From: Conexibacter sp. S30A1 | Lineage (GTDB): Bacteria; Actinomycetota; Thermoleophilia; Solirubrobacterales; Solirubrobacteraceae | Assembly: GCF_023330665.1 (NCBI RefSeq) | Contig: NZ_CP097127.1 | Location: 558,001-622,000 of the forward strand | Direction of reading: 5' to 3' | Length of the DNA stretch: 64,000 nucleotides | Shown: piece by piece, positions 1 through 64,000 of the stretch | Position numbering within the stretch: the first letter of the stretch is position 1 | Layout of the letters: each line of letters begins with the position of its first letter | Program-made: the position numbers and the translations under genes | Notes under the pieces: model-generated | What the model was told of the DNA's origin: nothing | The model's database searches: none | What the model saw: only the letters and a program-made list of their open reading frames with translations

Positions 1-1
1 T

Positions 2-100
2 CAGACCAACGTCACGCTGCCGCCGTGGCGGGCGCCGGAAGCGGAGCGGCTTAGGACAGGCGGCCACGTCAGAGGAGCCAGACGACGTGCGGGCCGCTAG
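2..100 (+). other. possible 3' tail of an upstream gene
   Basis: Reading from base 2, one frame stays open until a TAG at 98-100 and contains the string VTLPPWRAPEAERLRTGG. It could be the C-terminal end of a gene that starts before the window. No family is recognisable, and GC-rich DNA often stays open by chance over such a length. Confidence 0.25.
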
Positions 101-103
101 GCT
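98..103 (+). promoter_or_regulatory. TAGGCT -10-like element of trpS
   Basis: A TANNNT hexamer ends 8 nt before the trpS GTG, the spacing expected if transcription starts at or next to the start codon. The same arrangement recurs through the window. Confidence 0.45.
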
Positions 104-111
104 GCGTCGCC

Positions 112-1098
112 GTGCGCATTTTCTCCGGCATCCAGCCCACGGGCCGCAAGCACCTGGGCAACTACATCGGCGCGGTCGAACAGTACGTGGCCGGTCAGCA
201 GCGCGGCGACGGCATCTACTGCATCGTCGATCTGCACGCGATAACGGTGCCCTACGACCCGGCGCAACTGCGCCGCGACGTCTACGACCTGGCCGCCGTG
301 CTGCTCGCCGCCGGCATCGAGCCGCAGCGCTCGATCCTCCTGCGCCAGAGCGACGTGGCCGAGCACACCGAGCTGCAGTGGCTGCTGATGAGCTCCACCG
401 CCTACGGCGAGCTCACGCGCATGACGCAGTTCAAGGACAAGTCCGCCCAGCACGAGTTCATCTCCGCCGGGCTCTTCGGCTACCCGGTGCTGATGGCCGC
501 GGACATCCTGCTCTACCGGACAGATCAGGTGCCGGTGGGTGACGACCAGCGCCAGCACGTGGAGCTCACGCGCGACGTGGCCCAGCGCTTCAACGCCCGC
601 TTCGGCGAGGTTCTGGTGATCCCCGAGGGCTACTACCCGCCGGTCGGCGCACGGATCATGGATCTCCAGAACCCAGAGCGCAAGATGTCGACGACTGGCG
701 GCAGCCCGCAGGGCACCGTCTACGTAACCGACGAGCCCGACGTGATCATCAAGAAGTTCCGCACGGCCGTGACCGACTCCGGTCGCGAGATCCGCCACCA
801 TCGCGACAAGCCCGGGGTCAGCAACCTGCTCGAGATCCTGGCCGCCGTGCGTTCAAGCTCTGTTCAGGAGCTGGAACGCGAGTTCGATGGGGTTGGCTAC
901 GGTGACTTCAAGCTCGCCGTGGGCGAGGCTGTGGCGGGCTACCTGGCGCCGGTGCGCGAGCGCTACGCGCAACTGCGGGCAGACGAGCCCGCGCTCGAGC
1001 GGGAGCTCGAGCGCGGGGCGCAGCGTGCCCGGGGGATCGCGTCCGAGACGATGCGCGCGGTGCGCGAGGCGATGGGAGTCGGCCGCAGGGCAGGATAA
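112..1098 (+). CDS. trpS: tryptophanyl-tRNA synthetase
   Basis: This cytoplasmic class I aminoacyl-tRNA synthetase charges tRNA-Trp with tryptophan using ATP. The protein has 328 residues, the usual TrpRS size. It opens with MRIFSGIQPTGRKHLGNY, which holds the HIGH-type motif (here PTGRKHLGN). The second signature is KMSTT near residue 191, a variant of KMSKS. The LMAADILLY segment is also typical of TrpRS. The GTG at 112 is chosen because IFSGIQPTG is the usual N-terminus and a -10-like TAGGCT lies 8 nt upstream. The gene is followed after 11 bp by scpA, so co-transcription is likely. Confidence 0.95.
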   Translation: MRIFSGIQPTGRKHLGNYIGAVEQYVAGQQRGDGIYCIVDLHAITVPYDPAQLRRDVYDLAAVLLAAGIEPQRSILLRQSDVAEHTELQWLLMSSTAYGELTRMTQFKDKSAQHEFISAGLFGYPVLMAADILLYRTDQVPVGDDQRQHVELTRDVAQRFNARFGEVLVIPEGYYPPVGARIMDLQNPERKMSTTGGSPQGTVYVTDEPDVIIKKFRTAVTDSGREIRHHRDKPGVSNLLEILAAVRSSSVQELEREFDGVGYGDFKLAVGEAVAGYLAPVRERYAQLRADEPALERELERGAQRARGIASETMRAVREAMGVGRRAG

Positions 1099-1109
1099 GC
1101 TCGCAGTCT

Positions 1110-1895
1110 GTGAGCCAGAAGCCCGCCATCCGCAGGTCGCTGCGGCTCGTCGACCTCGAGCTCGATCTGGAGATCTTCAACGGCCCCTTCGACCTGCTGC
1201 TGACGCTGATCCTGCGCGAGGAGGTCGACCTGCTCGAGGTCGACCTGGCCGACATCGTGATCTCCTACATCGACCACCTCGAGGCGCGTGGCGAGCTCGA
1301 CCTCGAGGCCGCCACCGAGTTCCTGGTGCTGATCGCGGCGCTGCTTGAGCTGAAATCGCGGCTGATGCTGCCTGGGGAGGAACTGGAGGAGCTGGAGCTC
1401 GATCCCGGCCAGGCCGCCACCGAACTGGTCGAGCGGTTGCTTGACGCGCACCGCTACCGTGGTGCCGGTGCGCAGCTGGCCGACGACCTGCGTGCCCAGG
1501 CAGGGTATCGCTTCCGCTCTGCCCCGCTGCCTGAGAGCCTGCGCCGCGCCGCGCTCAGCGACGCCACCGCGAGCTACGAGCCGGCGTTGCTGGCGGCAGC
1601 GATCGGCCGCCTGCTCGAGCTGCCGCCCGAGGTTGACGTCCGCCACATCTCAGTCCCGAAGGTCACGGTGGCCGATCGCCTCGTGCACCTGCGAAGGCTG
1701 CTGCGCCGCGGCGCCTTCGACTTCGAGGAGGCGGTCACCGGTGCCGACCGGGTCACGGTCGCGGTGACGATCTACTCGCTGCTGGAGCTCTACAAGCAGG
1801 GCGAGCTGACCTGGGCCCAGTCAGAGCCGTTTGGCCCGATCGAGGTGCGGCCGGCCGCGGACGGCCACACGAAGCTCGGATCGGCGGCGGCATGA
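1110..1895 (+). CDS. scpA: segregation and condensation protein A
   Basis: ScpA is the kleisin subunit that bridges the Smc heads with ScpB in chromosome condensation. The 261-residue product contains the ScpA signature FNGPFDLLLTLI near residue 22, followed by ILREEVDLLEVDLADI. The middle is rich in Leu and Glu, and the C-terminal third (about residues 180-245) has the winged-helix pattern that contacts an Smc head. The GTG start at 1110 follows trpS by 11 bp. The stop overlaps the scpB start by 4 bp (ATGA), so the two are translationally coupled. The smc gene itself lies 37 kb downstream in the same window. Confidence 0.93.
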   Translation: MSQKPAIRRSLRLVDLELDLEIFNGPFDLLLTLILREEVDLLEVDLADIVISYIDHLEARGELDLEAATEFLVLIAALLELKSRLMLPGEELEELELDPGQAATELVERLLDAHRYRGAGAQLADDLRAQAGYRFRSAPLPESLRRAALSDATASYEPALLAAAIGRLLELPPEVDVRHISVPKVTVADRLVHLRRLLRRGAFDFEEAVTGADRVTVAVTIYSLLELYKQGELTWAQSEPFGPIEVRPAADGHTKLGSAAA

Positions 1896-2467
1896 GCATA
1901 ACCATGAGCGCCAAGATCGAGGCGCTGCTCTTCCTCTCACCGGATCCGCTCACCGTCGACGCCCTCGCCGCCGCCACCGAAGCCGACGTCCAGGACGTGC
2001 GTGCCGCGATCGATGAGCTTGTCCAAAGCTACGCGCGGGAAGGTCGCGGGCTCGTGCTGCGGGAGCTGGCGGGCGGCTTCTCGCTCTCGTCGCATCCGGA
2101 GGCTGAGGAGGCCGCGCGGCAGCTGTTTGCGCGCCCCAGAACGCCCGCGCTGACGGCGGCGCAGGCTGAGACGCTTGCGATCATCGCCTACCTGCAGCCG
2201 GTCTCACGGCCGGAGATCGCCAGGATCCGTGGCGTCAACGCCGAGTCCGCGGCGGCGACGCTGCTCGAACGTGGACTCATCGAAGAGTCGGGGCGCTCCC
2301 AGTTCGGGGCGGTCCTGTACCGCACGACCGACCTGTTCCTGCGTCTGTTCGGACTGCGCGGCATCGACGAGCTGCCGCCGATCAGCGCCTTTCAGGCGCC
2401 ACCGGAGCTCGAGGCCGAGCTGCGCGAGCGGTTGCTGCGCGCCGGCGAGGCGCGCGCCGGCGTCTGA
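1892..2467 (+). CDS. scpB: segregation and condensation protein B
   Basis: ScpB is the second non-SMC condensin subunit, a dimer of tandem winged-helix domains that binds ScpA. The 191-residue product starts MSITMSAKIEALLFLSPDPLT, a typical ScpB opening. It contains the conserved stretch ALTAAQAETLAIIAYLQPVS and ends with the second helix-turn-helix (VLYRTTDLFLRLFGLRG). A second in-frame ATG 12 nt downstream (MSAKIEA) is an alternative start. The gene overlaps scpA by 4 bp. Confidence 0.94.
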   Translation: MSITMSAKIEALLFLSPDPLTVDALAAATEADVQDVRAAIDELVQSYAREGRGLVLRELAGGFSLSSHPEAEEAARQLFARPRTPALTAAQAETLAIIAYLQPVSRPEIARIRGVNAESAAATLLERGLIEESGRSQFGAVLYRTTDLFLRLFGLRGIDELPPISAFQAPPELEAELRERLLRAGEARAGV

Positions 2468-2500
2468 GCGGGTGTGGGCTCCGCTGACAGCCGGTGCGCA

Positions 2501-2520
2501 CCGTGGCTAGGCAGCCACGG
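2501..2520. terminator. bidirectional hairpin between scpB and rlmN
   Basis: CCGTGGCT (2501-2508) and AGCCACGG (2513-2520) form a perfect 8-bp stem with a 4-nt loop. The hairpin lies between the convergent scpB and rlmN and contains the rlmN stop codon in its loop region. No T-tract follows on either side. Confidence 0.6.
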
Positions 2521-3496
2521 CTCCGGCTGCAAGCTGTCCGCAGGCGGCGGCGATCTCGCGTCCGCGGGTGAGCCGTACGGTCGCGCTCAGCCCAAGGCGC
2601 TCGAGCTCGGCGGCGAACGCCGCGATCGCGCCCGGGGCCGATCCCTGAAGGCCGGTCCCGGTCGGGTTATACGGGATCAGGTTGACCTTGAAGATCGTGG
2701 GGTCGAGGATCGCCGCCAGCTCGCGCGCCTGGCCGACTGAGTCGTTGACGCCCGCAAGCATCACGTACTCGACGAACACGCGCCGGCGCTTGCGTGCGTA
2801 GAAGCGTTCGCAGGCTGCGAGCACGTCGGGCAGCGGATAGCGGTCGTTGACCGGCATCAGCGTCGAGCGCAGCTCCGCGCTGGCAGCGTGCAGCGACAGC
2901 GCCAGCCGCAGCGGCAGCGGCTGCGCGGCGAGCCGGTCGATCCCGGGGATCCAGCCGACGGTCGAGATCGCCGTATGGCGGCTGCTGATGCCGAGGTCCG
3001 GCAGCCGCTGGCAGGCGGCGAGCACGGCGTCGAGGTTCATCAGCGGCTCGCCCATCCCCATGAAAACGCAGTGGTCAACCGGCGTCAGGCGCCGGAAGTA
3101 AAGCGCCTGGTCGAGGATCTCCCAGGCGCTCAGGTTGCGGCCGAAGCGCATCTGGCCGGTCGCACAGAACGTGCAGGTGAGCGGGCACCCTGACTGGGAG
3201 GAGAGGCACAGCGAGTGGCGGCCGTCGCGGTAGCGCATCAGCACCGCCTCAAGTGGCCGCCCGTCGGCGGTGCGCATCAGCACCTTGACGGTGCCGTCGG
3301 CGGCCCGCGCCTCACTCTGCACGGTGAGTGTCGAGAAGGGCACCGCCGCTGTCAATGCACCGCGCAGCGCCTGCGGAAGGTTGGTCATCTCCTGGTAGGA
3401 ATCGGCGCCGGCGGCGGTCCACTGCCACACCTGGCGCAGACGGTAGGCGGGTTCGCCGAGTTCGGTGAGCGTGCGCTCCAGCAGATCCAGATCCAC
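2507..3496 (-). CDS. rlmN: dual-specificity 23S rRNA/tRNA adenine-C2 methyltransferase RlmN
   Basis: RlmN is a radical-SAM enzyme that methylates C2 of A2503 in 23S rRNA (and A37 of some tRNAs). The 329-residue protein shows the cluster motif CTFCATGQ, preceded by SSQSGCPLTC, giving the CxxxCxxC needed for the 4Fe-4S cluster. FMGMGEPL and HTAISTVGWIPGI are also diagnostic of the family, and a late Cys (IAAACGQL) matches the methyl-carrying cysteine. The start is a GTG at 3496, only 21 bp from the divergent rluB start, so both promoters must overlap the opposite coding region. Confidence 0.94.
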   Translation of the reverse strand: MDLDLLERTLTELGEPAYRLRQVWQWTAAGADSYQEMTNLPQALRGALTAAVPFSTLTVQSEARAADGTVKVLMRTADGRPLEAVLMRYRDGRHSLCLSSQSGCPLTCTFCATGQMRFGRNLSAWEILDQALYFRRLTPVDHCVFMGMGEPLMNLDAVLAACQRLPDLGISSRHTAISTVGWIPGIDRLAAQPLPLRLALSLHAASAELRSTLMPVNDRYPLPDVLAACERFYARKRRRVFVEYVMLAGVNDSVGQARELAAILDPTIFKVNLIPYNPTGTGLQGSAPGAIAAFAAELERLGLSATVRLTRGREIAAACGQLAAGAVAA

Positions 3497-3502
3497 GACG
3501 GC

Positions 3503-3508
3503 TATGGT
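3503..3508 (+). promoter_or_regulatory. TATGGT -10-like element of rluB
   Basis: The hexamer ends 9 nt before the rluB ATG, inside the 21-bp gap between the divergent rlmN and rluB start codons. Confidence 0.4.
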
Positions 3509-3517
3509 GACAGGCCG

Positions 3518-4312
3518 ATGCGACTGGCCAAGTACCTCGCCGGCTGTGGCGTTGCCTCACGCCGCGCCTCTGAGGAGCTCGTGCGCTCCGGCGCGGTCAC
3601 CGTGGACGGCGAGTGCGTCACCGACCCGGCGCGCGATGTCGCCGACGGGATGCTGATCGAGGTGCATGGACGCGCCGTCACCCCGGTGGCAGCCACCGTG
3701 GTCTACGCGGTCAACAAGCCCGCCGGCGTGGTCTCGACCGCGCGCGATCCGCAGGGACGTCCGACCGTGGTTGCGCTCGTCAAAGACCGGCGACGCCTGT
3801 ACCCGGTCGGCCGCCTTGACGCCGATACCACGGGGCTGATCCTGCTGACCGATGACGGTGCGCTCGCGCACCGCCTGACGCATCCCCGCTTCGGGGTTGA
3901 GAAGACCTACCGGGTGCGTGTGCAGAACGGGCCGGTGGGGGGACGGGCGCTGGCGTTGCTGCGCGACGGTGTGCAGTTGGAGGACGGCAGGACAGCGCCC
4001 GCACGGGTGCGCCGTGTGAGCCCAGGAACGCTCGAGCTCACGATCCACGAGGGACGCAAGCGTCAGGTCAAGCGCATGTGTGAGGCGGTCGGTCACCCGG
4101 TGCTGGCGCTCGAGCGCGTGCGCCTCGGGCCGCTTGTGCTCGGCGATCTGGCGCTGGGCGGATACCGGCAGCTGACCAGCGCCGAGGTGAGCCTGCTCAG
4201 GGCCGCTGGATCAACACCCCGTACAGCGGTGAGCCCGCCCGGCGCAGCGCCCGCAGGATCTGGCCCTGGTAGACGCGCCGTGGACGGGCGGAGACGAGCC
4301 GCAGGATCGTGA
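3518..4312 (+). CDS. pseudouridine synthase, RluB/RsuA family
   Basis: This enzyme isomerises a uridine of rRNA to pseudouridine. An S4 RNA-binding domain starts at the ATG (MRLAKYLAGCGVASRRASEEL). The catalytic domain contains VNKPAGVVSTARDP and the active-site signature VGRLDADTTGLILLTDDG with the catalytic Asp. GRKRQVKRM is the usual C-terminal motif. The family normally ends shortly after the segment LTSAEVSLLR. Here about 35 more Pro/Gly/Arg-rich residues follow, and this tail overlaps the 3' end of the convergent glycosyltransferase by 116 bp. The tail is therefore suspect. The scpB-rlu association is common in bacteria. Confidence 0.9.
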   Translation: MRLAKYLAGCGVASRRASEELVRSGAVTVDGECVTDPARDVADGMLIEVHGRAVTPVAATVVYAVNKPAGVVSTARDPQGRPTVVALVKDRRRLYPVGRLDADTTGLILLTDDGALAHRLTHPRFGVEKTYRVRVQNGPVGGRALALLRDGVQLEDGRTAPARVRRVSPGTLELTIHEGRKRQVKRMCEAVGHPVLALERVRLGPLVLGDLALGGYRQLTSAEVSLLRAAGSTPRTAVSPPGAAPAGSGPGRRAVDGRRRAAGS

Positions 4313-5732
4313 ACTGCCGCACGTGCGTGCGGGACACGGCCCGGAAGCCGGGGATGTCGTAATGGCGAGCGAGCCGTGAGGGCTCGAGGTTGCAGCCCGC
4401 TCCCCACCAGCACAGCCAGTGCTCGCCCGAGCCCGGCGGTGCGCTGTTGGCGACGATCTCGATCTCCGTGACCCGTCGTGGCTTGCCGCGACGCAGGTCG
4501 CGGGTGTTGGGCATGTAGACGGCGGTCAGCGACTCGAGCCAGACGTTGCGCTGAAAGATCACAAGGCGCGTGGCGCCGGCCGGCTGGCGCGCGCTCGGCC
4601 AGGGGCCGAGCGCGCGCACCACGGCCGGCCAGTCGGGCCGCTGCAGGGTCGGGTCGGCGGCGACGCTGACGGCCGCGGCAAGGCCGATCGCGCACAGCGT
4701 CCCGGCCAGCAACAGACCGGCGCGGCCCGCCCTGGGCAGGCTCAGGCAGGCGCCCAGCGCAACCGCCAGCGGCAGCCACAGCGCCAGCAGGTTGCGGGTG
4801 ATCACAGTGTCGGTCCCGGCGGCGTCGATCGCCATCACCAGCGCGAAGCCGGCGAGCGCCAGCGCTGCCGGAACGAGCGCTCGCCGCTGGGTGCGCTGCC
4901 CATACCTGGCCAGCAGCGCCAGCGCGACCAGGCAGACAGCGAGCCCGCAGAGGGCCAGCGCCGTGTACGCGTAGGAGCCGGTGCCGAGCAGGAACTGCGG
5001 CAGGATCTGGCCCAGGCGGGCGCCGAGCGGCGCCTTGCGAATCCAGGCGGCGTTGTGCTCGCTCGTCTGCTTGATCAGCAGCGGCAGGAGCGCACCGCCG
5101 CAGGCGGCGACGAACGCGAGTGCAACCCAGGTGACCAGACGACGACGGTGCACGACGGCCAGCCACACAGCCTCGGGAACCACCAGCAGCGCCGCCTCAT
5201 AGTGGCTGGCCAGCGCCAGCGCGCTGGCCAGCGCCCAGGCAGCCAGCGTGCGCCGGTCGGGCCGCTCGCGCGCGTGCGCGAACGCGAGCAGGCTGAGCGC
5301 GGATGTGAGCGCCAAGAGCTCGTAGGCCCGTGCCTCCTGCGAGTACCAGATCAGCAGCGGATTGCACGCGGTCAGCGCCGCCACCACCAGGCCGGCACGC
5401 CGGCTGGCCAGCAGCCGCTCCGCCGCCAGGTAGGCGACCGGCACCAGCGCGACCCCGAACAGCGCCGAGAGCGACCGGATCGCCACGGCACCGTGCCCGA
5501 AGGCACGCGTCCAGATCCAGGCCGCAACGTAGTAGACGTAGGGGGTCGACTCGGTCTTCGGGATCGTGGCGAGCATCCGCCCGAGCGGCAGCTTGACGAG
5601 CATCACCGTGTATGCCTCGTCGAACCAAAGGCCCTGATGGCCGATCCCGTAGAAGCGGATCGCGGCGGCAAACGCCGTCATCCCAACCACGGCGGCAAGC
5701 ACCGGACGGTGGGCGTGAAGCTTGCTCAGCAC
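4197..5732 (-). CDS. GT-C type integral membrane glycosyltransferase, paralogue 1
   Basis: The 511-residue, strongly hydrophobic protein resembles the PMT/ArnT-like (GT39/GT83) superfamily, which transfers sugars from polyprenyl-phosphate donors outside the membrane. The first membrane segment is followed by GHQGLWFDEAYT, holding the Asp-Glu of the first extracytoplasmic loop that is catalytic in GT-C enzymes. About ten further hydrophobic segments follow. The soluble C-terminal third contains a WLCWWGAGC motif shared with the next gene. Donor and acceptor are unknown. Its 3' end overlaps rluB by 116 bp. It lies 27 bp after its paralogue in the same orientation. Confidence 0.8.
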   Translation of the reverse strand: MLSKLHAHRPVLAAVVGMTAFAAAIRFYGIGHQGLWFDEAYTVMLVKLPLGRMLATIPKTESTPYVYYVAAWIWTRAFGHGAVAIRSLSALFGVALVPVAYLAAERLLASRRAGLVVAALTACNPLLIWYSQEARAYELLALTSALSLLAFAHARERPDRRTLAAWALASALALASHYEAALLVVPEAVWLAVVHRRRLVTWVALAFVAACGGALLPLLIKQTSEHNAAWIRKAPLGARLGQILPQFLLGTGSYAYTALALCGLAVCLVALALLARYGQRTQRRALVPAALALAGFALVMAIDAAGTDTVITRNLLALWLPLAVALGACLSLPRAGRAGLLLAGTLCAIGLAAAVSVAADPTLQRPDWPAVVRALGPWPSARQPAGATRLVIFQRNVWLESLTAVYMPNTRDLRRGKPRRVTEIEIVANSAPPGSGEHWLCWWGAGCNLEPSRLARHYDIPGFRAVSRTHVRQFTILRLVSARPRRVYQGQILRALRRAGSPLYGVLIQRP

Positions 5733-5759
5733 ACCGCTCAGGGTGCCAGAGCCGCGCGC

Positions 5760-7289
5760 TCAGGCCTGTTGGACGAGCATCGCGTCGTGCAGCTGGGCAT
5801 GGGTGGGCACGTAGAGCCTGCCGTCCGGGGCACGGCGTCTGACCGGTACGGCGACCTGGCGCAGGCGCACCGTCATGGGCCGCTTCGCGCGCAGCTCGAG
5901 GATCCCGAAGTTGTGCACGCGGCGGCGCGCGACCACGTGAAAGCCGGGGGTCTTGTAGTGGCGGTCAAGCCGTGAGGGGACCAGGTTGCACTCCGAGCCC
6001 CACCAGCAGAAGCCCCCGAGGCCGCTGTGCGGCAGTGCGGCAACGACGTCGATCTCCGTGATCCGCCGCAGGGTGCTCTGCTTGGCGTAGCGCAGGTCGG
6101 GCAGGTACAGGTCAAGCGGCAGAATCCCCGGGTTGTACTGCACGACGATTATGCGCCCGTCGCGCCGGCTCTGGCCGGCTGCCGGCCAGCGCCCGAAAGC
6201 GGCGGCGACCAGCGCCCAGTTGGGCCGCTGGAAGGCGTAGGTGGTGTCCACGCTGAGCACCGCCGTGACTCCGATCGCGCACAGCAGCGCGGTCGCGCCG
6301 AGGCCCAGCAGGCGCCGGCGGGCGGCGCCCAGACCGGCCGCCAGGAAGATCGCAGCCGGCAGCAGGAGTGGCAGCAGGTTGCGCCCCAGGAACGTGTTGT
6401 AGCCGGGACCGGCGGCGATCAGGAATCCGGCCAGCGCCAGGCCGCCGGCCAAAAACGCGCCGCGCCGCTCGCGTCCGCGGGCCTCGCGCACCACCAGCAC
6501 GGAGGCCAGCGCGACGGTCGCGAGTGCGAGCAGCTCAAGCAGCGTGTGCAGGTGTGTCTGGGGACCGAGCAGGAACAGCCCCGGCACCTGTCGCAGGCGC
6601 AGCAGGTAGGAGGAGTTGGCGATCCAGCTGTTGTTGCCGGTGCGGTTCTGGGTCAGGGCCAGCGGCAGCAGGGCAAAGCCGGTTGCAGCCACCGCAGCCA
6701 GCGCCCCGTAGACAGCGCGCGCGCGCCGGTGACGGTAGAGCAGCCAGACCGCCTCCGGCACGACGGCGATCACCGCGTAATAGTGGGTCACCAGCGCCAC
6801 CGCGCAGGCGAGCGCCCACAGCGCCATCAACTTCGGCCGCGGATCCTCGAGCGCGTAGGCGAAGGCCCAGAGCGTGAGCGCGCAGGTCAGCACCATCAGC
6901 TCGTAGGCGCGCGTCTCCTGCGAGTACCAGATCAGCAGCGGGTTACAGGCCACCAGCGCGGTCAGGATGAGCGCCGCCCGGCGGCTCTCAAGCAGCTTGC
7001 GGGTGGCCGCGTAGGCCACCGGGATGGTGAGCGTCCCGAACAGCGCCGAAAGCGACTTCAGGGCGGCCGGGCTGAACCCGAAGATCCGCGCCCACGCCCA
7101 GGTGATCAGGTAGTAGAGCGGCGGCGTTGACTCGAGCTGCGGAATCAGCCCCAGCATCGTGCCTGAGCCATGCTTGACCAGGAACACGGTGTAGGACTCG
7201 TCGTACCAGAAGCCCTGGTGGCCGATATAGAAGAAGCGCAGGAACGCGCCGAGCGCTGTCAGCAGCACAACTGGCACGCGCGGCAGCAT
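5760..7289 (-). CDS. GT-C type integral membrane glycosyltransferase, paralogue 2
   Basis: This is a second member of the same family, colinear with the downstream gene. It begins MLPRVPVVLLTALGAFLRFF, then GHQGFWYDESYT with the catalytic-type Asp-Glu, ACNPLLIWYSQETRAYEL, and a C-terminal GFCWWGSECNL. The pair looks like a tandem duplication that has since diverged. The start at 7289 is chosen because the signal-anchor helix begins there; an Arg-rich in-frame extension to 7445 would overlap the divergent chorismate mutase gene. The sugar and acceptor cannot be told from sequence; lipid or cell-wall glycan glycosylation is likely. Confidence 0.8.
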   Translation of the reverse strand: MLPRVPVVLLTALGAFLRFFYIGHQGFWYDESYTVFLVKHGSGTMLGLIPQLESTPPLYYLITWAWARIFGFSPAALKSLSALFGTLTIPVAYAATRKLLESRRAALILTALVACNPLLIWYSQETRAYELMVLTCALTLWAFAYALEDPRPKLMALWALACAVALVTHYYAVIAVVPEAVWLLYRHRRARAVYGALAAVAATGFALLPLALTQNRTGNNSWIANSSYLLRLRQVPGLFLLGPQTHLHTLLELLALATVALASVLVVREARGRERRGAFLAGGLALAGFLIAAGPGYNTFLGRNLLPLLLPAAIFLAAGLGAARRRLLGLGATALLCAIGVTAVLSVDTTYAFQRPNWALVAAAFGRWPAAGQSRRDGRIIVVQYNPGILPLDLYLPDLRYAKQSTLRRITEIDVVAALPHSGLGGFCWWGSECNLVPSRLDRHYKTPGFHVVARRRVHNFGILELRAKRPMTVRLRQVAVPVRRRAPDGRLYVPTHAQLHDAMLVQQA

Positions 7290-7342
7290 GTCAGCTTTCG
7301 ATAAAGGCCGGGCAACGGCGTGTCTGCCACAATGCGCCGCCA

Positions 7343-7711
7343 ATGCAACGACTTTTCGCGCTGCGCGGCGCAAACAGCGTGGCTCGCAACGATGCCGCCG
7401 CGATCCTCGACGCCACCGATGAGCTGATGCGCGAGATGATCGCACGCAACGGGCTTGAGCCGGAGGCGATGGTCAGCTGCATCTTCACCCTGACAGCGGA
7501 CCTGGACGCGGAGTTTCCGGCCGTGGCGGCCCGCCAGCTTGGCCTGAGCCGTGTGCCGCTGTTGTGCACGCGCGAGGTGCCGGTGCCGGGCTCGCTGCCG
7601 CGTGTCGTGCGTACGCTGCTGCACTACTACGCCGAGGAGGATCACGTGCCGTCGCACGTCTACCTGAACGCGGCGCGCGTGCTGCGCTCGGACCTGGACT
7701 CGGCCCAGTAG
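7343..7711 (+). CDS. aroH: chorismate mutase, AroH class
   Basis: Monofunctional chorismate mutase converts chorismate to prephenate, the first step to Phe and Tyr. The 122-residue protein aligns well with the Bacillus AroH fold. FALRGANSVARND carries the N-terminal active-site Arg, AARQLG the second Arg, CTREVPV the Cys-x-x-Glu, VVRTLL the third Arg, and HVYL the Tyr. AroH-type mutases are rarer than the helical AroQ class. The gene is divergent from the glycosyltransferases and begins the aromatic cluster, 10 bp before the aminotransferase. Confidence 0.9.
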   Translation: MQRLFALRGANSVARNDAAAILDATDELMREMIARNGLEPEAMVSCIFTLTADLDAEFPAVAARQLGLSRVPLLCTREVPVPGSLPRVVRTLLHYYAEEDHVPSHVYLNAARVLRSDLDSAQ

Positions 7712-7714
7712 TCT
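7709..7714 (+). promoter_or_regulatory. TAGTCT -10-like element before the aminotransferase gene
   Basis: The hexamer begins at the aroH stop codon (TAG, 7709-7711) and ends 7 nt before the next ATG. It could be an internal leaderless promoter. Confidence 0.3.
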
Positions 7715-7721
7715 CGAGTCG

Positions 7722-8834
7722 ATGGCGATCGAGTTCGCGCAGAAGACCCGCAGGATCCCGGTTTACCCGGCGGCGGCCGGTTACAGTCTCGGTTCCGAGG
7801 TTGCCATGCTCGCCTCCAACGAGGCGGTGTTCGGACCGCTCGAGCCGGTCATCGAGGCGGCCCGCCGCGCGGTGATCGGCGCAAACCGCTATCCGGACCC
7901 CAGCTACCGCGAGCTGCGCGATGCGCTCGGTGAGCGCCACGGCCTGCCGGCCTCCCGGGTTGCGCTCGGCGCCGGCTCCTGTGACCTGCTCCTGGCCGCC
8001 GGCGAGGCGCTGCTCGAGCCCGGCGCAGAGCTGGTTTATGCCTGGCCGTCATTCAGCATGTATCCGCACCTGGCGGCGGCGACCGGCGCGCGCGCGATCG
8101 AGGTGCCGCTGACCGGTGAGGCGGTCCACGACCTGGAGGCGATGGCTGCCGAGATCACCGTCGCGACCCGGCTCGTGCTCCTCTGCAACCCCAACAACCC
8201 GACCGGCACCGCGCTTGAGCTGGGCGCCATCGCCGCGTTCCTGCAGCGCGTCCCCGACCACGTCTGCGTGATCCTCGACGAGGCCTACGTCGAGTTCTCG
8301 CTCACCGTCGGCGATCCGCTGGCCTCGCTCGAGCTGCTCGAGGCTCACCCGAACCTGGTGCTGCTGCGGACCTTCTCGAAGGTCTACGGTCTCGCCGGCC
8401 TGCGTGTCGGCTACGCGCTGTGCGGCAGTGAATCCTTCCGTGTCGCCGTCGACCAGGTTCGCCAGCCCTTCTACCTCAGCGCCGCCGCGCAGGCCGCGGC
8501 AACCGAGGCCCTGCGCCATCAGGATGCGGTCGAGCAGCGCGTAACCGCAACGGTCGCCGCCCGCACCGAGCTCACCGCGGCGCTTGCGCAGCGCGGCTAC
8601 TGGCTGCCCTCAAGCGACGCGAACTTCCTCTGGGTCCGGGTCTCGGACGAGGGGGCGGACGCCGACGTGGTGGCGGGCCTGCGCGAGCGTGGGGTGCTGG
8701 TGCGTGGTGGCAGCGCGCTTGGGGGCCCCGGCTTCCTGCGCGTGACCGTCGGGTCTGAGCGCGAGAACGCGCGCTTCCTCGCGGCGCTCGATGCGCTGAA
8801 CCCCGCAGGCGCCGGCCAGGGCGCCGGTCGGTGA
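7722..8834 (+). CDS. HisC-type PLP aminotransferase, probably aromatic
   Basis: This 370-residue fold-type I aminotransferase has the HisC-subfamily pattern. It shows MLASNEAVFGPLEPV at the N-terminus, NRYPDPSYRELRDAL, CNPNNPTGT, ILDEAYVEF, and RTFSKVYGLAGLRVGY with the PLP-binding lysine. HisC-like enzymes act on histidinol phosphate, aromatic 2-oxo acids or prephenate. The neighbours (chorismate mutase, DAHP synthase, prephenate dehydrogenase) favour transamination of phenylpyruvate, hydroxyphenylpyruvate or prephenate. A true histidinol-phosphate role cannot be excluded because no his genes are in view. Confidence 0.85.
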   Translation: MAIEFAQKTRRIPVYPAAAGYSLGSEVAMLASNEAVFGPLEPVIEAARRAVIGANRYPDPSYRELRDALGERHGLPASRVALGAGSCDLLLAAGEALLEPGAELVYAWPSFSMYPHLAAATGARAIEVPLTGEAVHDLEAMAAEITVATRLVLLCNPNNPTGTALELGAIAAFLQRVPDHVCVILDEAYVEFSLTVGDPLASLELLEAHPNLVLLRTFSKVYGLAGLRVGYALCGSESFRVAVDQVRQPFYLSAAAQAAATEALRHQDAVEQRVTATVAARTELTAALAQRGYWLPSSDANFLWVRVSDEGADADVVAGLRERGVLVRGGSALGGPGFLRVTVGSERENARFLAALDALNPAGAGQGAGR

Positions 8835-8840
8835 TACGCT
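8835..8840 (+). promoter_or_regulatory. TACGCT -10-like element of the aromatic leader
   Basis: The TANNNT hexamer overlaps the stop of the aminotransferase gene and ends 13 nt before the leader peptide ATG. This would give a transcript with a very short 5' end before the leader ORF. Confidence 0.45.
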
Positions 8841-8853
8841 GAGGTCCACGCGT

Positions 8854-8925
8854 ATGAGCGACTCAGCCCACAACACACTCGGCTGGTCCTGGTACGCGCG
8901 CTATTACGCCTGGCGATTTAGCTAG
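8854..8925 (+). CDS. aromatic-residue-rich leader peptide (23 aa)
   Basis: The ATG at 8854 opens a 23-codon ORF ending with TAG at 8923-8925. Its second half reads WSWYARYYAWRF: three Trp, three Tyr and one Phe in twelve residues. Such density is the hallmark of a ribosome-stalling leader peptide used to sense charged tRNAs, as in trp, phe and tyr attenuators. It sits 180 bp upstream of the DAHP synthase gene, the entry step for all three amino acids. It was too short for routine gene calling. Function is inferred from composition, position and downstream hairpins; translation has not been shown. Confidence 0.8.
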   Translation: MSDSAHNTLGWSWYARYYAWRFS

Positions 8926-9038
8926 GCGCTCGGCTGGCAGAACCCAGGGTCCTCGTCACAGGCGCGCGGCGGCCCATACGGGAGCCGAGCGCCGCACACG
9001 ATCCGCGCCAGCGCGGCGTAACCCGACCTCGCCGCTTT
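8925..9038 (+). promoter_or_regulatory. putative transcription attenuator before DAHP synthase
   Basis: The region after the leader peptide holds competing inverted repeats. GGCGCTCGGCT at 8925-8935 pairs perfectly with 8983-8993, and its 5' arm begins at the last base of the leader stop codon. CCGCG 9003-9007 pairs with 9012-9016. GCGGCG 9013-9018 pairs with CGCCGC 9030-9035, followed by TTT; this last hairpin is the best terminator candidate and excludes the previous one. A ribosome stalled at the late Trp/Tyr codons would cover the first arm and could switch the folding. No long U-tract is seen, so the mechanism is inferred. Confidence 0.6.
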
Positions 9039-9076
9039 GCGTACATTCAGTGCAGCAGTCCGAGAGGAAGCAGACG

Positions 9077-9106
9077 ATGAAACGCCACCGCATGAGGCAG
9101 CCGTGA
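9077..9106 (+). CDS. 9-codon upstream ORF coupled to aroG
   Basis: ATG at 9077 is preceded by a good ribosome-binding site (GAGAGGAAG, 9062-9070). It encodes MKRHRMRQP and stops at TGA 9104-9106, overlapping the aroG ATG as TGATG. It could couple aroG translation to that of the upstream ORF. It may equally be a chance ORF, because aroG has its own GAGG site at 9094-9097. Confidence 0.35.
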   Translation: MKRHRMRQP

Positions 9107-10191
9107 TGACCGTGATCCGTGCCACCCAGGCTGACGCAGTCCGCGATCAGCGGATCGAGCGCCTTGTCCCCCTGATCACGCCGCAGGAGCTCTTCGACGA
9201 GCTGCCGCTCGACGGCGAGCCGCTCGACGTGCTGCTGCGCGGTCGCGCCGCCGCGCATGCCGTGCTCGACGGCGTCGACGACCGCCTGCTGGTGATCGTC
9301 GGCCCGTGCAGCGTGCACGACGTCGATGCGGCGCGCGAGTACGCGGAGCGTCTGAGCGCTCAGGCACACCGGCTGCGCGAGGACCTGCTGATCGTCATGC
9401 GGGTTTACTTCGAGAAGCCGCGCACCACGATCGGCTGGAAGGGCCTGATCAACGACCCGCACCTGGACGGCTCCGGCGACGTCAACAGCGGCCTGCGCAT
9501 GGCTCGCCGGCTGCTGCTCGAGGTGCTCGGGCTCGGGGTGCCGGTCGGCTGCGAATTCCTGGACCCGATCACGCCGCAGTACATCTCCGACCTCGTCTCC
9601 TGGGGCGCAATCGGCGCCCGCACCACCGAGAGCCAGATCCACCGTCAGCTCGGCTCGGGCCTGTCGATGCCGGTCGGTTTCAAGAACGGAACCGACGGCA
9701 ACGTGCAGGTGGCGGTCGACGCGGTGCGGGCCGCCGCCGCCCGTCACGCATTCCCGGGCATCGACGCCGACGGCCGCTCGGCGATCCTGCACACCCGTGG
9801 CAACACCGACTGTCACATCATCCTGCGAGGCGGCAAGACGGGCCCAAACTACGACGCCGAGGCGGTGGCCGCGGCCGGCGAGCTGCTCGCCCGCGCGCAT
9901 CTCCCGCAGCGCCTGGTGATCGACCTCTCGCACGACAACAGCGGCAAGCGGGCCGAGCGCCAGCCGGAGATCGCCGTCGCGGTCGCCGAGCAGGTGGCGG
10001 CCGGGTCAAGGGCGATCATCGGCGTCATGGTCGAGTCGTTCCTGGTCGAGGGCAAGCAGTCAGCCGGGCCGCTCGAGAGCCTCACCTACGGGCAGTCGAT
10101 CACCGACAGCTGCATCGGCTGGGAGACGACCGTCGCGCTGCTCGAGACGCTCGCCGGGGCCGCGCGCGCACGCCGCGCGCAGAAGAGCTGA
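9106..10191 (+). CDS. aroG: 3-deoxy-7-phosphoheptulonate synthase (DAHP synthase, class I)
   Basis: DAHP synthase condenses phosphoenolpyruvate and erythrose 4-phosphate, the committed step to chorismate. The product from the ATG at 9106 is 361 residues and follows the enterobacterial AroF/G/H pattern. Recognisable segments are LLVIVGPCSVHD, RVYFEKPRTTIGWKGL, VGFKNGTDGNVQVA, RGGKTGPNYDAE and VMVESFLVEGKQ. The start MTVIRATQ is chosen over a longer in-frame GTG at 9037 because it fits the family length and has GAGG 8 nt upstream. The aromatic leader peptide and hairpins precede it. tyrA follows after 8 bp. Confidence 0.94.
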   Translation: MTVIRATQADAVRDQRIERLVPLITPQELFDELPLDGEPLDVLLRGRAAAHAVLDGVDDRLLVIVGPCSVHDVDAAREYAERLSAQAHRLREDLLIVMRVYFEKPRTTIGWKGLINDPHLDGSGDVNSGLRMARRLLLEVLGLGVPVGCEFLDPITPQYISDLVSWGAIGARTTESQIHRQLGSGLSMPVGFKNGTDGNVQVAVDAVRAAAARHAFPGIDADGRSAILHTRGNTDCHIILRGGKTGPNYDAEAVAAAGELLARAHLPQRLVIDLSHDNSGKRAERQPEIAVAVAEQVAAGSRAIIGVMVESFLVEGKQSAGPLESLTYGQSITDSCIGWETTVALLETLAGAARARRAQKS

Positions 10192-10199
10192 GCGCGCCC

Positions 10200-11018
10200 T
10201 TGCGGATCGCCGTCGTCGGACTGGGCTTGATCGGCGCCTCGCTCGGGCTGGCGGCGCGCGAGCATCTGGGCGCACACGTCTGTGGCTGGGACAGCGACCC
10301 GGAAGCCGTGCCGGCGGCGCTAGCGCTCGGGGCGATCGACTCCGGCGCCGGCCCGCTGGCCGGCGCCGTCGCCACAGCGGACGCGGTCTTCCTCGCCGCC
10401 CCGGTCGGGGCTCTGCCGGAGCTCGCCGCGACGGTGCTCGCCCAGGCCGCGCCGGGCAGCGTGATCAGCGACGTCGGTTCGACCAAACGGTCGCTGTGTG
10501 AGGCGGTCAGCGACCCCCGGTTCGTGGGCGGCCACCCGCTGGCGGGGGCCGAGAGCCGCGGCAGCGCCGGCGCGCGCGGCGACATGTTCACCGGCGCCAC
10601 CTGGTATCTGACACCCGGCCCGGCGACCGCACCTGCGACGCTCGCGACCGTGCGCGCGCTCGTGGAGGGCCTCGGCGCCAGACCGCTTACGATCGACCCC
10701 GCCCTCCACGACCGGCTGATGGCCAGCGTCTCACACCTGCCGCACGTCTTCGCAAACGTGCTGGTGAACGGGCTGCCCGCGACCGACAGCGAGCTCGCGG
10801 TGGGCCCGAGCTTCCGCGACGGCACCCGCGTGGCAGGCGCCAACAGCGAGTTGTGGAGCGACATCTTCCTTGACAACCGTGTCGCCCTCGACGCGGCCAT
10901 CGCCGAGGCGATCAGCGAGCTCACCGAGGTGCGGTCGCTGCTACAGCGCGGCGACCGGGACGGTCTGCGGCGGTTCAGCGACCGTGCCGCCGCCGCCCGC
11001 GCGAGGATCAGCCGGTGA
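10200..11018 (+). CDS. tyrA: prephenate (or arogenate) dehydrogenase
   Basis: TyrA oxidatively decarboxylates prephenate (or arogenate) on the way to tyrosine using NAD(P). The likely start is TTG at 10200, giving LRIAVVGLGLIGASLGLAA, a Rossmann GxGxxG at the very N-terminus. Further family motifs are ISDVGSTK, FVGGHPLAGAE and SHLPHVFANVL. The protein has 272 residues and no obvious ACT domain. No ATG or GTG fits the family N-terminus. The stop overlaps the aroA GTG by 4 bp. Confidence 0.9.
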   Translation: MRIAVVGLGLIGASLGLAAREHLGAHVCGWDSDPEAVPAALALGAIDSGAGPLAGAVATADAVFLAAPVGALPELAATVLAQAAPGSVISDVGSTKRSLCEAVSDPRFVGGHPLAGAESRGSAGARGDMFTGATWYLTPGPATAPATLATVRALVEGLGARPLTIDPALHDRLMASVSHLPHVFANVLVNGLPATDSELAVGPSFRDGTRVAGANSELWSDIFLDNRVALDAAIAEAISELTEVRSLLQRGDRDGLRRFSDRAAAARARISR

Positions 11019-12301
11019 GCGGGCTGGCGCGGGTGGCGCCGGGCCGGACGCGCGAGCGCTTCGCGGTCAGGGTGCCGGGCTCCAAGAGCATCACCAACCG
11101 GGCCCTGCTGCTGGCCGGCGTCGCCGCCGGGCGCTCCACGCTGCGCGACGGGCTCGACGCCGACGACACGCGGGCCATGCGCGACGCCCTGCGCAAGCTC
11201 GGCGTCGGCATCAGCGAGCACGCGGGCGATGACGGTACGTTGCGCTGGGAGGTGGACGGCCTCGGCGGGCCGCCATCAGGCCCGGCGCAGGTGTACTGCG
11301 GCATGGGTGCGACCGTCGGTCGCTTCCTGGTGCCGATGCTGGCCGCCGGCAGCGGCAGCTTCAGCCTCGACGCGCACCAGCAGCTGCGCCGCCGGCCGCT
11401 CGGCCCGGTGCTGGCCGCCCTGCGTAGCCAGGGCGCGCGGATCACCGGCGAGGCGTTCCCGCTCCAGATCGACGCGGATGGGTTGGACGGCGGCACGGTC
11501 GCGGTCGACGCTTCGATCTCAAGCCAGTTCCTGTCTGGGCTGATGATGGCGGCCCCGTTTGCCCGCGACGACACTACGCTTCAGTTCCAGACGCTCGTCA
11601 GCCGACCGTACCTGGAGCTGACACTCGACGCGATGCGCGCCTTCGGCTCGACCCCACGCGTCGAGCCGGGCGCGGTCACGGTCGCGCGCGGTGGCTACCG
11701 GGCCGCTGAGTTCACGGTTGAACCGGACGCCTCGACCGCCTCCTACTTCCTGGCGGCCGCCGCGCTGGCGCCAGCGACCGTCACGCTCACGGGGCTTGAC
11801 CGCCGCCGCACCGCCCAGGGTGACATCGAGCTCGTGACCCTGCTTCAGCGCATGGGCGCCACCGTCAGCGACGGCGCCAGCGTCGAGCTCAGCGGGCCGG
11901 CGCAACTGCGCGGGATCGAGGCGGACATGAACGGCAGCTCCGACGTGTTCATGACGCTCGCCTGCGTGGCCGTGTTCGCCGACGGCCCGACCACGATCAC
12001 CGGCATCGGCCACGCGCGCGTCAAGGAGACCGACCGCATCGCCGCCTGCGCTGAGAACCTGCGGCGGCTCGGCATCCGCGTCGAGGAGGGTCCCGGGCAC
12101 ATTCGCATCCACCCCGGCACGCCACGCCCGGACGTGCGCATCGCGACCTACGAGGATCACCGTGTGGCGATGGCCTTCGCGCTGATCGGCACCCGCGTGC
12201 CGGTGCTGATCGAGGAGCCGGCGGTGGTAGCCAAGACCTGCCCGGCGTTCTTTGACCTGTGGCGGCTGACCGGAGCGTCGGTCAGCATGGAGCAGGGCTG
12301 A
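11015..12301 (+). CDS. aroA: 3-phosphoshikimate 1-carboxyvinyltransferase (EPSP synthase)
   Basis: AroA joins shikimate 3-phosphate and phosphoenolpyruvate to make EPSP, the sixth shikimate-pathway step. The 428-residue enzyme has VPGSKSITNRALLLAG at the N-terminus, CGMGATVGRF in place of the more usual GNAGTxxR region, ASISSQFLSGLMMAAP, and the late RVKETDRI signature. The aroA-cmk arrangement is common in bacteria. Its TGA overlaps the cmk ATG (TGATG). The glycine-rich PEP-loop variant is worth noting when predicting inhibitor sensitivity but is not unusual enough to doubt function. Confidence 0.93.
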   Translation: MSGLARVAPGRTRERFAVRVPGSKSITNRALLLAGVAAGRSTLRDGLDADDTRAMRDALRKLGVGISEHAGDDGTLRWEVDGLGGPPSGPAQVYCGMGATVGRFLVPMLAAGSGSFSLDAHQQLRRRPLGPVLAALRSQGARITGEAFPLQIDADGLDGGTVAVDASISSQFLSGLMMAAPFARDDTTLQFQTLVSRPYLELTLDAMRAFGSTPRVEPGAVTVARGGYRAAEFTVEPDASTASYFLAAAALAPATVTLTGLDRRRTAQGDIELVTLLQRMGATVSDGASVELSGPAQLRGIEADMNGSSDVFMTLACVAVFADGPTTITGIGHARVKETDRIAACAENLRRLGIRVEEGPGHIRIHPGTPRPDVRIATYEDHRVAMAFALIGTRVPVLIEEPAVVAKTCPAFFDLWRLTGASVSMEQG

Positions 12302-12909
12302 TGGTGATCGCGATCGACGGGCCCTCGGGCGCTGGTAAGTCGACGGTCGCGCGTGCGGTGGCGGCGGCGCTCGGCTTGCGCTACCTGGACACTGGGGCGA
12401 TGTACCGCTGCGTGGCGCTCGCCAGCCTGCGCCGCACCACGCCGGCTGCCGAGCTGGCCGCCGGCGTGCAGATCGAGCTCGGCGAGCGCGTGCTTTTGGA
12501 CGGCGAGGACGTCACCGAAGCGATCCGCGCCCCGGAGGTCTCGGCACGGGCTTCGCAGGTGGCCGCCGACCCGGATGTGCGCCGCGAGCTGACCGGCGCC
12601 CAGCGGCGCCTGCTCGAGCACGGCGACTGGGTGGCGGAGGGACGCGATATCGGCACGGTCGTCGCGCCGCAGGCGGAGGTCAAGGTTTATCTGACCGCGC
12701 GCGAGGACGAGCGTGCGCGCCGGCGCGCGGTCGAGCTCGGCTTAGACGCCGAGGCCGTGCTCGCGTCACAACGGCTGCGAGATGCGCGCGATGAGACCCG
12801 TGAACAGGCGCCGCTGCGTCCCGCTGACGGCGCGATCGTGATCGATACAAGCGGCCTGACGCCCGAGCAGGTGGTGGCCCGGATCGTCGCGCTTGCCGCG
12901 GGCCGCTAG
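12301..12909 (+). CDS. cmk: (d)CMP kinase
   Basis: Cytidylate kinase phosphorylates CMP and dCMP with ATP. The ATG at 12301 overlaps the aroA stop and opens MVIAIDGPSGAGKSTVARAVA with the P-loop GPSGAGKST at residues 7-15. The segments RYLDTGAMYRCVA, VAEGRDIGTVVAP and DARDETREQAPLRPADGAIVIDTS follow as expected. At 202 residues it is slightly shorter than the Escherichia enzyme (about 227). Confidence 0.93.
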   Translation: MVIAIDGPSGAGKSTVARAVAAALGLRYLDTGAMYRCVALASLRRTTPAAELAAGVQIELGERVLLDGEDVTEAIRAPEVSARASQVAADPDVRRELTGAQRRLLEHGDWVAEGRDIGTVVAPQAEVKVYLTAREDERARRRAVELGLDAEAVLASQRLRDARDETREQAPLRPADGAIVIDTSGLTPEQVVARIVALAAGR

Positions 12910-12912
12910 CCT
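12907..12912 (+). promoter_or_regulatory. TAGCCT -10-like element of der
   Basis: The hexamer overlaps the cmk stop codon (TAG at 12907-12909) and ends 9 nt before the der ATG. Confidence 0.4.
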
Positions 12913-12921
12913 CGGCTGCAC

Positions 12922-14286
12922 ATGAAGGTCGCGATCGTCGGATACCCGAATGTCGGCAAGTCCTCGCTGGTCAACCGGCTGAGCGGCACCCGTGAGGCCG
13001 TTGTGCACGAGAGCTCCGGGGTGACCCGTGATCGTAAGGAGGTCACCACCGAGTGGAACGGCCGCGAGCTTACGCTGGTTGACACCGGTGGCGTCGACCT
13101 CGAGGAGCAGGACGACCTCGCCCGCCAGATCCAGCGTCAGGCGCGCGAGGCGCTCGCCGACGCGGATGTTGCGGTGCTGGTGGTGGACGCGCGCGCCGGT
13201 GTGCGCGCCGGCGACCTGGACATGGCCGACCTCCTGCGCCGGGTCGCGATCCCCGTGATGGTCGCCGCCAACAAGGTTGATTCGGTCCGTGACCTGGTGC
13301 TCGCGTACGAGTTTCACCGCCTGGGCCTGGGGGAGCCGGTGGCCGTCTCCGCCGCGCAGGGCCTCGGCACCGGCGACCTGCTTGACCGCATCGTCGCCGC
13401 CGGGCCGGAGCACGACCGCGAGCCCGCACCCGATGAGCCCGTGCGCCTGGCGCTGATCGGGCGCCCCAACGTCGGCAAGTCCTCGCTGGTCAACCGATTC
13501 TTAGGCTCCGAGCGGGTGATCGTCTCTGACCAGGCGGGCACCACCCGCGACGCGATCGATCTGCCGATGCGCTTCGAGGGGCGCTCGCTGGTGCTGGTCG
13601 ACACGGCCGGGCTGCGGCGTGCGGCGAAGGTGGGGGAGTCGCTCGAGTACTACACGGCGCTGCGCTCCGAACGGGCCGCGCAGCGTGCCGACGTGGCGCT
13701 CGTGGTCTGTGACGCCGGCGACGGGGTCACGGCACAGGATCTGCGTGTCGCCGAGATGGCGATGAAGTCCGGCTGCGCCACGGCGCTGGTGCTCAACAAA
13801 TGGGATCTGCAGGCCGACGGGCAGGCGGGCATCGGCCCCGACGAGCTCGACGCCGAGCGCATACGGGTCTCCCGCAAGCTGCGCCTGCGCCCGCGTGTGC
13901 TGACCGCCAGCGCCAAGACCGGGCGCAACGTGGAGCGGATCCTGGTGGAGGCGGTCGGCTTGGCCGACCGCCGGTCCGGACGCATCGCGACCTCGGAGCT
14001 GAACCGCTTCATCGCCGACGTGGTCGCGGCGCGTCAGCCACCGGCGGCCAGCGGCGCCCGGCAGCGCAACCAGCGGCTGAAGCTGATCTACATGACGCAG
14101 ACGGGCGAGCGGCCGCCCCGCTTCTCGATTCAGGTCAACTCGCACGCCATGGTCACGCGCGACTACGCCTACTACCTGGAGAACCGCATGCGCGAGCGCT
14201 ACCGCATGGAGGGGATCCCGCTGATGATCGACTTCGTCGAGCGCAAGGAGCGGCGCGGGCGCGCGGGCTCACGGGAGCAGCGATAG
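12922..14286 (+). CDS. der: ribosome assembly GTPase Der (EngA)
   Basis: Der has two tandem GTPase domains and acts in 50S subunit maturation. The first P-loop is [14 protein letters not shown] (about residues 7-20) with DTGGVD and NKVDSV. The second is [14 protein letters not shown] (about residues 180-193) with DTAGLR and NKWDLQ. The C-terminal KH-like domain begins near residue 360 and contains [17 protein letters not shown]. The 454-residue length is typical. The gene follows cmk closely, a frequent cmk-der pairing. Confidence 0.96.
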
Positions 14287-14296
14287 CGAGCGTCGC

Positions 14297-16486
14297 TTGA
14301 TCGCGCGCGTAGTCCCGCTGACGAAGACCCGCGCGATCACGGGCCTCTACGACTATCTGCTGGCGCCCGAGCTTGTCGATCGCGGCGTCGGCGTCGGTTC
14401 GCTGTTGCGGGTGCGCTTCGCCGGGCGCACGCTGTCGGCGGTGATTGCCGAGCTCGCCGAGCGCTCCGAGCTGCCGGCGCAGCGGCTGGCCGTCGCCAGC
14501 GAGCTGCTGGACGCCAGGCTGCCGGCCGAGCTGGTGGGGCTCGCCGTCTGGCTTGCCGACGAGTACTGTTCGACGCCCGCGCGGGCGCTTGAGGTGCTGT
14601 TGGCGCCGGGCGCGCTGCGCGGCGTCCGCGAACGGCGGCTGCTGATCGCCTCGCTGACCGCGGCCGGGGCGGAGATGGCAACCGGCACGCTCAGCCTCAG
14701 CCCGCCGCTGGGGCCACGCCAGCGCGAGGCGCTGGCCGTGCTCGCGGCCGGCCCACGGCCCACGGCCGAGCTCGGAACGCCGCTCTTGCGCCGGCTCGAG
14801 GCCCGTGGCCTGGTGTCGCTGGAGCGCGCGGCGGTGCCGCGTCAGCTGCCGCGCTTTGAGGTCTCGAGCACCGCGTCGGCGCCGTTGCCGCTGACGGCTG
14901 AGCAGCAGGACGCGCTCTCAGAGATCCGCCACGCGCTGGCGCACGAACCCGCCGGGAAAGCGCCGCTGCTCCTGCACGGCGTCACCGGCTCGGGCAAGAC
15001 CGAGGTCTACCTGCAGGCGGCCGAGGCCGTGTTGCGCGCGGGCCGCAATGTGCTCGTGCTGGTGCCCGAGATCGCGCTCACGCCGCAGGCGCTCGCCCGC
15101 TTCACTGCGCGCTTCGGTGAGATTGTGGCGGTGATGCACTCGGGCATGAGCGACGGCCGCCGCTACGAGGAGTGGTCGCGGCTGGCCAGCGGGGCGGCGC
15201 GCATCTGTGTCGGTGCGCGCTCCGCCGTGTTCGCGCCGCTGTCCGACATCGGTCTGATCGTCGTTGACGAAGAGCACGAGAGCTCCTACAAGCACGAGGG
15301 CGATCCGCGCTACGACGCGCGCACGGTCGCGGCGCACCGTGCGCTCGAGCACGGCGCGCTGCTCGTCTACGGCAGCGCCACACCACGGCCGGAGACCGTG
15401 TTCGGCGCCCGACGGTTGCTGCTGACAAACCGCGTTGACGGTGGCCTGATGCCGGCGGTCGAGATCCTCGACATGCGCGGGCTGCACAACCCACTGCACC
15501 CGCAGGCCCGCCTGGCGCTCGCAGACTGCCGGCGCGAGGGCGGCAAGGCGATCGTCCTGCTCAACCGCCGTGGCTGGTCTAACTTCCTATCCTGCGGCTC
15601 CTGTGGGCGAACCTGGATGTGCCCGCATTGCGAGGTGGCGCTCGTGCTGCACCGCGCGGGCGGCTACATGGCATGCCACCACTGCGGCCACCGCGAGCGC
15701 GTCCCCGACCGCTGCCCCGACTGCGGCTCGGTCTCGCTTTCGCGTCACGGCGCCGGCACCGAACGGCTTGAGCACGAGCTTGAGCAGGCGCTGGGCGACG
15801 AGCACTTCCCGATCATGCGCCTGGACGCCGACGCCGCCGGGATCGACGCGCGCGCGCGAATCCTCGAGCGCTTTCAAGCCGCCGCGAGCGGAGTTCTGGT
15901 CGGCACGCAGATGGTCGCCAAGGGCCACGACTTCCGCGATGTCGGGCTCGGTGTCGTGGTCGACGCCGACCAGACGCTGCGCTTCCCCGACTTTCGCGCC
16001 GAGGAGCGCACCTTCGCACTGATCACGCAGTTGGCCGGGCGCACCGGACGCGGTGGGCAGGTTCCCAGCGCCGGCGGGCGCGTATTGGTCCAGACACAGG
16101 ATCCGACGGCACGCGCGATCCGTCTGGCTGCCGGCCATGACTCGGAGACGTTCGTGCGCGGCGAGCTGCGCCGTCGCAAGGCGCTCGGCTACCCGCCGTT
16201 TGCGACCCTGGTGCGGATCGTCTGCGCCGCCGCGGACGCCGAGGACGCTCGGCTTGCAGCCGACGCACTGGCCCAACACGTCGCCACCCTCGCGCCGCCC
16301 CCGACGGTGGCCGTGCTCGGCCCGGCGCCGCTGTTTGCACTGCGCGGTCGCGCGCGCTGCCAGCTGGTGCTCAAGAGTGCCGATCGTGGGGCGGTGGTCG
16401 CGGCCAGTAGAGCGGCCGTGGACGCGCTCGGTGCGTCGGGGCGCCACCGCCGCGTGAGGCTGAGCGTCGATGTCGACCCGCAGTGA
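14297..16486 (+). CDS. priA: primosomal protein N' (replication restart helicase)
   Basis: PriA is the superfamily 2 helicase that reloads the replisome at stalled forks. The 729-residue protein has an N-terminal 3'-DNA-binding domain, the Walker A HGVTGSGKTEVYLQA near residue 230 and the DEEH box (VVDEEHESSYKHEGDPRY). A zinc-binding insertion (CGSCGRTWMCPHCEVAL and CHHCGHRERVPDRCPDCG) provides the expected eight cysteines. LAGRTGRGGQVPSAGG is in the C-terminal helicase lobe. The TTG start at 14297 gives LIARVVPLTKTRA. Confidence 0.95.
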   Translation: MIARVVPLTKTRAITGLYDYLLAPELVDRGVGVGSLLRVRFAGRTLSAVIAELAERSELPAQRLAVASELLDARLPAELVGLAVWLADEYCSTPARALEVLLAPGALRGVRERRLLIASLTAAGAEMATGTLSLSPPLGPRQREALAVLAAGPRPTAELGTPLLRRLEARGLVSLERAAVPRQLPRFEVSSTASAPLPLTAEQQDALSEIRHALAHEPAGKAPLLLHGVTGSGKTEVYLQAAEAVLRAGRNVLVLVPEIALTPQALARFTARFGEIVAVMHSGMSDGRRYEEWSRLASGAARICVGARSAVFAPLSDIGLIVVDEEHESSYKHEGDPRYDARTVAAHRALEHGALLVYGSATPRPETVFGARRLLLTNRVDGGLMPAVEILDMRGLHNPLHPQARLALADCRREGGKAIVLLNRRGWSNFLSCGSCGRTWMCPHCEVALVLHRAGGYMACHHCGHRERVPDRCPDCGSVSLSRHGAGTERLEHELEQALGDEHFPIMRLDADAAGIDARARILERFQAAASGVLVGTQMVAKGHDFRDVGLGVVVDADQTLRFPDFRAEERTFALITQLAGRTGRGGQVPSAGGRVLVQTQDPTARAIRLAAGHDSETFVRGELRRRKALGYPPFATLVRIVCAAADAEDARLAADALAQHVATLAPPPTVAVLGPAPLFALRGRARCQLVLKSADRGAVVAASRAAVDALGASGRHRRVRLSVDVDPQ

Positions 16487-16507
16487 GCCTCACGTGCCCC
16501 GCGGGAA

Positions 16508-16513
16508 TAGACT
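16508..16513 (+). promoter_or_regulatory. TAGACT -10-like element of def
   Basis: The hexamer lies in the 33-bp priA-def gap and ends 6 nt before the def GTG, consistent with a leaderless def-fmt-rsmB transcript. Confidence 0.45.
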
Positions 16514-16519
16514 CAAAGC

Positions 16520-17113
16520 GTGAGCGACGCGCTGGAAGAGGTGGACGAGCAGACCGAGGACGAGCAGCCGGGCCTTGACCCCGAGGTGGCGGCGCGGCGT
16601 GACGCCGCGCTGGCGCAGGTCCGCAAGTTCGGCGACCCTGTGCTGCGAACCAAGGCGCGTCCGGTCGAGCGCTTCGACCAGGCGCTGCGCGACGAGGTAT
16701 CGCGGATGGGGTGGCTGATGGACGACGGGCTCGGGATCGGGCTGGCGGCCACCCAGGTCGGGGTGCTCCACCGGCTGTTCGTCTACCGGGTGCAGGTCGG
16801 CGCTCCGCTCGCTGCGCTCGTAAATCCGGAGATCGTGTGGTCCTCACGTGAACAGGAGATCGCCGAGGAGGGCTGTCTCAGCCTGCCACTCGTGCACGTC
16901 GACGTCGAACGTCCAATCCATGTTCGCGTGAGCGCGCAGGACGAGTTCGGCGAGCAGATCCTGGTCGAGGCCTCAGGGCTTGAGGCTCGCGTCATCCAGC
17001 ATGAGCTTGACCATCTCAATGGCGTGCTGATCCTCGACCGCACGCCACGCGATCAGCGCAAGCAGGCGATGCGCACCCTGCGTGACTGGCAGGAGCGCCA
17101 GCAGCAGGCGTGA
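16520..17113 (+). CDS. def: peptide deformylase
   Basis: Peptide deformylase removes the formyl group from nascent proteins using a metal ion. All three motifs are intact: GIGLAATQVG, EEGCLSLP with the metal-ligand Cys, and QHELDHLNG with the two His ligands and catalytic Glu. The 197-residue protein has an acidic N-terminal extension of about 30 residues (EEVDEQTEDEQPG) before the usual RKFGDPVLR start. The stop overlaps the fmt GTG by 4 bp, the usual def-fmt coupling. Confidence 0.95.
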   Translation: MSDALEEVDEQTEDEQPGLDPEVAARRDAALAQVRKFGDPVLRTKARPVERFDQALRDEVSRMGWLMDDGLGIGLAATQVGVLHRLFVYRVQVGAPLAALVNPEIVWSSREQEIAEEGCLSLPLVHVDVERPIHVRVSAQDEFGEQILVEASGLEARVIQHELDHLNGVLILDRTPRDQRKQAMRTLRDWQERQQQA

Positions 17114-17931
17114 GGACCGTATACCTCGGTACCTCCACATTCGCGGCCGCCGTGCTGCGGCGCCTCGCAAACTCGCCGCATCGCCCGGGCCTCGTGATCA
17201 GCCGGCCCGACAGCCCGCAGGGGCGCGGGCGACGCCTGCAACCACCGCCGGTGGTGGTGGCTGCGCACGAGCTCGGTCTGGCGGTGGCGCAGCCGGGCTC
17301 CCTGAGTGAGCCGGGCGCTCTTGAGCTGATTGCGGCAGCGGATCCCGAGTTTCTCTGCGTTTGCGCCTACGGTGAGCTGATCCGCGAGCCGCTGCTCTCA
17401 CGCCACCCGATCCTGAATGTGCACCCGTCACTGCTGCCGCGCTGGCGTGGCGCCGCCCCGATCGAGCGCGCGATCCTCGCTGGTGATGAGAGCACGGGCG
17501 TCTGCATCATGCGCCTGACCGCCGGTCTCGACAGCGGCCCGGTCTGCCTGAGCGAGCGCACTCCAATCCTGCCCACAGACGACTACGGCTCACTGGCTGC
17601 GCGGCTTGCGCGGCTTGGTGGTGAGCTGCTCGTGCGCGCCCTGGACGAGCAGCCTGAGTGCTTGGCGCAGGACGACGGCGCCGCCACCTATGCGGAGAAG
17701 CTTGAGCCCGGCGAGCGGCGGCTCGACCCGGCCGAAGCGGTCCAGACGCAGCTGCGACGGGTGCGCGCGCTCTCGCCACACATCGGCGCCTATCTCGAGG
17801 CGCCCGACGGCAGCAGGCTGAGCGTCTGGGAGGCGCAGGTCCGCGATGGCCGCCTTGAGCCCGTGACGGTGCAGCCCGCCGGCGGGCGGCGGATGGCCTA
17901 CGCGGACTACCTGCGGGGGCGTCGCGCGTGA
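17110..17931 (+). CDS. fmt: methionyl-tRNA formyltransferase
   Basis: Fmt formylates the initiator Met-tRNA with 10-formyltetrahydrofolate. The Rossmann formyltransferase domain contains NVHPSLLPRWRGAAPIERAI and the conserved GVCIMRLTAGLDSGP. The C-terminal OB-fold domain appears short: the protein has 273 residues where about 310 is usual. It sits between def and rsmB with overlapping start and stop codons, making a def-fmt-rsmB operon. Confidence 0.94.
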   Translation: MRTVYLGTSTFAAAVLRRLANSPHRPGLVISRPDSPQGRGRRLQPPPVVVAAHELGLAVAQPGSLSEPGALELIAAADPEFLCVCAYGELIREPLLSRHPILNVHPSLLPRWRGAAPIERAILAGDESTGVCIMRLTAGLDSGPVCLSERTPILPTDDYGSLAARLARLGGELLVRALDEQPECLAQDDGAATYAEKLEPGERRLDPAEAVQTQLRRVRALSPHIGAYLEAPDGSRLSVWEAQVRDGRLEPVTVQPAGGRRMAYADYLRGRRA

Positions 17932-19244
17932 GCGTCGCCCCGGCCCGTGTGGCCGCCTATACGGTGCTGCGGCGGGTCTTTGAGCAGGACGCCTTCGCCG
18001 ATCGGGCGCTGCACACGGCCGCCGCCGGGCTCGCGCCCCGCGATCGGTCGCTGGCCACCGCCATGGTGTACGGCACCGTACAGCGACGGCGCACGCTGGA
18101 CCACCTGCTCCAGGGCTTCTCGTCGCGTCCGCTCGAGCGGCTCGAGCCAGCGGTCCTCGCGGCGCTGCGGCTCGGGCTCTTCCAGATCGTGTTCCTGGGC
18201 GGGGTCAGTGACTACGCGTCCGTGAACGAGAGCGTCGAGCTTGCCAAGCGGGATAGCCGCGGCGGTGCCGCGCTCGTCAACGCGGTGCTGCGCCGCGCCA
18301 GCCGCGAGGCGCCGGCGCGGTTTGCGGCGCTGACCGAGGAGAGCCCGCAAGCGGCGGCGCTGCGCCACTCCGTGCCGGACTGGTTGGCCGAGCTGTGGTG
18401 GATCCAGCTTGGGCCGCAGGCCGCCCGGGCGCTGCTTGCAACCGTCAACGAGCCCGCCGAGTCGGCGATCCGGGTGAACTCGCTGCGGTCTGAGACCGAG
18501 GCCGTGCGGGCGGCGCTGCCAGCGGGCTGCGCCGCCCGGGCTGCGCCGGGGTGGAACGCACAACCGGGGCTGCCGGAGCTGCCGGAGGTGCTGGTGCTGG
18601 ATGGTCCCTACGACGCGTTCGGCTCCGAGCTGTTTGCCCAGGGCGCGCTGATGCCGCAATCGCGGTCATCGGCGGTGGTTGCGCGGGTGCTCGACCCGCA
18701 GCCGGGCGAGCGCGTGCTGGACCTGTGTGCCGCCCCCGGCGCCAAGACCACGCACCTGGCGGCGCTGATGCGCGGCGAGGGGGAGATAGTGGCGGTCGAG
18801 CGTCACGCGGGACGCGCGCGGGCGCTTGCACAAACCTGTCTGACGATGGGGGCGGCCCACGTCAGCGTGGTTGCGCGCGACGCCCGCAGATTCCAGGACG
18901 AGCAGGGCTTTGACCGCGTTCTGCTCGACCCGCCGTGCAGTGGCCTTGGCACGCTGCAGTCACGGCCGGATCTGCGCTGGCAGCCGCGCCGGGGCGAGCT
19001 TGCGACGCTTGCCACGACGCAGCGCGAGCTGCTCGATCACGCCAGCCGCCTGCTGCGGCCCGGCGGCACGCTCGTCTACTCGGTCTGCACGATCTCGAGT
19101 CCTGAGTCCGATCAGCTGATCGCGGGCTTCCTTGGGGCCAACGCCGACTTCGAGCTCGACCGGGCGTGGCAGATCCTGCCTCACGCAGAGCACACCGACG
19201 GTTTCTACATCGCGCGCCTGAGACGCCGCGGGAGCGCACGTTAG
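17928..19244 (+). CDS. rsmB: 16S rRNA m5C967 methyltransferase
   Basis: RsmB methylates C967 of 16S rRNA. Residues 1-130 form a NusB-like RNA-binding domain, with AVLAALRLGLFQIVFL and VNAVLRRASRE. The SAM-dependent domain follows: LDLCAAPGAKTTHLAAL for SAM binding, LDPPCSGLGTLQSRPD with the first catalytic Cys, and VYSVCTISSPES with the second. The 438-residue length is typical. The GTG at 17928 overlaps the fmt stop. Confidence 0.95.
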   Translation: MSVAPARVAAYTVLRRVFEQDAFADRALHTAAAGLAPRDRSLATAMVYGTVQRRRTLDHLLQGFSSRPLERLEPAVLAALRLGLFQIVFLGGVSDYASVNESVELAKRDSRGGAALVNAVLRRASREAPARFAALTEESPQAAALRHSVPDWLAELWWIQLGPQAARALLATVNEPAESAIRVNSLRSETEAVRAALPAGCAARAAPGWNAQPGLPELPEVLVLDGPYDAFGSELFAQGALMPQSRSSAVVARVLDPQPGERVLDLCAAPGAKTTHLAALMRGEGEIVAVERHAGRARALAQTCLTMGAAHVSVVARDARRFQDEQGFDRVLLDPPCSGLGTLQSRPDLRWQPRRGELATLATTQRELLDHASRLLRPGGTLVYSVCTISSPESDQLIAGFLGANADFELDRAWQILPHAEHTDGFYIARLRRRGSAR

Positions 19245-19247
19245 AGT
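19242..19247 (+). promoter_or_regulatory. TAGAGT -10-like element of the zinc-ribbon gene
   Basis: The hexamer overlaps the rsmB stop and ends 8 nt before GTG 19256. It supports a leaderless start there, although an AGGAGG overlaps that GTG and would fit an out-of-frame ATG at 19263. Confidence 0.4.
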
Positions 19248-19255
19248 TCTAGGAG

Positions 19256-19483
19256 GTGCGTGATGAGCAGGCGATTCTCGGTCCCAACTGTCCCAGCTGC
19301 GGCGAGCCGTGGCTGCGTCCCGGCACGCTTCCCGGGCGCTACCGCTGTCTGCACTGCATGAGCCGCTACGAGCTGCAGTCCGTCTGTCCAAACTGCGGCG
19401 AGCACTCGACCATCGTGCGCATGTCAACGACCGCCATCGTGCAGTGCAACCACTGTCACGCGACCATGCTCAAACCGCTGTGA
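19256..19483 (+). CDS. small zinc-ribbon protein, YfgJ-like
   Basis: The 75-residue product has four CxxC knuckles (CPSC, CLHC, CPNC, CNHC), enough for two zinc ribbons. Spacing and the ending MLKP resemble the small YfgJ zinc-ribbon family, whose function is unknown. The only in-frame GTG is at 19256, with a stop just upstream. The good AGGAGG at 19251-19256 overlaps this GTG and is instead well spaced for an ATG in a frame that closes after 32 codons. A leaderless transcript would solve this. The gene overlaps rpe by 4 bp. Confidence 0.7.
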   Translation: MRDEQAILGPNCPSCGEPWLRPGTLPGRYRCLHCMSRYELQSVCPNCGEHSTIVRMSTTAIVQCNHCHATMLKPL

Positions 19484-20205
19484 GCGACGCCGCCGCGAGC
19501 CTGCTGCCGGACGCGCAGAGGCGCTCACGCATGGGCGGGCGTGAGGTCGCGCCATCGATCCTGGCCGCGGATCTGACGCGGCTCGGAAGCCAGCTGCGCG
19601 AGGTTCTGGCGGCGGGCGCGCGCGTGATCCACGTTGACGTCATGGACGGGCACTTCGTGCCCCCGATCACGTTCGGGGCCAACGTCGTCGACGCGATCGC
19701 CGGCATCGTGCATGGGGCCGGCGCGGTGATTGACGTGCACTTGATGATCGAGCGGCCCGAACGCCAGGTGGCCGACTTCGCCAGGGCGGGCGCCGACAGT
19801 ATCACGGTGCATGTCGAGGCCACTGCGCACCTGCACTACGCCCTGCAGGCCATCCGTGAGCTCGGCTGCGGCGCGGGCGCGGCGATCTGTCCGGCAACGC
19901 CGACGGCGATGTTGAGCGATGTCGCCGCCGACGGCGTGCTCGACCTTGCGCTGTGCATGAGCGTCAACCCCGGCTGGGGCAACCAGCGTCTGATCCCGCA
20001 CTCGCTCGCCAAGCTTGCGGCGTTGCGCGAGCTGCTGGGCGGAGCGGTGGCGCTGGAGGTCGACGGTGGTGTCAATGGCGCCACCGCGGCGGGCGTCGCG
20101 CGCGCCGGGGCAAATCTGCTGGTGGCCGGCAGCGCGATCTTCGGCGAGCGTGACCCGGGCGGCGCCTACCAGCGCATCGCCCAGGCCGCCTGGGCAGACG
20201 CCTGA
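19480..20205 (+). CDS. rpe: ribulose-phosphate 3-epimerase
   Basis: Rpe interconverts ribulose 5-phosphate and xylulose 5-phosphate. The TIM-barrel signatures are present: APSILAADLTRL, HVDVMDGHFVPPITFG with metal-binding His and Asp, HLMIERP, MSVNPGWGNQ and LEVDGGVN. The GTG at 19480 overlaps the preceding stop and gives 241 residues with a short N-terminal extension. The ATG at 19531 (MGGREVAPSILAADL) gives the usual family length and is equally possible. The position in front of the riboflavin genes is meaningful, since RibBA consumes ribulose 5-phosphate. Confidence 0.93.
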   Translation: MSDAAASLLPDAQRRSRMGGREVAPSILAADLTRLGSQLREVLAAGARVIHVDVMDGHFVPPITFGANVVDAIAGIVHGAGAVIDVHLMIERPERQVADFARAGADSITVHVEATAHLHYALQAIRELGCGAGAAICPATPTAMLSDVAADGVLDLALCMSVNPGWGNQRLIPHSLAKLAALRELLGGAVALEVDGGVNGATAAGVARAGANLLVAGSAIFGERDPGGAYQRIAQAAWADA

Positions 20206-20220
20206 GCCCGAGCACGCACG

Positions 20221-20226
20221 TATGCT
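20221..20226 (+). promoter_or_regulatory. TATGCT -10-like element of ribD
   Basis: The hexamer ends 7 nt before GTG 20234. This favours that GTG over the ATG at 20222, which lies inside the hexamer, and suggests a separate promoter for the rib genes. Confidence 0.45.
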
Positions 20227-20233
20227 TGAGCGC

Positions 20234-21373
20234 GTGCCGGTGAGGAGCGAAGCGGACCTGCGTCATCTGCGGCGCGCCGTCGAGCTGGCGGCACTGGGTG
20301 GCGCTGCGGTGAGCCCCAATCCGCGGGTTGGCGCGGTGCTGGTGGCTGGTGGCGAGGTCGTCGGCGAGGGCTACCACCGGGCTTTAGGGGAGCCGCACGC
20401 GGAGGTGGAGGCGATCCGCAGCGCCGGGCGCCGCTCGCTGGTGGGGGCGACGTTGTATGTATCGCTTGAGCCGTGCTGCCATCACGGCCGCACGCCGCCG
20501 TGCACCGATGCGATCCTGGCGGCCGGGATCAGGCGCGTGGTGGTCGCCTCCGACGACCCTTCCGCACATGCGAATGGCCGCGGCCTCGGGATTCTGCGCG
20601 ACGAGGGCGTCGCCGTCGACGTCGCCGACGGCGAGCTCGCACAGCAGGCCCGGCTGCTCAACCAGCCGTTCCGCAAGCACGCCCGCAGCGGCCGGCCCTG
20701 GGTCATCTTCAAGGCCGCGATGTCGCTTGATGGCAAGGTCGCTACGCGCAGCGGCGACTCACGCTGGATCTCCGGCGCGGCGAGCCGTGAGCTGGTGCAC
20801 CGTTGGCGCGCCGAAAGCGACGCGGTCGCGGTCGGGATCGGCACCGTGACCGCTGACGACCCGCAGCTCTCAGCGCGCGTGGGCGGCTCTGACTCGGATC
20901 TGCTCGCGGAGCGTCAGCCGCGACGGGTGGTGTTCGACTCGCTCGCGCGGCTTGCGGCCGGCGCCAGGCTGCTCGACGACGTCGAGTCGCTGCCGCTGAC
21001 GGTTGTCACATCTCGCGCGGCACCGCGGCCCGCGCTCGACGCGCTGCGCGCCCGCGGTGTCGGCGTGATCTGCGCCACCGGCGAGAACGAGCAGGCGCGC
21101 GTGCGCTCGGCGCTCGACCAGCTCGGGGCAGAGGGAATCACGTCGCTTTTGCTGGAGGGCGGGCCGCGACTTGCCGGAGTCTTCCTCGACGTGCGGGAGA
21201 TCGACGAGGTCAGGCTGTTCATCGCGCCCGTCCTGCTCGGTGGGCGCGGTGCCCGCGCGCCGCTCGAGGGCGAGGGTGTGGAAACGGTCACGGAGGCCCT
21301 GCGCGCCCAGACCCTCGAATGCGAGCAGCTCGGCGAAGATCTGTTGCTGCGCGCCCGCCTGCGGGAGTGGTGA
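20234..21373 (+). CDS. ribD: bifunctional pyrimidine deaminase/reductase RibD
   Basis: RibD carries out the second and third steps of riboflavin synthesis, deaminating the pyrimidine and reducing its ribosyl side chain. The N-terminal deaminase has SPNPRVGAVLV, HAEVEAI and PCCHHGRTPPCTDAI as zinc ligands. The C-terminal reductase starts near residue 150 (WVIFKAAMSLDGKVATRSGDSRWIS) and contains LLLEGGPRLAGVF. The product is 379 residues from the GTG at 20234. A slightly earlier ATG at 20222 is the alternative. ribE follows 1 bp after the stop. Confidence 0.95.
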   Translation: MPVRSEADLRHLRRAVELAALGGAAVSPNPRVGAVLVAGGEVVGEGYHRALGEPHAEVEAIRSAGRRSLVGATLYVSLEPCCHHGRTPPCTDAILAAGIRRVVVASDDPSAHANGRGLGILRDEGVAVDVADGELAQQARLLNQPFRKHARSGRPWVIFKAAMSLDGKVATRSGDSRWISGAASRELVHRWRAESDAVAVGIGTVTADDPQLSARVGGSDSDLLAERQPRRVVFDSLARLAAGARLLDDVESLPLTVVTSRAAPRPALDALRARGVGVICATGENEQARVRSALDQLGAEGITSLLLEGGPRLAGVFLDVREIDEVRLFIAPVLLGGRGARAPLEGEGVETVTEALRAQTLECEQLGEDLLLRARLREW

Positions 21374-21374
21374 G

Positions 21375-21971
21375 CTGTTCACCGGGCTCGTAGCCGACCT
21401 GGGGCGGATCGTCGCGATCCGGCACGGCGCCGATGGCGCCCGCCTGGAGGTCGCCACGCGCCTGGCCGGTGAGGTTTCACCGGGCGACTCGGTCGCCGTT
21501 GACGGCGTCTGTCTGACCGCCACTGCCGTCTCGCCCGGGGGCTTCCAGGCCGAGGTGATGAACGAGACGCTGCGGCTCAGTTCGCTGGCCGAGGTGAGCG
21601 TCGGCCAAGCGGTGAACCTCGAGCTGGCCATGCGCGTGGACCAGCGGCTCGGGGGACACATCGTGCAGGGCCACGTCGACGGCGTCGGCACGGTCAGCGG
21701 CGTGCTCGCCGACGGCTTTGCTCGCGTCGTGACGGTGCAACCGCCCGCGTCGCTCTTGCGCTACATGGCGCTCAAGGGTTCGGTGACCGTCAACGGTGTG
21801 TCGTTGACGGTGGCTGGAATCGACGAGCGATCGTTTACCGTTTCACTTATACCGGAGACGCTCGAACGCACCAATCTGGCAGCGCTTGAGCCCGGTGCGG
21901 TGGTCAACCTGGAGGTCGATGTGCTGGCGAGATATGTGGAGCGACTGATGCGCGGAGGCGATGACCGGTGA
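21375..21971 (+). CDS. ribE: riboflavin synthase alpha subunit, apparent CTG start
   Basis: Riboflavin synthase dismutates two 6,7-dimethyl-8-ribityllumazine molecules. The two duplicated halves are clear, each with its lumazine-binding segment ([16 protein letters not shown] and [15 protein letters not shown]). The family almost always begins MFTGLV. Here the codon before FTGLVADLG is CTG at 21375, and no ATG, GTG or TTG lies nearby in frame; the nearest is far inside ribD. A GGGAG at 21363-21367 is well spaced for that CTG. The gene therefore probably starts with CTG and depends on ribD translation. Length from CTG is 198 residues. Confidence 0.9.
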
Positions 21972-23272
21972 GCGCCGTGAAGAGCCCGTTTGCGACGATC
22001 GAGGAGGCGATCGAGGACATTCGGCAGGGCAAGATGGTGGTCGTCTGCGATGACGAGGATCGCGAGAACGAAGGTGACCTGACGATGGCCGCGCAGTTCG
22101 TCACACCCGAGGCCGTCAACTTCATGGCGCGCGAGGGTCGCGGCCTGATCTGTCTGGCGCTCACACCGGAACGCTGCGACGAATTGGGCCTCAACCTGAT
22201 GGCGGCCAAGAACGAATCGTCGTTTCAGACACCGTTCACCGTATCGATCGAGGCGCGCACCGGCGTCAGCACCGGCATCTCGGCGGCCGACAGGGCCCGC
22301 ACGATCCAGGTTGCGATCGACCCAAGCGCGAGCCCGCGGGAGCTCGTGCAGCCGGGGCACGTCTTTCCGCTCAAGGCCAAGGCCGGCGGCACGCTCGAGC
22401 GGGTCGGTCAGACCGAGGCGGCCGTTGACCTCGCACGGCTGGCGGGTCTGATCCCGGCCGGGGTGATCTGTGAGGTGATGAACGACGATGGCACGATGGC
22501 CAGGGTCGACGATCTGGTGGGCTACTGTGCCCGCCACGGTCTGAAGATGATCACGGTCGCCGACCTCGTCGCCTACCGGCGGCGCACCGAGAGGCTGGTG
22601 GAGCGCGTGGTCTCGACGCAGCTACCGACCGCCTTCGGTGACTTCGTGGCGGTCGGCTACCGATCGCTCTTGGACGGCAAGCATCACGTCGCGCTGGTAA
22701 AGGGGGAGGTTGAGGGGGCCAAGGACGTGCTCGTGCGCGTCCACTCGGAGTGCCTGACCGGTGACGTGTTCCACTCGCTGCGCTGCGACTGCGGTGAGCA
22801 ACTGGAGTCGGCGCTCGAGATGATCGAGGCCGAGGGCACGGGGGTGCTGCTCTACCTGAGCCAGGAGGGCCGCGGTATCGGGCTGCTCAACAAGCTGAGG
22901 GCGTACCGGCTCCAGGAGGAGGGGCTGGACACCGTCGAGGCGAACCTCCGGCTCGGGCTACCGGCCGATCTGCGTGACTACGGGATCGGCGCCCAGATTC
23001 TGCGTGACCTCGGGCTGACGAGCATCCGCATCCTGACCAACAACCCCAAGAAGATCACCGGCCTGGCGGGACACGGGCTTTCCGTCACCGCCCAGCTGCC
23101 GATCGTCCATCCGGCCAACCCGCACAACCGCGCCTATCTGCGGGCCAAGCGCGACCGCATGGACCACATGCTGCACCATCAGGCGCTCGGGCTTGACGAT
23201 GAGATGATCCATGACGAGCAGACCGAGGATCGTGAGCGTGGCAGGCGTTCCGGCGAGCGCGATGATCGCTGA
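21968..23272 (+). CDS. ribBA: bifunctional DHBP synthase / GTP cyclohydrolase II
   Basis: RibBA supplies both precursors of riboflavin: 3,4-dihydroxy-2-butanone 4-phosphate from ribulose 5-phosphate, and the pyrimidine from GTP. The N-terminal half has [15 protein letters not shown] and HVFPLKA. The C-terminal half begins near residue 205 and shows the zinc ligands in [15 protein letters not shown], then [13 protein letters not shown] and ILTNNPKKI. The 434-residue length is normal. The GTG at 21968 overlaps the ribE stop by 4 bp. Confidence 0.96.
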
Positions 23273-23699
23273 GACCCGCGTGGCGCTCTGCGTCGCGCGC
23301 TTCTACCAGGAGCTTGCTGACGCGCTCGAGCAGAGCGCACGCGAGACCCTGCGGGCGGCTGCGGTCGAGTTGGTCGACAGCTTCTCGGTTCCGGGCGCCT
23401 TCGAGCTTCCACTGATCGCGGGCTACGCTGCGCGCAGCGGCCGCTACGACGCGGTCGTCGCACTCGGCGCTGTGATCCGCGGTGAGACGGATCATTACCG
23501 GTATGTCTGTGGTGAGGCCGCCCGCGGCCTGCAGGAGGTGCAGTGCTCCACCGGCGTTCCGGTCGGCTTTGGCCTGCTGACCGTCGACAGCCTGGAGCAG
23601 GCGCGCGCCAGGGTCCGGGGCGGCTCAAAGCGCGACAGCGGTGCCCACGCCGCACAGGCCGCACTGGCGGGCCTTGAGGTCAAGCGCCAGCTGGTATAG
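23232..23699 (+). CDS. ribH: 6,7-dimethyl-8-ribityllumazine synthase
   Basis: Lumazine synthase makes the substrate of riboflavin synthase from the two RibBA/RibD products. Diagnostic segments are FSVPGAFELPLIA, VVALGAVIRGETDHYRYV with the catalytic His, and STGVPVGFGLLT. The start is uncertain: GTG 23232 gives 155 residues, close to the family norm, and overlaps ribBA by 41 bp. ATG 23211 and ATG 23262 are alternatives. It completes the rpe-ribD-ribE-ribBA-ribH run. Confidence 0.93.
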   Translation: MSVAGVPASAMIAETRVALCVARFYQELADALEQSARETLRAAAVELVDSFSVPGAFELPLIAGYAARSGRYDAVVALGAVIRGETDHYRYVCGEAARGLQEVQCSTGVPVGFGLLTVDSLEQARARVRGGSKRDSGAHAAQAALAGLEVKRQLV

Positions 23700-23777
23700 G
23701 CGGGCGCTTGGGCGGCATTTGCGGCCCTGCCGACAGCCGTGGTCGCGGTCGCGAGTCGCTCATGCGTTCGGAGTGCC

Positions 23778-23783
23778 TATACT
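23778..23783 (+). promoter_or_regulatory. TATACT -10 element of rpmB
   Basis: This is a near-consensus -10 ending 10 nt before the rpmB ATG, in the 94-bp ribH-rpmB gap. A very short 5' leader of a few nucleotides is implied. Confidence 0.55.
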
Positions 23784-23793
23784 GGGCCGCCGT

Positions 23794-23985
23794 ATGTCAA
23801 AGGTCTGTCACGTCTGCGCCAAGGGACCCTCCTTCGGCCACTCCCGTAGCCACTCGATGGTTGCCACCAACCGCCGGTTCGATCCCAACCTGCAGCGCGT
23901 ACGGATCGATGAGGGCGGCACCCCGCGTCGTGTCTACGTCTGCACGCGCTGCCTGAAAGCCGGCAAGGTCACCAAGGCTCGCTGA
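23794..23985 (+). CDS. rpmB: 50S ribosomal protein L28, zinc-binding form
   Basis: The 63-residue L28 starts MSKVCHVCAKGPSFGHSRSHS. Two cysteine pairs (CHVC and CTRC) mark the zinc-binding C+ paralogue type. The central FDPNLQRVRI segment and the C-terminal VTKAR are family features. The short gap to the following kinase-like gene (13 bp) repeats the rpmB-yloV(fakA)-recG neighbourhood known from Firmicutes. Confidence 0.96.
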   Translation: MSKVCHVCAKGPSFGHSRSHSMVATNRRFDPNLQRVRIDEGGTPRRVYVCTRCLKAGKVTKAR

Positions 23986-23998
23986 TTCGAGCTTCGCG

Positions 23999-25663
23999 AT
24001 GAGCGATGCTGCGATTCTGCGCTTCCACGCGTTGGTGGAGGCAGGCCTGGCGGCGCTCGAAGAGCGCCGCCAGGAGATCAACGACCTGAACGTCTTCCCG
24101 GTCGCCGATGGGGACACCGGCGACAACATGGTGCTCACGCTGCGCGCCGTCCGTGACGAGCTCGATCGCATCCTGCGCGAGTCCGGTCCCAGCACGCTCG
24201 ACCAGATCGGGCGGGAGGAGATCGTCCAGTCGGTCGCCCGGGCGGCGCTGCTGGGCGCACGCGGGAACTCGGGTGTGATCCTTTCGCAGCTGATCCGCGG
24301 CGCCGCGCAGGAGCTGATCGGCCGTTCCGGCGAGCGGGTCGATCCGGTGCTGATCGGGGCGGCGCTCGCCGGTGCCGCTGACCAGGCCTACGGCTCGGTG
24401 CGCAACCCGACCGAGGGCACGATCCTCACGGTCGTGCGGGAGATGGCCTCGCGGGTCGCCACCGAGCTGCCGCAGATGCCGCAACCACGGCTGCCGGCCG
24501 ACGCCACCGCGGCCACCCAGGACGCGCTTGCTGCCGAGGTGATGGCAAAGGCGCTTCAGGCCGGCGAGCAGTCGGTCAAGCGCGGGCCCGACCTGCTGCC
24601 GGTGCTGCGTGAGGCCGGTGTGGTCGATGCAGGCGGCTATGGGCTCACCGTCGTGCTGGCCGGCATGGTGCAGGCGCTCCAGGGTGGTGAGCCACTGGCG
24701 CTCGACCATCACGCCCCAGCACGCATCACGCATCCGGAGCACGCTTCCACCACATTCCGCTACTGCACGAACTTCGCGGTCACCGGATTCCAGCTCGACC
24801 AGCGTCACTACGCGGACGCGCTTGAGCGGATCGGCGATTCTGTGCTGGTGGTGGGGGATCGCAGCACGCTGAAGGTGCACGTGCACACCGATTCGCCGGA
24901 GCGTGCGATGGCGATCTTCGGACCGCATGCGCTCTCGCGCATAGACGTTGCCGACATGCGCGAGCAGGTCTCAAGGCGCGACGCGCGGCTGGCCATACCC
25001 GGCTCGGTCCACGCGCCGGCCACGGTTGAGCCAGACGTCTGTGGACTGCTCGCCGTCGCCAGCGGCGAGGGCTTTCGCAGCCTGTTTCTGAGCTTTGGTG
25101 CCACGGTCCTGGACGGCGGCGCGACGCTGAACCCGTCCACCAGTGAGCTGCTTGCCGCGATCCATGCGGTGGGCGCAGAGGATGTTGTGCTTTTGCCCAA
25201 CAGCGCCAATGTGCAGATGGCCGCAGAGCGAGCCGCCGAGCTCTCAGAGAAGCAGGTCCTGGTGGTGCCGACAACGTCGCTGCAGGCCGGGCTCGCCGCC
25301 GCGGTCGCGCTTGACCCTGGCCGCGACGCCCTGGCGAACGCCGAGGCGATGCGGGCGCTGCTTGCCTGCGTGCGCACGGGGGCGGTCGCGCCCGCGGCCC
25401 GTGCCGATCCCGGCGGGCGCTTTGCTCAAGGTGACGCGCTCGGTTTCGTCGACGACGAGCTGGTCGTCTGGGGCCAGCCGGCGGTGGTCCTCGCTGCGGT
25501 GATCGAGCAGCTCGGCCAGCACGCCGAGGTGATCACGTGCCTGCGCGGCATTGGCGCCCCGCTCGCTGACGACGACGTGCGCGCGCTCGTTGAAGGGCCG
25601 GCGGAGCTTGAGCTCGCGTTCGGTGGGCAGGGCAGCTATTGGTGGTTGCTGTCGGCGGAATAG
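23999..25663 (+). CDS. DAK2-domain kinase, YloV/FakA family
   Basis: The 554-residue protein has an N-terminal DAK2 (DhaL-like) ATP-binding domain with NDLNVFPVADGDTGDNM, whose Asp residues bind magnesium. GARGNSGVILSQLIRGAA is also in that domain. A long C-terminal part resembles the YloV/FakA layout, with VHVHTDSPERAM and LPNSANVQMAAERAAELS. FakA phosphorylates fatty acids held by a FakB (DegV-type) carrier. No FakB gene is in the window. The rpmB neighbour upstream and recG downstream support orthology with YloV. Function as a fatty acid kinase is known for staphylococci and inferred here. Confidence 0.85.
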   Translation: MSDAAILRFHALVEAGLAALEERRQEINDLNVFPVADGDTGDNMVLTLRAVRDELDRILRESGPSTLDQIGREEIVQSVARAALLGARGNSGVILSQLIRGAAQELIGRSGERVDPVLIGAALAGAADQAYGSVRNPTEGTILTVVREMASRVATELPQMPQPRLPADATAATQDALAAEVMAKALQAGEQSVKRGPDLLPVLREAGVVDAGGYGLTVVLAGMVQALQGGEPLALDHHAPARITHPEHASTTFRYCTNFAVTGFQLDQRHYADALERIGDSVLVVGDRSTLKVHVHTDSPERAMAIFGPHALSRIDVADMREQVSRRDARLAIPGSVHAPATVEPDVCGLLAVASGEGFRSLFLSFGATVLDGGATLNPSTSELLAAIHAVGAEDVVLLPNSANVQMAAERAAELSEKQVLVVPTTSLQAGLAAAVALDPGRDALANAEAMRALLACVRTGAVAPAARADPGGRFAQGDALGFVDDELVVWGQPAVVLAAVIEQLGQHAEVITCLRGIGAPLADDDVRALVEGPAELELAFGGQGSYWWLLSAE

Positions 25664-25690
25664 CGTACGCTTAGGCTCGTTAAGCGGCCG

Positions 25691-26956
25691 ATGCCCTCTA
25701 ACACAGTCAACCTCTCATCGCTTGTGGCTGGTCCGTTGACCGACTCCTCCGGGGGACGGCTGGGACAGATCCAGGACGTGATCGTGCGCCTGGATTCCGC
25801 GGATGTTCTGCCTCCCGTGGTCGGGCTCAGGGCGCGCATCGGCGGACGCGAGCTGTTTGTGCCCGTGGCGGCGCTCGAGCGGCTCGGGCCGGATGGCGCG
25901 CGGACGGCCACAACCAAGCTCAACCTCGCGCAGTTCGAGAGCCGACCTGGTGAAGTTCTGCTGCGGCGCGACCTGCTTGACCGCCGGGTGATCGACATGA
26001 CCAGCGCGCGGCTGGTGACAGCGCGCGATGTGAAGCTCACCAACGAGGAGGGTGCCTGGCGGCTGGCGGGGATCTACTCAGGTTTCAAGCTGCGCCTGCG
26101 GCGGCTCTTGCCACGCGGCCTGCGCGGCGATGTGACCGGGCAGGAGCAGTTCGTGGGCTGGCATGAGCTTGAGCCGTTCGTCTCGCATGTGCCGACCTCC
26201 CGCCTGAAGCTCGCGCCGCGCCGCCTTGCGCATCTGCATCCGGCGCAGATCGCCGATCTGGTGGAGGCGGCCTCGCACGAGGAGGGTGAGGAGATCATGG
26301 CGGCCGTCGGTCACGACAAGGAGCTCGAGGCGGATGTCTTCGAGGAGCTCAACGACGAGCATCAGGTGGAGTTCCTGCGCGAGCGCTCTGACGAAGAGAT
26401 CGCCGCGGTGCTTGCCCGCATGGCCTCCGACGACGCCGCGGACCTGCTGCTCGAGATCGAGCAGGACAGACGCCTGCCCGTGCTCAACCTGCTGCCGACC
26501 GCCAAGCAGCTGAAGCTGCGCCGCTTGCTTGGACACAACCCGTCGACCGCAGGCGGCATGATGAACCCTGACTTCGTGGCGGTATCAGCCGACGGCACCG
26601 TCGAAGCAGCGCTCGCGCGGGTGCGCCAGAGCACGCTGAGGGGCCAACTGCTCTCGACCGTCTGCCTGCTCGACGCTGACGGCGTCTTCGCAGGTGCGCT
26701 GGCGCTGACCGAGCTGGTCTGTGCCCCGGCCGACGCGCGGCTCGCGAGCCTCCTGGAGGACGAGGCTCAGGCCCCGACGGTCGCGCCTGAGGAGGAGCTG
26801 CCGGAGGTGGCCCGCCTGATGACCGACTACAACCTTGTGGCGATGCCGGTCGTCGCCTCCGACGGCCGACCGGTCGGATTGATCGCCGTGGATGACGTCC
26901 TCGAGCTGCTGCTGCCTGAGGAGTGGCGTCGGCGCTCGGCCGGCGCGCGGCAATAG
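25691..26956 (+). CDS. soluble PRC-barrel / MgtE N-domain / CBS protein
   Basis: The 421-residue protein has no membrane segment. Residues 1-150 look like one or two PRC-barrel domains (VAGPLTDSSGGRLGQIQDV and LTNEEGAWRLAGIYSG). Residues 170-280 match the MgtE intracellular N domain (LAHLHPAQIADLVEAASHEEGEEI, MASDDAADLLLEI). Two CBS repeats follow from about residue 285 (STAGGMMNPDFVAVSADGTV and DYNLVAMPVVASDGRPVGLIAVDDVLELL). In MgtE these domains sense cytosolic magnesium and gate the channel, but the channel part is missing. The next gene is an Nramp-related transporter, so a regulatory partnership is plausible. TAGGCT at 25672-25677 is a possible -10. Confidence 0.85.
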   Translation: MPSNTVNLSSLVAGPLTDSSGGRLGQIQDVIVRLDSADVLPPVVGLRARIGGRELFVPVAALERLGPDGARTATTKLNLAQFESRPGEVLLRRDLLDRRVIDMTSARLVTARDVKLTNEEGAWRLAGIYSGFKLRLRRLLPRGLRGDVTGQEQFVGWHELEPFVSHVPTSRLKLAPRRLAHLHPAQIADLVEAASHEEGEEIMAAVGHDKELEADVFEELNDEHQVEFLRERSDEEIAAVLARMASDDAADLLLEIEQDRRLPVLNLLPTAKQLKLRRLLGHNPSTAGGMMNPDFVAVSADGTVEAALARVRQSTLRGQLLSTVCLLDADGVFAGALALTELVCAPADARLASLLEDEAQAPTVAPEEELPEVARLMTDYNLVAMPVVASDGRPVGLIAVDDVLELLLPEEWRRRSAGARQ

Positions 26957-26980
26957 CGTCACCAGGTTGTGAACGAGCTT

Positions 26981-26995
26981 CCGGCGCTGCGCCGG
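26981..26995 (+). terminator. hairpin after the MgtE-domain gene
   Basis: CCGGCG (26981-26986) and CGCCGG (26990-26995) form a perfect stem with a CTG loop, 25 bp after the stop codon and just before the TACACT promoter element of the next unit. It has no T-tract. Confidence 0.5.
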
Positions 26996-27001
26996 CGGGG
27001 C

Positions 27002-27007
27002 TACACT
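27002..27007 (+). promoter_or_regulatory. TACACT -10-like element of the transporter leader
   Basis: It ends 8 nt before the upstream ORF ATG at 27016, so the leader ORF would be translated from a leaderless 5' end. Confidence 0.45.
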
Positions 27008-27015
27008 GGTCGCGC

Positions 27016-27108
27016 ATGGATGACCAGCTGACACACCAAGACCAGGATCAACCGCGAAGTCCGCGTGCGGCGGTCGTCGGGCTGGTCACCCTCGTGCGTC
27101 GGAGCTGA
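27016..27108 (+). CDS. 30-residue upstream ORF before the Nramp-related gene
   Basis: The ORF begins MDDQLTHQDQDQPRSPR and ends VTLVRRS. The first 17 residues contain four Asp, four Gln and two Pro. Acidic and proline-rich N-termini destabilise translating ribosomes at low magnesium in enterobacterial mgtA leaders (MgtL), so a sensing role is conceivable. Its TGA (27106-27108) lies right before two hairpins and 72 bp before the transporter start. No similarity to a named peptide is recognised; translation is inferred from the promoter spacing. Confidence 0.5.
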   Translation: MDDQLTHQDQDQPRSPRAAVVGLVTLVRRS

Positions 27109-27152
27109 ACCCGGGGCGCGGCTGACCCCCGGTGACGCGCCGCCACGGCGCG
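27109..27152 (+). promoter_or_regulatory. two leader hairpins before the Nramp-related gene
   Basis: CCGGGG (27111-27116) can pair with CCCCGG (27127-27132), and CGCGCCG (27136-27142) pairs perfectly with CGGCGCG (27146-27152). The first stem lies within reach of a ribosome terminating on the upstream ORF. The transporter has a strong AGGGGGG site after the hairpins. An attenuator or translational switch is possible. I see no known magnesium or manganese riboswitch consensus here. Confidence 0.45.
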
Positions 27153-27180
27153 CCGAACACGAGCAGGGGGGTCGAGCCCA

Positions 27181-28833
27181 ATGAGCAGCACAGAGCCACA
27201 GCAGCCCGCGGTGCCCGCGTCGCGGGAACGCACCGTGCTCGACTCCGCCCATGTTGGCGACATTCGCGGCGCCTTCGGCACGATCAAGCAGCACGAGAGC
27301 GGCAGGCCGCGCAACCGTCGCGCGCAGCTACTGGCGCTGCTTGCGATCGTCGGGCCAGGCCTCATCGTGATGGTCGGGGACAACGATGCCGGTGGTGTTG
27401 CGACCTACGCGCAGGCGGGGCAGAACTACGGGACCACCCTGCTGTGGGTGCTCCTGCTGCTGATCCCGGTGCTGATCGTCAACCAGGAGATGGTGGTGCG
27501 CCTCGGGGCTGTGACCGGTGTCGGGCACGCCAGGTTGATCAACGAGCGCTTCGGGCGATTCTGGGGTTTCTTTTCGGTTGGGGACCTGTTCATCCTGAAC
27601 TTCCTGACGATCGTGACCGAGTTCATCGGCGTCAGCCTGGCCCTTGGTTACTTCGGCGTGTCCAAGTACGTGGCCGTACCCATAGCTGCGCTGGCGCTGA
27701 TCGGGATCACCGCCAGCGGCAGCTTCAGGGCCTGGGAGCGGGCGATGTTCGTGTTCGTGTTCGCCAGCCTGCTGGTCATTCCGCTCTTCTTCCTGGCACA
27801 CCCGCACTACGGCCAGATCGCCCGTGATCTGGTCATACCAGGCATCAAGGGCGGCGCCAACTCAACCTCGGTGCTGCTGATCATCGGGGTGGTCGGCACC
27901 ACCGTCGCTCCCTGGCAGCTGTTCTTTCAGCAGTCCAACGTGATTGACAAGCGGATCACGCCGCGCTGGATCAACTACGAGCGGATGGACACGTGGATCG
28001 GCGCGTTCGTCGTCGTGATCGGCGCCGTGGCGATCGTCTCAATGAGTGCCTTCGCGCTGCAGGGGACGCGCTACGCGGGCCAGTTCCAGAACGCCGGTGT
28101 GACCGCCGTCGCCCTCAGCCACGTGCTGGGCTCGGTGCCGGGGGCGATCTTCGCGATCGTGCTTTTGAACGCATCGCTGATCGGCGCCGGCGCGCTGACG
28201 CTTTCCACGAGCTACGCGTTCGGTGACGTTTTCGGCACCAAGAGCTCGCTGCACCGCAGCTTCGCCGACGCCAAGGCCTTTTACGCGATCTTTGCCGGAC
28301 TGATCGTCGGCGCAGCGGTGATCGTGCTGATCCCGGGAGCCCCGCTGGGCGTGATCACGCTGGCGGTTCAGGCCCTGGCGGGGGTGCTGCTGCCCAGCGC
28401 AAGCACGTTCCTGCTGCTGCTCTGCAACGACCGTGAGGTCCTGGGACCGTGGTGTAACCCGTTCTGGCTGAATGCGATCGCGAGCGTCATCGTGGCGGTG
28501 CTGGTGCTGTTGTCGCTGATCCTCATGGCCACGGTGCTGTTCCCGAACATCGATGTCACCAGCGTGTCGCTGATCGGTGGCGCGGTGCTGGCCGCCGGAT
28601 TGCTGGTGTTTGCCGCCGTGGTGCTGCGCTCCCGCCGGCGTGCCGCCGGCGTGACGATGCTCGACACGGGCTACGACATTCCCAAGGAGGAGTGGACGAT
28701 GCCCTCGCTGGCGCTGCTCGGTAGGCCGGAGTGGTCAAGCGGCCGCAAGCTGGCGATGCTGACGCTGAGGCTCTACCTCATCGTCTCGGTCGTGCTGCTG
28801 ATCCTGAAGGCCGTGCGGCTCAGCGGCGGCTGA
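27181..28833 (+). CDS. Nramp-related divalent metal transporter with non-canonical metal site
   Basis: The 550-residue membrane protein has the Nramp (LeuT-fold) pattern with about eleven hydrophobic segments after an 85-residue hydrophilic N-terminus. Canonical Nramp proteins bind Mn/Fe through DPGN in helix 1 and an A-x-x-M-P-H motif in helix 6. Here helix 1 reads GPGLIVMVGDNDAGG, so DPGN becomes DAGG, and helix 6 reads TTVAPWQLFFQQS, so MPH becomes APW. Loss of the soft Met ligand and the Asn is what has been described for Nramp-related magnesium transporters (NRMT) of some actinobacteria, as I recall it. Magnesium is therefore the likeliest substrate. The upstream MgtE-domain protein fits that. 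Confidence 0.85.
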   Translation: MSSTEPQQPAVPASRERTVLDSAHVGDIRGAFGTIKQHESGRPRNRRAQLLALLAIVGPGLIVMVGDNDAGGVATYAQAGQNYGTTLLWVLLLLIPVLIVNQEMVVRLGAVTGVGHARLINERFGRFWGFFSVGDLFILNFLTIVTEFIGVSLALGYFGVSKYVAVPIAALALIGITASGSFRAWERAMFVFVFASLLVIPLFFLAHPHYGQIARDLVIPGIKGGANSTSVLLIIGVVGTTVAPWQLFFQQSNVIDKRITPRWINYERMDTWIGAFVVVIGAVAIVSMSAFALQGTRYAGQFQNAGVTAVALSHVLGSVPGAIFAIVLLNASLIGAGALTLSTSYAFGDVFGTKSSLHRSFADAKAFYAIFAGLIVGAAVIVLIPGAPLGVITLAVQALAGVLLPSASTFLLLLCNDREVLGPWCNPFWLNAIASVIVAVLVLLSLILMATVLFPNIDVTSVSLIGGAVLAAGLLVFAAVVLRSRRRAAGVTMLDTGYDIPKEEWTMPSLALLGRPEWSSGRKLAMLTLRLYLIVSVVLLILKAVRLSGG

Positions 28834-28871
28834 GGAGTCGTTACGGCCGCCGCCTGGTGCAAAGTGTTGGC

Positions 28872-30994
<2,123 letters not shown>

Positions 30995-30998
<4 letters not shown>

Positions 30999-31534
30999 GG
31001 GTGATCGCGGGCGAGCTGCGCGGCCGGCGGCTCAAAGCCCCCCATGGTGGAGCCACGCGGCCAACTTCAGACCGCGTGCGTGAGGCGCTCTTCTCGAGCC
31101 TCGGTGAGCTCACCTCAAGCCGGATCCTCGACCTGTTCGCTGGCTCTGGCGCGTTGGGGATCGAGGCCCTGTCACGGGGAGCCAGCCACGCCGTGTTCGT
31201 TGACGCTGCGGCATCCGCGACGGCCGTGATCGACGATAACCTGGCGGCGCTGGGAATCAGCGCGCGCGGAGAGGTGGTGCGCATGCCGGCGCTGCGGGCG
31301 CTCGCTTGCACGCCCGTGCGCGACCACCTATACGATCTTGTCTTTCTCGACCCCCCATACCGTCAGGCTGGGTCGCTCGGCCCCGCGCTCTCACTGGCGC
31401 TGCCACCTCTGTTGGCAGACCGGGCGAGGGTTGTGGCTGAGAGCGACCGGCGCGAGCCGCTGGAGCTTGACCTGCCACTGCACAGCGAGCGCCGCTACGG
31501 AGACACCCTGATCAGAGTCCATGTCCTTGGATAA
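30995..31534 (+). CDS. rsmD: 16S rRNA m2G966 methyltransferase
   Basis: RsmD methylates N2 of G966 in 16S rRNA. The 179-residue protein shows MRVIAGELRGRRLKAP, TRPTSDRVREALF, LDLFAGSGALGIEALSRGA for SAM binding, and the catalytic FLDPPYRQ. It overlaps recG by 4 bp and coaD by 14 bp. The rsmD-coaD pair is widely conserved. Confidence 0.95.
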
Positions 31535-32027
31535 CCGCATAGCCGTCTGCCCCGGCTCCTACGACCCGGTGACCAACGGTCACCTCGATGTGATCTCGCG
31601 CGCCTCGGCAATGTTCGACCGGGTGATCGTGGCTGTGGTCAACCTGCCCTCACGCAAGGGCTCGACCCTGTTCACGGCGGCCGAGCGCGTCAGCTTCGTG
31701 GCCAACGCCACCGCCCACCTGGGCAACGTCGCGGTCGAGCCGTTCAGCGTGCTGACCGTGCAGTTCGCCCGTGAGCGTGGAGCCAAGGCGATCGTCCGCG
31801 GCCTGCGCGCGATCTCCGACTTCGAGTACGAGCTCGAGCTGAACCAGCTCAACCGCGGGCAGGCACCGGATATCGAGTCCGTTTACTTGATGGCCTCGCC
31901 CAAGTACAGTTTCATCAGGTCAAGCGGCGTCAAGGAACTGGCGACCTTCGGCGGGCGAATTGACGGCTTGGTGCCGGACGAGGTTGCCCGGGCCTTGCAG
32001 GAACGCATCAGCAGCCGACGAAATTAG
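31521..32027 (+). CDS. coaD: phosphopantetheine adenylyltransferase
   Basis: CoaD transfers AMP from ATP to 4'-phosphopantetheine, the penultimate step to coenzyme A. The 168-residue nucleotidyltransferase has GSYDPVTNGHLDVI with the (T/H)xGH-type motif, IVRGLRAISDFEYELELNQLN and FIRSSGVKEL. The ATG start lies inside rsmD. Coenzyme A also feeds the acpP-plsX lipid genes further down. Confidence 0.95.
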   Translation: MSLDNRIAVCPGSYDPVTNGHLDVISRASAMFDRVIVAVVNLPSRKGSTLFTAAERVSFVANATAHLGNVAVEPFSVLTVQFARERGAKAIVRGLRAISDFEYELELNQLNRGQAPDIESVYLMASPKYSFIRSSGVKELATFGGRIDGLVPDEVARALQERISSRRN

Positions 32028-32037
32028 AGAGTCTGAG

Positions 32038-32502
32038 ATGGACGTACTGGTACTGATCGACAAGCTAGACGACCTCGTGCACAACGCGAAGCCGATGCCA
32101 CTCACCGATCAGGTGCGCGTGGACAAGGAGGAGATCTACGACCTCCTGGACCAGATGCGCGCGACGATCCCCGAGGAGATCAAGCAGGCTCGGTGGATCG
32201 TCAAGGAGCGGCAGGAGATGCTGGCCGAGGCCAGGCGCGAGGCCGAGCGGATCCTCAAGGAGGCGCGCGAGCGCCAAGACCGGCTCGTGTCCGAGGAGGA
32301 GATCACCAAGCAAGCCGAGCGCGCGGCCGAGGAGATCCTCGACGAGGCGCGCGCCCGTGAACGGGAGATACGACTCGGCGCCGAGGACTACGCCGACGAG
32401 ATCCTGAACACGCTCGAGGTTAACCTCTCAAAGTTCATCGCCGCGGTCCAGCGCGGCCGTGATCGTCTGGCCGGCAAGGACGAGCCGGCCGAAGTCGCCT
32501 AG
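32038..32502 (+). CDS. SepIVA/DivIVA-like coiled-coil protein
   Basis: The 154-residue product starts MDVLVLIDKLDDLVHNAKPMPLTDQVRVDKEEI and continues as a long charged helix (EARREAERILKEARERQD) to its end. The opening and the position after coaD and upstream of yceD-rnc-smc match mycobacterial SepIVA, a DivIVA-domain septation factor. It is probably cytoplasmic and self-associating. ATP synthase b-subunit-like similarity from the coiled coil would be misleading. Confidence 0.75.
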   Translation: MDVLVLIDKLDDLVHNAKPMPLTDQVRVDKEEIYDLLDQMRATIPEEIKQARWIVKERQEMLAEARREAERILKEARERQDRLVSEEEITKQAERAAEEILDEARAREREIRLGAEDYADEILNTLEVNLSKFIAAVQRGRDRLAGKDEPAEVA

Positions 32503-32517
32503 CCGGCGCGCCCGTCG

Positions 32518-32531
32518 CGAACGCGCGTTCG
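32518..32531. promoter_or_regulatory. LexA (SOS) box upstream of rmuC
   Basis: CGAACGCGCGTTCG is a perfect palindrome and a perfect match to the Gram-positive/actinobacterial LexA consensus CGAAC-N4-GTTCG. It lies 36 bp before the rmuC ATG and about 24 bp before a CATGCT -10-like hexamer, where it would overlap the -35 region. Confidence 0.7.
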
Positions 32532-32567
32532 TAGCCTTCCGTCTGGCCGGCCCGCCATGCTTGGCGC

Positions 32568-33797
32568 ATGATCGCGGTTTACCTATCGGTCGGCTTTCTG
32601 GGCGGAGTGCTCGCGACGCTGCTGGTCATGCGTGAGCGTGTGCGCTCGGCGCGCATGGCGCTCGACTCTGTGCAGACGACGCTGCGTGCGCACACCGGTG
32701 AGACGCTCCAGAGCACCGTGCAGGCGGCTCTGGCGCAACTCGGCGAGCAGAACCGTCTGCAGTTTGAGGCGAGCCAGGCGCAGGCCAGCAGCGAGCTCGA
32801 CAAGCGCCGAGCGCAGGTCGAAAGCCTGGTTGCGCCGCTGACTGATGCGCTGGGGCGCGTGGACCGCCAGATCCAGCAGCTGGCAAGGGACCAGAACACG
32901 GCCCGGGGACAGATGATCGAGCAGATGCGCGCGCTGGCGGCGCTGCGCCAGGAGACCGGCGCGCTGGCGACCGCCATGGCACGCCCCAACAGCCGCGGCC
33001 AATGGGGACAGCTGCAACTGCGCCGCGTGGTGGAGCTGGCCGGCATGGTCGAGCACGTCGACTTTGAGGAGCAGGTCTCGCTCCAACGCCAGGGCGCGAC
33101 GGCCCTGAGACCGGACATGATCATCAACCTCCCGGGCCACAAGCAGATCCCGGTTGACGCGAAGGCGCCACCGCTGCCCGAGCTAGGCACCGTGGCGCCT
33201 GGCGACTCGGCTGCGAGGCTCAGCCTGCTGCAGGCGCACGCGCGTGGCCTGCGCAGCCATGTGAATCAGCTCGCGGCCAAGGAATACTGGGCGCGTCTGG
33301 AGGGTTCCCCCGATTTTGTCGTGATGTTTCTGCCCGGAGAGCACGTCTACAGCGCCGCGCTCGAGGGTGACCCGGCGCTGATGGAGCATGCGATGAGCTC
33401 GCGTGTGCTGATCGCAACGCCGACGACGTTGCTCGCGCTGCTGCACTCAGCGGCGTACGGCTGGCAACAGCAGCGTGTGTCGGACTCGGCTCGGGCGATC
33501 GCCGAGGTCGGCCGCGAGCTGCACGCACGTCTGGCGGCATTCACCGGCAGGCTCGCGAAGGTGGGGCGGGGCCTGGCGTCGGCGGTCAACGCCTACAACG
33601 AGGCAGTTGGCTCTTACGAGGCGCGTCTGCTGGTGACGGCCCGCCGGTTCGGCGAACTGGGGGCGGTTTCTGAAGGGCAGGAACTGCCGGCACTCGAGCG
33701 GCTTGATGTCGGCCCGCGGTCGTTGCAGGACATCGCAGGTGACGAGCTGGTTGCCGCAGACGAGCAGCCGGGCCTGCGATCAGCCGCCGGGCCGTGA
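32568..33797 (+). CDS. rmuC: DNA recombination protein RmuC
   Basis: RmuC family proteins limit inversions at short inverted repeats and carry a nuclease-like core. The 409-residue product has an N-terminal membrane helix (VYLSVGFLGGVLATLLVM) and a long coiled coil up to about residue 140. The conserved core follows: NSRGQWGQLQLRRVVELAGM, RPDMIINLPGHKQIPVDAKAP and VVMFLPGEHVYSAAL, then TPTTLLALLHSAAYGW. A LexA box upstream suggests DNA-damage induction. Its last 18 bp overlap the convergent phosphatase gene. Confidence 0.93.
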   Translation: MIAVYLSVGFLGGVLATLLVMRERVRSARMALDSVQTTLRAHTGETLQSTVQAALAQLGEQNRLQFEASQAQASSELDKRRAQVESLVAPLTDALGRVDRQIQQLARDQNTARGQMIEQMRALAALRQETGALATAMARPNSRGQWGQLQLRRVVELAGMVEHVDFEEQVSLQRQGATALRPDMIINLPGHKQIPVDAKAPPLPELGTVAPGDSAARLSLLQAHARGLRSHVNQLAAKEYWARLEGSPDFVVMFLPGEHVYSAALEGDPALMEHAMSSRVLIATPTTLLALLHSAAYGWQQQRVSDSARAIAEVGRELHARLAAFTGRLAKVGRGLASAVNAYNEAVGSYEARLLVTARRFGELGAVSEGQELPALERLDVGPRSLQDIAGDELVAADEQPGLRSAAGP

Positions 33798-34268
33798 GGC
33801 CAGCCAGCGCGTGAGATCCTCGCGCTGATGCGGCAGTGGGTCGGCGGTCGGTTTCAGCGCGCGGACACGGTCGAGCGCGCTGGCGATGTCGGTCCGTTCA
33901 CGGACCGCGATCGTGCCTGCGGCCACGGCCGCCGCGCGCTGCCAGCCGGCCCGGCAGTGGAGGTAGACGATGACACCCTCATCAAGCCACGCGTTTACGA
34001 TCCCGGTCGCCTGCTCCAGCACCGACGGGCTCAGTGAGCCGTAATCCTCGGTGCTCAGACGGCGTTCCTCGATGCCGGCGGATTGAAGCGCCCGCTCGAC
34101 CGTGCGTCTGGCGCCGGGGCCGTACTCGCTGTCCTCGGTGAGGTTCAGCACGCCACGCACGCCGAAGGAAGCGATCACACGCACGTCAGCGTCGTCGAGC
34201 GGCATCGCGCCGACGATCAAGCCCCGATAGACGCTTGCATACCCGAACGTGCGAAACCAGGCAGACAT
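33780..34268 (-). CDS. dual-specificity/tyrosine protein phosphatase-like protein
   Basis: The 162-residue protein carries the CX5R active-site loop as VYLHCRAGWQRAAAVAAG near residue 100, with the upstream general-acid region around STEDYGSLSP. It starts MSAWFRTFGYASVYRGLIVGAMP, an arrangement seen in small bacterial dual-specificity phosphatases. The substrate is unknown. The gene is read away from yceD and lies downstream of the glycosyltransferase on the same strand, with an 88-bp gap. Confidence 0.8.
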   Translation of the reverse strand: MSAWFRTFGYASVYRGLIVGAMPLDDADVRVIASFGVRGVLNLTEDSEYGPGARRTVERALQSAGIEERRLSTEDYGSLSPSVLEQATGIVNAWLDEGVIVYLHCRAGWQRAAAVAAGTIAVRERTDIASALDRVRALKPTADPLPHQREDLTRWLASRPGG

Positions 34269-34356
34269 GGCTAGATCCTTGCAAACGCGGTCTTCTGGTT
34301 GCGCCAGCCGTCCGTTGGCCGGTCCGCAGAGCAGCCGGGTGGGGCCTGCTGCGGGA
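34269..34356 (-). promoter_or_regulatory. 88-bp gap upstream of the phosphatase gene
   Basis: On the minus strand the phosphatase ATG is preceded by AAGGAT, a usable ribosome-binding site. No convincing promoter or terminator is visible. Confidence 0.25.
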
Positions 34357-35580
34357 TCAGGCGGGTGTGCTGGTGGTGGTGGCCTGGGCCTTGGGGAAGA
34401 GCTCGTTCATCGCCCGCACACTGTCGCGCAGGTCGCGGCCGCGGCACCACTCGCGCCCCGCATGCTCCATGCGGGCCAGCAGGACCTGGTCGGTGGCCAG
34501 TTCCCGGACCACGACCGCCAGCTCCTCGGAGTCGTGCGCCACGAGTGCCAGGTCGCGGCGCATCATCTCGTCCGTGGACGCCTTGCCGTGGCCGGCCAGT
34601 GGTCGGAACGCGATGCACGGTCTGGGTGTGCGCAGCGCCTCGAGCACCGTAACTCCAGCACCGTTGGTCACCACAACATCCGCCGCGGCCATGATCTCGT
34701 GCATGTTCTGCACGTAGCCGTAGGGGCGCAACCGCTCCTCGGGCAGGCCCATGGCCTTCAGGTGCTCGAGCAGCTTGGTGCTCTTGCCGCAGACGGCGAG
34801 GATCTGGAGGCGCTCGATGTCCGCGTCGGCCAGCGACTGGACGGCGTCGTCGATGCCGCCCAGCCCCCAGGCTCCACCCGTCACAAGCAGGATGAAGCGG
34901 CTCTGGTCGAGTCCCAGCCGTTCGCGCGCCTCACGCTTGGAGACCGTGCCGAAGCCGTCCCGCACGGGCGGCGCGCCGACGCGCATGGTCCGCTCGAACC
35001 CGGCGGTTTGGGCGTGCTCAGGGGCGGTGTCGTACATCACGAAGTGCTGATCGATGCCGGCATAGGCCCAGACGGGATGCACGTGGAAGGCGGGGATATA
35101 GGTGACCGCCGGAACCTTGTAGGACTGCTGGTGGGTGCGCAGCCAGTGCAGCGCGGCCGAGCCGAACGGGTAGGTCGAGATCACCAGGTCGGCGTCGTGG
35201 TTGCGCAGGAAATCCTCCAGGCGTCGGCCGAAGAAGCTGCCGATAGCCGCCTTGCTCACGGCCGCAAACGTCCGTGACTTGCACAGCGCGTCGTAGAAGA
35301 CCTCGTAGGTGAGTGGCAGCAGGCGGATCTGGATCTCGTATCCCCAGCTCATGAAGCGCGAGAAGGGCCTCCCCCAGAGCTCGAGCGTGTCGAATCGCTC
35401 GACCTCACAGCCAGGCCACACGTCAGCAATCGCCTCGGTGAGCGCGGCCGCGGCAGCGTTGTGACCCTCGCCCATCTCGCCGGAGAGGATCAGCACCTTT
35501 CTCGGACTGCTGGGCCGTGACGGCTCTGGGGGCGATACGATCGCTTCCGTCGCTGCCAGTTTCGGATGCCCGTCTTGCAC
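34357..35580 (-). CDS. MGDG-synthase-like glycosyltransferase (GT28)
   Basis: The 407-residue protein matches the processive diacylglycerol glycosyltransferase family (UgtP/MGDG synthase). After a 30-residue lead it has VLILSGEMGEGHNAAAAAL, the MGDG_synth N-terminal motif, then YEVFYDAL and DADLVISTYPFG. The C-terminal GT28 lobe contains VTGGAWGLGG and VVTNGAGVTVLEAL for the nucleotide sugar. It likely glycosylates membrane diacylglycerol or a related lipid at the cytoplasmic face. GTG start with CAGGAG 7 nt upstream. It is divergent from the DMT gene by 18 bp. Confidence 0.85.
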   Translation of the reverse strand: MQDGHPKLAATEAIVSPPEPSRPSSPRKVLILSGEMGEGHNAAAAALTEAIADVWPGCEVERFDTLELWGRPFSRFMSWGYEIQIRLLPLTYEVFYDALCKSRTFAAVSKAAIGSFFGRRLEDFLRNHDADLVISTYPFGSAALHWLRTHQQSYKVPAVTYIPAFHVHPVWAYAGIDQHFVMYDTAPEHAQTAGFERTMRVGAPPVRDGFGTVSKREARERLGLDQSRFILLVTGGAWGLGGIDDAVQSLADADIERLQILAVCGKSTKLLEHLKAMGLPEERLRPYGYVQNMHEIMAAADVVVTNGAGVTVLEALRTPRPCIAFRPLAGHGKASTDEMMRRDLALVAHDSEELAVVVRELATDQVLLARMEHAGREWCRGRDLRDSVRAMNELFPKAQATTTSTPA

Positions 35581-35598
35581 TTAAAGCTCCTGTAATCG

Positions 35599-36444
35599 AT
35601 GTTCTTTTTGGGGAGCGCGCTTGCGCTCATCTGTGGGCTTGCGAACTCTGCCGCCGCCGCCCTGGAAAAGCGAGAGATGATGCAGGTTGGCGTTGGCGCA
35701 AGCGGCTTGGCGCTGTTCGCCATCCTGCTTCGGCGACCAGTTTGGCTGTTTGCGATGGCGCTGAGCTTACTCGCGTGGACCGCGGAAGCAGGTTCATTGG
35801 GTCTCGTACCGGTCCCGGTGGTAACGAGTCTGCGGAGTCTCGGGCGCGGTGGACTGGTCGTGATCGGGCATCGGTGGTTGGGTGAGCGCTTTGCGCGGAT
35901 CGAGCTCGCAGGGGTGATCCTACTCGCTGTGGGCGGCGTCTTGGTGGCCTCGACGGTGATCAGCGCGGGCGCGGCGCAGCCACCGCTGGCCGATGGCACC
36001 GAGGTGCTGGTCGCCTTCGCGCTCGTGTTGCCGGCCGCGTTGCTGGCCCGCCTGCGCAGCGGCGTCTTCAAGGGTGCGGCGGTGGGCACGCTGTTCGTGG
36101 CCACCGGAATCTTCACCAAGGAGATCGCCGACCGCTTCGTTCGCGACGGACCGATCGGGCTCCTGCACGTTGCGCTCACCCCTGGGCCGTGGCTCATGGT
36201 GGTGCTCAGCGTCTGGTCCCTTTCGCTGCTTCAGCATGCCTTTGCACGGGCCAACGCCGCCAGTGTTTCTGCGGCGAGCACGGCGGTTTCCGCCAACGGC
36301 CTGATCGTCGCCGGCGTGGTGTTGTACCACGAGCCGCTCGCGCACGGCGCGGCACTGGTGCCGCTGTTGGCAGGCATCGTCTTGGCCGGCGTCGGCGCGG
36401 TCGCGCTTGCCGGCAGCGAGCTCTACGCGTTACGCAAGGCCTAG
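35599..36444 (+). CDS. DMT-superfamily (EamA-like) membrane protein
   Basis: The 281-residue protein has about nine or ten hydrophobic segments in two halves, typical of drug/metabolite transporters. It begins MFFLGSALALICGLANSAAAALEKREMM, and similar openings occur in DMT family members of actinobacteria. Late segments include AASTAVSANGLIVAGVVLYHEPL. The substrate is unknown. Divergence from a lipid glycosyltransferase by only 18 bp suggests shared regulation, and flipping or export of a lipid-linked product is a possibility, not evidence. Confidence 0.7.
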   Translation: MFFLGSALALICGLANSAAAALEKREMMQVGVGASGLALFAILLRRPVWLFAMALSLLAWTAEAGSLGLVPVPVVTSLRSLGRGGLVVIGHRWLGERFARIELAGVILLAVGGVLVASTVISAGAAQPPLADGTEVLVAFALVLPAALLARLRSGVFKGAAVGTLFVATGIFTKEIADRFVRDGPIGLLHVALTPGPWLMVVLSVWSLSLLQHAFARANAASVSAASTAVSANGLIVAGVVLYHEPLAHGAALVPLLAGIVLAGVGAVALAGSELYALRKA

Positions 36445-36504
36445 CGTCAGCGAGCGGGAGTGGCTTCACGCCTACCCGGCGAAATAAGCTTTCAGCCAGA
36501 GTCC

Positions 36505-37095
36505 ATGAGTGATGCGCATGACAGCTTCGACCTGAACAGCCTGCGGCTCGCCGCGGGCGAGGAGCGCCGGCTCGAGCTGGCAGTCAGCGTTGAGCCGCTC
36601 CTGCTGAGCGACGAGACTTACCTGGTCGGGCCCCTGCCGGTGCCGGTCCAGATCCGGGTTGCGCGCACCAGTCACCGCGGTTACACGCTGCAGCTGCGCT
36701 TCCAAGCGACGCTCACGGGCCCGTGCATGCGTTGCCTGGCGCCCGCGTCAAGGGTCTTTGCCGTTGACGCCCGCGAGCTTTCGCAGCCTGATGGCGGCGA
36801 AGGACTCGACTCTCCCTATGTGCAAGCCGGCTTGCTGGATCCGTCCGCCTGGGTGCGCGACGCGCTGATGCTTGCGCTGCCGCCCGCGATCCTCTGCACA
36901 GACGATTGTGCTGGGCTGTGCGTCGTCTGCGGGGCTGATCTCAACAGCTCGCCCGGCCACGTGCACGACCAGGCTGGCACCGACCCGCGCTGGGCCAGGC
37001 TGGCGGAGCTCAACCTCGCCGGTGAGCCCGATCAGCCCGTCGTCGGGGCACGGCGGCAGACCCCCGTTGTTAGGCGCACGGACACCAGCCGCTGA
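36505..37095 (+). CDS. YceD/DUF177 family protein
   Basis: The 196-residue protein belongs to the DUF177 family found next to rpmF in most bacteria and needed for 23S rRNA maturation in some. It has GPCMRCLAPA and the Cys-rich CTDDCAGLCVVCGADLN near residue 135, a probable zinc site. ATG 36505 fits the family start (MSDAHDSFDLNSLRLAAGE). TAAGCT at 36485-36490 is a possible -10. Confidence 0.9.
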   Translation: MSDAHDSFDLNSLRLAAGEERRLELAVSVEPLLLSDETYLVGPLPVPVQIRVARTSHRGYTLQLRFQATLTGPCMRCLAPASRVFAVDARELSQPDGGEGLDSPYVQAGLLDPSAWVRDALMLALPPAILCTDDCAGLCVVCGADLNSSPGHVHDQAGTDPRWARLAELNLAGEPDQPVVGARRQTPVVRRTDTSR

Positions 37096-37102
37096 CGCCT
37101 GC

Positions 37103-37108
37103 TAGCCT
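37103..37108 (+). promoter_or_regulatory. TAGCCT -10-like element of rpmF
   Basis: It ends 8 nt before the rpmF ATG in the 21-bp gap after yceD. Confidence 0.4.
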
Positions 37109-37116
37109 GCGCCCCC

Positions 37117-37305
37117 ATGGCCGTTCCAAAGCAAAAGCAGTCACACTCACGCACGACCAAGCGACGCTCGACCCACCGGGCGATCGCGGCCGCCACCAAT
37201 GCGTGCCCGCAGTGCCACAGCCCACGGCTGCCGCACCGGGTCTGCCCGGTCTGCGGGAGCTACCGGGGCCGTACCGTGGTCGAGACCGACTCCGCGCTGC
37301 GCTGA
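37117..37305 (+). CDS. rpmF: 50S ribosomal protein L32, zinc-binding
   Basis: The 62-residue L32 begins MAVPKQKQSHSRTTKRRSTH and holds two CxxC pairs (CPQC, CPVC) for one zinc ion. It links yceD with plsX, the conserved yceD-rpmF-plsX order that couples ribosome and membrane-lipid synthesis. Confidence 0.96.
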   Translation: MAVPKQKQSHSRTTKRRSTHRAIAAATNACPQCHSPRLPHRVCPVCGSYRGRTVVETDSALR

Positions 37306-37318
37306 GGCTCAGCCATCG

Positions 37319-38326
37319 ATGGTGACCGTCGCCGTCGACGGTAACGGCGCCGACCTCGGTCCCGAGGAAGTCGCTCGCGGGGCCGCGGTGGCTGCACAGC
37401 AGGGTGTCCGGGTCCTGCTGTTCGCCGACGGCGCCCGCATCGGATCAGTTGCTCCGGGCGTCGAGCTGATCGACGCGCCGGTTTCGGTCGCCAAGGCCGC
37501 TGACCCGGCCTACGCCGTCAGGACCAATCCCGACGCCTCGATCGTGCAGGCGACCGTGGCCGTCGCCGAGGGGCGTGCGCAGGCACTTGTCTCCGGTGGC
37601 TCAACCGGCTCGGCGCTGGCCGCCGGATTGTTCCATCTCAAGCGTGACCATGGCATCTACCGTCCCGCGCTTGCGCTGCCTTTGCCTCGGCCCGGTTTGC
37701 GGCCGCTGCTGATTTTGGACGTCGGCGCCAACGTCACCTGCCGCCCCGAGCATCTGGTGCAGTTCGCGCACATGGGATCGGCCTTCGCGCAGGCGGTCAT
37801 GGGCGTCGACTCGCCGCGCGTGGCGCTGCTGTCAAACGGCGAGGAGGCGGCCAAGGGTACGCCGGACCTCAAGGAGGTGTATGAGCGGCTGACCTCGGCG
37901 GCCGGTGCAGGCCTGAACTTCGTTGGCAACGTCGAGGGCACGCATGCGCTCAGCGATGCCGTGGACGTGCTGGTTTCCGACGGCTTCACCGGCAACATTG
38001 CGCTCAAGCTGATCGAGGGAGTCTCACACCAGACACTCGTGCTGCTGCGTGACGCAGCGCATCGCTCGCTGCGCTCCCGCCTTGGCGGCTTTCTGCTCAG
38101 GCCGTCGATCGACGGGCTGAGAGAAGAGATCGACCCCGAGCTGACCGGCGGCGCCTACATGCTCGGACTGCGTCAGATCGGCATCGTCTGCCACGGCCGC
38201 TTCACCCGTCGCGGCTTCGCGCGGGCGATCGAGGTCGCGGCCCGCGGCGTGCAGGAGGACGTCATCGGCCGCACGCGAGCTGCGCTCGAGCAGGCCGGGG
38301 CGCTACGGCAGCCGAGCATGAGTTGA
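37319..38326 (+). CDS. plsX: phosphate acyltransferase PlsX
   Basis: PlsX makes acyl-phosphate from acyl-ACP for phospholipid synthesis. The product is 335 residues from ATG 37319 and starts MVTVAVDGNGADLGPEEVARGA. It includes ALVSGGSTGSALAAGLF, LLILDVGANVTCRPEHL, VALLSNGEEAAKGTPDLKE, VDVLVSDGFTGNIALKLIEG and a C-terminal GAYMLGLRQIGIVCHG. The usual MGGD of the N-terminal motif is here GNGAD. acpP follows. Confidence 0.93.
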   Translation: MVTVAVDGNGADLGPEEVARGAAVAAQQGVRVLLFADGARIGSVAPGVELIDAPVSVAKAADPAYAVRTNPDASIVQATVAVAEGRAQALVSGGSTGSALAAGLFHLKRDHGIYRPALALPLPRPGLRPLLILDVGANVTCRPEHLVQFAHMGSAFAQAVMGVDSPRVALLSNGEEAAKGTPDLKEVYERLTSAAGAGLNFVGNVEGTHALSDAVDVLVSDGFTGNIALKLIEGVSHQTLVLLRDAAHRSLRSRLGGFLLRPSIDGLREEIDPELTGGAYMLGLRQIGIVCHGRFTRRGFARAIEVAARGVQEDVIGRTRAALEQAGALRQPSMS

Positions 38327-38345
38327 GAGCGTCCGCGGCGGCGGC

Positions 38346-38351
38346 TACGGT
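38346..38351 (+). promoter_or_regulatory. TACGGT -10-like element of acpP
   Basis: It ends 9 nt before the acpP ATG within the 34-bp plsX-acpP gap. Confidence 0.4.
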
Positions 38352-38360
38352 TCATGAGCG

Positions 38361-38633
38361 ATGACCCGTGAACAGATTCTCGATGCGATCCGTGCACATC
38401 TGAGCGACGAGCTCCAGATCAATCCCGCGGCCATCACTGAAAGCACGCGTTTCCGCGAAGACCTGGAGGCCGATTCGCTGGACCTCTACACGCTGGTCCA
38501 GGCGCTGGAGGACGGCTTCGGCGTGAAGATCTCAGACGAGGAGGCGGCGGAGATTCTCACCGTCGGGCAGGCGGTCGACTTCGTCTTTGCCAGTCACGCC
38601 CGGACCGCGAGCCGAGCCGCCGGTGACGCCTAA
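38361..38633 (+). CDS. acpP: acyl carrier protein
   Basis: The 90-residue ACP has the phosphopantetheine attachment site EDLEADSLDLYTLV with Ser near residue 39, in an acidic four-helix pattern. It carries growing fatty acyl chains. Its last 11 bp overlap the rnc start. Confidence 0.94.
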   Translation: MTREQILDAIRAHLSDELQINPAAITESTRFREDLEADSLDLYTLVQALEDGFGVKISDEEAAEILTVGQAVDFVFASHARTASRAAGDA

Positions 38634-39336
38634 CCCGAACCACGGTGAGGATTCGGTCGCGGCGCTGCGCGAACTCCTGGACGCGCTTCCCGACGCTGCT
38701 GCCAAGACTGTGTTTACGCACGCTTCGTGGGCGCCGAAGGGGGCTGAGTCGTACGAACGTCTGGCCTTTCTGGGCGACAGCGTGCTGTCGCTCGCCGTCA
38801 CCTCCCACATCTTTCCTCTGCTCGGACGGCTGGGCCCCGGCGAGCTCACCAAAATCCGCGCGCAGACCGTCTCGGGTCGCTCATGCCGAGTGGTTGCAGA
38901 ACGACTCGGCGTGCCCGAGCGGTTGGCGGACGCGGCGCCCGAGTCGGTGGCGGCCAGCGTCCCCAGCCTGCTGGCGGCAGAGCGTGTGCTGGCCTCGATA
39001 ACCGAGGCGGTGATCGGTGCCTGCTACTTGGAGTTCGGGTACGAGCGGGTGGCAGCTGCGGTCGTTGAGGCATTCCGCGACGAGCTCGAGGAGGCGATGG
39101 AGCGGCCCGTGGACTTCAAGTCCGCGCTGCAGGAGCGGCTCGCTCGTCGCGGCTCGCTTGTCAGATACCTCGTCGTGGACGAGGTCGGGCCGCCGCACGA
39201 ACGCACCTTCACGATCGTGGCGATGATCGGGGAAGAGGAGATCGGGCGTGGTGTCGGGCGCAGCAAGAAGGACGCCGAGCAGGCTGCGGCCCAGGCGGCG
39301 CTGGCCAGCACGGATGCTGTGGGCGCAGGACGCTAG
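38623..39336 (+). CDS. rnc: ribonuclease III-like protein with substituted active-site residues
   Basis: The 237-residue product has the RNase III layout: nuclease domain up to about residue 150, then a double-strand RNA-binding domain (DFKSALQERLARRG to KKDAEQAAAQAAL). Position in acpP-rnc-smc confirms orthology. In the signature the usual ERLEFLGD reads ERLAFLGD, so the acid equivalent to Escherichia Glu41 is Ala. The Glu65 position is Pro (LGPGELTK). ILADTVEALIG is matched by VLASITEAVIG, so Asp114 is Ser while Glu117 is kept. Two of the four main metal ligands are thus missing. Catalysis may be altered or lost. Confidence 0.88.
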   Translation: MTPNPNHGEDSVAALRELLDALPDAAAKTVFTHASWAPKGAESYERLAFLGDSVLSLAVTSHIFPLLGRLGPGELTKIRAQTVSGRSCRVVAERLGVPERLADAAPESVAASVPSLLAAERVLASITEAVIGACYLEFGYERVAAAVVEAFRDELEEAMERPVDFKSALQERLARRGSLVRYLVVDEVGPPHERTFTIVAMIGEEEIGRGVGRSKKDAEQAAAQAALASTDAVGAGR

Positions 39337-39346
39337 GCGAGGCGCG

Positions 39347-42300
39347 ATGTACCTGAAGAGCGTCACCATGAAGGGCTTCAAGTCATTCCCCGACCGCACG
39401 CGGCTGGAGTTCAGCCCCGGTACGAGCGTGATCGTCGGACCGAACGGCTCGGGTAAGTCCAATGTGACCGACGCGGTGCTGTGGGCGCTCGGCGAACAGT
39501 CGCCGGCCGCGATCCGCGGACACTCGATGCAGGACGTGATCTTCGGCGGTGCGCCTGGGCGCCAGGCGGCCGGCGCCGCGACGGTCGAGCTCGTGCTGGA
39601 CGACGGCGACGGAGTCCTCGGGCTTGGCCCGGAGGTTTCGATTCTGCGTCATCTGGAGCGCAGCGGCGAGGGGGAATACCGGATAAACGGGGCCCGCTGT
39701 CGGCTCATCGACGTGCTGGAGGTGCTCTCCGACACCGGGCTTGGCAAGGAGATGCACTCCGTCATCTCGCAGGGGCGGGTTGAGGCGATCGTCACCTCCA
39801 GACCGCGGGAGCGCCGCCTGCTGATCGAGGAGGCGGCAGGGCTCGGCAAACACCGCAAGCGCCGGCGCCGCACCCAGCTCAAACTCCAGCACACCCAGGA
39901 CAACCTCGACCGTGCACTCGACATCGAGCGCGAAGCCCGCTCGCGGCTCAAGCCGCTCAAACGTCAGGCGGAGGCGGCGGAGCTGCACGCGCGAATTCAC
40001 CGACAGATGCTCGAGGTTCGTTGGGAGCTCGCGCGCGACGAGTTGCGGGATCGTCAGGCGGGCCTCGAGCGGGCCACGACCGGCGCCGCGCAGTTGCGCG
40101 AGCGCCGCCGGCAGATCGAGGCCGAGATCGAGGTGGCCGCGCGCGGACGCCGCCAGGCGGAGGAGGCGCTGGCCTCACGATCCAGTCGCCGCGAGGAGCT
40201 CTCTCGCCGCAGCTTTGCCGCGCAGGCTGCAGCGGACAAGGTCAGCTACCGGGCGGACGCCATCAGGTCGGCGCTGGAGCTGGTCTCAGACCGTAGCCGC
40301 AGAGCGCGCGCGCAGCTTGACCAGCAGCGGCAGCAGGCGGCTACAGACCGCCCCGACGACGGCGCCCGCGAGCGCGTGGAGTCACTGAAGGCCGAGCTGG
40401 CCGCGCTTGAGCGCGACCGGGAGGCCGAGCTCGCGCGCCAGCTGGCCGAGCTTGAGCGCCAGCTGGTGGAGGCCGCCGGTACCGAGGCGCGACGCGCCGA
40501 GGCCGTTGCGACCGCCAAGGCGCTGAGAGACACAGCCGAGGCCACGGTGACGCAGGCACGCGCAGAGCTGCGCGAAGCCGAGCAAGCGGTCGAAGCCGCA
40601 CGGCGCGAGAGTGCGCGGGTCGGCGGCGAGCTGGCTGCGGTGAACCAGTTCCTCAGAGCCCACCAGAGCGCGCCGGGAGGGGCGCGTTCGCTGGCTGACG
40701 AACTGACCGTGGCCCCGGGTTATGAGCTTGCTGTCGCCGCGGCGCTCGATGGGAGGCTGGGAGCCGCCCTGGCGGAGGATCGCGCGCAGGCTGGAGCGCT
40801 GCTTGAACGGGCTGGTCGCGACGGCGGTCGCGTGCTGATCGTGGGCGAGCGCGGCGACCGGGGCCGCAGCGCGCCGCCGCTGCCGGGAGCCGTGCCGCTG
40901 AGCGAGCACGTGAACGGAACAACGGCGGCGGCGGCGCTCGCGCGGGCGCTGCTGCACGACGCCTGGGTGGTCGATGAGTTGGATGCCGTAGTGGACGGTT
41001 TCGCCGGGGTGGCCGTGACGCGGCGCGGGCGGGTCTATGCGGGTTCCACCGGCGAGCTGCGTCAGGCGCCGAAGGTCGGGGAGGAGCGCGTGCTGGCTGA
41101 ACGCAACAGGCGCGAGCAGCTCGTTGGCGCGAGCGAGGCTGCAGCCGGGGCGGAGCAGGCGGCGCGCGTGCACGTGCAAGCGCTGACGGTGCGACTCGCC
41201 GAGCTCGACCTGGATCGTGAGCGCGCGGTGGCGGCCCATCGCGGGGCAGTCGAAGCATGCGATGAGGCGGCGGAGCAGCAACGGCGTCTCGCGGCGAGCG
41301 TGGAGCGGCGTCGTGCAGCACCTGATGATGGCCCGGGCGCCGGCCGGCGCGCGCAGCTCAGGGCGCAGCTTGCCGCCGAGCAGGCGCAGCTCGAGCGGGC
41401 CGCGCACGAGCGCTCCAGGCGCCAGCACGACATTCAGCGCCTGCAGGCAGAGATCGAGCGTGACGCGCGGCTTGCGCCCGCGATCGAGTCACTGGCGGCG
41501 GAGCTGGCCGGCGTGGCCGACGCGATTGCACAGCGCAAGCGCAGCTTTGACGCTGAGCTCGCGCACGACCGTCAGGCGGGAGAGGCGCTGGCTGCGCGCC
41601 TGCGAGCGTGCGCGCAGGAGGAGGCGGCGATCCAGACGCGCCTGCACGCGGCCAGCGAGGAGCTGACCGAGGCTGAGGTGCGGGCTCAGCGCGCGCGCGA
41701 CCAGGAGCAGGATGCCGCGAGCGCGCTGCGCGCGCTGGCGACGGAGCTTGAGCTCGAACCGGAGCCTGCGGCGGCGCCGCTCGAGGCCGCTCGCCGGCAG
41801 GAGCTCGAGACCAGGCTTGAGCGCCTCCGGCGTCGGCGTGAGCAGCTCGGTCCGGTCAACCCGCTGGCGCAGGAGGAGTACGCGCAGGCGCTCGCGCACG
41901 TTGAGGAATTGGAGGCCCAGCGCAATGACCTCGAGACTGCGCTGCGCGAGCTGGCCGGACTGATCAGGGACACAGACCGGCAGATCCGCGAGACTTTCGA
42001 ACGCACCTTCGAGGCTGCGGCCGCGAACTTCGAGGAGCTGGCGGCACGGGTTTTCCCCGGCGGCAGCGGTCGCCTGCGACTGATCACCGAGACCGATGCG
42101 CGGGCGCCGCTGGTCGCTGCCAACGGCTTGGGAGCCGACGATGCAGCCAGCGAGCCCGACGAAGCAGACGGATCCGCTGGCGCGGACGATGAGGCGCTGG
42201 GTGTGGAGATCGAAATCACGCCCGCGGGCAAGGCGATGAAACGCCTGACGCTGCTCTCCGGCGGCGAGAAGTCGATGACGGCGCTCGCCTTCCTGTTTGC

Positions 42301-42547
42301 CGTGTTCCTCGCGCGGCCCTGCCCGTTCTACATCATGGACGAGGTCGAGGCGGCACTCGATGACCTCAACATCTCGCGCTTTCTGGAGCTGCTTGACTCC
42401 TACAGCGACCGCGCCCAGTTCATCGTCGTCACGCATCAGAAGCGCACGATGGAGGCGGCCGACTCGCTCTACGGTGTGTCCATGGGGGGCGACGGTATCT
42501 CCAAGGTCGTCTCTCGGCGTCTGTCCGCCCGCGAGCTGGTGGCCTGA
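39347..42547 (+). CDS. smc: chromosome segregation protein Smc
   Basis: Smc is the ATPase of the condensin that works with ScpA and ScpB. From ATG 39347 it has 1066 residues, a little shorter than the usual 1,150-1,200. Walker A GPNGSGKSN lies at residues 31-39. Two long Ala/Arg/Glu coiled-coil arms flank a hinge around residues 470-600 (VAPGYELAVAAALDGRLGAAL). The C-terminal head has the ABC signature LLSGGEKSM and Walker B FYIMDEVEAALDD. The rnc-smc-ftsY order is widely conserved. Confidence 0.96.
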   Translation: MYLKSVTMKGFKSFPDRTRLEFSPGTSVIVGPNGSGKSNVTDAVLWALGEQSPAAIRGHSMQDVIFGGAPGRQAAGAATVELVLDDGDGVLGLGPEVSILRHLERSGEGEYRINGARCRLIDVLEVLSDTGLGKEMHSVISQGRVEAIVTSRPRERRLLIEEAAGLGKHRKRRRRTQLKLQHTQDNLDRALDIEREARSRLKPLKRQAEAAELHARIHRQMLEVRWELARDELRDRQAGLERATTGAAQLRERRRQIEAEIEVAARGRRQAEEALASRSSRREELSRRSFAAQAAADKVSYRADAIRSALELVSDRSRRARAQLDQQRQQAATDRPDDGARERVESLKAELAALERDREAELARQLAELERQLVEAAGTEARRAEAVATAKALRDTAEATVTQARAELREAEQAVEAARRESARVGGELAAVNQFLRAHQSAPGGARSLADELTVAPGYELAVAAALDGRLGAALAEDRAQAGALLERAGRDGGRVLIVGERGDRGRSAPPLPGAVPLSEHVNGTTAAAALARALLHDAWVVDELDAVVDGFAGVAVTRRGRVYAGSTGELRQAPKVGEERVLAERNRREQLVGASEAAAGAEQAARVHVQALTVRLAELDLDRERAVAAHRGAVEACDEAAEQQRRLAASVERRRAAPDDGPGAGRRAQLRAQLAAEQAQLERAAHERSRRQHDIQRLQAEIERDARLAPAIESLAAELAGVADAIAQRKRSFDAELAHDRQAGEALAARLRACAQEEAAIQTRLHAASEELTEAEVRAQRARDQEQDAASALRALATELELEPEPAAAPLEAARRQELETRLERLRRRREQLGPVNPLAQEEYAQALAHVEELEAQRNDLETALRELAGLIRDTDRQIRETFERTFEAAAANFEELAARVFPGGSGRLRLITETDARAPLVAANGLGADDAASEPDEADGSAGADDEALGVEIEITPAGKAMKRLTLLSGGEKSMTALAFLFAVFLARPCPFYIMDEVEAALDDLNISRFLELLDSYSDRAQFIVVTHQKRTMEAADSLYGVSMGGDGISKVVSRRLSARELVA

Positions 42548-42548
42548 G

Positions 42549-43550
42549 ATGGCCCGCGACTGGGCGGATCTGGTCATCGTCGACGCGGCCAGGAGCATGC
42601 TGGCGCCGGAGCCGGCGGCCGCAGCGGAAGCCACGCGGCGTCGGCGCGGCATGTTCACCCGCCTGCGCGAGAATCTGCGCAAGACGCGGCAGGCGCTTGG
42701 CGCAGAGATCCAGGCGACGCTCTCCGGCGAGCTCGACGCGGAGAGCTGGGAGCGTCTGGAGGAGGCGCTCATCTACGCCGATGTCGGCGCTCGCACCACC
42801 GCCCAGGTCGTGGCTGAGCTCGAACGCGAAGCGGCGGCCGGAGGGCTGGTGGGCGCGGAGGCGCTGAGTGCGCGGCTCGTGGAGCTGCTGGCGGCGATCG
42901 CCAGAACCGGAGACGACCGCATCGACCTGCGCGCGAAGCCGACCGTGATCCTGATGGCAGGCGTCAACGGCACCGGCAAGACGACCACGGCGGGCAAGCT
43001 CGCCCACCATCTGAGCCGGGAGTTCGGTCTGCGGGTCGTGCTGGCGGCCGCCGATACCTTTCGCGCCGCTGCGGTCGAGCAGCTCGAGGTATGGGCGCAG
43101 CGCTCCGGTGCTCAGTTCGTCCGTGGACCGGATGGCACCGACCCGGGGTCGGTCGCATATGACGGCGTCAGCGCAGCGCTCGACAGCGGTGCCGACGTGC
43201 TGATCATCGACACCGCGGGACGCCTGCACACCCAGGAGGACCTGATGGGTGAGCTGGCCAAGGTCCGACGCGTGGTCGCCAAGCAGATTCCCGACGCCCC
43301 GCACGAAACCCTGCTCACGGTGGATGCGACCACGGGCCAAAACGGTCTGCGCCAGGCGCAGATCTTCGCTCAGGCGATCGAGGTCTCAGGCTTGGTGTTG
43401 ACCAAGCTTGACGGCACCGCCAAGGGCGGCATCGCGCTGGCGATCGCCAGCGATCTGGGCATTCCTGTCAAGCTGATCGGGATCGGTGAGCGGCTCGACG
43501 ACCTGCGCCCGTTCGACGCTGAGGACTTCGCGCGCGCGCTTGTGCAGTGA
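42549..43550 (+). CDS. ftsY: signal recognition particle receptor FtsY
   Basis: FtsY docks SRP-ribosome complexes at the membrane. The 333-residue protein has the NG-domain helices (LRENLRKTRQALGAEIQ), G1 GVNGTGKTTTAGKLA near residue 142, DTAGRLHTQEDLM and TKLDGTAKGG. A short lead (MARDWADLVIVDAARSM) precedes the N domain, and an internal ATG (MFTRLRENL) is an alternative start. Its partner ffh lies 3 kb downstream. Confidence 0.95.
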   Translation: MARDWADLVIVDAARSMLAPEPAAAAEATRRRRGMFTRLRENLRKTRQALGAEIQATLSGELDAESWERLEEALIYADVGARTTAQVVAELEREAAAGGLVGAEALSARLVELLAAIARTGDDRIDLRAKPTVILMAGVNGTGKTTTAGKLAHHLSREFGLRVVLAAADTFRAAAVEQLEVWAQRSGAQFVRGPDGTDPGSVAYDGVSAALDSGADVLIIDTAGRLHTQEDLMGELAKVRRVVAKQIPDAPHETLLTVDATTGQNGLRQAQIFAQAIEVSGLVLTKLDGTAKGGIALAIASDLGIPVKLIGIGERLDDLRPFDAEDFARALVQ

Positions 43551-43573
43551 GTTAGCCCGGCGGGCGGCGGGAG

Positions 43574-43579
43574 TAAGCT
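43574..43579 (+). promoter_or_regulatory. TAAGCT -10-like element of the nfeD-like gene
   Basis: Three GTG codons follow at 43582, 43585 and 43588. The third lies 8 nt from the hexamer, the spacing seen in other genes here, so the real start may be 43588. Confidence 0.4.
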
Positions 43580-43581
43580 GA

Positions 43582-44022
43582 GTGGTGGTGGCTGGTTGGC
43601 TCATCTGGCTGATCGTGGCCTGTGGCTTCGGGGCAGGAGAGCTGCTCGCGGGCGCCGGCAGCTTCTTCCTGGCGCCCTTTGCAATCGGCGCCGCGCTGGC
43701 GGCGGCCGCGTCAACCGTCGTCGGCGGGACGGCCAGCGGTGTGGTGTTCATCCTTGCCACCGTGCTCACGCTGATGTCGGTGCGCCCGCTGGTGCACCAC
43801 CGGCTGAACAGCGGTCCGGAGCTGCGGACGGGCGCGGCAGCCCTGGTCGGCCGACAGGCGCTGGTGACCGAGCGGATCGCAAACCACGAGGGCGTTGGCC
43901 GGGTTCGGATCGACGGCGAGGTCTGGAGCGCCCGCGCGTTTGACGAGGACACCGTGATCGAACCGGGGACCAGCGTCCAGGTTGTTGAGATCAAGGGCGC
44001 TACCGCGCTCGTCATGGAGTAG
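43582..44022 (+). CDS. NfeD-like membrane protein
   Basis: The 146-residue protein has three hydrophobic segments (LIWLIVACGFGAGELL, FFLAPFAIGAALAAAAS, VVFILATVLTLMSV) followed by an OB-fold domain (ALVGRQALVTERIANHEGVGRVRIDGE). This is the short NfeD type that pairs with SPFH proteins. The following gene, 26 bp on, is an SPFH protein, so the two likely act together in membrane microdomain or quality control functions. Confidence 0.88.
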   Translation: MVVAGWLIWLIVACGFGAGELLAGAGSFFLAPFAIGAALAAAASTVVGGTASGVVFILATVLTLMSVRPLVHHRLNSGPELRTGAAALVGRQALVTERIANHEGVGRVRIDGEVWSARAFDEDTVIEPGTSVQVVEIKGATALVME

Positions 44023-44048
44023 GCCAAGAGCTACGGAGAGGGGACCAG

Positions 44049-44948
44049 ATGGTGGGAGCAATAGTCGCGGCGGTCGTGGTCGTTTTTTTGGTGATCCTCT
44101 TCGCGCGGACGGTGCGCATCGTGCCGCAGGCGAAGGCTGGGATAGTCGAGCGTCTCGGCCGCTACAACCGCACGCTGGGACCGGGGATGACGGTGCTCGT
44201 CCCGTTCGTCGACCGTCTGCGGCCGCTGATCGACCTGCGCGAGCAGGTCGTGACCTTCGCGCCACAGCCGGTCATCACCCAGGACAACCTCGTGGTCCAG
44301 ATCGACACCGTCCTGTACTTCACCGTCAACGACGCCCGCTCGGCGACCTACGAGGTCGCCAATCCGCTGCAGGCGATCGAGCAGATCACGGTCACGACCC
44401 TGCGCAACGTGATCGGGTCCCTGAGCCTCGAGGATGCGCTCACCAGCCGCGACCACATCAACGCGCAGCTGCGCGGCGTGCTCGACGAGGCCACCAACAA
44501 GTGGGGGATCCGTGTCAACCGGGTTGAGCTGAAGTCAATCGACCCGCCGGGATCGATCCAGGAGGCGATGGAGAAGCAGATGCGCGCCGAACGTGATCGC
44601 CGCGCGGCGATCCTCAACGCAGAGGGCGTCAAGCAGTCCCAGATCCTGACCGCCGAGGGCCAGCAGCGTGCCGCGATCCTGACCGCCGAAGGGGACAAGC
44701 AGGCGGCGATCCTGAGGGCCCAGGGCGAGGCGCAGGCCATCCAGACCGTCTTTGAAGCGATCCACAGCGCGGACCCGGACCCGAAGGTGCTGCGCTACCA
44801 GTACATGCAGATGCTGCCCAGGCTCGCCCAGGGAGATGCCAACAAGCTGTTCGTGATCCCGTCAGAGTTCACGCAGGCCGTCGGTGAGATCGGCCGGATC
44901 TTTGGACACAGCGACCACAACGAAGCCGCCTCAGAGGACAGCAAGTAG
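44049..44948 (+). CDS. SPFH/band 7 (stomatin-like) protein
   Basis: The 299-residue protein has a single N-terminal membrane helix followed by the SPFH domain (RIVPQAKAGIVERLGRYNRTLGPG, TVLYFTVNDARSATYEV, WGIRVNRVELKSIDPP). Its C-terminal helix contains four consecutive 11-residue repeats of the form xAILxAEGxKQ. It resembles QmcA/stomatin proteins that oligomerise on the membrane. Strong GGAGAGGGG ribosome-binding site upstream. Confidence 0.92.
   Translation: MVGAIVAAVVVVFLVILFARTVRIVPQAKAGIVERLGRYNRTLGPGMTVLVPFVDRLRPLIDLREQVVTFAPQPVITQDNLVVQIDTVLYFTVNDARSATYEVANPLQAIEQITVTTLRNVIGSLSLEDALTSRDHINAQLRGVLDEATNKWGIRVNRVELKSIDPPGSIQEAMEKQMRAERDRRAAILNAEGVKQSQILTAEGQQRAAILTAEGDKQAAILRAQGEAQAIQTVFEAIHSADPDPKVLRYQYMQMLPRLAQGDANKLFVIPSEFTQAVGEIGRIFGHSDHNEAASEDSK
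44604..44735 (+). repeat. four 33-bp units encoding hendecad repeats
   Basis: The segments AAILNAEGVKQ, SQILTAEGQQR, AAILTAEGDKQ and AAILRAQGEAQ follow each other within the SPFH gene. Eleven-residue periodicity is typical of the right-handed coiled coil in this family. Confidence 0.75.
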
Positions 44949-45027
44949 CGAATCGCTGGTCTGCCGCCGACCGTGCGGTTAGTCTCCGCGGCCAATCGTG
45001 TCTGTTGGTGAGAAAGGGGGGATTTGT

Positions 45028-46509
45028 GTGGCTGCTGTAAGTGACGCAGCTTCAACGGGTGAAACCGGCCATTCCCATGGTCTGGACAAGGGTGCGCTGG
45101 GCTTTCTGGACGCAATCGTGATGGCCGTGGCGGGTGTCGCGCCCGCCTACTCGATCGCCGCCACCACCGCCCTGCTGGTCGGGACCGTCGGCTTCGCGGG
45201 GCCGGCTGCGCTCCTGTGGTGCGGGATCCCGATGTTCGGCATCGCGATCGCCTACCACCAGCTCAACAAGATGGGCGCAAGCGCGGGCGCCGCCTACGCC
45301 TGGGTGGGCCGTGTCCTGCACCCCTATCTGGGCTGGCTGGCCGGCTGGTGTCTGATCGTCTCAGCGCTTTTGTTCATGGTCGCAGGCTCCTTCCCAGCCG
45401 GCCAGGTGACGCTGTCGCTGTTCTCCGCCTCGGCCGCCGGCCAGGCTGGTTGGGTGGCGCTGGTCGGGTCGGTCTGGTTTTTGGTGATGGCCTACTTCGT
45501 GGCGCGTGGCGTCCGCATCACCGCCAACGCGCAGTGGATCATGTCCTCGATCGAGCTCGTGTTGCTGGTGGCCTTTGCCGTGCTCGGCTTCGTCAACGCC
45601 CCAGCCCACCCGCACATCAGCTTCTCGCTGAGCTGGCTCGGATTCAGCCACTTCAGCGCCTTCAACGGCAGCGGCGCCAGCTTCGTTGCCGGCGCGCTGA
45701 TCGCGGCCTTCTACTACTGGGGCTGGGACGTCTCCTCAAACCTGGGCGAGGAGACGGACAACAGCGAGAAGCACTCGGGTTTGGGCGGCATGATCGGCGT
45801 CGGCATCGTGTTCTTGCTTTTTGAGGCCTTCACGATCGTCGTGAACATGGACGTGCCGACCAAGACGGTCGGTTCGAGCAGCAACGTGCTCGAGAACCTC
45901 GGCCACATCGTTGGCGGCGGCGTCGGCGGCAAGCTGATGATCGTCGCGGTCGCCCTTTCGACGATCGCCACGCTCGAGACCACGCTGATCCAGGTCACGC
46001 GGTCGCTGTGGTCGATGGCCAGCCAGCACACGCTGCCCGCGCGCTTCGGACAGCTGCACCCGCAGTGGCGCACGCCGGTGTTCGCCACGGCGGTGGTGGC
46101 GGTGATCTCCGTGGCGCTGTTCGTCATCTCGAGCTTCGCCAACTCGGTGAGCACCGTGCTGACCGACGCGATCAACGCGATCGGGCTGCAGATCGCGATC
46201 TACTACAGCCTGGCGGGCATCGCGGCCGCGGTGGCGTTCCGCAAGCTCGCCTTCCGGTCGGTCAGCAACTTCCTGCTGATGCTGGTCTTCCCGCTGCTGG
46301 GCGGGATTTTCATGCTCTACATCTTCGTCGAGTCGCTGATCGGTGGGTCGCTGACCGGCGCCGAGATCGGGATCGGGATGGGGGCTGTCGCGATCGGGAT
46401 CATCCCGATCGTCTACTACGCCGCCAAGGGCAGCGCCTACCTGCACGCACGGCCGACGCTCGGTCGAGTACTACCGACCGAAGGGCTCGGCGAAGAGCGC
46501 ATCATCTGA
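45028..46509 (+). CDS. APC-family amino acid/amine permease
   Basis: The 493-residue protein has about twelve hydrophobic segments with the APC pattern (GALGFLDAIVMAVAGVAPAYS and NKMGASAGAAYAWVGRVLHPY). The GTG at 45028 is preceded by GGGGGG with good spacing. An in-frame GTG at 44998 would lengthen it by ten residues. The substrate is unknown. The gene is unrelated in function to the surrounding SRP and ribosome genes and ends at a strong hairpin. Confidence 0.87.
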   Translation: MAAVSDAASTGETGHSHGLDKGALGFLDAIVMAVAGVAPAYSIAATTALLVGTVGFAGPAALLWCGIPMFGIAIAYHQLNKMGASAGAAYAWVGRVLHPYLGWLAGWCLIVSALLFMVAGSFPAGQVTLSLFSASAAGQAGWVALVGSVWFLVMAYFVARGVRITANAQWIMSSIELVLLVAFAVLGFVNAPAHPHISFSLSWLGFSHFSAFNGSGASFVAGALIAAFYYWGWDVSSNLGEETDNSEKHSGLGGMIGVGIVFLLFEAFTIVVNMDVPTKTVGSSSNVLENLGHIVGGGVGGKLMIVAVALSTIATLETTLIQVTRSLWSMASQHTLPARFGQLHPQWRTPVFATAVVAVISVALFVISSFANSVSTVLTDAINAIGLQIAIYYSLAGIAAAVAFRKLAFRSVSNFLLMLVFPLLGGIFMLYIFVESLIGGSLTGAEIGIGMGAVAIGIIPIVYYAAKGSAYLHARPTLGRVLPTEGLGEERII

Positions 46510-46549
46510 TGTGCTCAGCGTGATGTGATCGCCCGGAGATAGGTTCCAC

Positions 46550-46580
46550 GCTGCCGCCGGTCAAGCGGACCGGCGGCAGC
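46550..46580 (+). terminator. strong hairpin after the permease gene
   Basis: GCTGCCGCCGGTC (46550-46562) and GACCGGCGGCAGC (46568-46580) form a perfect 13-bp stem with an AAGCG loop. No T-tract follows, as is common in GC-rich genomes. Confidence 0.7.
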
Positions 46581-46591
46581 GGGCATCCGGC

Positions 46592-46597
46592 TAAGCT
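46592..46597 (+). promoter_or_regulatory. TAAGCT -10-like element of ffh
   Basis: It ends 8 nt before the ffh ATG and directly follows the permease terminator, marking a new transcription unit. Confidence 0.5.
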
Positions 46598-46605
46598 CTG
46601 GCCCA

Positions 46606-47937
46606 ATGTTTGAAACGCTCTCGGAGAAGCTGCAGGCGACGCTCAGCGATGTGCGCGGCCACGGCACGCTGACCGAGGCCGACATCAGTGCTGCGATGCG
46701 GGAGATCCGCCTGGCGCTGCTCGAGGCCGATGTGAACTTCCAGGTCGTCAAGAGCTTCACCGCAGCGGTGCGTGAGCGTGCGCTGGGGGCGGACGTGATC
46801 GGCCAGCTGAACCCTGGCCAGCAGGTCGTCAAGATCGTCAACGACGAGCTGACGGCGCTCATGGGCGGGGAGGCGCAGGACCTCCACTTCGCGTCGCGCC
46901 CGCCGACCGTGATCCTGATGGCGGGGCTGCAGGGGTCAGGCAAGACCACCGCGACCGCCAAGCTAGCCCGCTACCTGCGCGAGCAGCACGGCTCATCGGT
47001 TGCCGTTGCCGCCTGCGACGTCTACCGACCGGCCGCGGTTCAGCAGCTGATCCAGGTGGGCCAGCGCGCGGGAGCAGAGGTCTACGAGCAGGGAACGGAG
47101 AAGAGCCCCGTGCAGATTGCCGCCTGGGCTCGTGATCGTGCCCAGGCCGACGGCAAGGACGTGCTGATCGTGGACACCAGCGGCCGGCTGCACGTCGACG
47201 AGGAGCTGATGCGCGAGCTTGCCGAGATCCGCAAGGCGATCCGGCCGGATGCGGTGCTGCTGGTGGTCGACGCGATGACCGGCCAGGACGCGGTGCAGGT
47301 CGCCGACCAGTTCAGCCAGACCGTTGCGCTGGACGGTGTCATCGTCACCAAGCTCGACGGCGACGCCCGTGGCGGTGCGGCGCTGTCGGTCAAGGCGGTA
47401 ACCGGGAAACCGATCATGTTCGCCTCGACAGGCGAGAAGCTCGACCAGTTCGAGCGCTTCTATCCGGAGCGGATGGCCCAGCGGATCCTTGGCATGGGCG
47501 ACGTGCTGTCGCTGATCGAAAAAGCCAGCGAAGCCTTCGACGAGCAGCAGGCGCGGGAGCTCGAGCGCAAGTTCCGCCGACAGGAGTTCGACCTTGACGA
47601 CTTCCTCGAGCAGATGCGCCAGATCCGCCGGATGGGGCCGCTACAGAACCTGCTCAGCATGATCCCGGGCATGGGCAAGGAGCTGCGCGGCGCGAAGATC
47701 GACGAGCGCGAGTTTGACCGCATCCAGGCGATCATCCTCTCGATGACCCCGCAGGAACGCCGTCACCCGGAGCTGATCAAGGGCTCCAGGCGACTGCGCA
47801 TCGCCCGCGGGTCGGGCACCAACGTGCAGGCCGTCAAGGCGCTGATCAAGCAGTTCGAGCAGATGCGCAAGCTGATGAAGGTCATGGCCTCGGGCAAGAC
47901 GCCGGACCTCCAGGCGCTGATGCGCGCGGCACGCTAA
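46606..47937 (+). CDS. ffh: signal recognition particle protein Ffh (SRP54)
   Basis: Ffh binds signal sequences and the 4.5S RNA and docks with FtsY. The 443-residue protein has N domain MFETLSEKLQATLSDVRG, G1 GLQGSGKTTATAKLA, DTSGRLHVDEELM, TKLDGDARGGAAL and a Met-rich M domain (LEQMRQIRRMGPLQNLLSMIPGM). The ffh-rpsP-khpA-rimM-trmD-rplS order is classic. Confidence 0.96.
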   Translation: MFETLSEKLQATLSDVRGHGTLTEADISAAMREIRLALLEADVNFQVVKSFTAAVRERALGADVIGQLNPGQQVVKIVNDELTALMGGEAQDLHFASRPPTVILMAGLQGSGKTTATAKLARYLREQHGSSVAVAACDVYRPAAVQQLIQVGQRAGAEVYEQGTEKSPVQIAAWARDRAQADGKDVLIVDTSGRLHVDEELMRELAEIRKAIRPDAVLLVVDAMTGQDAVQVADQFSQTVALDGVIVTKLDGDARGGAALSVKAVTGKPIMFASTGEKLDQFERFYPERMAQRILGMGDVLSLIEKASEAFDEQQARELERKFRRQEFDLDDFLEQMRQIRRMGPLQNLLSMIPGMGKELRGAKIDEREFDRIQAIILSMTPQERRHPELIKGSRRLRIARGSGTNVQAVKALIKQFEQMRKLMKVMASGKTPDLQALMRAAR

Positions 47938-47940
47938 CCT
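47935..47940 (+). promoter_or_regulatory. TAACCT -10-like element of rpsP
   Basis: It overlaps the ffh stop codon and ends 10 nt before the rpsP ATG. Confidence 0.4.
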
Positions 47941-47950
47941 CTGCTGCTCT

Positions 47951-48196
47951 ATGGCAGTCAGACTACGACTAACACGCGTCGGTGGACGCAAGAACCCCAT
48001 GTGGCGGGTTGTTGTCGCGGACCAGCGCTCAAAGCGCGACGGCCGCGTGATCGAGACCGTCGGGCATTACAACGCACAGACCGAACCTTCGACGATCGTG
48101 ATCGATGAGGCTCGCGTCCGAGACTGGCTGGACCGTGGCGCACAGCCATCGGAGACGGTCAAAAAGCTCCTGAAGACGCAGGGCATCACCGCTTGA
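47951..48196 (+). CDS. rpsP: 30S ribosomal protein S16
   Basis: The 81-residue S16 begins MAVRLRLTRVGGRKNPMWRV and has the family segment VIETVGHYNAQTEP. It overlaps the khpA start by 4 bp. Confidence 0.96.
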   Translation: MAVRLRLTRVGGRKNPMWRVVVADQRSKRDGRVIETVGHYNAQTEPSTIVIDEARVRDWLDRGAQPSETVKKLLKTQGITA

Positions 48197-48447
48197 GCGA
48201 AGCCGTCCCCTCGCCGCGCGAGCTGCTCGAGTTTCTGGCACGTGGCCTGGTCGCGGAGCCCGACGCCGTCAGCGTCAAGGAGTCGGACGAGGAGGACGGC
48301 AGCGTCATGCTGGAGCTCGCCGTGGCGCGCGAGGACTACGGCAACGTGATCGGGCGGCGCGGACGTACCGCTTCGGCCTTGCGGACCGTGGTGAAGGCTG
48401 TTTCCGCGCGTCAGGGCCACCGCGTCTTCATCGACATAGTCGACTAG
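48193..48447 (+). CDS. khpA: KH-domain RNA-binding protein KhpA
   Basis: KhpA is a small KH protein that pairs with KhpB in many Gram-positives. The 84-residue product has the GxxG loop as NVIGRRGRTASALRTVV. It starts with TTG inside the rpsP stop (TTGA), so it is translationally coupled to S16. An acidic stretch (KESDEEDGS) precedes the KH core. Confidence 0.93.
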   Translation: MSEAVPSPRELLEFLARGLVAEPDAVSVKESDEEDGSVMLELAVAREDYGNVIGRRGRTASALRTVVKAVSARQGHRVFIDIVD

Positions 48448-48455
48448 GCGAGCGC

Positions 48456-48962
48456 GTGCCTGAGGCGGCCGCCGGCGGGGGTTGGTTACAGGCCGGACGG
48501 GTCGGAAGGCCCCATGGTCTCGATGGGAGCTTTCTCGTGGCGGAGGCAAACCCCGTGCTCCTGCAGGCGGTCACGGAGGTCAACCTGGCCGGCGCACAGC
48601 GCGCGATCGTGCGCCGTGCCGGGCACCGGCAGCGTCTGATCCTTGGCGTCGAGGGCTGCGCCGACCGCGAGGCGGCGAGGGCTCTGCACGGCGCGCGGTT
48701 GCTCGTCCCGCGCGCCGCTGCGCCAGAGCTCTCAGACGACGAGTGGTGGGCTGAGGATCTGGAGGGGTTGCGTGTGGTCGACGGCGACGCGCCGGTAGGC
48801 GTCGTCAGACGGCTGCTGGCACTGCCGTCGTGCGAGGTGCTGGAGGTCGTGCGTGAAGGTGGTGAGGTGTTGCTCGTGCCGCTCGTCTCAGACGCGGTCC
48901 GTACAGTTGACCCAGGACGTGGGGTGGTGGACGTGAACCTCTCCTTCCTGGGCGAGGCTTGA
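48456..48962 (+). CDS. rimM: ribosome maturation factor RimM
   Basis: RimM assists 30S head assembly by binding S19. The 168-residue protein contains AGRVGRPHGLDGSFLVAEA, the RimM N-terminal motif, and a C-terminal PRC-barrel (EVLEVVREGGEVLLVPLVSDAV). GTG start. trmD follows after 1 bp. Confidence 0.94.
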   Translation: MPEAAAGGGWLQAGRVGRPHGLDGSFLVAEANPVLLQAVTEVNLAGAQRAIVRRAGHRQRLILGVEGCADREAARALHGARLLVPRAAAPELSDDEWWAEDLEGLRVVDGDAPVGVVRRLLALPSCEVLEVVREGGEVLLVPLVSDAVRTVDPGRGVVDVNLSFLGEA

Positions 48963-48963
48963 T

Positions 48964-49692
48964 ATGGAGATAGACGTCTTCACGCTCTTTCCGGAGTGGT
49001 TTGAATGGTTTCGCCAGCAGCGCCACGTGCGCACCGTGCTGGCCGCCGGTGGCAGGCTTGAATGCGTCAACTATCGTGACCACACCCCGCTTGGCGGTGG
49101 GCAGGTGGACGACACGCCGTTCGGGGGAGGGGCTGGCATGGTGCTGCGCGTGGATGTCGTCGATGCGGCCCTGCGCGCCCGCTACGGCATTGACCCCGTC
49201 GAGTTACGCGATCGCCGCCGGGTCATCGCGCTCACGCCGGGCGGCAGGTTGCTCGATGACTCGGTGGTCGATGAGCTCGCCGCTGAGGAGTCCTTGACGC
49301 TGCTCTGTGGTCGCTACGAGGGGTTTGATGAACGCGTGCTTGAACACCTCGCCAGCGAACGGCTCTCGATTGGGCGCTACGTGCTGGCCGGCGGCGAACT
49401 CGCGGCGATGGTGGTCTGCGATGCGATTCTGCGCAAGCTGCCGGGTGCGCTTGGGCACGACGACTCGGCGCTGGAGGAGTCCTTCAGCCCGGCGCTCGCG
49501 GGCGCGCCGGAGTACCCGCACTACACGCGACCAAGTGATTACCGAGGATGGCCAGTCCCGGAGGTGTTGCTCTCCGGCCACCATGCGAACATCCGGCATT
49601 GGCGGCTTGAGCAGTCTCGGTCACGTGCCGAGGCCCAGGCGCGCGAGCGTCAGAACCGGCGCCCGGCAGCTGAGCCGGGTCCGCTACCATAG
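48964..49692 (+). CDS. trmD: tRNA (guanine37-N1) methyltransferase TrmD
   Basis: TrmD methylates G37 of tRNAs. The 242-residue SPOUT enzyme starts [13 protein letters not shown] and has [38 protein letters not shown] and the knot [20 protein letters not shown]. The C-terminal segment [21 protein letters not shown] is typical. Confidence 0.96.
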
Positions 49693-49758
49693 GCCGCCGC
49701 GCGCCCAGTGGCGCGCTCAACTTCCAAACCCCGACACCGGCGACGCTCCGCCGCCGGT
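49685..49758 (+). promoter_or_regulatory. structured 5' leader of rplS
   Basis: TACCAT at 49685-49690 is a possible -10 within the trmD stop region. GCGCGCC (49699-49705) pairs with GGCGCGC (49710-49716) around a CAGT tetraloop, and ACCGGCG (49736-49742) pairs with CGCCGGT (49752-49758). Two perfect 7-bp hairpins before a ribosomal protein gene suggest processing or autoregulation, as for other r-protein leaders, but no known L19 leader consensus could be matched by eye. Confidence 0.45.
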
Positions 49759-49772
49759 ACCGAGCACGAGCA

Positions 49773-50327
49773 ATGAGCACTGTCATCGAGAGCCTGGAGC
49801 GCGCACAGCTCCGCCGAGTACCCCAGTTTGACGCCGGTGACCGCCTGCGTGTCCACTTTCAGGTGATCGAAGGCACGCGCCGGCGCACCCAGGTGTTTGA
49901 GGGAATCGTGATCAAGCGCCAGGGACACGGTGCGCGTGAGACGTTCACCGTGCGCAAGAACTCTTTTGGCGTGGGTGTGGAACGGACCTTCCCGCTGCAC
50001 TCGCCCAAGATCGAACGCATCGAGGTCGCGGCCCGCGGCGATGTTCGCCGTGCCAAGCTCTACTACCTACGCGATCGCGTCGGCAAGCGCGCACGTGTGC
50101 GTGAGCGTCGCAACACCGGCCCGGAAGAGGTTGTGGAACGCGAGCTTTTGTACGGCGCGGCGTTCGCCGAGCCTGAGGCCAGCCCCGAGCCTGACGCCGA
50201 CGCGAAGCTGGAGGTTGCAGCCGAGGTGGAGGTTGCCGTCGAGTCAGAGCCTGCGGCGCAGGCCGAAAGCCCAGCAGCCGACGAGCCCGCCGCGCCTGAC
50301 CCGGCCGCCGCCGGCGACGAGGCCTGA
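49773..50327 (+). CDS. rplS: 50S ribosomal protein L19 with acidic C-terminal tail
   Basis: L19 sits at the 30S-50S interface. Residues 1-115 are canonical ([53 protein letters not shown]). The usual protein ends near there. Here about 60 further residues rich in Ala, Glu and Pro follow ([20 protein letters not shown]), giving 184 in total. The tail is probably disordered and unrelated to ribosome binding. Confidence 0.95.
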
Positions 50328-50356
50328 CGGACATCGGTTTCGGGAGGACGTTGCCG

Positions 50357-51010
50357 GTGGCGTCCACGGCGAAGAAGCCCAAGGGCCTCATCGCCAGCGG
50401 CGTCGAACTCGTGTTGACGGTGGCCGTCGCCATCGGTCTTGCTCTGATCGTGCAGGCCCTGCTCGTGAAGCCCTACCGGATCCCGAGCGGATCGATGATT
50501 CCAACGCTCGCGATTGGGCAGAGAATTCTCGTAAACCGCCTGGATACCCACCCGGGTCTCGGAGACATCGTCGTGTTTCATCCGCCGACCGGTGCGGTCG
50601 GCGACGGCATCTGCGGCAACCCGAACCAGGGCGGCGGGCATTCGCAGCCCTGTGACAGGAACCTCCCGACCGAGGCGAAGGTCACATTCGTCAAGCGCGT
50701 CGTGGGACTGCCCGGCGACCATCTTAAGATCCTCGACGGCTACGTCTACCTCAATGGCAGACGCGAAAAGTTTGGCTATCACCCGAACCGGAACGCGAGC
50801 GTCCCGGGGTTCATCCCCTGCAACTCCGGTGCGCCGGCCGACTGCACGTTCGCCAGGACAATCGTCGTTCCGCCCGGTGAGTACTACATGATGGGAGACA
50901 ACCGTGGCGATTCTCTGGACAGCCGTTTCTGGGGGCCGGTGCCGCAGAAGTGGATCATCGGCGTCGCCTTCGCGACCTACTGGCCGATTGGCCGCGTCGG
51001 CTTCTTCTGA
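50357..51010 (+). CDS. lepB: type I signal peptidase
   Basis: LepB cleaves signal peptides of exported proteins. One N-terminal membrane helix (VELVLTVAVAIGLALIVQALL) precedes the catalytic Ser in YRIPSGSMIPTL. The Lys is in VKRVVGLPGD, and MGDNRGDSLDSRFWG is the C-terminal box. GTG 50357 has GGGAGGA 8 nt upstream; a TTG two codons earlier is possible. The rplS-lepB-rnhB order is common in actinobacteria. Confidence 0.95.
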   Translation: MASTAKKPKGLIASGVELVLTVAVAIGLALIVQALLVKPYRIPSGSMIPTLAIGQRILVNRLDTHPGLGDIVVFHPPTGAVGDGICGNPNQGGGHSQPCDRNLPTEAKVTFVKRVVGLPGDHLKILDGYVYLNGRREKFGYHPNRNASVPGFIPCNSGAPADCTFARTIVVPPGEYYMMGDNRGDSLDSRFWGPVPQKWIIGVAFATYWPIGRVGFF

Positions 51011-51106
51011 ACCTCGCGCACGCCTGGGGCGCGCACGGGTGGGCTGCTGTTCAGTCCTCATGCGCTCGCTGCCCGGAAGGGATCTCGGCTCGAGAGTCGT
51101 GCCCTG

Positions 51107-51754
51107 GTGAAGCGCACGCCCCGAGGCCCGCACCTGTTCGCCCACGACAGTGCTCTGGGAAGACGCTTCGTGGCCGGTGCTGACGAGGCAGGACGTGGCT
51201 GTCTGGCCGGACCACTGGTCGCTGCAGCGGTGCTTTTCGACCAGAGCAGGATTGGGCCGGTTGAGCTGCGCGCACTCGCGCAGCTCGACGATTCCAAGGC
51301 CCACGATCACGCTGCCCGGGCCAGGCTCTACCCATTGGTGATGGCGATCGCAAGCCGCGTCGCGATCGTTTCACGGTCCGCCGCCGGCATCGACGCCCGC
51401 GGTCTGCACGTCACCAACCTGGAAGCGCTGCGCACCGCTCTGCGCATGGTTGCCTGCGACGACGCGATCTGCCTCAGCGATGGCTTCGCGGTGGCCGAAC
51501 TTGGTTACGAGCAGCGGGCTCTGATCAAGGGAGATGCGACCAGCGCTGCGATCGCGGCGGCTTCGGTGGTCGCCAAGGAGACACGGGACCGGTACATGCG
51601 CAGGGTCGACCAGCGCAACCCAGGTTTCGGTTTTGCCAGGCACGTCGGCTATGCCTCACCGGAGCACCGATCGGCGATCATGCGGCTCGGCGTCACGCCC
51701 CTGCACCGCCGCTCGTTTCATTCCACCGCCTACCAGCAGCTGTCATTCGAGTGA
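51107..51754 (+). CDS. rnhB: ribonuclease HII
   Basis: RNase HII removes ribonucleotides from DNA. The 215-residue protein has GADEAGRGCLAGPLVAAAV with the catalytic Asp-Glu, LDDSKAHDHAAR, IKGDATSAAIAAASVVAKETRD and a C-terminal HRRSFH. A 96-bp gap separates it from lepB; nothing notable is seen there. Confidence 0.94.
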   Translation: MKRTPRGPHLFAHDSALGRRFVAGADEAGRGCLAGPLVAAAVLFDQSRIGPVELRALAQLDDSKAHDHAARARLYPLVMAIASRVAIVSRSAAGIDARGLHVTNLEALRTALRMVACDDAICLSDGFAVAELGYEQRALIKGDATSAAIAAASVVAKETRDRYMRRVDQRNPGFGFARHVGYASPEHRSAIMRLGVTPLHRRSFHSTAYQQLSFE

Positions 51755-51768
51755 CAGGCGGTGGCGCA

Positions 51769-52140
51769 TCAGAATGCTCCTTCGAGATGGTCGAGGCGCA
51801 CCAGCTCTCCCCCCGGCGTGAGCGTCACGCCGATCGCGTCGAAGCGCAACCCGGGAGCCCGCGGGTGGCTTCGTGTCGCCAGCCACTCACTGGCCATGTG
51901 CCTGACCTGGAGGCGCTTGCGCCGGTGTAGCGACTCGAGCGGGTCCCGGCCGGCGCGGTTGACAAGGCGGCTCTTGACCTCGCAGAAGACGATCTGGCTG
52001 CCGTCATAGGCCACGATGTCGATCTCGCCCCAGCGGCTGCGGTAGTTGCGCTCGAGGATCGTGAAGCCGCGCCGGACCAGGTGGTCGGCGGCAATCTGCT
52101 CGCCGCGGCTGCCCAACTTTCGGCGTCGGTCGGTCGTCAC
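51769..52140 (-). CDS. YraN/UPF0102 nuclease-fold protein
   Basis: The 123-residue protein starts VTTDRRRKLGSRGEQIAADHL and has the PD-(D/E)xK core NYRSRWGEIDIVAYDG...IVFCEVKSR, as in all YraN proteins. The function is unknown, possibly DNA processing. GTG 52140 is preferred; an in-frame extension to 52377 would run into comM. It is divergent from comM with a conspicuous inverted repeat between them, although in related genomes yraN and comM are usually codirectional. Confidence 0.9.
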   Translation of the reverse strand: MTTDRRRKLGSRGEQIAADHLVRRGFTILERNYRSRWGEIDIVAYDGSQIVFCEVKSRLVNRAGRDPLESLHRRKRLQVRHMASEWLATRSHPRAPGLRFDAIGVTLTPGGELVRLDHLEGAF

Positions 52141-52193
52141 TGGCTTGACGGTATGGCCATGACCGTGTCGAGCGTGTGACGGCGTGTGGCGTG

Positions 52194-52244
52194 TCTGTGA
52201 CAACGGCGCAGTTGCCGCGTTGAAAGGCACAAACCTGTCACAGA
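52194..52244. promoter_or_regulatory. inverted repeat in the yraN-comM divergent region
   Basis: TCTGTGACA (52194-52202) is matched by its perfect reverse complement TGTCACAGA (52236-52244), 33 bp apart. A further TGTGAC half site occurs just upstream, and an imperfect CAACGGC...GCCGCGTTG repeat lies between the arms. Position between two divergent promoters suggests an operator. Confidence 0.5.
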
Positions 52245-52273
52245 TCGGCATGGTCGCGGCACGGCTTTGACCG

Positions 52274-52279
52274 TAACGT
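52274..52279 (+). promoter_or_regulatory. TAACGT -10-like element of comM
   Basis: It ends 7 nt before the comM ATG and lies 30 bp downstream of the inverted repeat. Confidence 0.35.
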
Positions 52280-52286
52280 CGAGCGA

Positions 52287-53810
52287 ATGCTTGCCAGGGT
52301 GACGACGTTTGCGATCGACGGAGTTGAGCCGCGCCGGATCTCCGTTGAGGTTGACATCCGCCAGGGCCTGCCCACATTCACGATTGTGGGGCTTGGCGAT
52401 ACGGCCGTTCGCGAGTCGCGCGAGCGTGTGCGCGCGGCAATACAGAACTCCGGCTACGACTTTCCGCTGCGGCGGATCACGGCCAACCTCGCTCCGGCCT
52501 CGTTGCGCAAGGGTGGTCCGGGCTTCGACGCGGCGCTGGCACTCGCTGTCCTGGCCGCCAGCGGTCAGCTGGACCCCCAGCTGCTCTTGGAGGCGGCTGT
52601 CTTTGGCGAGCTTTCGCTGAGCGGTGAGCTTCGCGCGGCTGCGGGAACGCTTGCGGTCGCCGAGGGCGCCCGGCGACACGGCGTTCCGGCGCTGGTGGTG
52701 CCGCTCACGCAGGCGCGTGACGCTGCTCTCATCGGCGGTGTGCGGGTCCTCGGCGTCAGCGGGTTGCGAGCCGCTGTGGACGCGCTGACCGGACGCGTCA
52801 TTCCGCCTGATCCTGAGATGCCCGCGCATGTGGCGAGCGCGACCGATCGTCGGCTGCCCGATCTCGCCGACGTGCGTGGCCAACCCTTTGCCATCCGAGC
52901 GATGGAGATTGCCGCGGCCGGCGGCCACAACCTGCTCTTCGAGGGGCCGCCGGGCACAGGCAAGACGATGCTCGCGCGCCGCCTGCCATCGATCCTGCCC
53001 GCTCTCAGCAGAGCGGAGGCAATCGAGGTGACGCGGCTGTACTCGGTGGCGGGCCTGCACACCCAGGGATTGGTGATCTCACGCCCGTTTCGCGCGCCAC
53101 ATCACACCATTTCGGCCGCAGGTCTGGTCGGTGGCGGCACGCCGCCACGCCCTGGCGAGGCGTCGCTTGCGCATCGGGGAGTCCTCTTTCTGGACGAGCT
53201 CAGCGAGTTCCAGCGGCCGGCGATCGAGGCACTGCGCCAGCCGTTGGAAGAGGGCCGCGTGACGATTGTGCGCGGCCAGCGGGCGCTTCGCTTCCCGACC
53301 CGTTTCATGCTCGTGGCGGCCACCAACCCGTGCCCATGTGGCTACGCCGGGGTGGGCGATCGCTGCCAATGCTCCGAGACGGACCTGCGCCGCTACACGC
53401 GACGGTTGAGTGGCCCGTTGCTTGACCGGATCGACCTGCTGGTCACCGTCGGCCGACCGGCCGCCCAGGATCTCGACGGCTCGCCACAGACGAGCTCAGC
53501 GACGGTGCGGGCGCGGGTGGAGGAAGCGCGCGCACGCCAGCGCTCGCGACTGAGCGGAACGGGTGCGAGTTGCAACGCCGAACTCGACGCGGCGCTGATC
53601 CGCGAGCATGTGCGCCTCGACGGCGCAGCGCAGGCTGCCCTCGCCCGCGCATACACAGCCGGCGTCCTGTCGGCCCGCGGCCGTCAGCGGGTGTTGCGGG
53701 TTGCGCGCACCGTGGCCGACCTCGATGGGCGCAACCTCGTGTCCGCCACGGACGTGCTGACGGCGGTCGGTCTGCGGCAGCGGCTCGGCGATCCGGTGGC
53801 GGCGATCTGA
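52287..53810 (+). CDS. comM: ComM-like Mg-chelatase-type AAA+ ATPase
   Basis: ComM is a hexameric helicase that promotes branch migration during natural transformation. The 507-residue protein has the N-terminal Lon-like domain (VEVDIRQGLPTFTIVGLGDTAVRESRERV). Its AAA+ core shows FEGPPGTGKTMLARRLPSILP, LFLDELSEFQRPAIEALRQPLEEG, the Cys-rich NPCPCGYAGVGDRCQCSE insertion, and a C-terminal YTAGVLSARGRQRVLRVARTVADL. Paired with dprA, as in many bacteria. Confidence 0.95.
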   Translation: MLARVTTFAIDGVEPRRISVEVDIRQGLPTFTIVGLGDTAVRESRERVRAAIQNSGYDFPLRRITANLAPASLRKGGPGFDAALALAVLAASGQLDPQLLLEAAVFGELSLSGELRAAAGTLAVAEGARRHGVPALVVPLTQARDAALIGGVRVLGVSGLRAAVDALTGRVIPPDPEMPAHVASATDRRLPDLADVRGQPFAIRAMEIAAAGGHNLLFEGPPGTGKTMLARRLPSILPALSRAEAIEVTRLYSVAGLHTQGLVISRPFRAPHHTISAAGLVGGGTPPRPGEASLAHRGVLFLDELSEFQRPAIEALRQPLEEGRVTIVRGQRALRFPTRFMLVAATNPCPCGYAGVGDRCQCSETDLRRYTRRLSGPLLDRIDLLVTVGRPAAQDLDGSPQTSSATVRARVEEARARQRSRLSGTGASCNAELDAALIREHVRLDGAAQAALARAYTAGVLSARGRQRVLRVARTVADLDGRNLVSATDVLTAVGLRQRLGDPVAAI

Positions 53811-54922
53811 TGCGTATTCAGGCCTGCGAGGCATGCCTGCGGCGCACGTGGCTGCTTGCGAGGCTGGGTGGCTATCTGGATCATGTCCGGCAGCCGATCG
53901 AGACGGTTCTGGCGCTCGACGACGATGCGCTGGTCGCGCTGTGGGCCGGCGTCGCCGCCAGACGTGCAAGCGCCGAGCGACCCCAGCAGGAGTACGCGCG
54001 CTTCGGGCCGGGCGCGGCAGCGGCCGCCCGCCAACGTGCGACGGCCGTCGGCCTCGAGCTGATCTGCAGATGCGAGCCGGCCTACCCGGCGACGCTCCGA
54101 GCCTTGGCCGGCGGCCCGGCCGTGCTCCATGTCGCCGGTGGCTATCGGCGTCTGGCCGAGCTGCTGGCGGATGGATCGGTGGCGATCGTCGGTACCCGCA
54201 GGCCGACTGGCTATGGCAGCGAGGTGGCGCTCGGGCTGTCCCGGGAGCTCAGCGCGAGCGGCATGACGATCCTCAGTGGGATGGCGGTGGGGATCGACAG
54301 CCAGGCGCACCGTGGTGCGATTCTGGCCAGTGGCCGGACGATCGCGGTGCTGCCCGGAGACGCTGGCCAGCCGTACCCACGATCGAACAGAGCCCTGTAC
54401 CGGCAGATCCTGCGCGAAGGTGTGGCGGTAGGCGAGCTTGGCGTGGGAGTGGCTGTGCGGCGCTGGTCGCTGCTGGCGCGCAACCGCCTGGTGGCGGCGC
54501 TGGCGGATCTGACCGTGGTCGTCCAGGGTGCGTCGCGTTCGGGTTCACTCAAGACCGCGGGGCTGGCTGTGGCGTACGGCAGGCCGGTGGGCGCCGTGCC
54601 CGGATCGGTGTTGGTCCGCCAGTCGGAGGGGCCGCACGGGCTTCTGCGAGGTGGGGCGCTCCTGATACGAAGCGCACAGGATGCGCTCGACGCGGTCTGC
54701 GGTGTTGGCGTCAGGCACGCCCGAGAACCGGCCGCTGCGGTGTTGGGACCCGAACAGCGGGCGCTTCTGGAAGCGATCCGGGCGGGCGCGGAGACGCCCG
54801 CGGAAATCGCGCAGCTGGAAGAGCTGGCCGACGCCGGCAGCGCCCTCGCCGCGCTGTCGGAGCTGGAGCTGATCGGCTGCATCCGCCGTGTCGCAGGGGG
54901 GCGTTATGTCGCAACGGTTTGA
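53810..54922 (+). CDS. dprA: DNA-processing protein DprA
   Basis: DprA loads RecA on incoming single-stranded DNA. The ATG overlaps the comM stop (TGATG). The 370-residue protein has an N-terminal SAM-like helical region and the Rossmann fold with VAIVGTRRPTGYGSEVAL, ILSGMAVGIDSQAHRGAI, LPGDAGQPYPRSNRALYRQI and ARNRLVAALADLTVVVQGASRSGSLKTA. A winged-helix domain (from EQRALLEAI) closes the protein. With comM it hints at a capacity for DNA uptake, though no uptake genes are in view. Confidence 0.95.
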   Translation: MRIQACEACLRRTWLLARLGGYLDHVRQPIETVLALDDDALVALWAGVAARRASAERPQQEYARFGPGAAAAARQRATAVGLELICRCEPAYPATLRALAGGPAVLHVAGGYRRLAELLADGSVAIVGTRRPTGYGSEVALGLSRELSASGMTILSGMAVGIDSQAHRGAILASGRTIAVLPGDAGQPYPRSNRALYRQILREGVAVGELGVGVAVRRWSLLARNRLVAALADLTVVVQGASRSGSLKTAGLAVAYGRPVGAVPGSVLVRQSEGPHGLLRGGALLIRSAQDALDAVCGVGVRHAREPAAAVLGPEQRALLEAIRAGAETPAEIAQLEELADAGSALAALSELELIGCIRRVAGGRYVATV

Positions 54923-54947
54923 CGGGGTCGCCGCTGGACGAGTCTGA

Positions 54948-54953
54948 GATAAT
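54948..54953 (+). promoter_or_regulatory. GATAAT -10-like element of the 81-residue gene
   Basis: It ends 6 nt before GTG 54960 in the 37-bp gap after dprA. Confidence 0.4.
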
Positions 54954-54959
54954 CCCGGC

Positions 54960-55205
54960 GTGCGCTTTCTCAGAATGACACCCGGCCATGGAGAGGTCGT
55001 GATCGCTGAGGGCGATATCGAGCTTCCCGAGGCCGAGCGCGAACTCATCGCTGAGTTCCGCCGGCAACTGGACGCCGGCCTCTGGGCAGCAGTGCCCGTC
55101 GTCGGACGAGCTGGTCGGCGCGAGGCGGTCATGGTGCGCACCTTCGCAGAGGTGCCACGCGACGCGGAGCGCGTGATTTTCTTTCCGCGCGCCGCAGGCG
55201 GTTGA
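54960..55205 (+). CDS. hypothetical protein, 81 residues
   Basis: The product begins VRFLRMTPGHGEVVIAEGDIELPEAERELIAEF, has no membrane segment or signal, and contains VVGRAGRREAVMVRTFAEVP near its end. The alternation of strands and one helix suggests a small alpha/beta fold. I do not recognise the family. It is followed after 10 bp by another unknown gene, so they may be co-expressed. Confidence 0.65.
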   Translation: MRFLRMTPGHGEVVIAEGDIELPEAERELIAEFRRQLDAGLWAAVPVVGRAGRREAVMVRTFAEVPRDAERVIFFPRAAGG

Positions 55206-55215
55206 GGGCGGGCAC

Positions 55216-55845
55216 GTGTTGCTGCCGCTGAGTGTGTCTGCGATCGTCGCCCTGGCGCTGCTCTCCGATATGCTCGCCCCCCGCGTCGTGGCGGGCTGGG
55301 AGCGTTATCGGACGCATCGGATGCCAGTCGCGGCGCCCTTCCCCGATCCTGGCCGTGAGCGGCGCGCGGAGCAGACTGCACGGGAGCTGCTGCGCTCGTG
55401 CGTCGGTGAGGAGGAGTGGGGGATGTATCGCGACCTCGGCTTCATCCGTGTATGGGGCTCGCAGAGCGCAGCTCGAAGTGGCGGCGCCGAGTACGCCTAT
55501 CTGATCTATCCGCACCGGCCAATCATCTCCTATGAGCCGCAGACCGGCCGGCTGCTTGGCGAGCACTGCGTCGAGTTTCCCGATGACACCAGACCGTACG
55601 GCAGCTCCCGGCTGCCCGACTCTGATGATGTGCTGGCCAAGTGGATGGCGCTCACCGGCGACGAGCAGCGACTGCTGGCCAGCGCGAACCTGCATATGCC
55701 CGGTCGCCAGGTTGACGCAGATCAGGTCGCTCGCGACCTCTGGCGGCTCTCGCGTTGGGAGCAGGCACGCATGCGCGCGCTCGCCTCCGAGCTCGCAACT
55801 GGCCCGCGCGAGCAGGCTGATGAGCGTGGAGGCAGACGGGGCTAG
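55216..55845 (+). CDS. hypothetical membrane-anchored protein, 209 residues
   Basis: A hydrophobic N-terminus (LPLSVSAIVALALLSDMLAP) suggests a signal anchor. The soluble part has two Trp/Tyr-rich conserved-looking stretches, EEEWGMYRDLGFIRVWG and GGAEYAYLIYPHRPIISY. A later stretch reads SSRLPDSDDVLAKWMALTGDEQRL. No catalytic motif is evident and I cannot name the family. Its TAG lies within the 10-bp target duplicated by the downstream insertion element, so the element landed right at the stop without changing the protein. Confidence 0.7.
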   Translation: MLLPLSVSAIVALALLSDMLAPRVVAGWERYRTHRMPVAAPFPDPGRERRAEQTARELLRSCVGEEEWGMYRDLGFIRVWGSQSAARSGGAEYAYLIYPHRPIISYEPQTGRLLGEHCVEFPDDTRPYGSSRLPDSDDVLAKWMALTGDEQRLLASANLHMPGRQVDADQVARDLWRLSRWEQARMRALASELATGPREQADERGGRRG

Positions 55846-55848
55846 GCG
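55839..55848 (+). repeat. target site duplication, left copy
   Basis: GGGCTAGGCG is identical to 57315-57324 on the other side of the element. Ten bp fits the IS4 family. Confidence 0.85.
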
Positions 55849-55865
55849 CAATACCGTTAAGTTAG
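55849..55865 (+). repeat. left terminal inverted repeat
   Basis: CAATACCGTTAAGTTAG, the exact reverse complement of 57298-57314. Confidence 0.9.
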
Positions 55866-55893
55866 TGTCTGGTGGTGGGGTTATTGTTGTGGC

Positions 55894-57129
55894 GTGCCTC
55901 GGTCTGGTTGGGTCAAGCCGCAGTCTGATCAGCGTGTTTCGGATCACATCTCGGTTGGTGTTCTGACGCGGGTGTTTCCGCCGGAGCTGGTGGATCGGGT
56001 GGTGGCGCAGGCGGGGCGGCGGGAGCGGCGCCAGCGGCTTTTGCCGGCGCGGGTGGTGGTGTATTACGTGCTGGCGATGGCGTTGTTTGCCGATGCGTCC
56101 TATGAGGAGGTGATGCGCCGGTTGGTGGAGGGGCTCTCATGGGAGTCGGGCTGGCAGTCCTCGTGGGAGGTGCCGAGCAAGGTCGCGATCTTTTTGGCGC
56201 GTAAGCGTCTGGGGTCAGAGCCGCTTGCGCTGCTGTTTCACGCGGCTGCGCGTCCGTTGGCGGTGGAGGCGACCAGGGGCGCGTTCTACCGAGAGTGGCG
56301 GTTGATGAGCTTGGACGGGACGTGCCTGGATGTGGCTGACACGCCTGAGAACGAGACGTTGTTCGGGCGGCCGGGGACGGGCCGCGGGCAAGGGGTCGGC
56401 GCGTTTCCGCAGCTACGGCTGGTCGCGCTCTCAGAGACGGGCACGCACGCGATCTGCGAGGCGGCGCTGGGGCCGTACACGACCGGGGAGAACGCACTCG
56501 CTGATGAGCTTATCGGTACGCTTGAGGCGGGTCAGTTGTGCCTGGCCGACCGTGGCTTCTACAGCTTCAAGCGCTGGCTGAACGCCCGTGAAACCGGGGC
56601 ACAGTTGCTGTGGCGGGTGAAGGCGAACATGGTCCTCCCACGCGAGCGGCAGCTCACCGACGGCTCGTATCTGACCCGCATCTACAAAGACCAGAAAGAC
56701 CAGCGCGCCAAGCGCGACGGCGAGCAGGTCCGCGTGATCGAGTACCAGCTCGACGACGGCGCCCGCTCAGATCCCGAGCAGCGCTACCGGCTGATCTGCA
56801 CGATCCTCGACCCCGAGCACGGCCCCGCCGGCGAGCTCGGCGCGCTCTACCACCAACGCTGGGAGCTCGAGAACGCGCTGGATGAGCTGAAAACCCACCA
56901 GCGCGGTCCGCGCGTGGTGCTGCGCTCAAAGACCCCCGACGGCGTCTACCAGGAAGCCTACGGGTACCTGTGCGCCCACTACGCGATCCGCCGGCTGATG
57001 CACGATGCCGCTCTCGCCGCCGATGTCGATCCCGACCGATTGTCGTTCACCAGCGGCCTGCGTGCCGCCCAGCGCTCAGCCCGCACCAGACCGGGATTTT
57101 CCCCCCCACAGCCTCGCGACCGCTCATGA
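55894..57129 (+). CDS. IS4-family transposase, frame shifted near the 3' end
   Basis: The DDE transposase moves the element by cut and paste. The first Asp is in MSLDGTCLDVADT and the second in LCLADRGFYSFKRW. The Glu lies in YHQRWELENALDELK, a perfect Y(2)R(3)E(6)K signature. The open frame gives 411 residues and stops at 57129. The next frame, from about 57108 to the TAA at 57299-57301, encodes SLATAHERAVAEIL and NPRVIKRKMSNWPVKR, the usual C-terminus of such transposases. The switch occurs at TTTTCCCCCCC (57097-57107). One surplus base or a programmed +1 shift would explain it. The DDE core is complete either way. Confidence 0.88.
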   Translation: MPRSGWVKPQSDQRVSDHISVGVLTRVFPPELVDRVVAQAGRRERRQRLLPARVVVYYVLAMALFADASYEEVMRRLVEGLSWESGWQSSWEVPSKVAIFLARKRLGSEPLALLFHAAARPLAVEATRGAFYREWRLMSLDGTCLDVADTPENETLFGRPGTGRGQGVGAFPQLRLVALSETGTHAICEAALGPYTTGENALADELIGTLEAGQLCLADRGFYSFKRWLNARETGAQLLWRVKANMVLPRERQLTDGSYLTRIYKDQKDQRAKRDGEQVRVIEYQLDDGARSDPEQRYRLICTILDPEHGPAGELGALYHQRWELENALDELKTHQRGPRVVLRSKTPDGVYQEAYGYLCAHYAIRRLMHDAALAADVDPDRLSFTSGLRAAQRSARTRPGFSPPQPRDRS

Positions 57130-57301
57130 GCGGGCGGTCGCCGAGATCCTCGCCCAGCCACTCCCCGCCCGTCGCCTCCGTCGCAACCCGCGCGTCATCA
57201 AACGCAAGATGAGCAACTGGCCAGTCAAACGCGCCGAACACCGCAACACACCCAAGCCGACCAAACGTCCCGAAGACGCCATCACCGTACTAGCCGCCTA
57301 A
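57108..57301 (+). pseudogene. out-of-frame C-terminal part of the transposase
   Basis: This frame continues the transposase after the T4C7 run with about 63 residues rich in Arg and Lys (NPRVIKRKMSNWPVKRAEHR). Its TAA stop (57299-57301) overlaps the right inverted repeat. It has no start codon of its own in a suitable place. Confidence 0.75.
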
Positions 57302-57314
57302 CTTAACGGTATTG
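57298..57314 (-). repeat. right terminal inverted repeat
   Basis: CTAACTTAACGGTATTG, the exact reverse complement of the left repeat. Confidence 0.9.
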
Positions 57315-57324
57315 GGGCTAGGCG
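57315..57324 (+). repeat. target site duplication, right copy
   Basis: GGGCTAGGCG, identical to 55839-55848. Confidence 0.85.
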
Positions 57325-57471
57325 GTTTGTGCGGTCGGGTGTGCTGAAGCGTCCGCTGGCCGGTGCGGAGCATGGGCGCCAGCCGACCGCGCTTTCCGTG
57401 CTCTGGATGTGTTCTGGTCAACTGATAGGTGCCGCGTAAGCGCGGCCGTGAACCACGAATCTGGATGGCTG
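57325..57471 (+). other. intergenic region after the insertion element
   Basis: GCGGTCGG (57331-57338) and CCGACCGC (57383-57390) form an inverted repeat with a smaller CCGC/GCGG hairpin inside. It could be the original terminator of the 209-residue gene, now displaced by the element. No clear promoter for the next gene is seen; TAGGTG around 57426 is weak. Confidence 0.35.
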
Positions 57472-58704
57472 ATGCCCAACTGGACTGCGATCGCAAGCCG
57501 TTCTCGCCGCGCGCTGCGCGGCCGGCCGGCGCTGGCGGCGCTCGGCGGATTGCTCGCCACCCTGGCGCTCCTGGTGATCGGGTGCACGCCGGCGTGGGCG
57601 GCAGGCGGTGTCACGATCACCACCAGCTTCGAGAACGATCCGATCAGCGTGAACACGACCGATGCTGTTGGGTACGCGCTCACAAACACGACGGCGAGCG
57701 CGCAGACGGTGACGTTCACAGATGCCCTACCGGCCGGTGTGACGCTCGACAACCCCACCGCGGCGGCGCTGACCAACGGCTCGACCAGCGGCTGCAACCT
57801 CGTGCCGCCGGCAGCTGGACCTGGCGCCACATCGGTCACGGTCACGGTCACCGTGCCTCCGGCCACAGGTACGGCCTGCACCGTGTGGTTTGATGTCGTG
57901 GCATCGACACCCAGCAACGACCAGACGCTCGCAGATGCTTACACGGGGCTGTCCGCGAGCTCGGTTAAACCAGTTGCCACGCCGGGCGGGCTCATCGTGC
58001 TCTCGGACCCAACACTCAGCTTCACCTCGCCGGTCAACGGCCAGACCTTCTCCCTGGGCGAGATCGTCGACGCAAACTTCTCATGCGCTGCCAGCGATCC
58101 GCTGGATTCGATCGACAGCTTCTTCGGGACCGACGACGAAGGCAATCAGATCGAGTCCGGGGGACCGATTGACACCGTCGACCCGGGAACACACACACTT
58201 GAGGTTGACTGCTACAGCGCCGCCGGAGGCGGCTACGTCAGCCAGACCGTCAGCTACAGCGTCAGCTCATACACCCTGTTGGGCGTGCATGCTGCTCGTG
58301 GGAGCGACCAGATCTCTTATCGGACGCTCGTGCCGGCCGGCCAGCTCTTCACCCGGGTCTTCTATGGGAGCAAGCTGATCGCACTCAACAGGACGGCGGT
58401 GAGCGCGCAGGGGATCGCCACGGTGAGCTTCGGGCCGACAGCGGCCGGACGACGCCTGATCGGGTCGTTGCGGGGACGGTTTGCGACGCTCAGTCTCCAG
58501 GTCTCCTTTGAGCCGCAGGCGATCGGCAGCGGCGAGCAGCAGATCACGCCGGTGGCGGCAATCGTCACCAGCCGCCAGGTGAAGGTGCCGCTCTTGCGCC
58601 CGGCGCCACGGCAGGGGAAGCGTCGCCGCGTGCGTCCCCGCAGCCGCCGCATGCGTCCCCACAGCCGCCGCGTACGTCACCGCCACCAACTGCGCGCAGG
58701 CTGA
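57472..58704 (+). CDS. exported protein with DUF11-like domain
   Basis: From ATG 57472 the 410-residue product has a signal peptide: Arg-rich n-region (SRSRRALRGRP), hydrophobic LAALGGLLATLALLVIGC and a likely cut at AWAAG. Residues 45-160 resemble the DUF11/conserved-repeat beta-sandwich (YALTNTTASAQTVTFTDALPAGVTLDNP, VTVTVTVPPATGTACTVWF). A second Ig-like region follows (FTSPVNGQTFSLGEIVDANFSC). The C-terminus is extremely basic with three 7-residue repeats. It is probably a cell-surface or wall-associated protein. A longer in-frame start at 57409 would spoil the signal peptide. Confidence 0.75.
   Translation: MPNWTAIASRSRRALRGRPALAALGGLLATLALLVIGCTPAWAAGGVTITTSFENDPISVNTTDAVGYALTNTTASAQTVTFTDALPAGVTLDNPTAAALTNGSTSGCNLVPPAAGPGATSVTVTVTVPPATGTACTVWFDVVASTPSNDQTLADAYTGLSASSVKPVATPGGLIVLSDPTLSFTSPVNGQTFSLGEIVDANFSCAASDPLDSIDSFFGTDDEGNQIESGGPIDTVDPGTHTLEVDCYSAAGGGYVSQTVSYSVSSYTLLGVHAARGSDQISYRTLVPAGQLFTRVFYGSKLIALNRTAVSAQGIATVSFGPTAAGRRLIGSLRGRFATLSLQVSFEPQAIGSGEQQITPVAAIVTSRQVKVPLLRPAPRQGKRRRVRPRSRRMRPHSRRVRHRHQLRAG
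58624..58686 (+). repeat. three 21-bp tandem repeats in the exported-protein gene
   Basis: The units encode RRVRPRS, RRMRPHS and RRVRHRH at the C-terminus of the exported protein. Such an Arg/His tail could bind anionic wall polymers. Confidence 0.7.
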
Positions 58705-58848
58705 ACTGAGAGTCCGCTTATTCATCAATGCCTTAGGTGCGACTGCAATCGCTGCGATACCCTTGGTTAGGTAGGCGGCAGTCTTGGGTAGCCGCTTTGC
58801 GCAAGGCCAAGGCGTCCGCAAGGCCCGAACCGATGGGGAAGTGGCGTA
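58705..58848 (+). promoter_or_regulatory. 144-bp leader region before the L,D-transpeptidase gene
   Basis: TACCCT at 58758-58763 is a possible -10. The expected RNA contains GGCGGC/GCCGC arms (58775-58795) and two copies of CGCAAGGCC (58800-58808, 58817-58825). GGGTAGCCGC and CCCGAACC strings recall pieces of the c-di-AMP (ydaO) riboswitch, which controls wall hydrolases in actinobacteria, but the order and the rest of the consensus do not fit. A structured leader is likely; its class is unknown. Confidence 0.35.
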
Positions 58849-60564
58849 ATGCCTGCAGGTTCAAGTCGCAAAAACGTACGCGCGCAGCACAGTCGCCTCC
58901 GTTACTTCGTTGTGCCGCTGGTGGCGCTGCCGTTCGTGGTGGTCGCGGGACTGCTGGCTGTGGTCGCGCTATCGAGCGCGAACATCCGTGCTGGGCGTAC
59001 ATCGCTTGCGCAGATCACCCTGCCGACCGGCGGCGGACAGATCAGTCGCGTGGTGGCGATCGGTGGACCTGAACGCCAGGTGGTGGCGGTCAAGCTCGTG
59101 GGCGACCAGGTCCTGCCGGTGAGGCGTCTGCCGGCGGACTACCCAGTCACGGTGCAGGCGACCATCAGGCGTCCGGGCTGGATCTCCTGGCTGACCGGCT
59201 CAGAGCAGCAGGTTCAGGTCAATGAGACGACCCCGACGCCGCATCTGATCTCCACCTTCCTGACCCGCGGACAGGGCCGCCTGCTAACGGTCCAGTTCTC
59301 CACCCCCGTGGCGGCGGTGGGCGCGGGGGCCGTGGGCGCAAAGGTCGCAGCGCGACCGCTCTCCGCCCCGACCACCAGCTACAACCTAGCCGAGCAGGCG
59401 AGTGCCGGCACGGCCGACGTCGCCGCCGCCGCGCGCAGCTGGGAGATCCCCACCGTCACGCCTGTCTCCTGGTTCCCGGCCGGCGCGAACGCCACGGCGG
59501 TAGCCACACCCGCGCCCGGAACGACGATCACGCCCAACACCCGTATCACCCTCACATTCTCAAAGGATGTCTCGAGTGTGCTCGGCAGCCATCTGCCGCC
59601 GGTTGCGCCCAGCGGCTCCGGCAGCTGGCACCGGCTCAACGCCCACTCGATCCAGTTTGTCCCACAGGGGTACGGCTACGGTCTCGGCGCCAACGTCTCG
59701 GTCTCGCTTCCCTCCGACGTGAATCTGGTTGGCGGTAAGACGCACGGGTCCGACCCGGTCGGCCAGTGGACGGTACCGGTCGGCTCGACGCTGGCGCTAC
59801 AGGAGCTGTTGGCCGAGCTCGGCTATCTGCCGCTGAACTTCACCCCGTCCAGCTCGGCAACGACGACGACGACAACAAACGCCACGCCCGCAGCCGGCCA
59901 GACGACCGCCACCTCGGCCGCGACCACGGCGGCGACAGCCACCACGCTCGCCGGCAGCCCGGCAGCCGAGGAGGCCGCGATTGTCAACCCGCCGCAGGGA
60001 ACCTTCACCTGGCGCTATCCGAACACCCCCGCGCAGCTCAAGGCGCTCTGGTCGCCGACGGGCTGGACGGAGCTCACCCGCGGCGCCGTGATGGCGTTTG
60101 AGAATGCCAACGGACTCACCACCGACGGGATCGCCGGGCCGATCGTCTGGCGGACGCTGATCAAGGCTGCGGTGGCCGACAAGCAGAACACCTTCGGCTA
60201 CACGTTCGTGATGGTCAGCAAGACGCTGCCCGAGAACATCAAGGTCTGGCACAACGGCCAGATCGTCGTGCAGGGACTCGCCAACACGGGGATTCCACAG
60301 TCACCAACTGCCGATGGCACCTTCGCCGTCTACGAGCACATCCCCGTCGGGACGATGAGCGGCACGAATCCCAATGGCACGCCCTACCACGACACCGGCA
60401 TACCGTGGATCAGCTACTTCAACGGCGGCGACGCCCTGCACGGGTTCATCCGCGCGTCCTACGGATTTCCGCAGAGCCTCGGCTGTGTGGAGATGCCGTT
60501 CTCGGAAGCCGGGCAGGTGTACCCCTACACCCCGATCGGGACCATCGTCCACATCAGCCAGTAG
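58849..60564 (+). CDS. L,D-transpeptidase (YkuD) with peptidoglycan-binding domain
   Basis: The enzyme cross-links peptidoglycan by 3-3 bonds outside the membrane. A signal anchor (YFVVPLVALPFVVVAGLLAVVAL) is followed by Ig-like segments (WFPAGANATAVATPAPGTTITPNTRITLTFSKDV) and a Thr/Ala-rich linker (about residues 335-370). Next come a peptidoglycan-binding domain (TRGAVMAFENANGLTTDGIAGPIVW) and the YkuD domain. Its active site is intact: HGFIRASYGFPQSLGCVEMP, with the catalytic His and Cys. The 571-residue layout resembles actinobacterial Ldt proteins. Confidence 0.92.
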   Translation: MPAGSSRKNVRAQHSRLRYFVVPLVALPFVVVAGLLAVVALSSANIRAGRTSLAQITLPTGGGQISRVVAIGGPERQVVAVKLVGDQVLPVRRLPADYPVTVQATIRRPGWISWLTGSEQQVQVNETTPTPHLISTFLTRGQGRLLTVQFSTPVAAVGAGAVGAKVAARPLSAPTTSYNLAEQASAGTADVAAAARSWEIPTVTPVSWFPAGANATAVATPAPGTTITPNTRITLTFSKDVSSVLGSHLPPVAPSGSGSWHRLNAHSIQFVPQGYGYGLGANVSVSLPSDVNLVGGKTHGSDPVGQWTVPVGSTLALQELLAELGYLPLNFTPSSSATTTTTTNATPAAGQTTATSAATTAATATTLAGSPAAEEAAIVNPPQGTFTWRYPNTPAQLKALWSPTGWTELTRGAVMAFENANGLTTDGIAGPIVWRTLIKAAVADKQNTFGYTFVMVSKTLPENIKVWHNGQIVVQGLANTGIPQSPTADGTFAVYEHIPVGTMSGTNPNGTPYHDTGIPWISYFNGGDALHGFIRASYGFPQSLGCVEMPFSEAGQVYPYTPIGTIVHISQ

Positions 60565-60651
60565 CGCGACTCCGCGGAGTTGTGCCTGTGCGCGCAACCG
60601 CTTTTGATCGACGCCAGGGACGGCGGTCGCGGCAGCTGAAGGGCGGTGCGA

Positions 60652-61752
60652 TCAGGCTGCCGCAGCGGTCAGCTGGGTGAACAGCTCGGCGATCTCGGCT
60701 GCCGTGATCTCCAGGGCAGGCTCGCCGATGTTGACCTCGATCATGCTGGTCCCGGGTAGCAATGCCGGCTTCAGCGGCCCGAACAGCCACACGCCCTGTC
60801 CGGCGGCGATCTCCAGGGCGCGCCGCCAGAGCAGCTCGCGGTCGCCGCGGATCTGAATATGAAACAGCGGCGTCTGTGGACGGCTGGGGATCACCTCCAC
60901 GTCCGGGATCTCGCGCAACACCGCCGCGATCTGTCGAGCGTGCTCAAGGAACGTCGGCATCCGGGCAACAAGGTTCTCAAGGCCGGGTAGCGCAGCTGCC
61001 ACGAATGGGAACAGGCGCGCGAGCGTGCCGCCGTGACGCCTGCGCCAGACCCGGGCCTGATCGATCAGATCCTCTGATCCAGCCAGCACACTTCCGGAAA
61101 GCCCAAGCAGACCCTTGTAAAGCGAGACGTAGCTGCTGTCAAACAGCCCGGCGATCTCATTGTGAGGCCGGTCGTAGTACGGGGCTGCCTCCCAGATGCG
61201 CGCACCATCAAGATGAACCGCGGCACCCTGGTCCCTGACGTAGTTGACCTGCTCTACCAGATCCTGCCACTCGGGCAGCTGGCCACCGATCTCGCGCTGG
61301 GGCAGCTCCAGCAGCACCGCGCCCAGCGGCCCCTTCAAGCGCGTGAGGTCGTCAAGCTCGATCAGCCGGGCGCGGTCACCGATCAGCTCGGCCTTGAGGC
61401 CATGCAGATGCGCATACCCTGCGTGCTCGTGGAGCTCGAGGTGGCAGGTGGGGTGCCATGCGACCGATCGCGTACACCGCTGCTCGCAGTGGATCCGCAG
61501 CGCGATCTGTTGGGCCATCGTGCCGCTTGGAAAGAGCGCCACGGCCTGCATACCCAACAGACCGGCGAGGCGCGACTCAAACTCCTCAACGACCTGCCCC
61601 TCACCGTAGAGATCGGGGCGCACGCCCTCGTCCAATGCGTCCGCGGCCTCCCGCAACGACTGTGCAGCCGACACGGGCCGGCGTGATGAGAGCCGGCGCT
61701 CACAGCGCCACATGACCGCCTGCCAATCCGGATCCGGCACGCAGGCCAGCAT
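60652..61752 (-). CDS. threonine-aldolase-like PLP enzyme
   Basis: The protein belongs to the beta-eliminating lyase/threonine aldolase group of PLP fold-type I enzymes. It has ALFPSGTMAQQIALRIH, HPTCHLELHEHAGYAHLHGLK, AAVHLDGARIWEAAPYY and the lysine motif SSYVSLYKGLLGLSGSVLAG. Threonine aldolases cleave threonine to glycine and acetaldehyde, but related lyases act on other amino acids. ATG 61752 gives 366 residues. An in-frame GTG at 61809 lies only 3 bp from the divergent recombinase ATG and is less likely. Confidence 0.82.
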   Translation of the reverse strand: MLACVPDPDWQAVMWRCERRLSSRRPVSAAQSLREAADALDEGVRPDLYGEGQVVEEFESRLAGLLGMQAVALFPSGTMAQQIALRIHCEQRCTRSVAWHPTCHLELHEHAGYAHLHGLKAELIGDRARLIELDDLTRLKGPLGAVLLELPQREIGGQLPEWQDLVEQVNYVRDQGAAVHLDGARIWEAAPYYDRPHNEIAGLFDSSYVSLYKGLLGLSGSVLAGSEDLIDQARVWRRRHGGTLARLFPFVAAALPGLENLVARMPTFLEHARQIAAVLREIPDVEVIPSRPQTPLFHIQIRGDRELLWRRALEIAAGQGVWLFGPLKPALLPGTSMIEVNIGEPALEITAAEIAELFTQLTAAAA

Positions 61753-61812
61753 AGATCCCGGTGCGCTCACAGCCGACGAACGTCCGTTCAGGCGGCAGGG
61801 CACAGCCACCTG

Positions 61813-62784
61813 ATGGCGAATCTAGCTGCCGTGTCTGCCGTCTCGTCACAGACGGTCGCTGCGAGCCCCGCCTGGGAACAGGCGGTCGCTGACCTCGAGG
61901 CTCACCTCGTGCGCAGGGCGGTCTCCGGAAACACGCTCGCGGCCTACCGCAGCGACTGCCGTCAGCTGGCGCAGTGGGCGACCGCGCTCGCGGTCGAGCC
62001 CCCTGCGCTGGACGTGCGGCTGCTGCGCCGGTACGTGGCCGGCCTCAGCGCAGCAGGGCAGGCGCCCAGCACCGTCGCCCGCAAGCTCGCGGCTGTGCGT
62101 GCGCTGCTGAGGGTGCAGACGGAGCTGGGGCACCTGCCGCACAACCCGGCGGAGCTGCTGGCCGCACCCAAGCGCCCGCGGACCCTGCCACGCGTGCTGG
62201 CGCGTGAGGAGATCGAGTTGTTGCTCGAACGCATCCCTCAGCGCACACCGCTCGAGCAGCGTGACCGGGCCCTGATCGAGCTCGCCTACTCATCCGGGCT
62301 GCGAGCACAGGAGCTGGTCGACCTCGACCTGGCCAGCATCGACTTCGACACCGAGACGGTCCGTGTCGAAGGCAAGGGGAGAAGGACGCGTATGGTCCCC
62401 ATCGGCGAGCACGCGCTGCGCGCGCTCGAGCGCTACCGCAAGCAGGGACGCGGCCATCTGCTCAGCAAACCCGCTGACGGAGCGGACGGAGTCCACGAGC
62501 CTCTGTTTCTGTCAAAGAGCGGGCGTCGGCTCAGTAGCTCCGACGTGCGTCGGCGTCTGCGCACCTGGACACGCCTGCTGCAAACGCGCGAGCCTGCGCT
62601 TGCCCAGGTGCACCCGCATACGCTCAGGCACACGTTTGCAACGCACCTGCTGGAGGGCGGCGCCGACCTGCGCGCGATCCAGGAGCTGCTCGGTCATGCC
62701 ACGATCTCCACCACTCAGGTTTACACTCGTGTTGAGTCAGTGCGACTGAGGGCGGCCTACTCAAGCGCTCACCCAAGAGCGTAA
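61813..62784 (+). CDS. tyrosine recombinase XerC/XerD type
   Basis: The 323-residue protein has the SAM-like N-terminal domain (SGNTLAAYRSDCRQLAQW). The catalytic set is complete: first Arg in YSSGLRAQELVDLDL, Lys in VEGKGRRTRMVP, HPHTLRHTFATHLLEGGADLRAIQELLGHATISTTQVYTRV. Chromosomal Xer recombinases resolve dimers at dif, and the position before a WhiG-like sigma gene is the actinobacterial xerC locus. Only one Xer gene is in view, so C or D cannot be decided. Confidence 0.92.
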   Translation: MANLAAVSAVSSQTVAASPAWEQAVADLEAHLVRRAVSGNTLAAYRSDCRQLAQWATALAVEPPALDVRLLRRYVAGLSAAGQAPSTVARKLAAVRALLRVQTELGHLPHNPAELLAAPKRPRTLPRVLAREEIELLLERIPQRTPLEQRDRALIELAYSSGLRAQELVDLDLASIDFDTETVRVEGKGRRTRMVPIGEHALRALERYRKQGRGHLLSKPADGADGVHEPLFLSKSGRRLSSSDVRRRLRTWTRLLQTREPALAQVHPHTLRHTFATHLLEGGADLRAIQELLGHATISTTQVYTRVESVRLRAAYSSAHPRA

Positions 62785-62798
62785 CGAGCGTGGATTGA

Positions 62799-63578
62799 AT
62801 GGATACGAACGTAAAAGCGATCGAGCTGAAGGACCTATGGAAGCGCTACAAGAACTCGGGCGACGAGCGTGCCCGTGAGCGTCTTGTGGTCGCCTATTCG
62901 CCGCTGGTGAAGTACGTCGCCGGGCGGATCGGCACGACCCTCCCGGGTCACGTTGACGAAGGCGACCTGATCTCCTACGGGCTCACGGGCCTGATCTCGG
63001 CGATTGAGCGCTTCGACCTGACACGCGAGATCAAGTTCGAGACCTATGCGGTCACGCGCATCCGCGGAGCGATCATCGACGAGCTGCGGACGCTCGACTG
63101 GGTGCCGCGCTCAGTTCGCGCTCGTGCGCGTGACATCGAGCGAGCAAACCAGCGGCTGGAGGCCAAGCTGCAGCGCGCTCCCAGCGACGAGGAGATGGCG
63201 GCCGAGTTGGGCATCAGCGTCGCCGAGTTCAACGAATCCCTCGTGCAGATCTCGACCTCTACGCTCGTCGCTCTGGATGAGCTGTGGAGCACCAGCGACT
63301 CGAGCGGTGACCAGGTTTCGCTGCTCGACACGATCGCCGACCGTGGTGCGGCGGATCCGCAGGCGGCCGTCGACCAAGGTGAGCTGCGCGACCGCATCGC
63401 CGACGCGATCTCGGCTCTGCCGGAGCGGGAGAAGCTCGTCGTAGCCCTCTATTACTACGAGAACCTGACCCTCCGTGAGGTCGGCGAGGTGCTGGGCGTG
63501 ACCGAGTCGCGGGTCTCCCAGCTGCACACCAAGGCGGTGCTGCGCCTACGCTCGAAGCTGAGCGGCGAGCTCGACTGA
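62799..63578 (+). CDS. RNA polymerase sigma factor, WhiG/FliA family
   Basis: The 259-residue sigma-28 type factor contains region 2 (LVVAYSPLVKYVAGRIGTTLPGHVDEGDLISYG, KFETYAVTRIRGAIIDELRTLDWVPRSVR), region 3 (APSDEEMAAELGISVAEFNE) and region 4 (LPEREKLVVALYYYENLTLREVGEVLGVTESRVSQLHTKAV). WhiG controls sporulation in Streptomyces and FliA controls flagella; neither set is in view. The xerC-whiG order is as in other actinobacteria. It follows the recombinase by 14 bp. Confidence 0.92.
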   Translation: MDTNVKAIELKDLWKRYKNSGDERARERLVVAYSPLVKYVAGRIGTTLPGHVDEGDLISYGLTGLISAIERFDLTREIKFETYAVTRIRGAIIDELRTLDWVPRSVRARARDIERANQRLEAKLQRAPSDEEMAAELGISVAEFNESLVQISTSTLVALDELWSTSDSSGDQVSLLDTIADRGAADPQAAVDQGELRDRIADAISALPEREKLVVALYYYENLTLREVGEVLGVTESRVSQLHTKAVLRLRSKLSGELD

Positions 63579-63619
63579 AGGGCGTGGCCGGGCGCAGTGC
63601 ACGCGTGTGCGTGCGGGTG

Positions 63620-63625
63620 TAGGGT
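63620..63625 (+). promoter_or_regulatory. TAGGGT -10-like element before the EF-G-like gene
   Basis: It lies in the 113-bp gap after the sigma gene, leaving a leader of about 60 nt with a CACTCG...CGAGTG inverted repeat. GAGAGGAG just before the ATG is a strong ribosome-binding site. Confidence 0.35.
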
Positions 63626-63691
63626 CTGCGGTTGATCTACGAGTGCGCCGCACTCGCTGCGGGGCGCTCACCCCGAGTGAGAGGAGCCAGC

Positions 63692-64000
63692 ATGCACAAG
63701 GCCGCGGATCGCATCCGTAACGTGGCGCTCGTCGGTCATCGCGGAAGCGGTAAGACCTCGCTGAACGAGGCGCTGCTGTTTGTGGCCGGCGCGGTTGGGC
63801 GCCTGGGCAGCGTGGCCGACGGCAGCACCGTGTCCGACTCCGAGCCGGACGAACGTGCGCGACAGATGTCGCTGCAGGCGAGCGTCAACTCGTTCGAGTG
63901 GCTCGAGCGGCGCGTGAACCTGCTTGACACACCCGGAGGCCCGAGCTTCGTGGCGGACGCGCTGGCCGCCCTGCGCGTGTGCGAGTCAGCGGTGTTCGTT
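63692..64000 (+). CDS. EF-G-like translation GTPase, 5' part
   Basis: The first 103 codons are visible; the gene runs off the window. It starts MHKAADRIRNVALVGHRGSGKTSLNEALLF. G1 is GHRGSGKTSL instead of the GHxDxGKT of true EF-G, and the switch region is VNLLDTPGGPSF (G3 DTPG). This fits the EF-G2/FusA2-like paralogues of actinobacteria, whose role is poorly known, better than the main elongation factor. Confidence 0.8.
   Translation, partial: MHKAADRIRNVALVGHRGSGKTSLNEALLFVAGAVGRLGSVADGSTVSDSEPDERARQMSLQASVNSFEWLERRVNLLDTPGGPSFVADALAALRVCESAVFV

Follow-up and report, generated by a model that had tools for sequence, protein, structure and literature searches.

A leader peptide with Trp, Tyr and Phe codons before DAHP synthase genes, a putative translational attenuator conserved in the order of Conexibacter sp. 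S30A1

A short open reading frame (ORF) with Trp, Tyr and Phe codons precedes the DAHP synthase gene of Conexibacter sp. S30A1, and most sampled genera of its order retain this arrangement, before two enzyme classes. The best model across relatives, which we hold with slightly more belief than doubt, is a leader-peptide translational attenuator of DAHP synthase that would read Trp, Tyr and Phe. The comparison of relatives supports the ORF, its Trp/Tyr/Phe content, an excess of a rare Tyr codon, covariation in a stem (P1), and complementarity between leader codons and the ribosome-binding site (RBS) of the synthase gene, as is predicted for a helix here called P0. The model is weaker at the locus of the window, i.e., the whole 64,000-nucleotide stretch of DNA that was analysed, than across relatives, and the P0 step is weakest there. 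DAHP synthase feeds three end products, and how a single regulatory RNA could integrate them all is a genuine design problem. The well-known leader attenuators respond to a single amino acid or a single chemical family, whereas closely packed codons for all three products are present here.

In the window, the leader is set in an aromatic-pathway cluster, which comprises genes for chorismate mutase, a HisC-like aminotransferase, the leader, DAHP synthase, and EPSP synthase (NCBIfam names; Table 1). An ORF between the last two genes resembles prephenate dehydrogenase and is a candidate for this enzyme. The class I-beta DAHP synthase query had no match in the window's own genome. Rfam at the gathering cut-off gave no match in the window or in eight related loci; two sub-threshold matches were both to snoRNA families, far under their cut-offs. 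NCBIfam had no match for the window leader or five other leaders. A tRNA search of the window found none, and a tRNA-like element was rejected.

Table 1. Positions of the leader, its candidate RNA elements, and the neighbouring genes in the window.
Feature	Position	Strand	Basis or remark
Chorismate mutase	7343-7711		NCBIfam
HisC-like aminotransferase	7722-8834		NCBIfam
Extended -10-like box TGATACGCT, probable leader promoter	8832..8840	+	Sequence; 13 nt before leader start
Leader ORF MSDSAHNTLGWSWYARYYAWRFS-stop	8854..8925	+	Sequence; leaders of relatives
Candidate P0, 5' strand, GTACGCG	8892..8898	+	Across leader Tyr-Ala codons; 7 pairs, one G-U
Near-invariant block TGGCGATTTAGCTAGGCG	8911..8928	+	Last four sense codons, stop, first stem bases; frequencies in 151 instances
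Stem P1, 5' arm	8925..8935	+	Perfect inverted repeat
Stem P1, 3' arm	8983..8993	+	Perfect inverted repeat
Two overlapping hairpins and TTT	9003..9035	+	Near relatives only; outside conserved element
Candidate P0, 3' strand, TGCGTAC	9038..9044	+	About 18 nt upstream of Shine-Dalgarno-like site
TACATT, -10-like box upstream of RBS	9042..9047	+	Possible second promoter
Shine-Dalgarno-like GAGAGGAA	9062..9069	+	Sequence
9-codon ORF MKRHRMRQP-stop	9077..9106	+	Stop overlaps DAHP synthase start (TGATG); strong own Shine-Dalgarno
Class I-alpha DAHP synthase	9106..10191	+	TIGR00034 aroFGH, E 8.4e-148
EPSP synthase	11015-12301		NCBIfam

A sequence-only reading of this DNA had proposed a 23-codon aromatic leader ORF that serves as a combined sensor of the three end products. 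The ORF is exact (ATG at 8854, TAG at 8923-8925, 23 codons with 3 Trp, 3 Tyr, and 1 Phe), and its terminal codons, stop, and following stem recur before DAHP synthase across the window's order. The leader ends in a block, TGGCGATTT[A/C]NCTAGGCG, that is fixed even at synonymous sites and in the bases after the stop. The DNA pattern TGGCGATTTNNCTAGGCG was searched with at most one mismatch and was found in 175 of 232 genomes of the order and in 45 of 54 genera; the same pattern read backward, used as a control, was found in 11 of 232 genomes. Across the phylum, a stricter pattern matched 10 of 396 genomes, all ten in the window's order, from which 14 genomes had been drawn. Within the pattern tolerance, CGA, TTT, and TAG are fixed, an apparent invariance that is inflated by the one-mismatch search itself, and the last sense codon varies at its middle base (S, T, I, and others). 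In a search by protein only, class I-alpha DAHP synthase was found in 27 of 101 genomes of the window's family, and a WRFx-stop leader, with any Arg or Phe codon and any stop allowed, lay upstream in 17 of the 27 loci. All 17 leaders use TGG CGA TTT and TAG, followed by GCG.

Among the matches listed, 155 distinct sites were obtained, and 151 are followed by a DAHP synthase gene, which is class I-beta at 101 sites and class I-alpha at 50. Some of the 155 sites came via the protein search, so the count was redone with loci found by the pattern only. These 118 loci contain 115 distinct sites (again among the matches listed), of which 111 precede DAHP synthase, with class I-beta at 94 and class I-alpha at 17. 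Sites without DAHP synthase downstream were dropped (L154, L162, and L252, which are chance-like, and L233, where the stretch ends soon after), and five listed pattern matches were left out (four with one mismatch each, namely G045 C1, a second place in G040, G177 C112, and G029 C3, and one in G161 near a contig end). In the genomes without the pattern, the beta protein was present in 31 of 38. Thirty of these loci were inspected; seven carry a diverged leader (L275, L276, L281, L283, L288, L292, and L298), and in the others no leader was seen or the stretch ends early. In other families of the taxonomic class, the leader was seen in none of 20 loci, and the stricter pattern had no match there. 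Pattern matches in a phage collection (L142-L144) lie within a coding region with a stop directly before TGG and were attributed to chance.

The Trp, Tyr, and Phe codons were checked for conservation in relatives. All three residues occur in the last 14 codons of 148 of the 151 leaders with DAHP synthase downstream among the matches listed; the exceptions (L222, L243, and L245) each have no Tyr there. Tyr is the informative residue because Trp and Phe belong to the search pattern and Tyr does not. It stands at most 10 codons before the block in 108 of 111 pattern-fetched leaders, compared with 116 of 1707 (7%) random stop-free windows from the same loci. The aromatic positions drift among leaders (YAYAYAYAWRFR, GFGFAYPGFGFAYRCGWRFS, and ARLSYRSWRFS). 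Five of the seven diverged leaders are without the block's Trp or Phe, and all five have the lost residue upstream (WSYLRFI, WRAYPRFT twice, WSWRAYRFI, and SFYPYWRTV). In the 12 codons before the block, Tyr is encoded by TAT in 124 of 280 cases (44%) vs 16 of 701 (2%) in the synthase genes; for Phe, TTT accounts for 16 of 109 (15%) before the block vs 20 of 629 (3%). Codon use in leaders is also loosened in general (Arg CGT 27% vs 7%, Ala GCT 12% vs 4%, Ser TCC 53% vs 28%), and the rare-codon excess partly reflects this general loosening, though the loosening is smaller than that for Tyr. Tyr enrichment, residue replacement, and codon use fit a device that reads codon supply and argue against a purely peptide- or RNA-sequence function. 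A combined Trp/Tyr/Phe sensor is the natural reading, and such putative sensing is well supported by comparison; one switch probably lets the cell sense a shortage of any of the three aromatic products. A frameshift beyond the stop was considered and rejected (median ORF lengths in the other frames, 35 and 43 codons vs 29 and 32 in shuffles).

The 11-bp inverted repeat that the same reading had placed at the stop codon is also exact, with 11 nt of 100% complementarity, and it starts on the final base of the stop codon. Checked for covariation in relatives, P1 shows compensatory changes. The alignment comprised 47 of 49 diverse sequences (48 were listed, and L238 was omitted) drawn from 122 sequences anchored on CGCCG; 89.8% of cells pair, and 7 of 11 pairs vary on both sides. 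Both-side changes were counted in 34 cells vs 13.8 in shuffles, and none of 500 shuffles was as high. The number of further pair types was unexceptional (14 vs 12.1 in shuffles, 48 of 500 as high). Pairing fell to 34-47% when the partner was slid out of register. The CGCCG anchor itself selects in part for the outermost pairs. When the anchor took no account of the inner pairs, which was feasible for 122 of 151 instances, pairing exceeded every permutation only at positions 18, 19, and 24. Exchange of the inner 5' arm between instances lowered the mean inner score only from about 6.1 to 5.8 in a hand calculation, and this exchange costs P1 little because the arms hardly vary. The P1 tables cover 149 of 151 instances. 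The fold of the whole leader in the window was only modestly better than that of shuffles (z -1.85, 7 of 200 shuffles as good). P1, which begins at the stop codon and covaries, is thus a conserved RNA structure placed for ribosome control.

Duplex scans revealed that the last codons of some leaders are the exact complement of the bases beside the Shine-Dalgarno (SD) sequence of the synthase gene. The scans used 132 and 129 of the 151 instances, the RBS-anchored set comprised 126, and 76 remained after near-duplicates were removed; loci with no recognisable start or RBS, extreme spacing, or too little upstream DNA were dropped from the P0, RBS, and promoter sets. Among 12 leader windows, only -20 to +10 clearly exceeded swaps against the SD-proximal segment (t=5.0, next 1.8; 129 instances). 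Only two of 10 downstream windows, both at the SD, exceeded swaps for the leader (t=4.9 and 3.2, next 1.8). A 14-nt scan gave an antidiagonal, antiparallel band over the SD, as expected of a helix (t up to 4.1). With the 76 non-redundant instances, 0 of 20,000 permutations reached the real value, either without restriction or within strata of synthase class and of one base following the block, and three control windows were null (p 0.47-0.97). Many leaders have no long helix, which counts against the model: runs of at least seven consecutive Watson-Crick pairs occur in 31 of 132 instances, vs 119 of 1320 swaps (9%) and 33 of 660 shuffles (5%). When G-U pairs were allowed, the mean gain was small (6.76 vs 6.24). 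With the first RBS after P1, the excess held for class I-beta (t=2.7, 49 instances) and was weaker for class I-alpha (t=2.1, 28 non-redundant). With a poorer RBS assignment, wrong at several loci including that of the window, class I-alpha gave t=0.9 (48 instances), 0.4 (32 non-redundant), and 0.9 (14 of the window's genus), which are null.

Compensatory pairs were also seen within single genera. One genus has GCTTGG/CCAAGC and TCCTGG/CCAGGA (L184-L188). A second genus has CACGCCTGG/CCAGGCGTG (L220), CTACGCCTGG/CCAGGCGTAG (L223), and CTCCTGG/CCAGGAG (L222); in this group, a run of at least seven pairs is present in 7 of the 16 leaders listed, and L219, L224, L229, L231, and L232 have only 4-6. 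Complementarity between putative regulatory codons and the SD region was thus found across relatives. Taken alone, the P0 of the window (Table 1) is weak. In folding, masking of the aromatic codons raised the mean SD openness from 0.40 to 0.48 (p 2e-5; 51 gains and 17 losses above 0.1), and two control masks had no average effect. Folding of the window itself was mixed. The site at 9062-9069 is 0.62-0.63 open with or without a stalled ribosome; with the stalled ribosome, openness rises from 0.40 to 0.62 at the 9077 start and falls at a second site near 9092 (from 0.69 to 0.54 in one run and from 0.66 to 0.44 in another). The mixed window folding and the early class I-alpha nulls count against the translational model and slightly lowered our confidence in it.

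In the translational model, a dedicated promoter would drive the leader ORF, and the transcript would have almost no 5' UTR. As long as charged Trp-, Tyr-, and Phe-tRNA are available, the ribosome would clear the aromatic codons, terminate at UAG, and leave. P1 would then form just past the stop, enclosed by P0, in which the last codons of the leader (roughly -18 to +3 relative to the block's TGG) would pair at or just 5' of the synthase RBS and lower initiation. When any one aromatic aminoacyl-tRNA is short, the ribosome would stall and cover the 5' strand of P0, so that the RBS stays open. No codon of the three amino acids is farther from P0 than about one ribosome footprint, so the device would act as an OR gate for shortage. 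We infer that control has this direction, that translation is the step controlled, and that the weaker P0 of the window acts in the same way.

The upstream sequences are consistent with a promoter close to the leader. In 124 of 144 instances, an in-frame leader start has a -10-like box 4-18 nt ahead of it, vs 3 of 144 in a control 60 nt further up, and an SD-like site is present in 13 of these 124 leaders. Because the box is close to the start and the SD is rare, the 5' UTR of the leader is probably very short or absent. A sigma-70 consensus scan of positions 7000-12400 gave no promoter-like site, and a single terminator-like site was found, on the minus strand at 7250. A TANNNT box precedes the synthase RBS by 32 to 4 nt in 79 of 126 instances, vs 2 and 1 of 126 in two windows further upstream; it may be a second promoter whose transcripts bypass the leader. 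By eye, such a box was also seen before the synthase RBS of leaderless loci (e.g., L277-L280). The mini-ORF that overlaps the synthase start in the window has counterparts of 9-10 codons, mostly Arg-rich, in eight kin loci (L082-L086 and L110-L112).

The main alternative is transcription attenuation, in which P1 serves as an antiterminator, a downstream hairpin and U-run serve as the terminator, and the position of the ribosome on the aromatic codons decides between them. The sequence-only reading had assigned this role to two mutually exclusive hairpins. Both can be drawn in the window (9003-9016, CCGCG-CCAG-CGCGG; 9013-9035, GCGGCG...CGCCGC followed by TTT) and do overlap, at 9013-9016, but they are not conserved beyond near relatives. 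A hairpin with a T-run is present in five of the nine near relatives listed, the window included (L082-L084, L110, and L112), and by eye some aromatic leaders at other class I DAHP synthase loci are likewise followed by one. Against this, a hairpin and T-run between the stem and the RBS occurs in 11 of the 125 instances scanned vs 7 per shuffled set, and only 17 of 132 instances have at least five T in any interval 8-mer. No conserved partner was found downstream for the 3' arm of P1 (mean z +0.30, 127 instances), and the stretch leading up to the start codon folds less well than its shuffled versions (z +0.67, 61 instances). A terminator with a U-run exclusive of an antiterminator, as in the classical trp type, was not found across the set. 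The proposed competition of hairpins is not supported by these results, and since the hairpin and T-run are confined to near kin, a terminator, if real, is a local feature. We consider transcription attenuation unlikely as the general mechanism.

The translational model does not account for the near-invariance of CGATTTANCTAGGCG. This sequence and P1 could instead form a site for a regulatory protein or a ligand-binding RNA, with the leader ORF secondary. Near-invariant unpaired bases beside a covarying stem are the usual sign of such a site, and a protein-binding role has been proposed for the LEU element in the available text of PMC1262725. A site of this kind leaves the drifting Tyr, the replaced Trp and Phe, and the TAT excess unexplained, and we judge it improbable. 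Pairing of the block with a 16S locus (L325) was considered and rejected, as no match was found with up to three mismatches. A wider proposal is a portable module, i.e., a three-way OR gate whose codons mask the RBS, with an invariant 15-nt recognition sequence of a new kind, kept while the enzyme class was exchanged; this proposal is tentative, and we doubt it somewhat more than we believe it.

Rho-dependent attenuation has a slim chance. P1, timed by the ribosome, would hide or expose a C-rich Rho-loading stretch between the leader and the gene. C exceeds G in the leader (0.40/0.27), the P1 loop (0.40/0.31), and the stretch after P1 (0.39/0.28), with balanced composition in the synthase genes; the interval is weakly structured, and Rho is suggested for actinobacterial cys leaders in the text available from PMC1262725. 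The composition bias is modest, and complementarity between codons and the RBS is not predicted by Rho.

Least probable, and very unlikely, is arrest by the nascent peptide, in which an aromatic amino acid would cause the WRFx-UAG end to stall the ribosome translating it at the stop; the stop directly follows WRFx in 150 of 151 leaders (exception L112) and Trp is lost once (L158, RRFS), a conservation of W, F, and stop that is partly imposed by the search pattern, but the block is fixed at the synonymous sites of CGA and TTT and beyond the stop, several residues occur directly before the stop (S/T/I/R/L/M), and diverged relatives swap the W or F of the motif (LRFI, PRFT, YRFI, and WRTV). In TnaC, arrest occurs in response to free Trp. 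Conservation of a residue independently of its codon, as in a TnaC-like peptide, was not found in the 17 protein-chosen loci, all of which use CGA and TTT.

The leader is found before either class of DAHP synthase, I-alpha or I-beta. In some relatives (L088, L095, L115, L118, and similar loci), the leader, a beta gene, and an alpha gene stand in tandem. A beta-like start of the first protein or mini-ORF was seen at 14 of 46 class I-alpha loci, as judged with a loose expression used without a control (MIIGMQEGAKRD vs MMIVMKEGATED). Such starts, e.g., MIIGMQEGAK vs MMIVMKEGAT, were observed at L092, L099, L124, L167, L168, L170-L175, L179, L181, and L253. It can be inferred from these sequences that alpha may have taken the place of beta under an unchanged leader, perhaps on more than one occasion.

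Leaders at DAHP synthase genes look common in a wider survey. A short ORF with at least four aromatic residues in eight was found at 38 of 78 class I DAHP synthase loci of named genomes, i.e., those with enough upstream DNA among the best 80 of a longer list (L002-L081); the controls gave 4 on the reverse strand and 1 in the downstream stretch, where this was long enough. The loci with such an ORF span many phyla and include Rhodococcus, Burkholderiales, Bradyrhizobium, Xanthomonas, and an Anaerolineae genome. Several leader types were observed: MSAKFYFYFFWYLRPLADREG in Burkholderiales, YFWYFSYDSSLAAGGSRSI in Bradyrhizobium, YFWFSRPAPGG in Rhodococcus and Amycolatopsis, and YFSFFSWYGYF in the Anaerolineae genome. 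Actinomycete leaders (L010, L018, L021, L035, L051, and L076) mostly share the codons TAT TTC TGG TTT AGC AGG CCG GCC, which are perhaps a distant version of the block. No description of the Trp/Tyr/Phe leader studied here was found in searches of an open-access library. If pairing of codons with the RBS is confirmed, it would back translational attenuation of the doubted LEU-element type as a recurrent actinobacterial mechanism and would offer a three-input sensor ready for use. The invariant block poses a puzzle that can be tested directly.

Short ORFs with codons for the end product, on which the position of the ribosome decides, are known from the trp, phe, and his leader attenuators, which have an antiterminator, a terminator, and poly-U. 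The present leader differs in having none of these three elements conserved and in carrying codons for three amino acids. The trp leaders of Corynebacterium and Streptomyces are treated in the text available from PMC1262725. The sequence-only reading had held that attenuators of class I DAHP synthase genes are little described outside enterobacteria and trp-linked genes in actinobacteria; two further cases have been described or proposed. In Corynebacterium glutamicum, the aroR leader before aroF, a DAHP synthase gene, has been described (Neshat et al., 2014, as reported in parts of PMC11802643 and PMC4046766). According to these parts, it is a Phe-Tyr-Phe leader that responds to Phe limitation and not to Tyr availability, and its mechanism is called transcription attenuation. 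Both are actinobacterial aromatic leader peptides before DAHP synthase genes, in aroR an operon whose expression rises on ribosome stalling; in contrast to the Phe-Tyr-Phe of aroR, the present leader combines Trp, Tyr, and Phe with an invariant block, P1, and complementarity between codons and the RBS, with no conserved terminator. The second case is the uORFC-13-1 motif before aroF of Acholeplasma, proposed to be an attenuator in the accessible part of PMC8632094. It is likewise an upstream ORF with an aromatic codon before DAHP synthase, whereas its codon is for Phe only, an intrinsic terminator is adjacent, and the phylum is another. The closest likeness in the RBS pairing is to the LEU element of actinobacterial leuA, which has leucine codons and for which a pseudoknot was proposed (Seliverstov et al., 2005; available text of PMC1262725). 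As compared by its description there, its regulatory codons are also complementary to the SD region of the gene. The same text doubts the role of the codons and states that conserved unpaired bases are absent; the two elements thus differ in amino acid and gene, leucine and leuA there, and in the conserved unpaired bases, which are prominent only in the leader described here.
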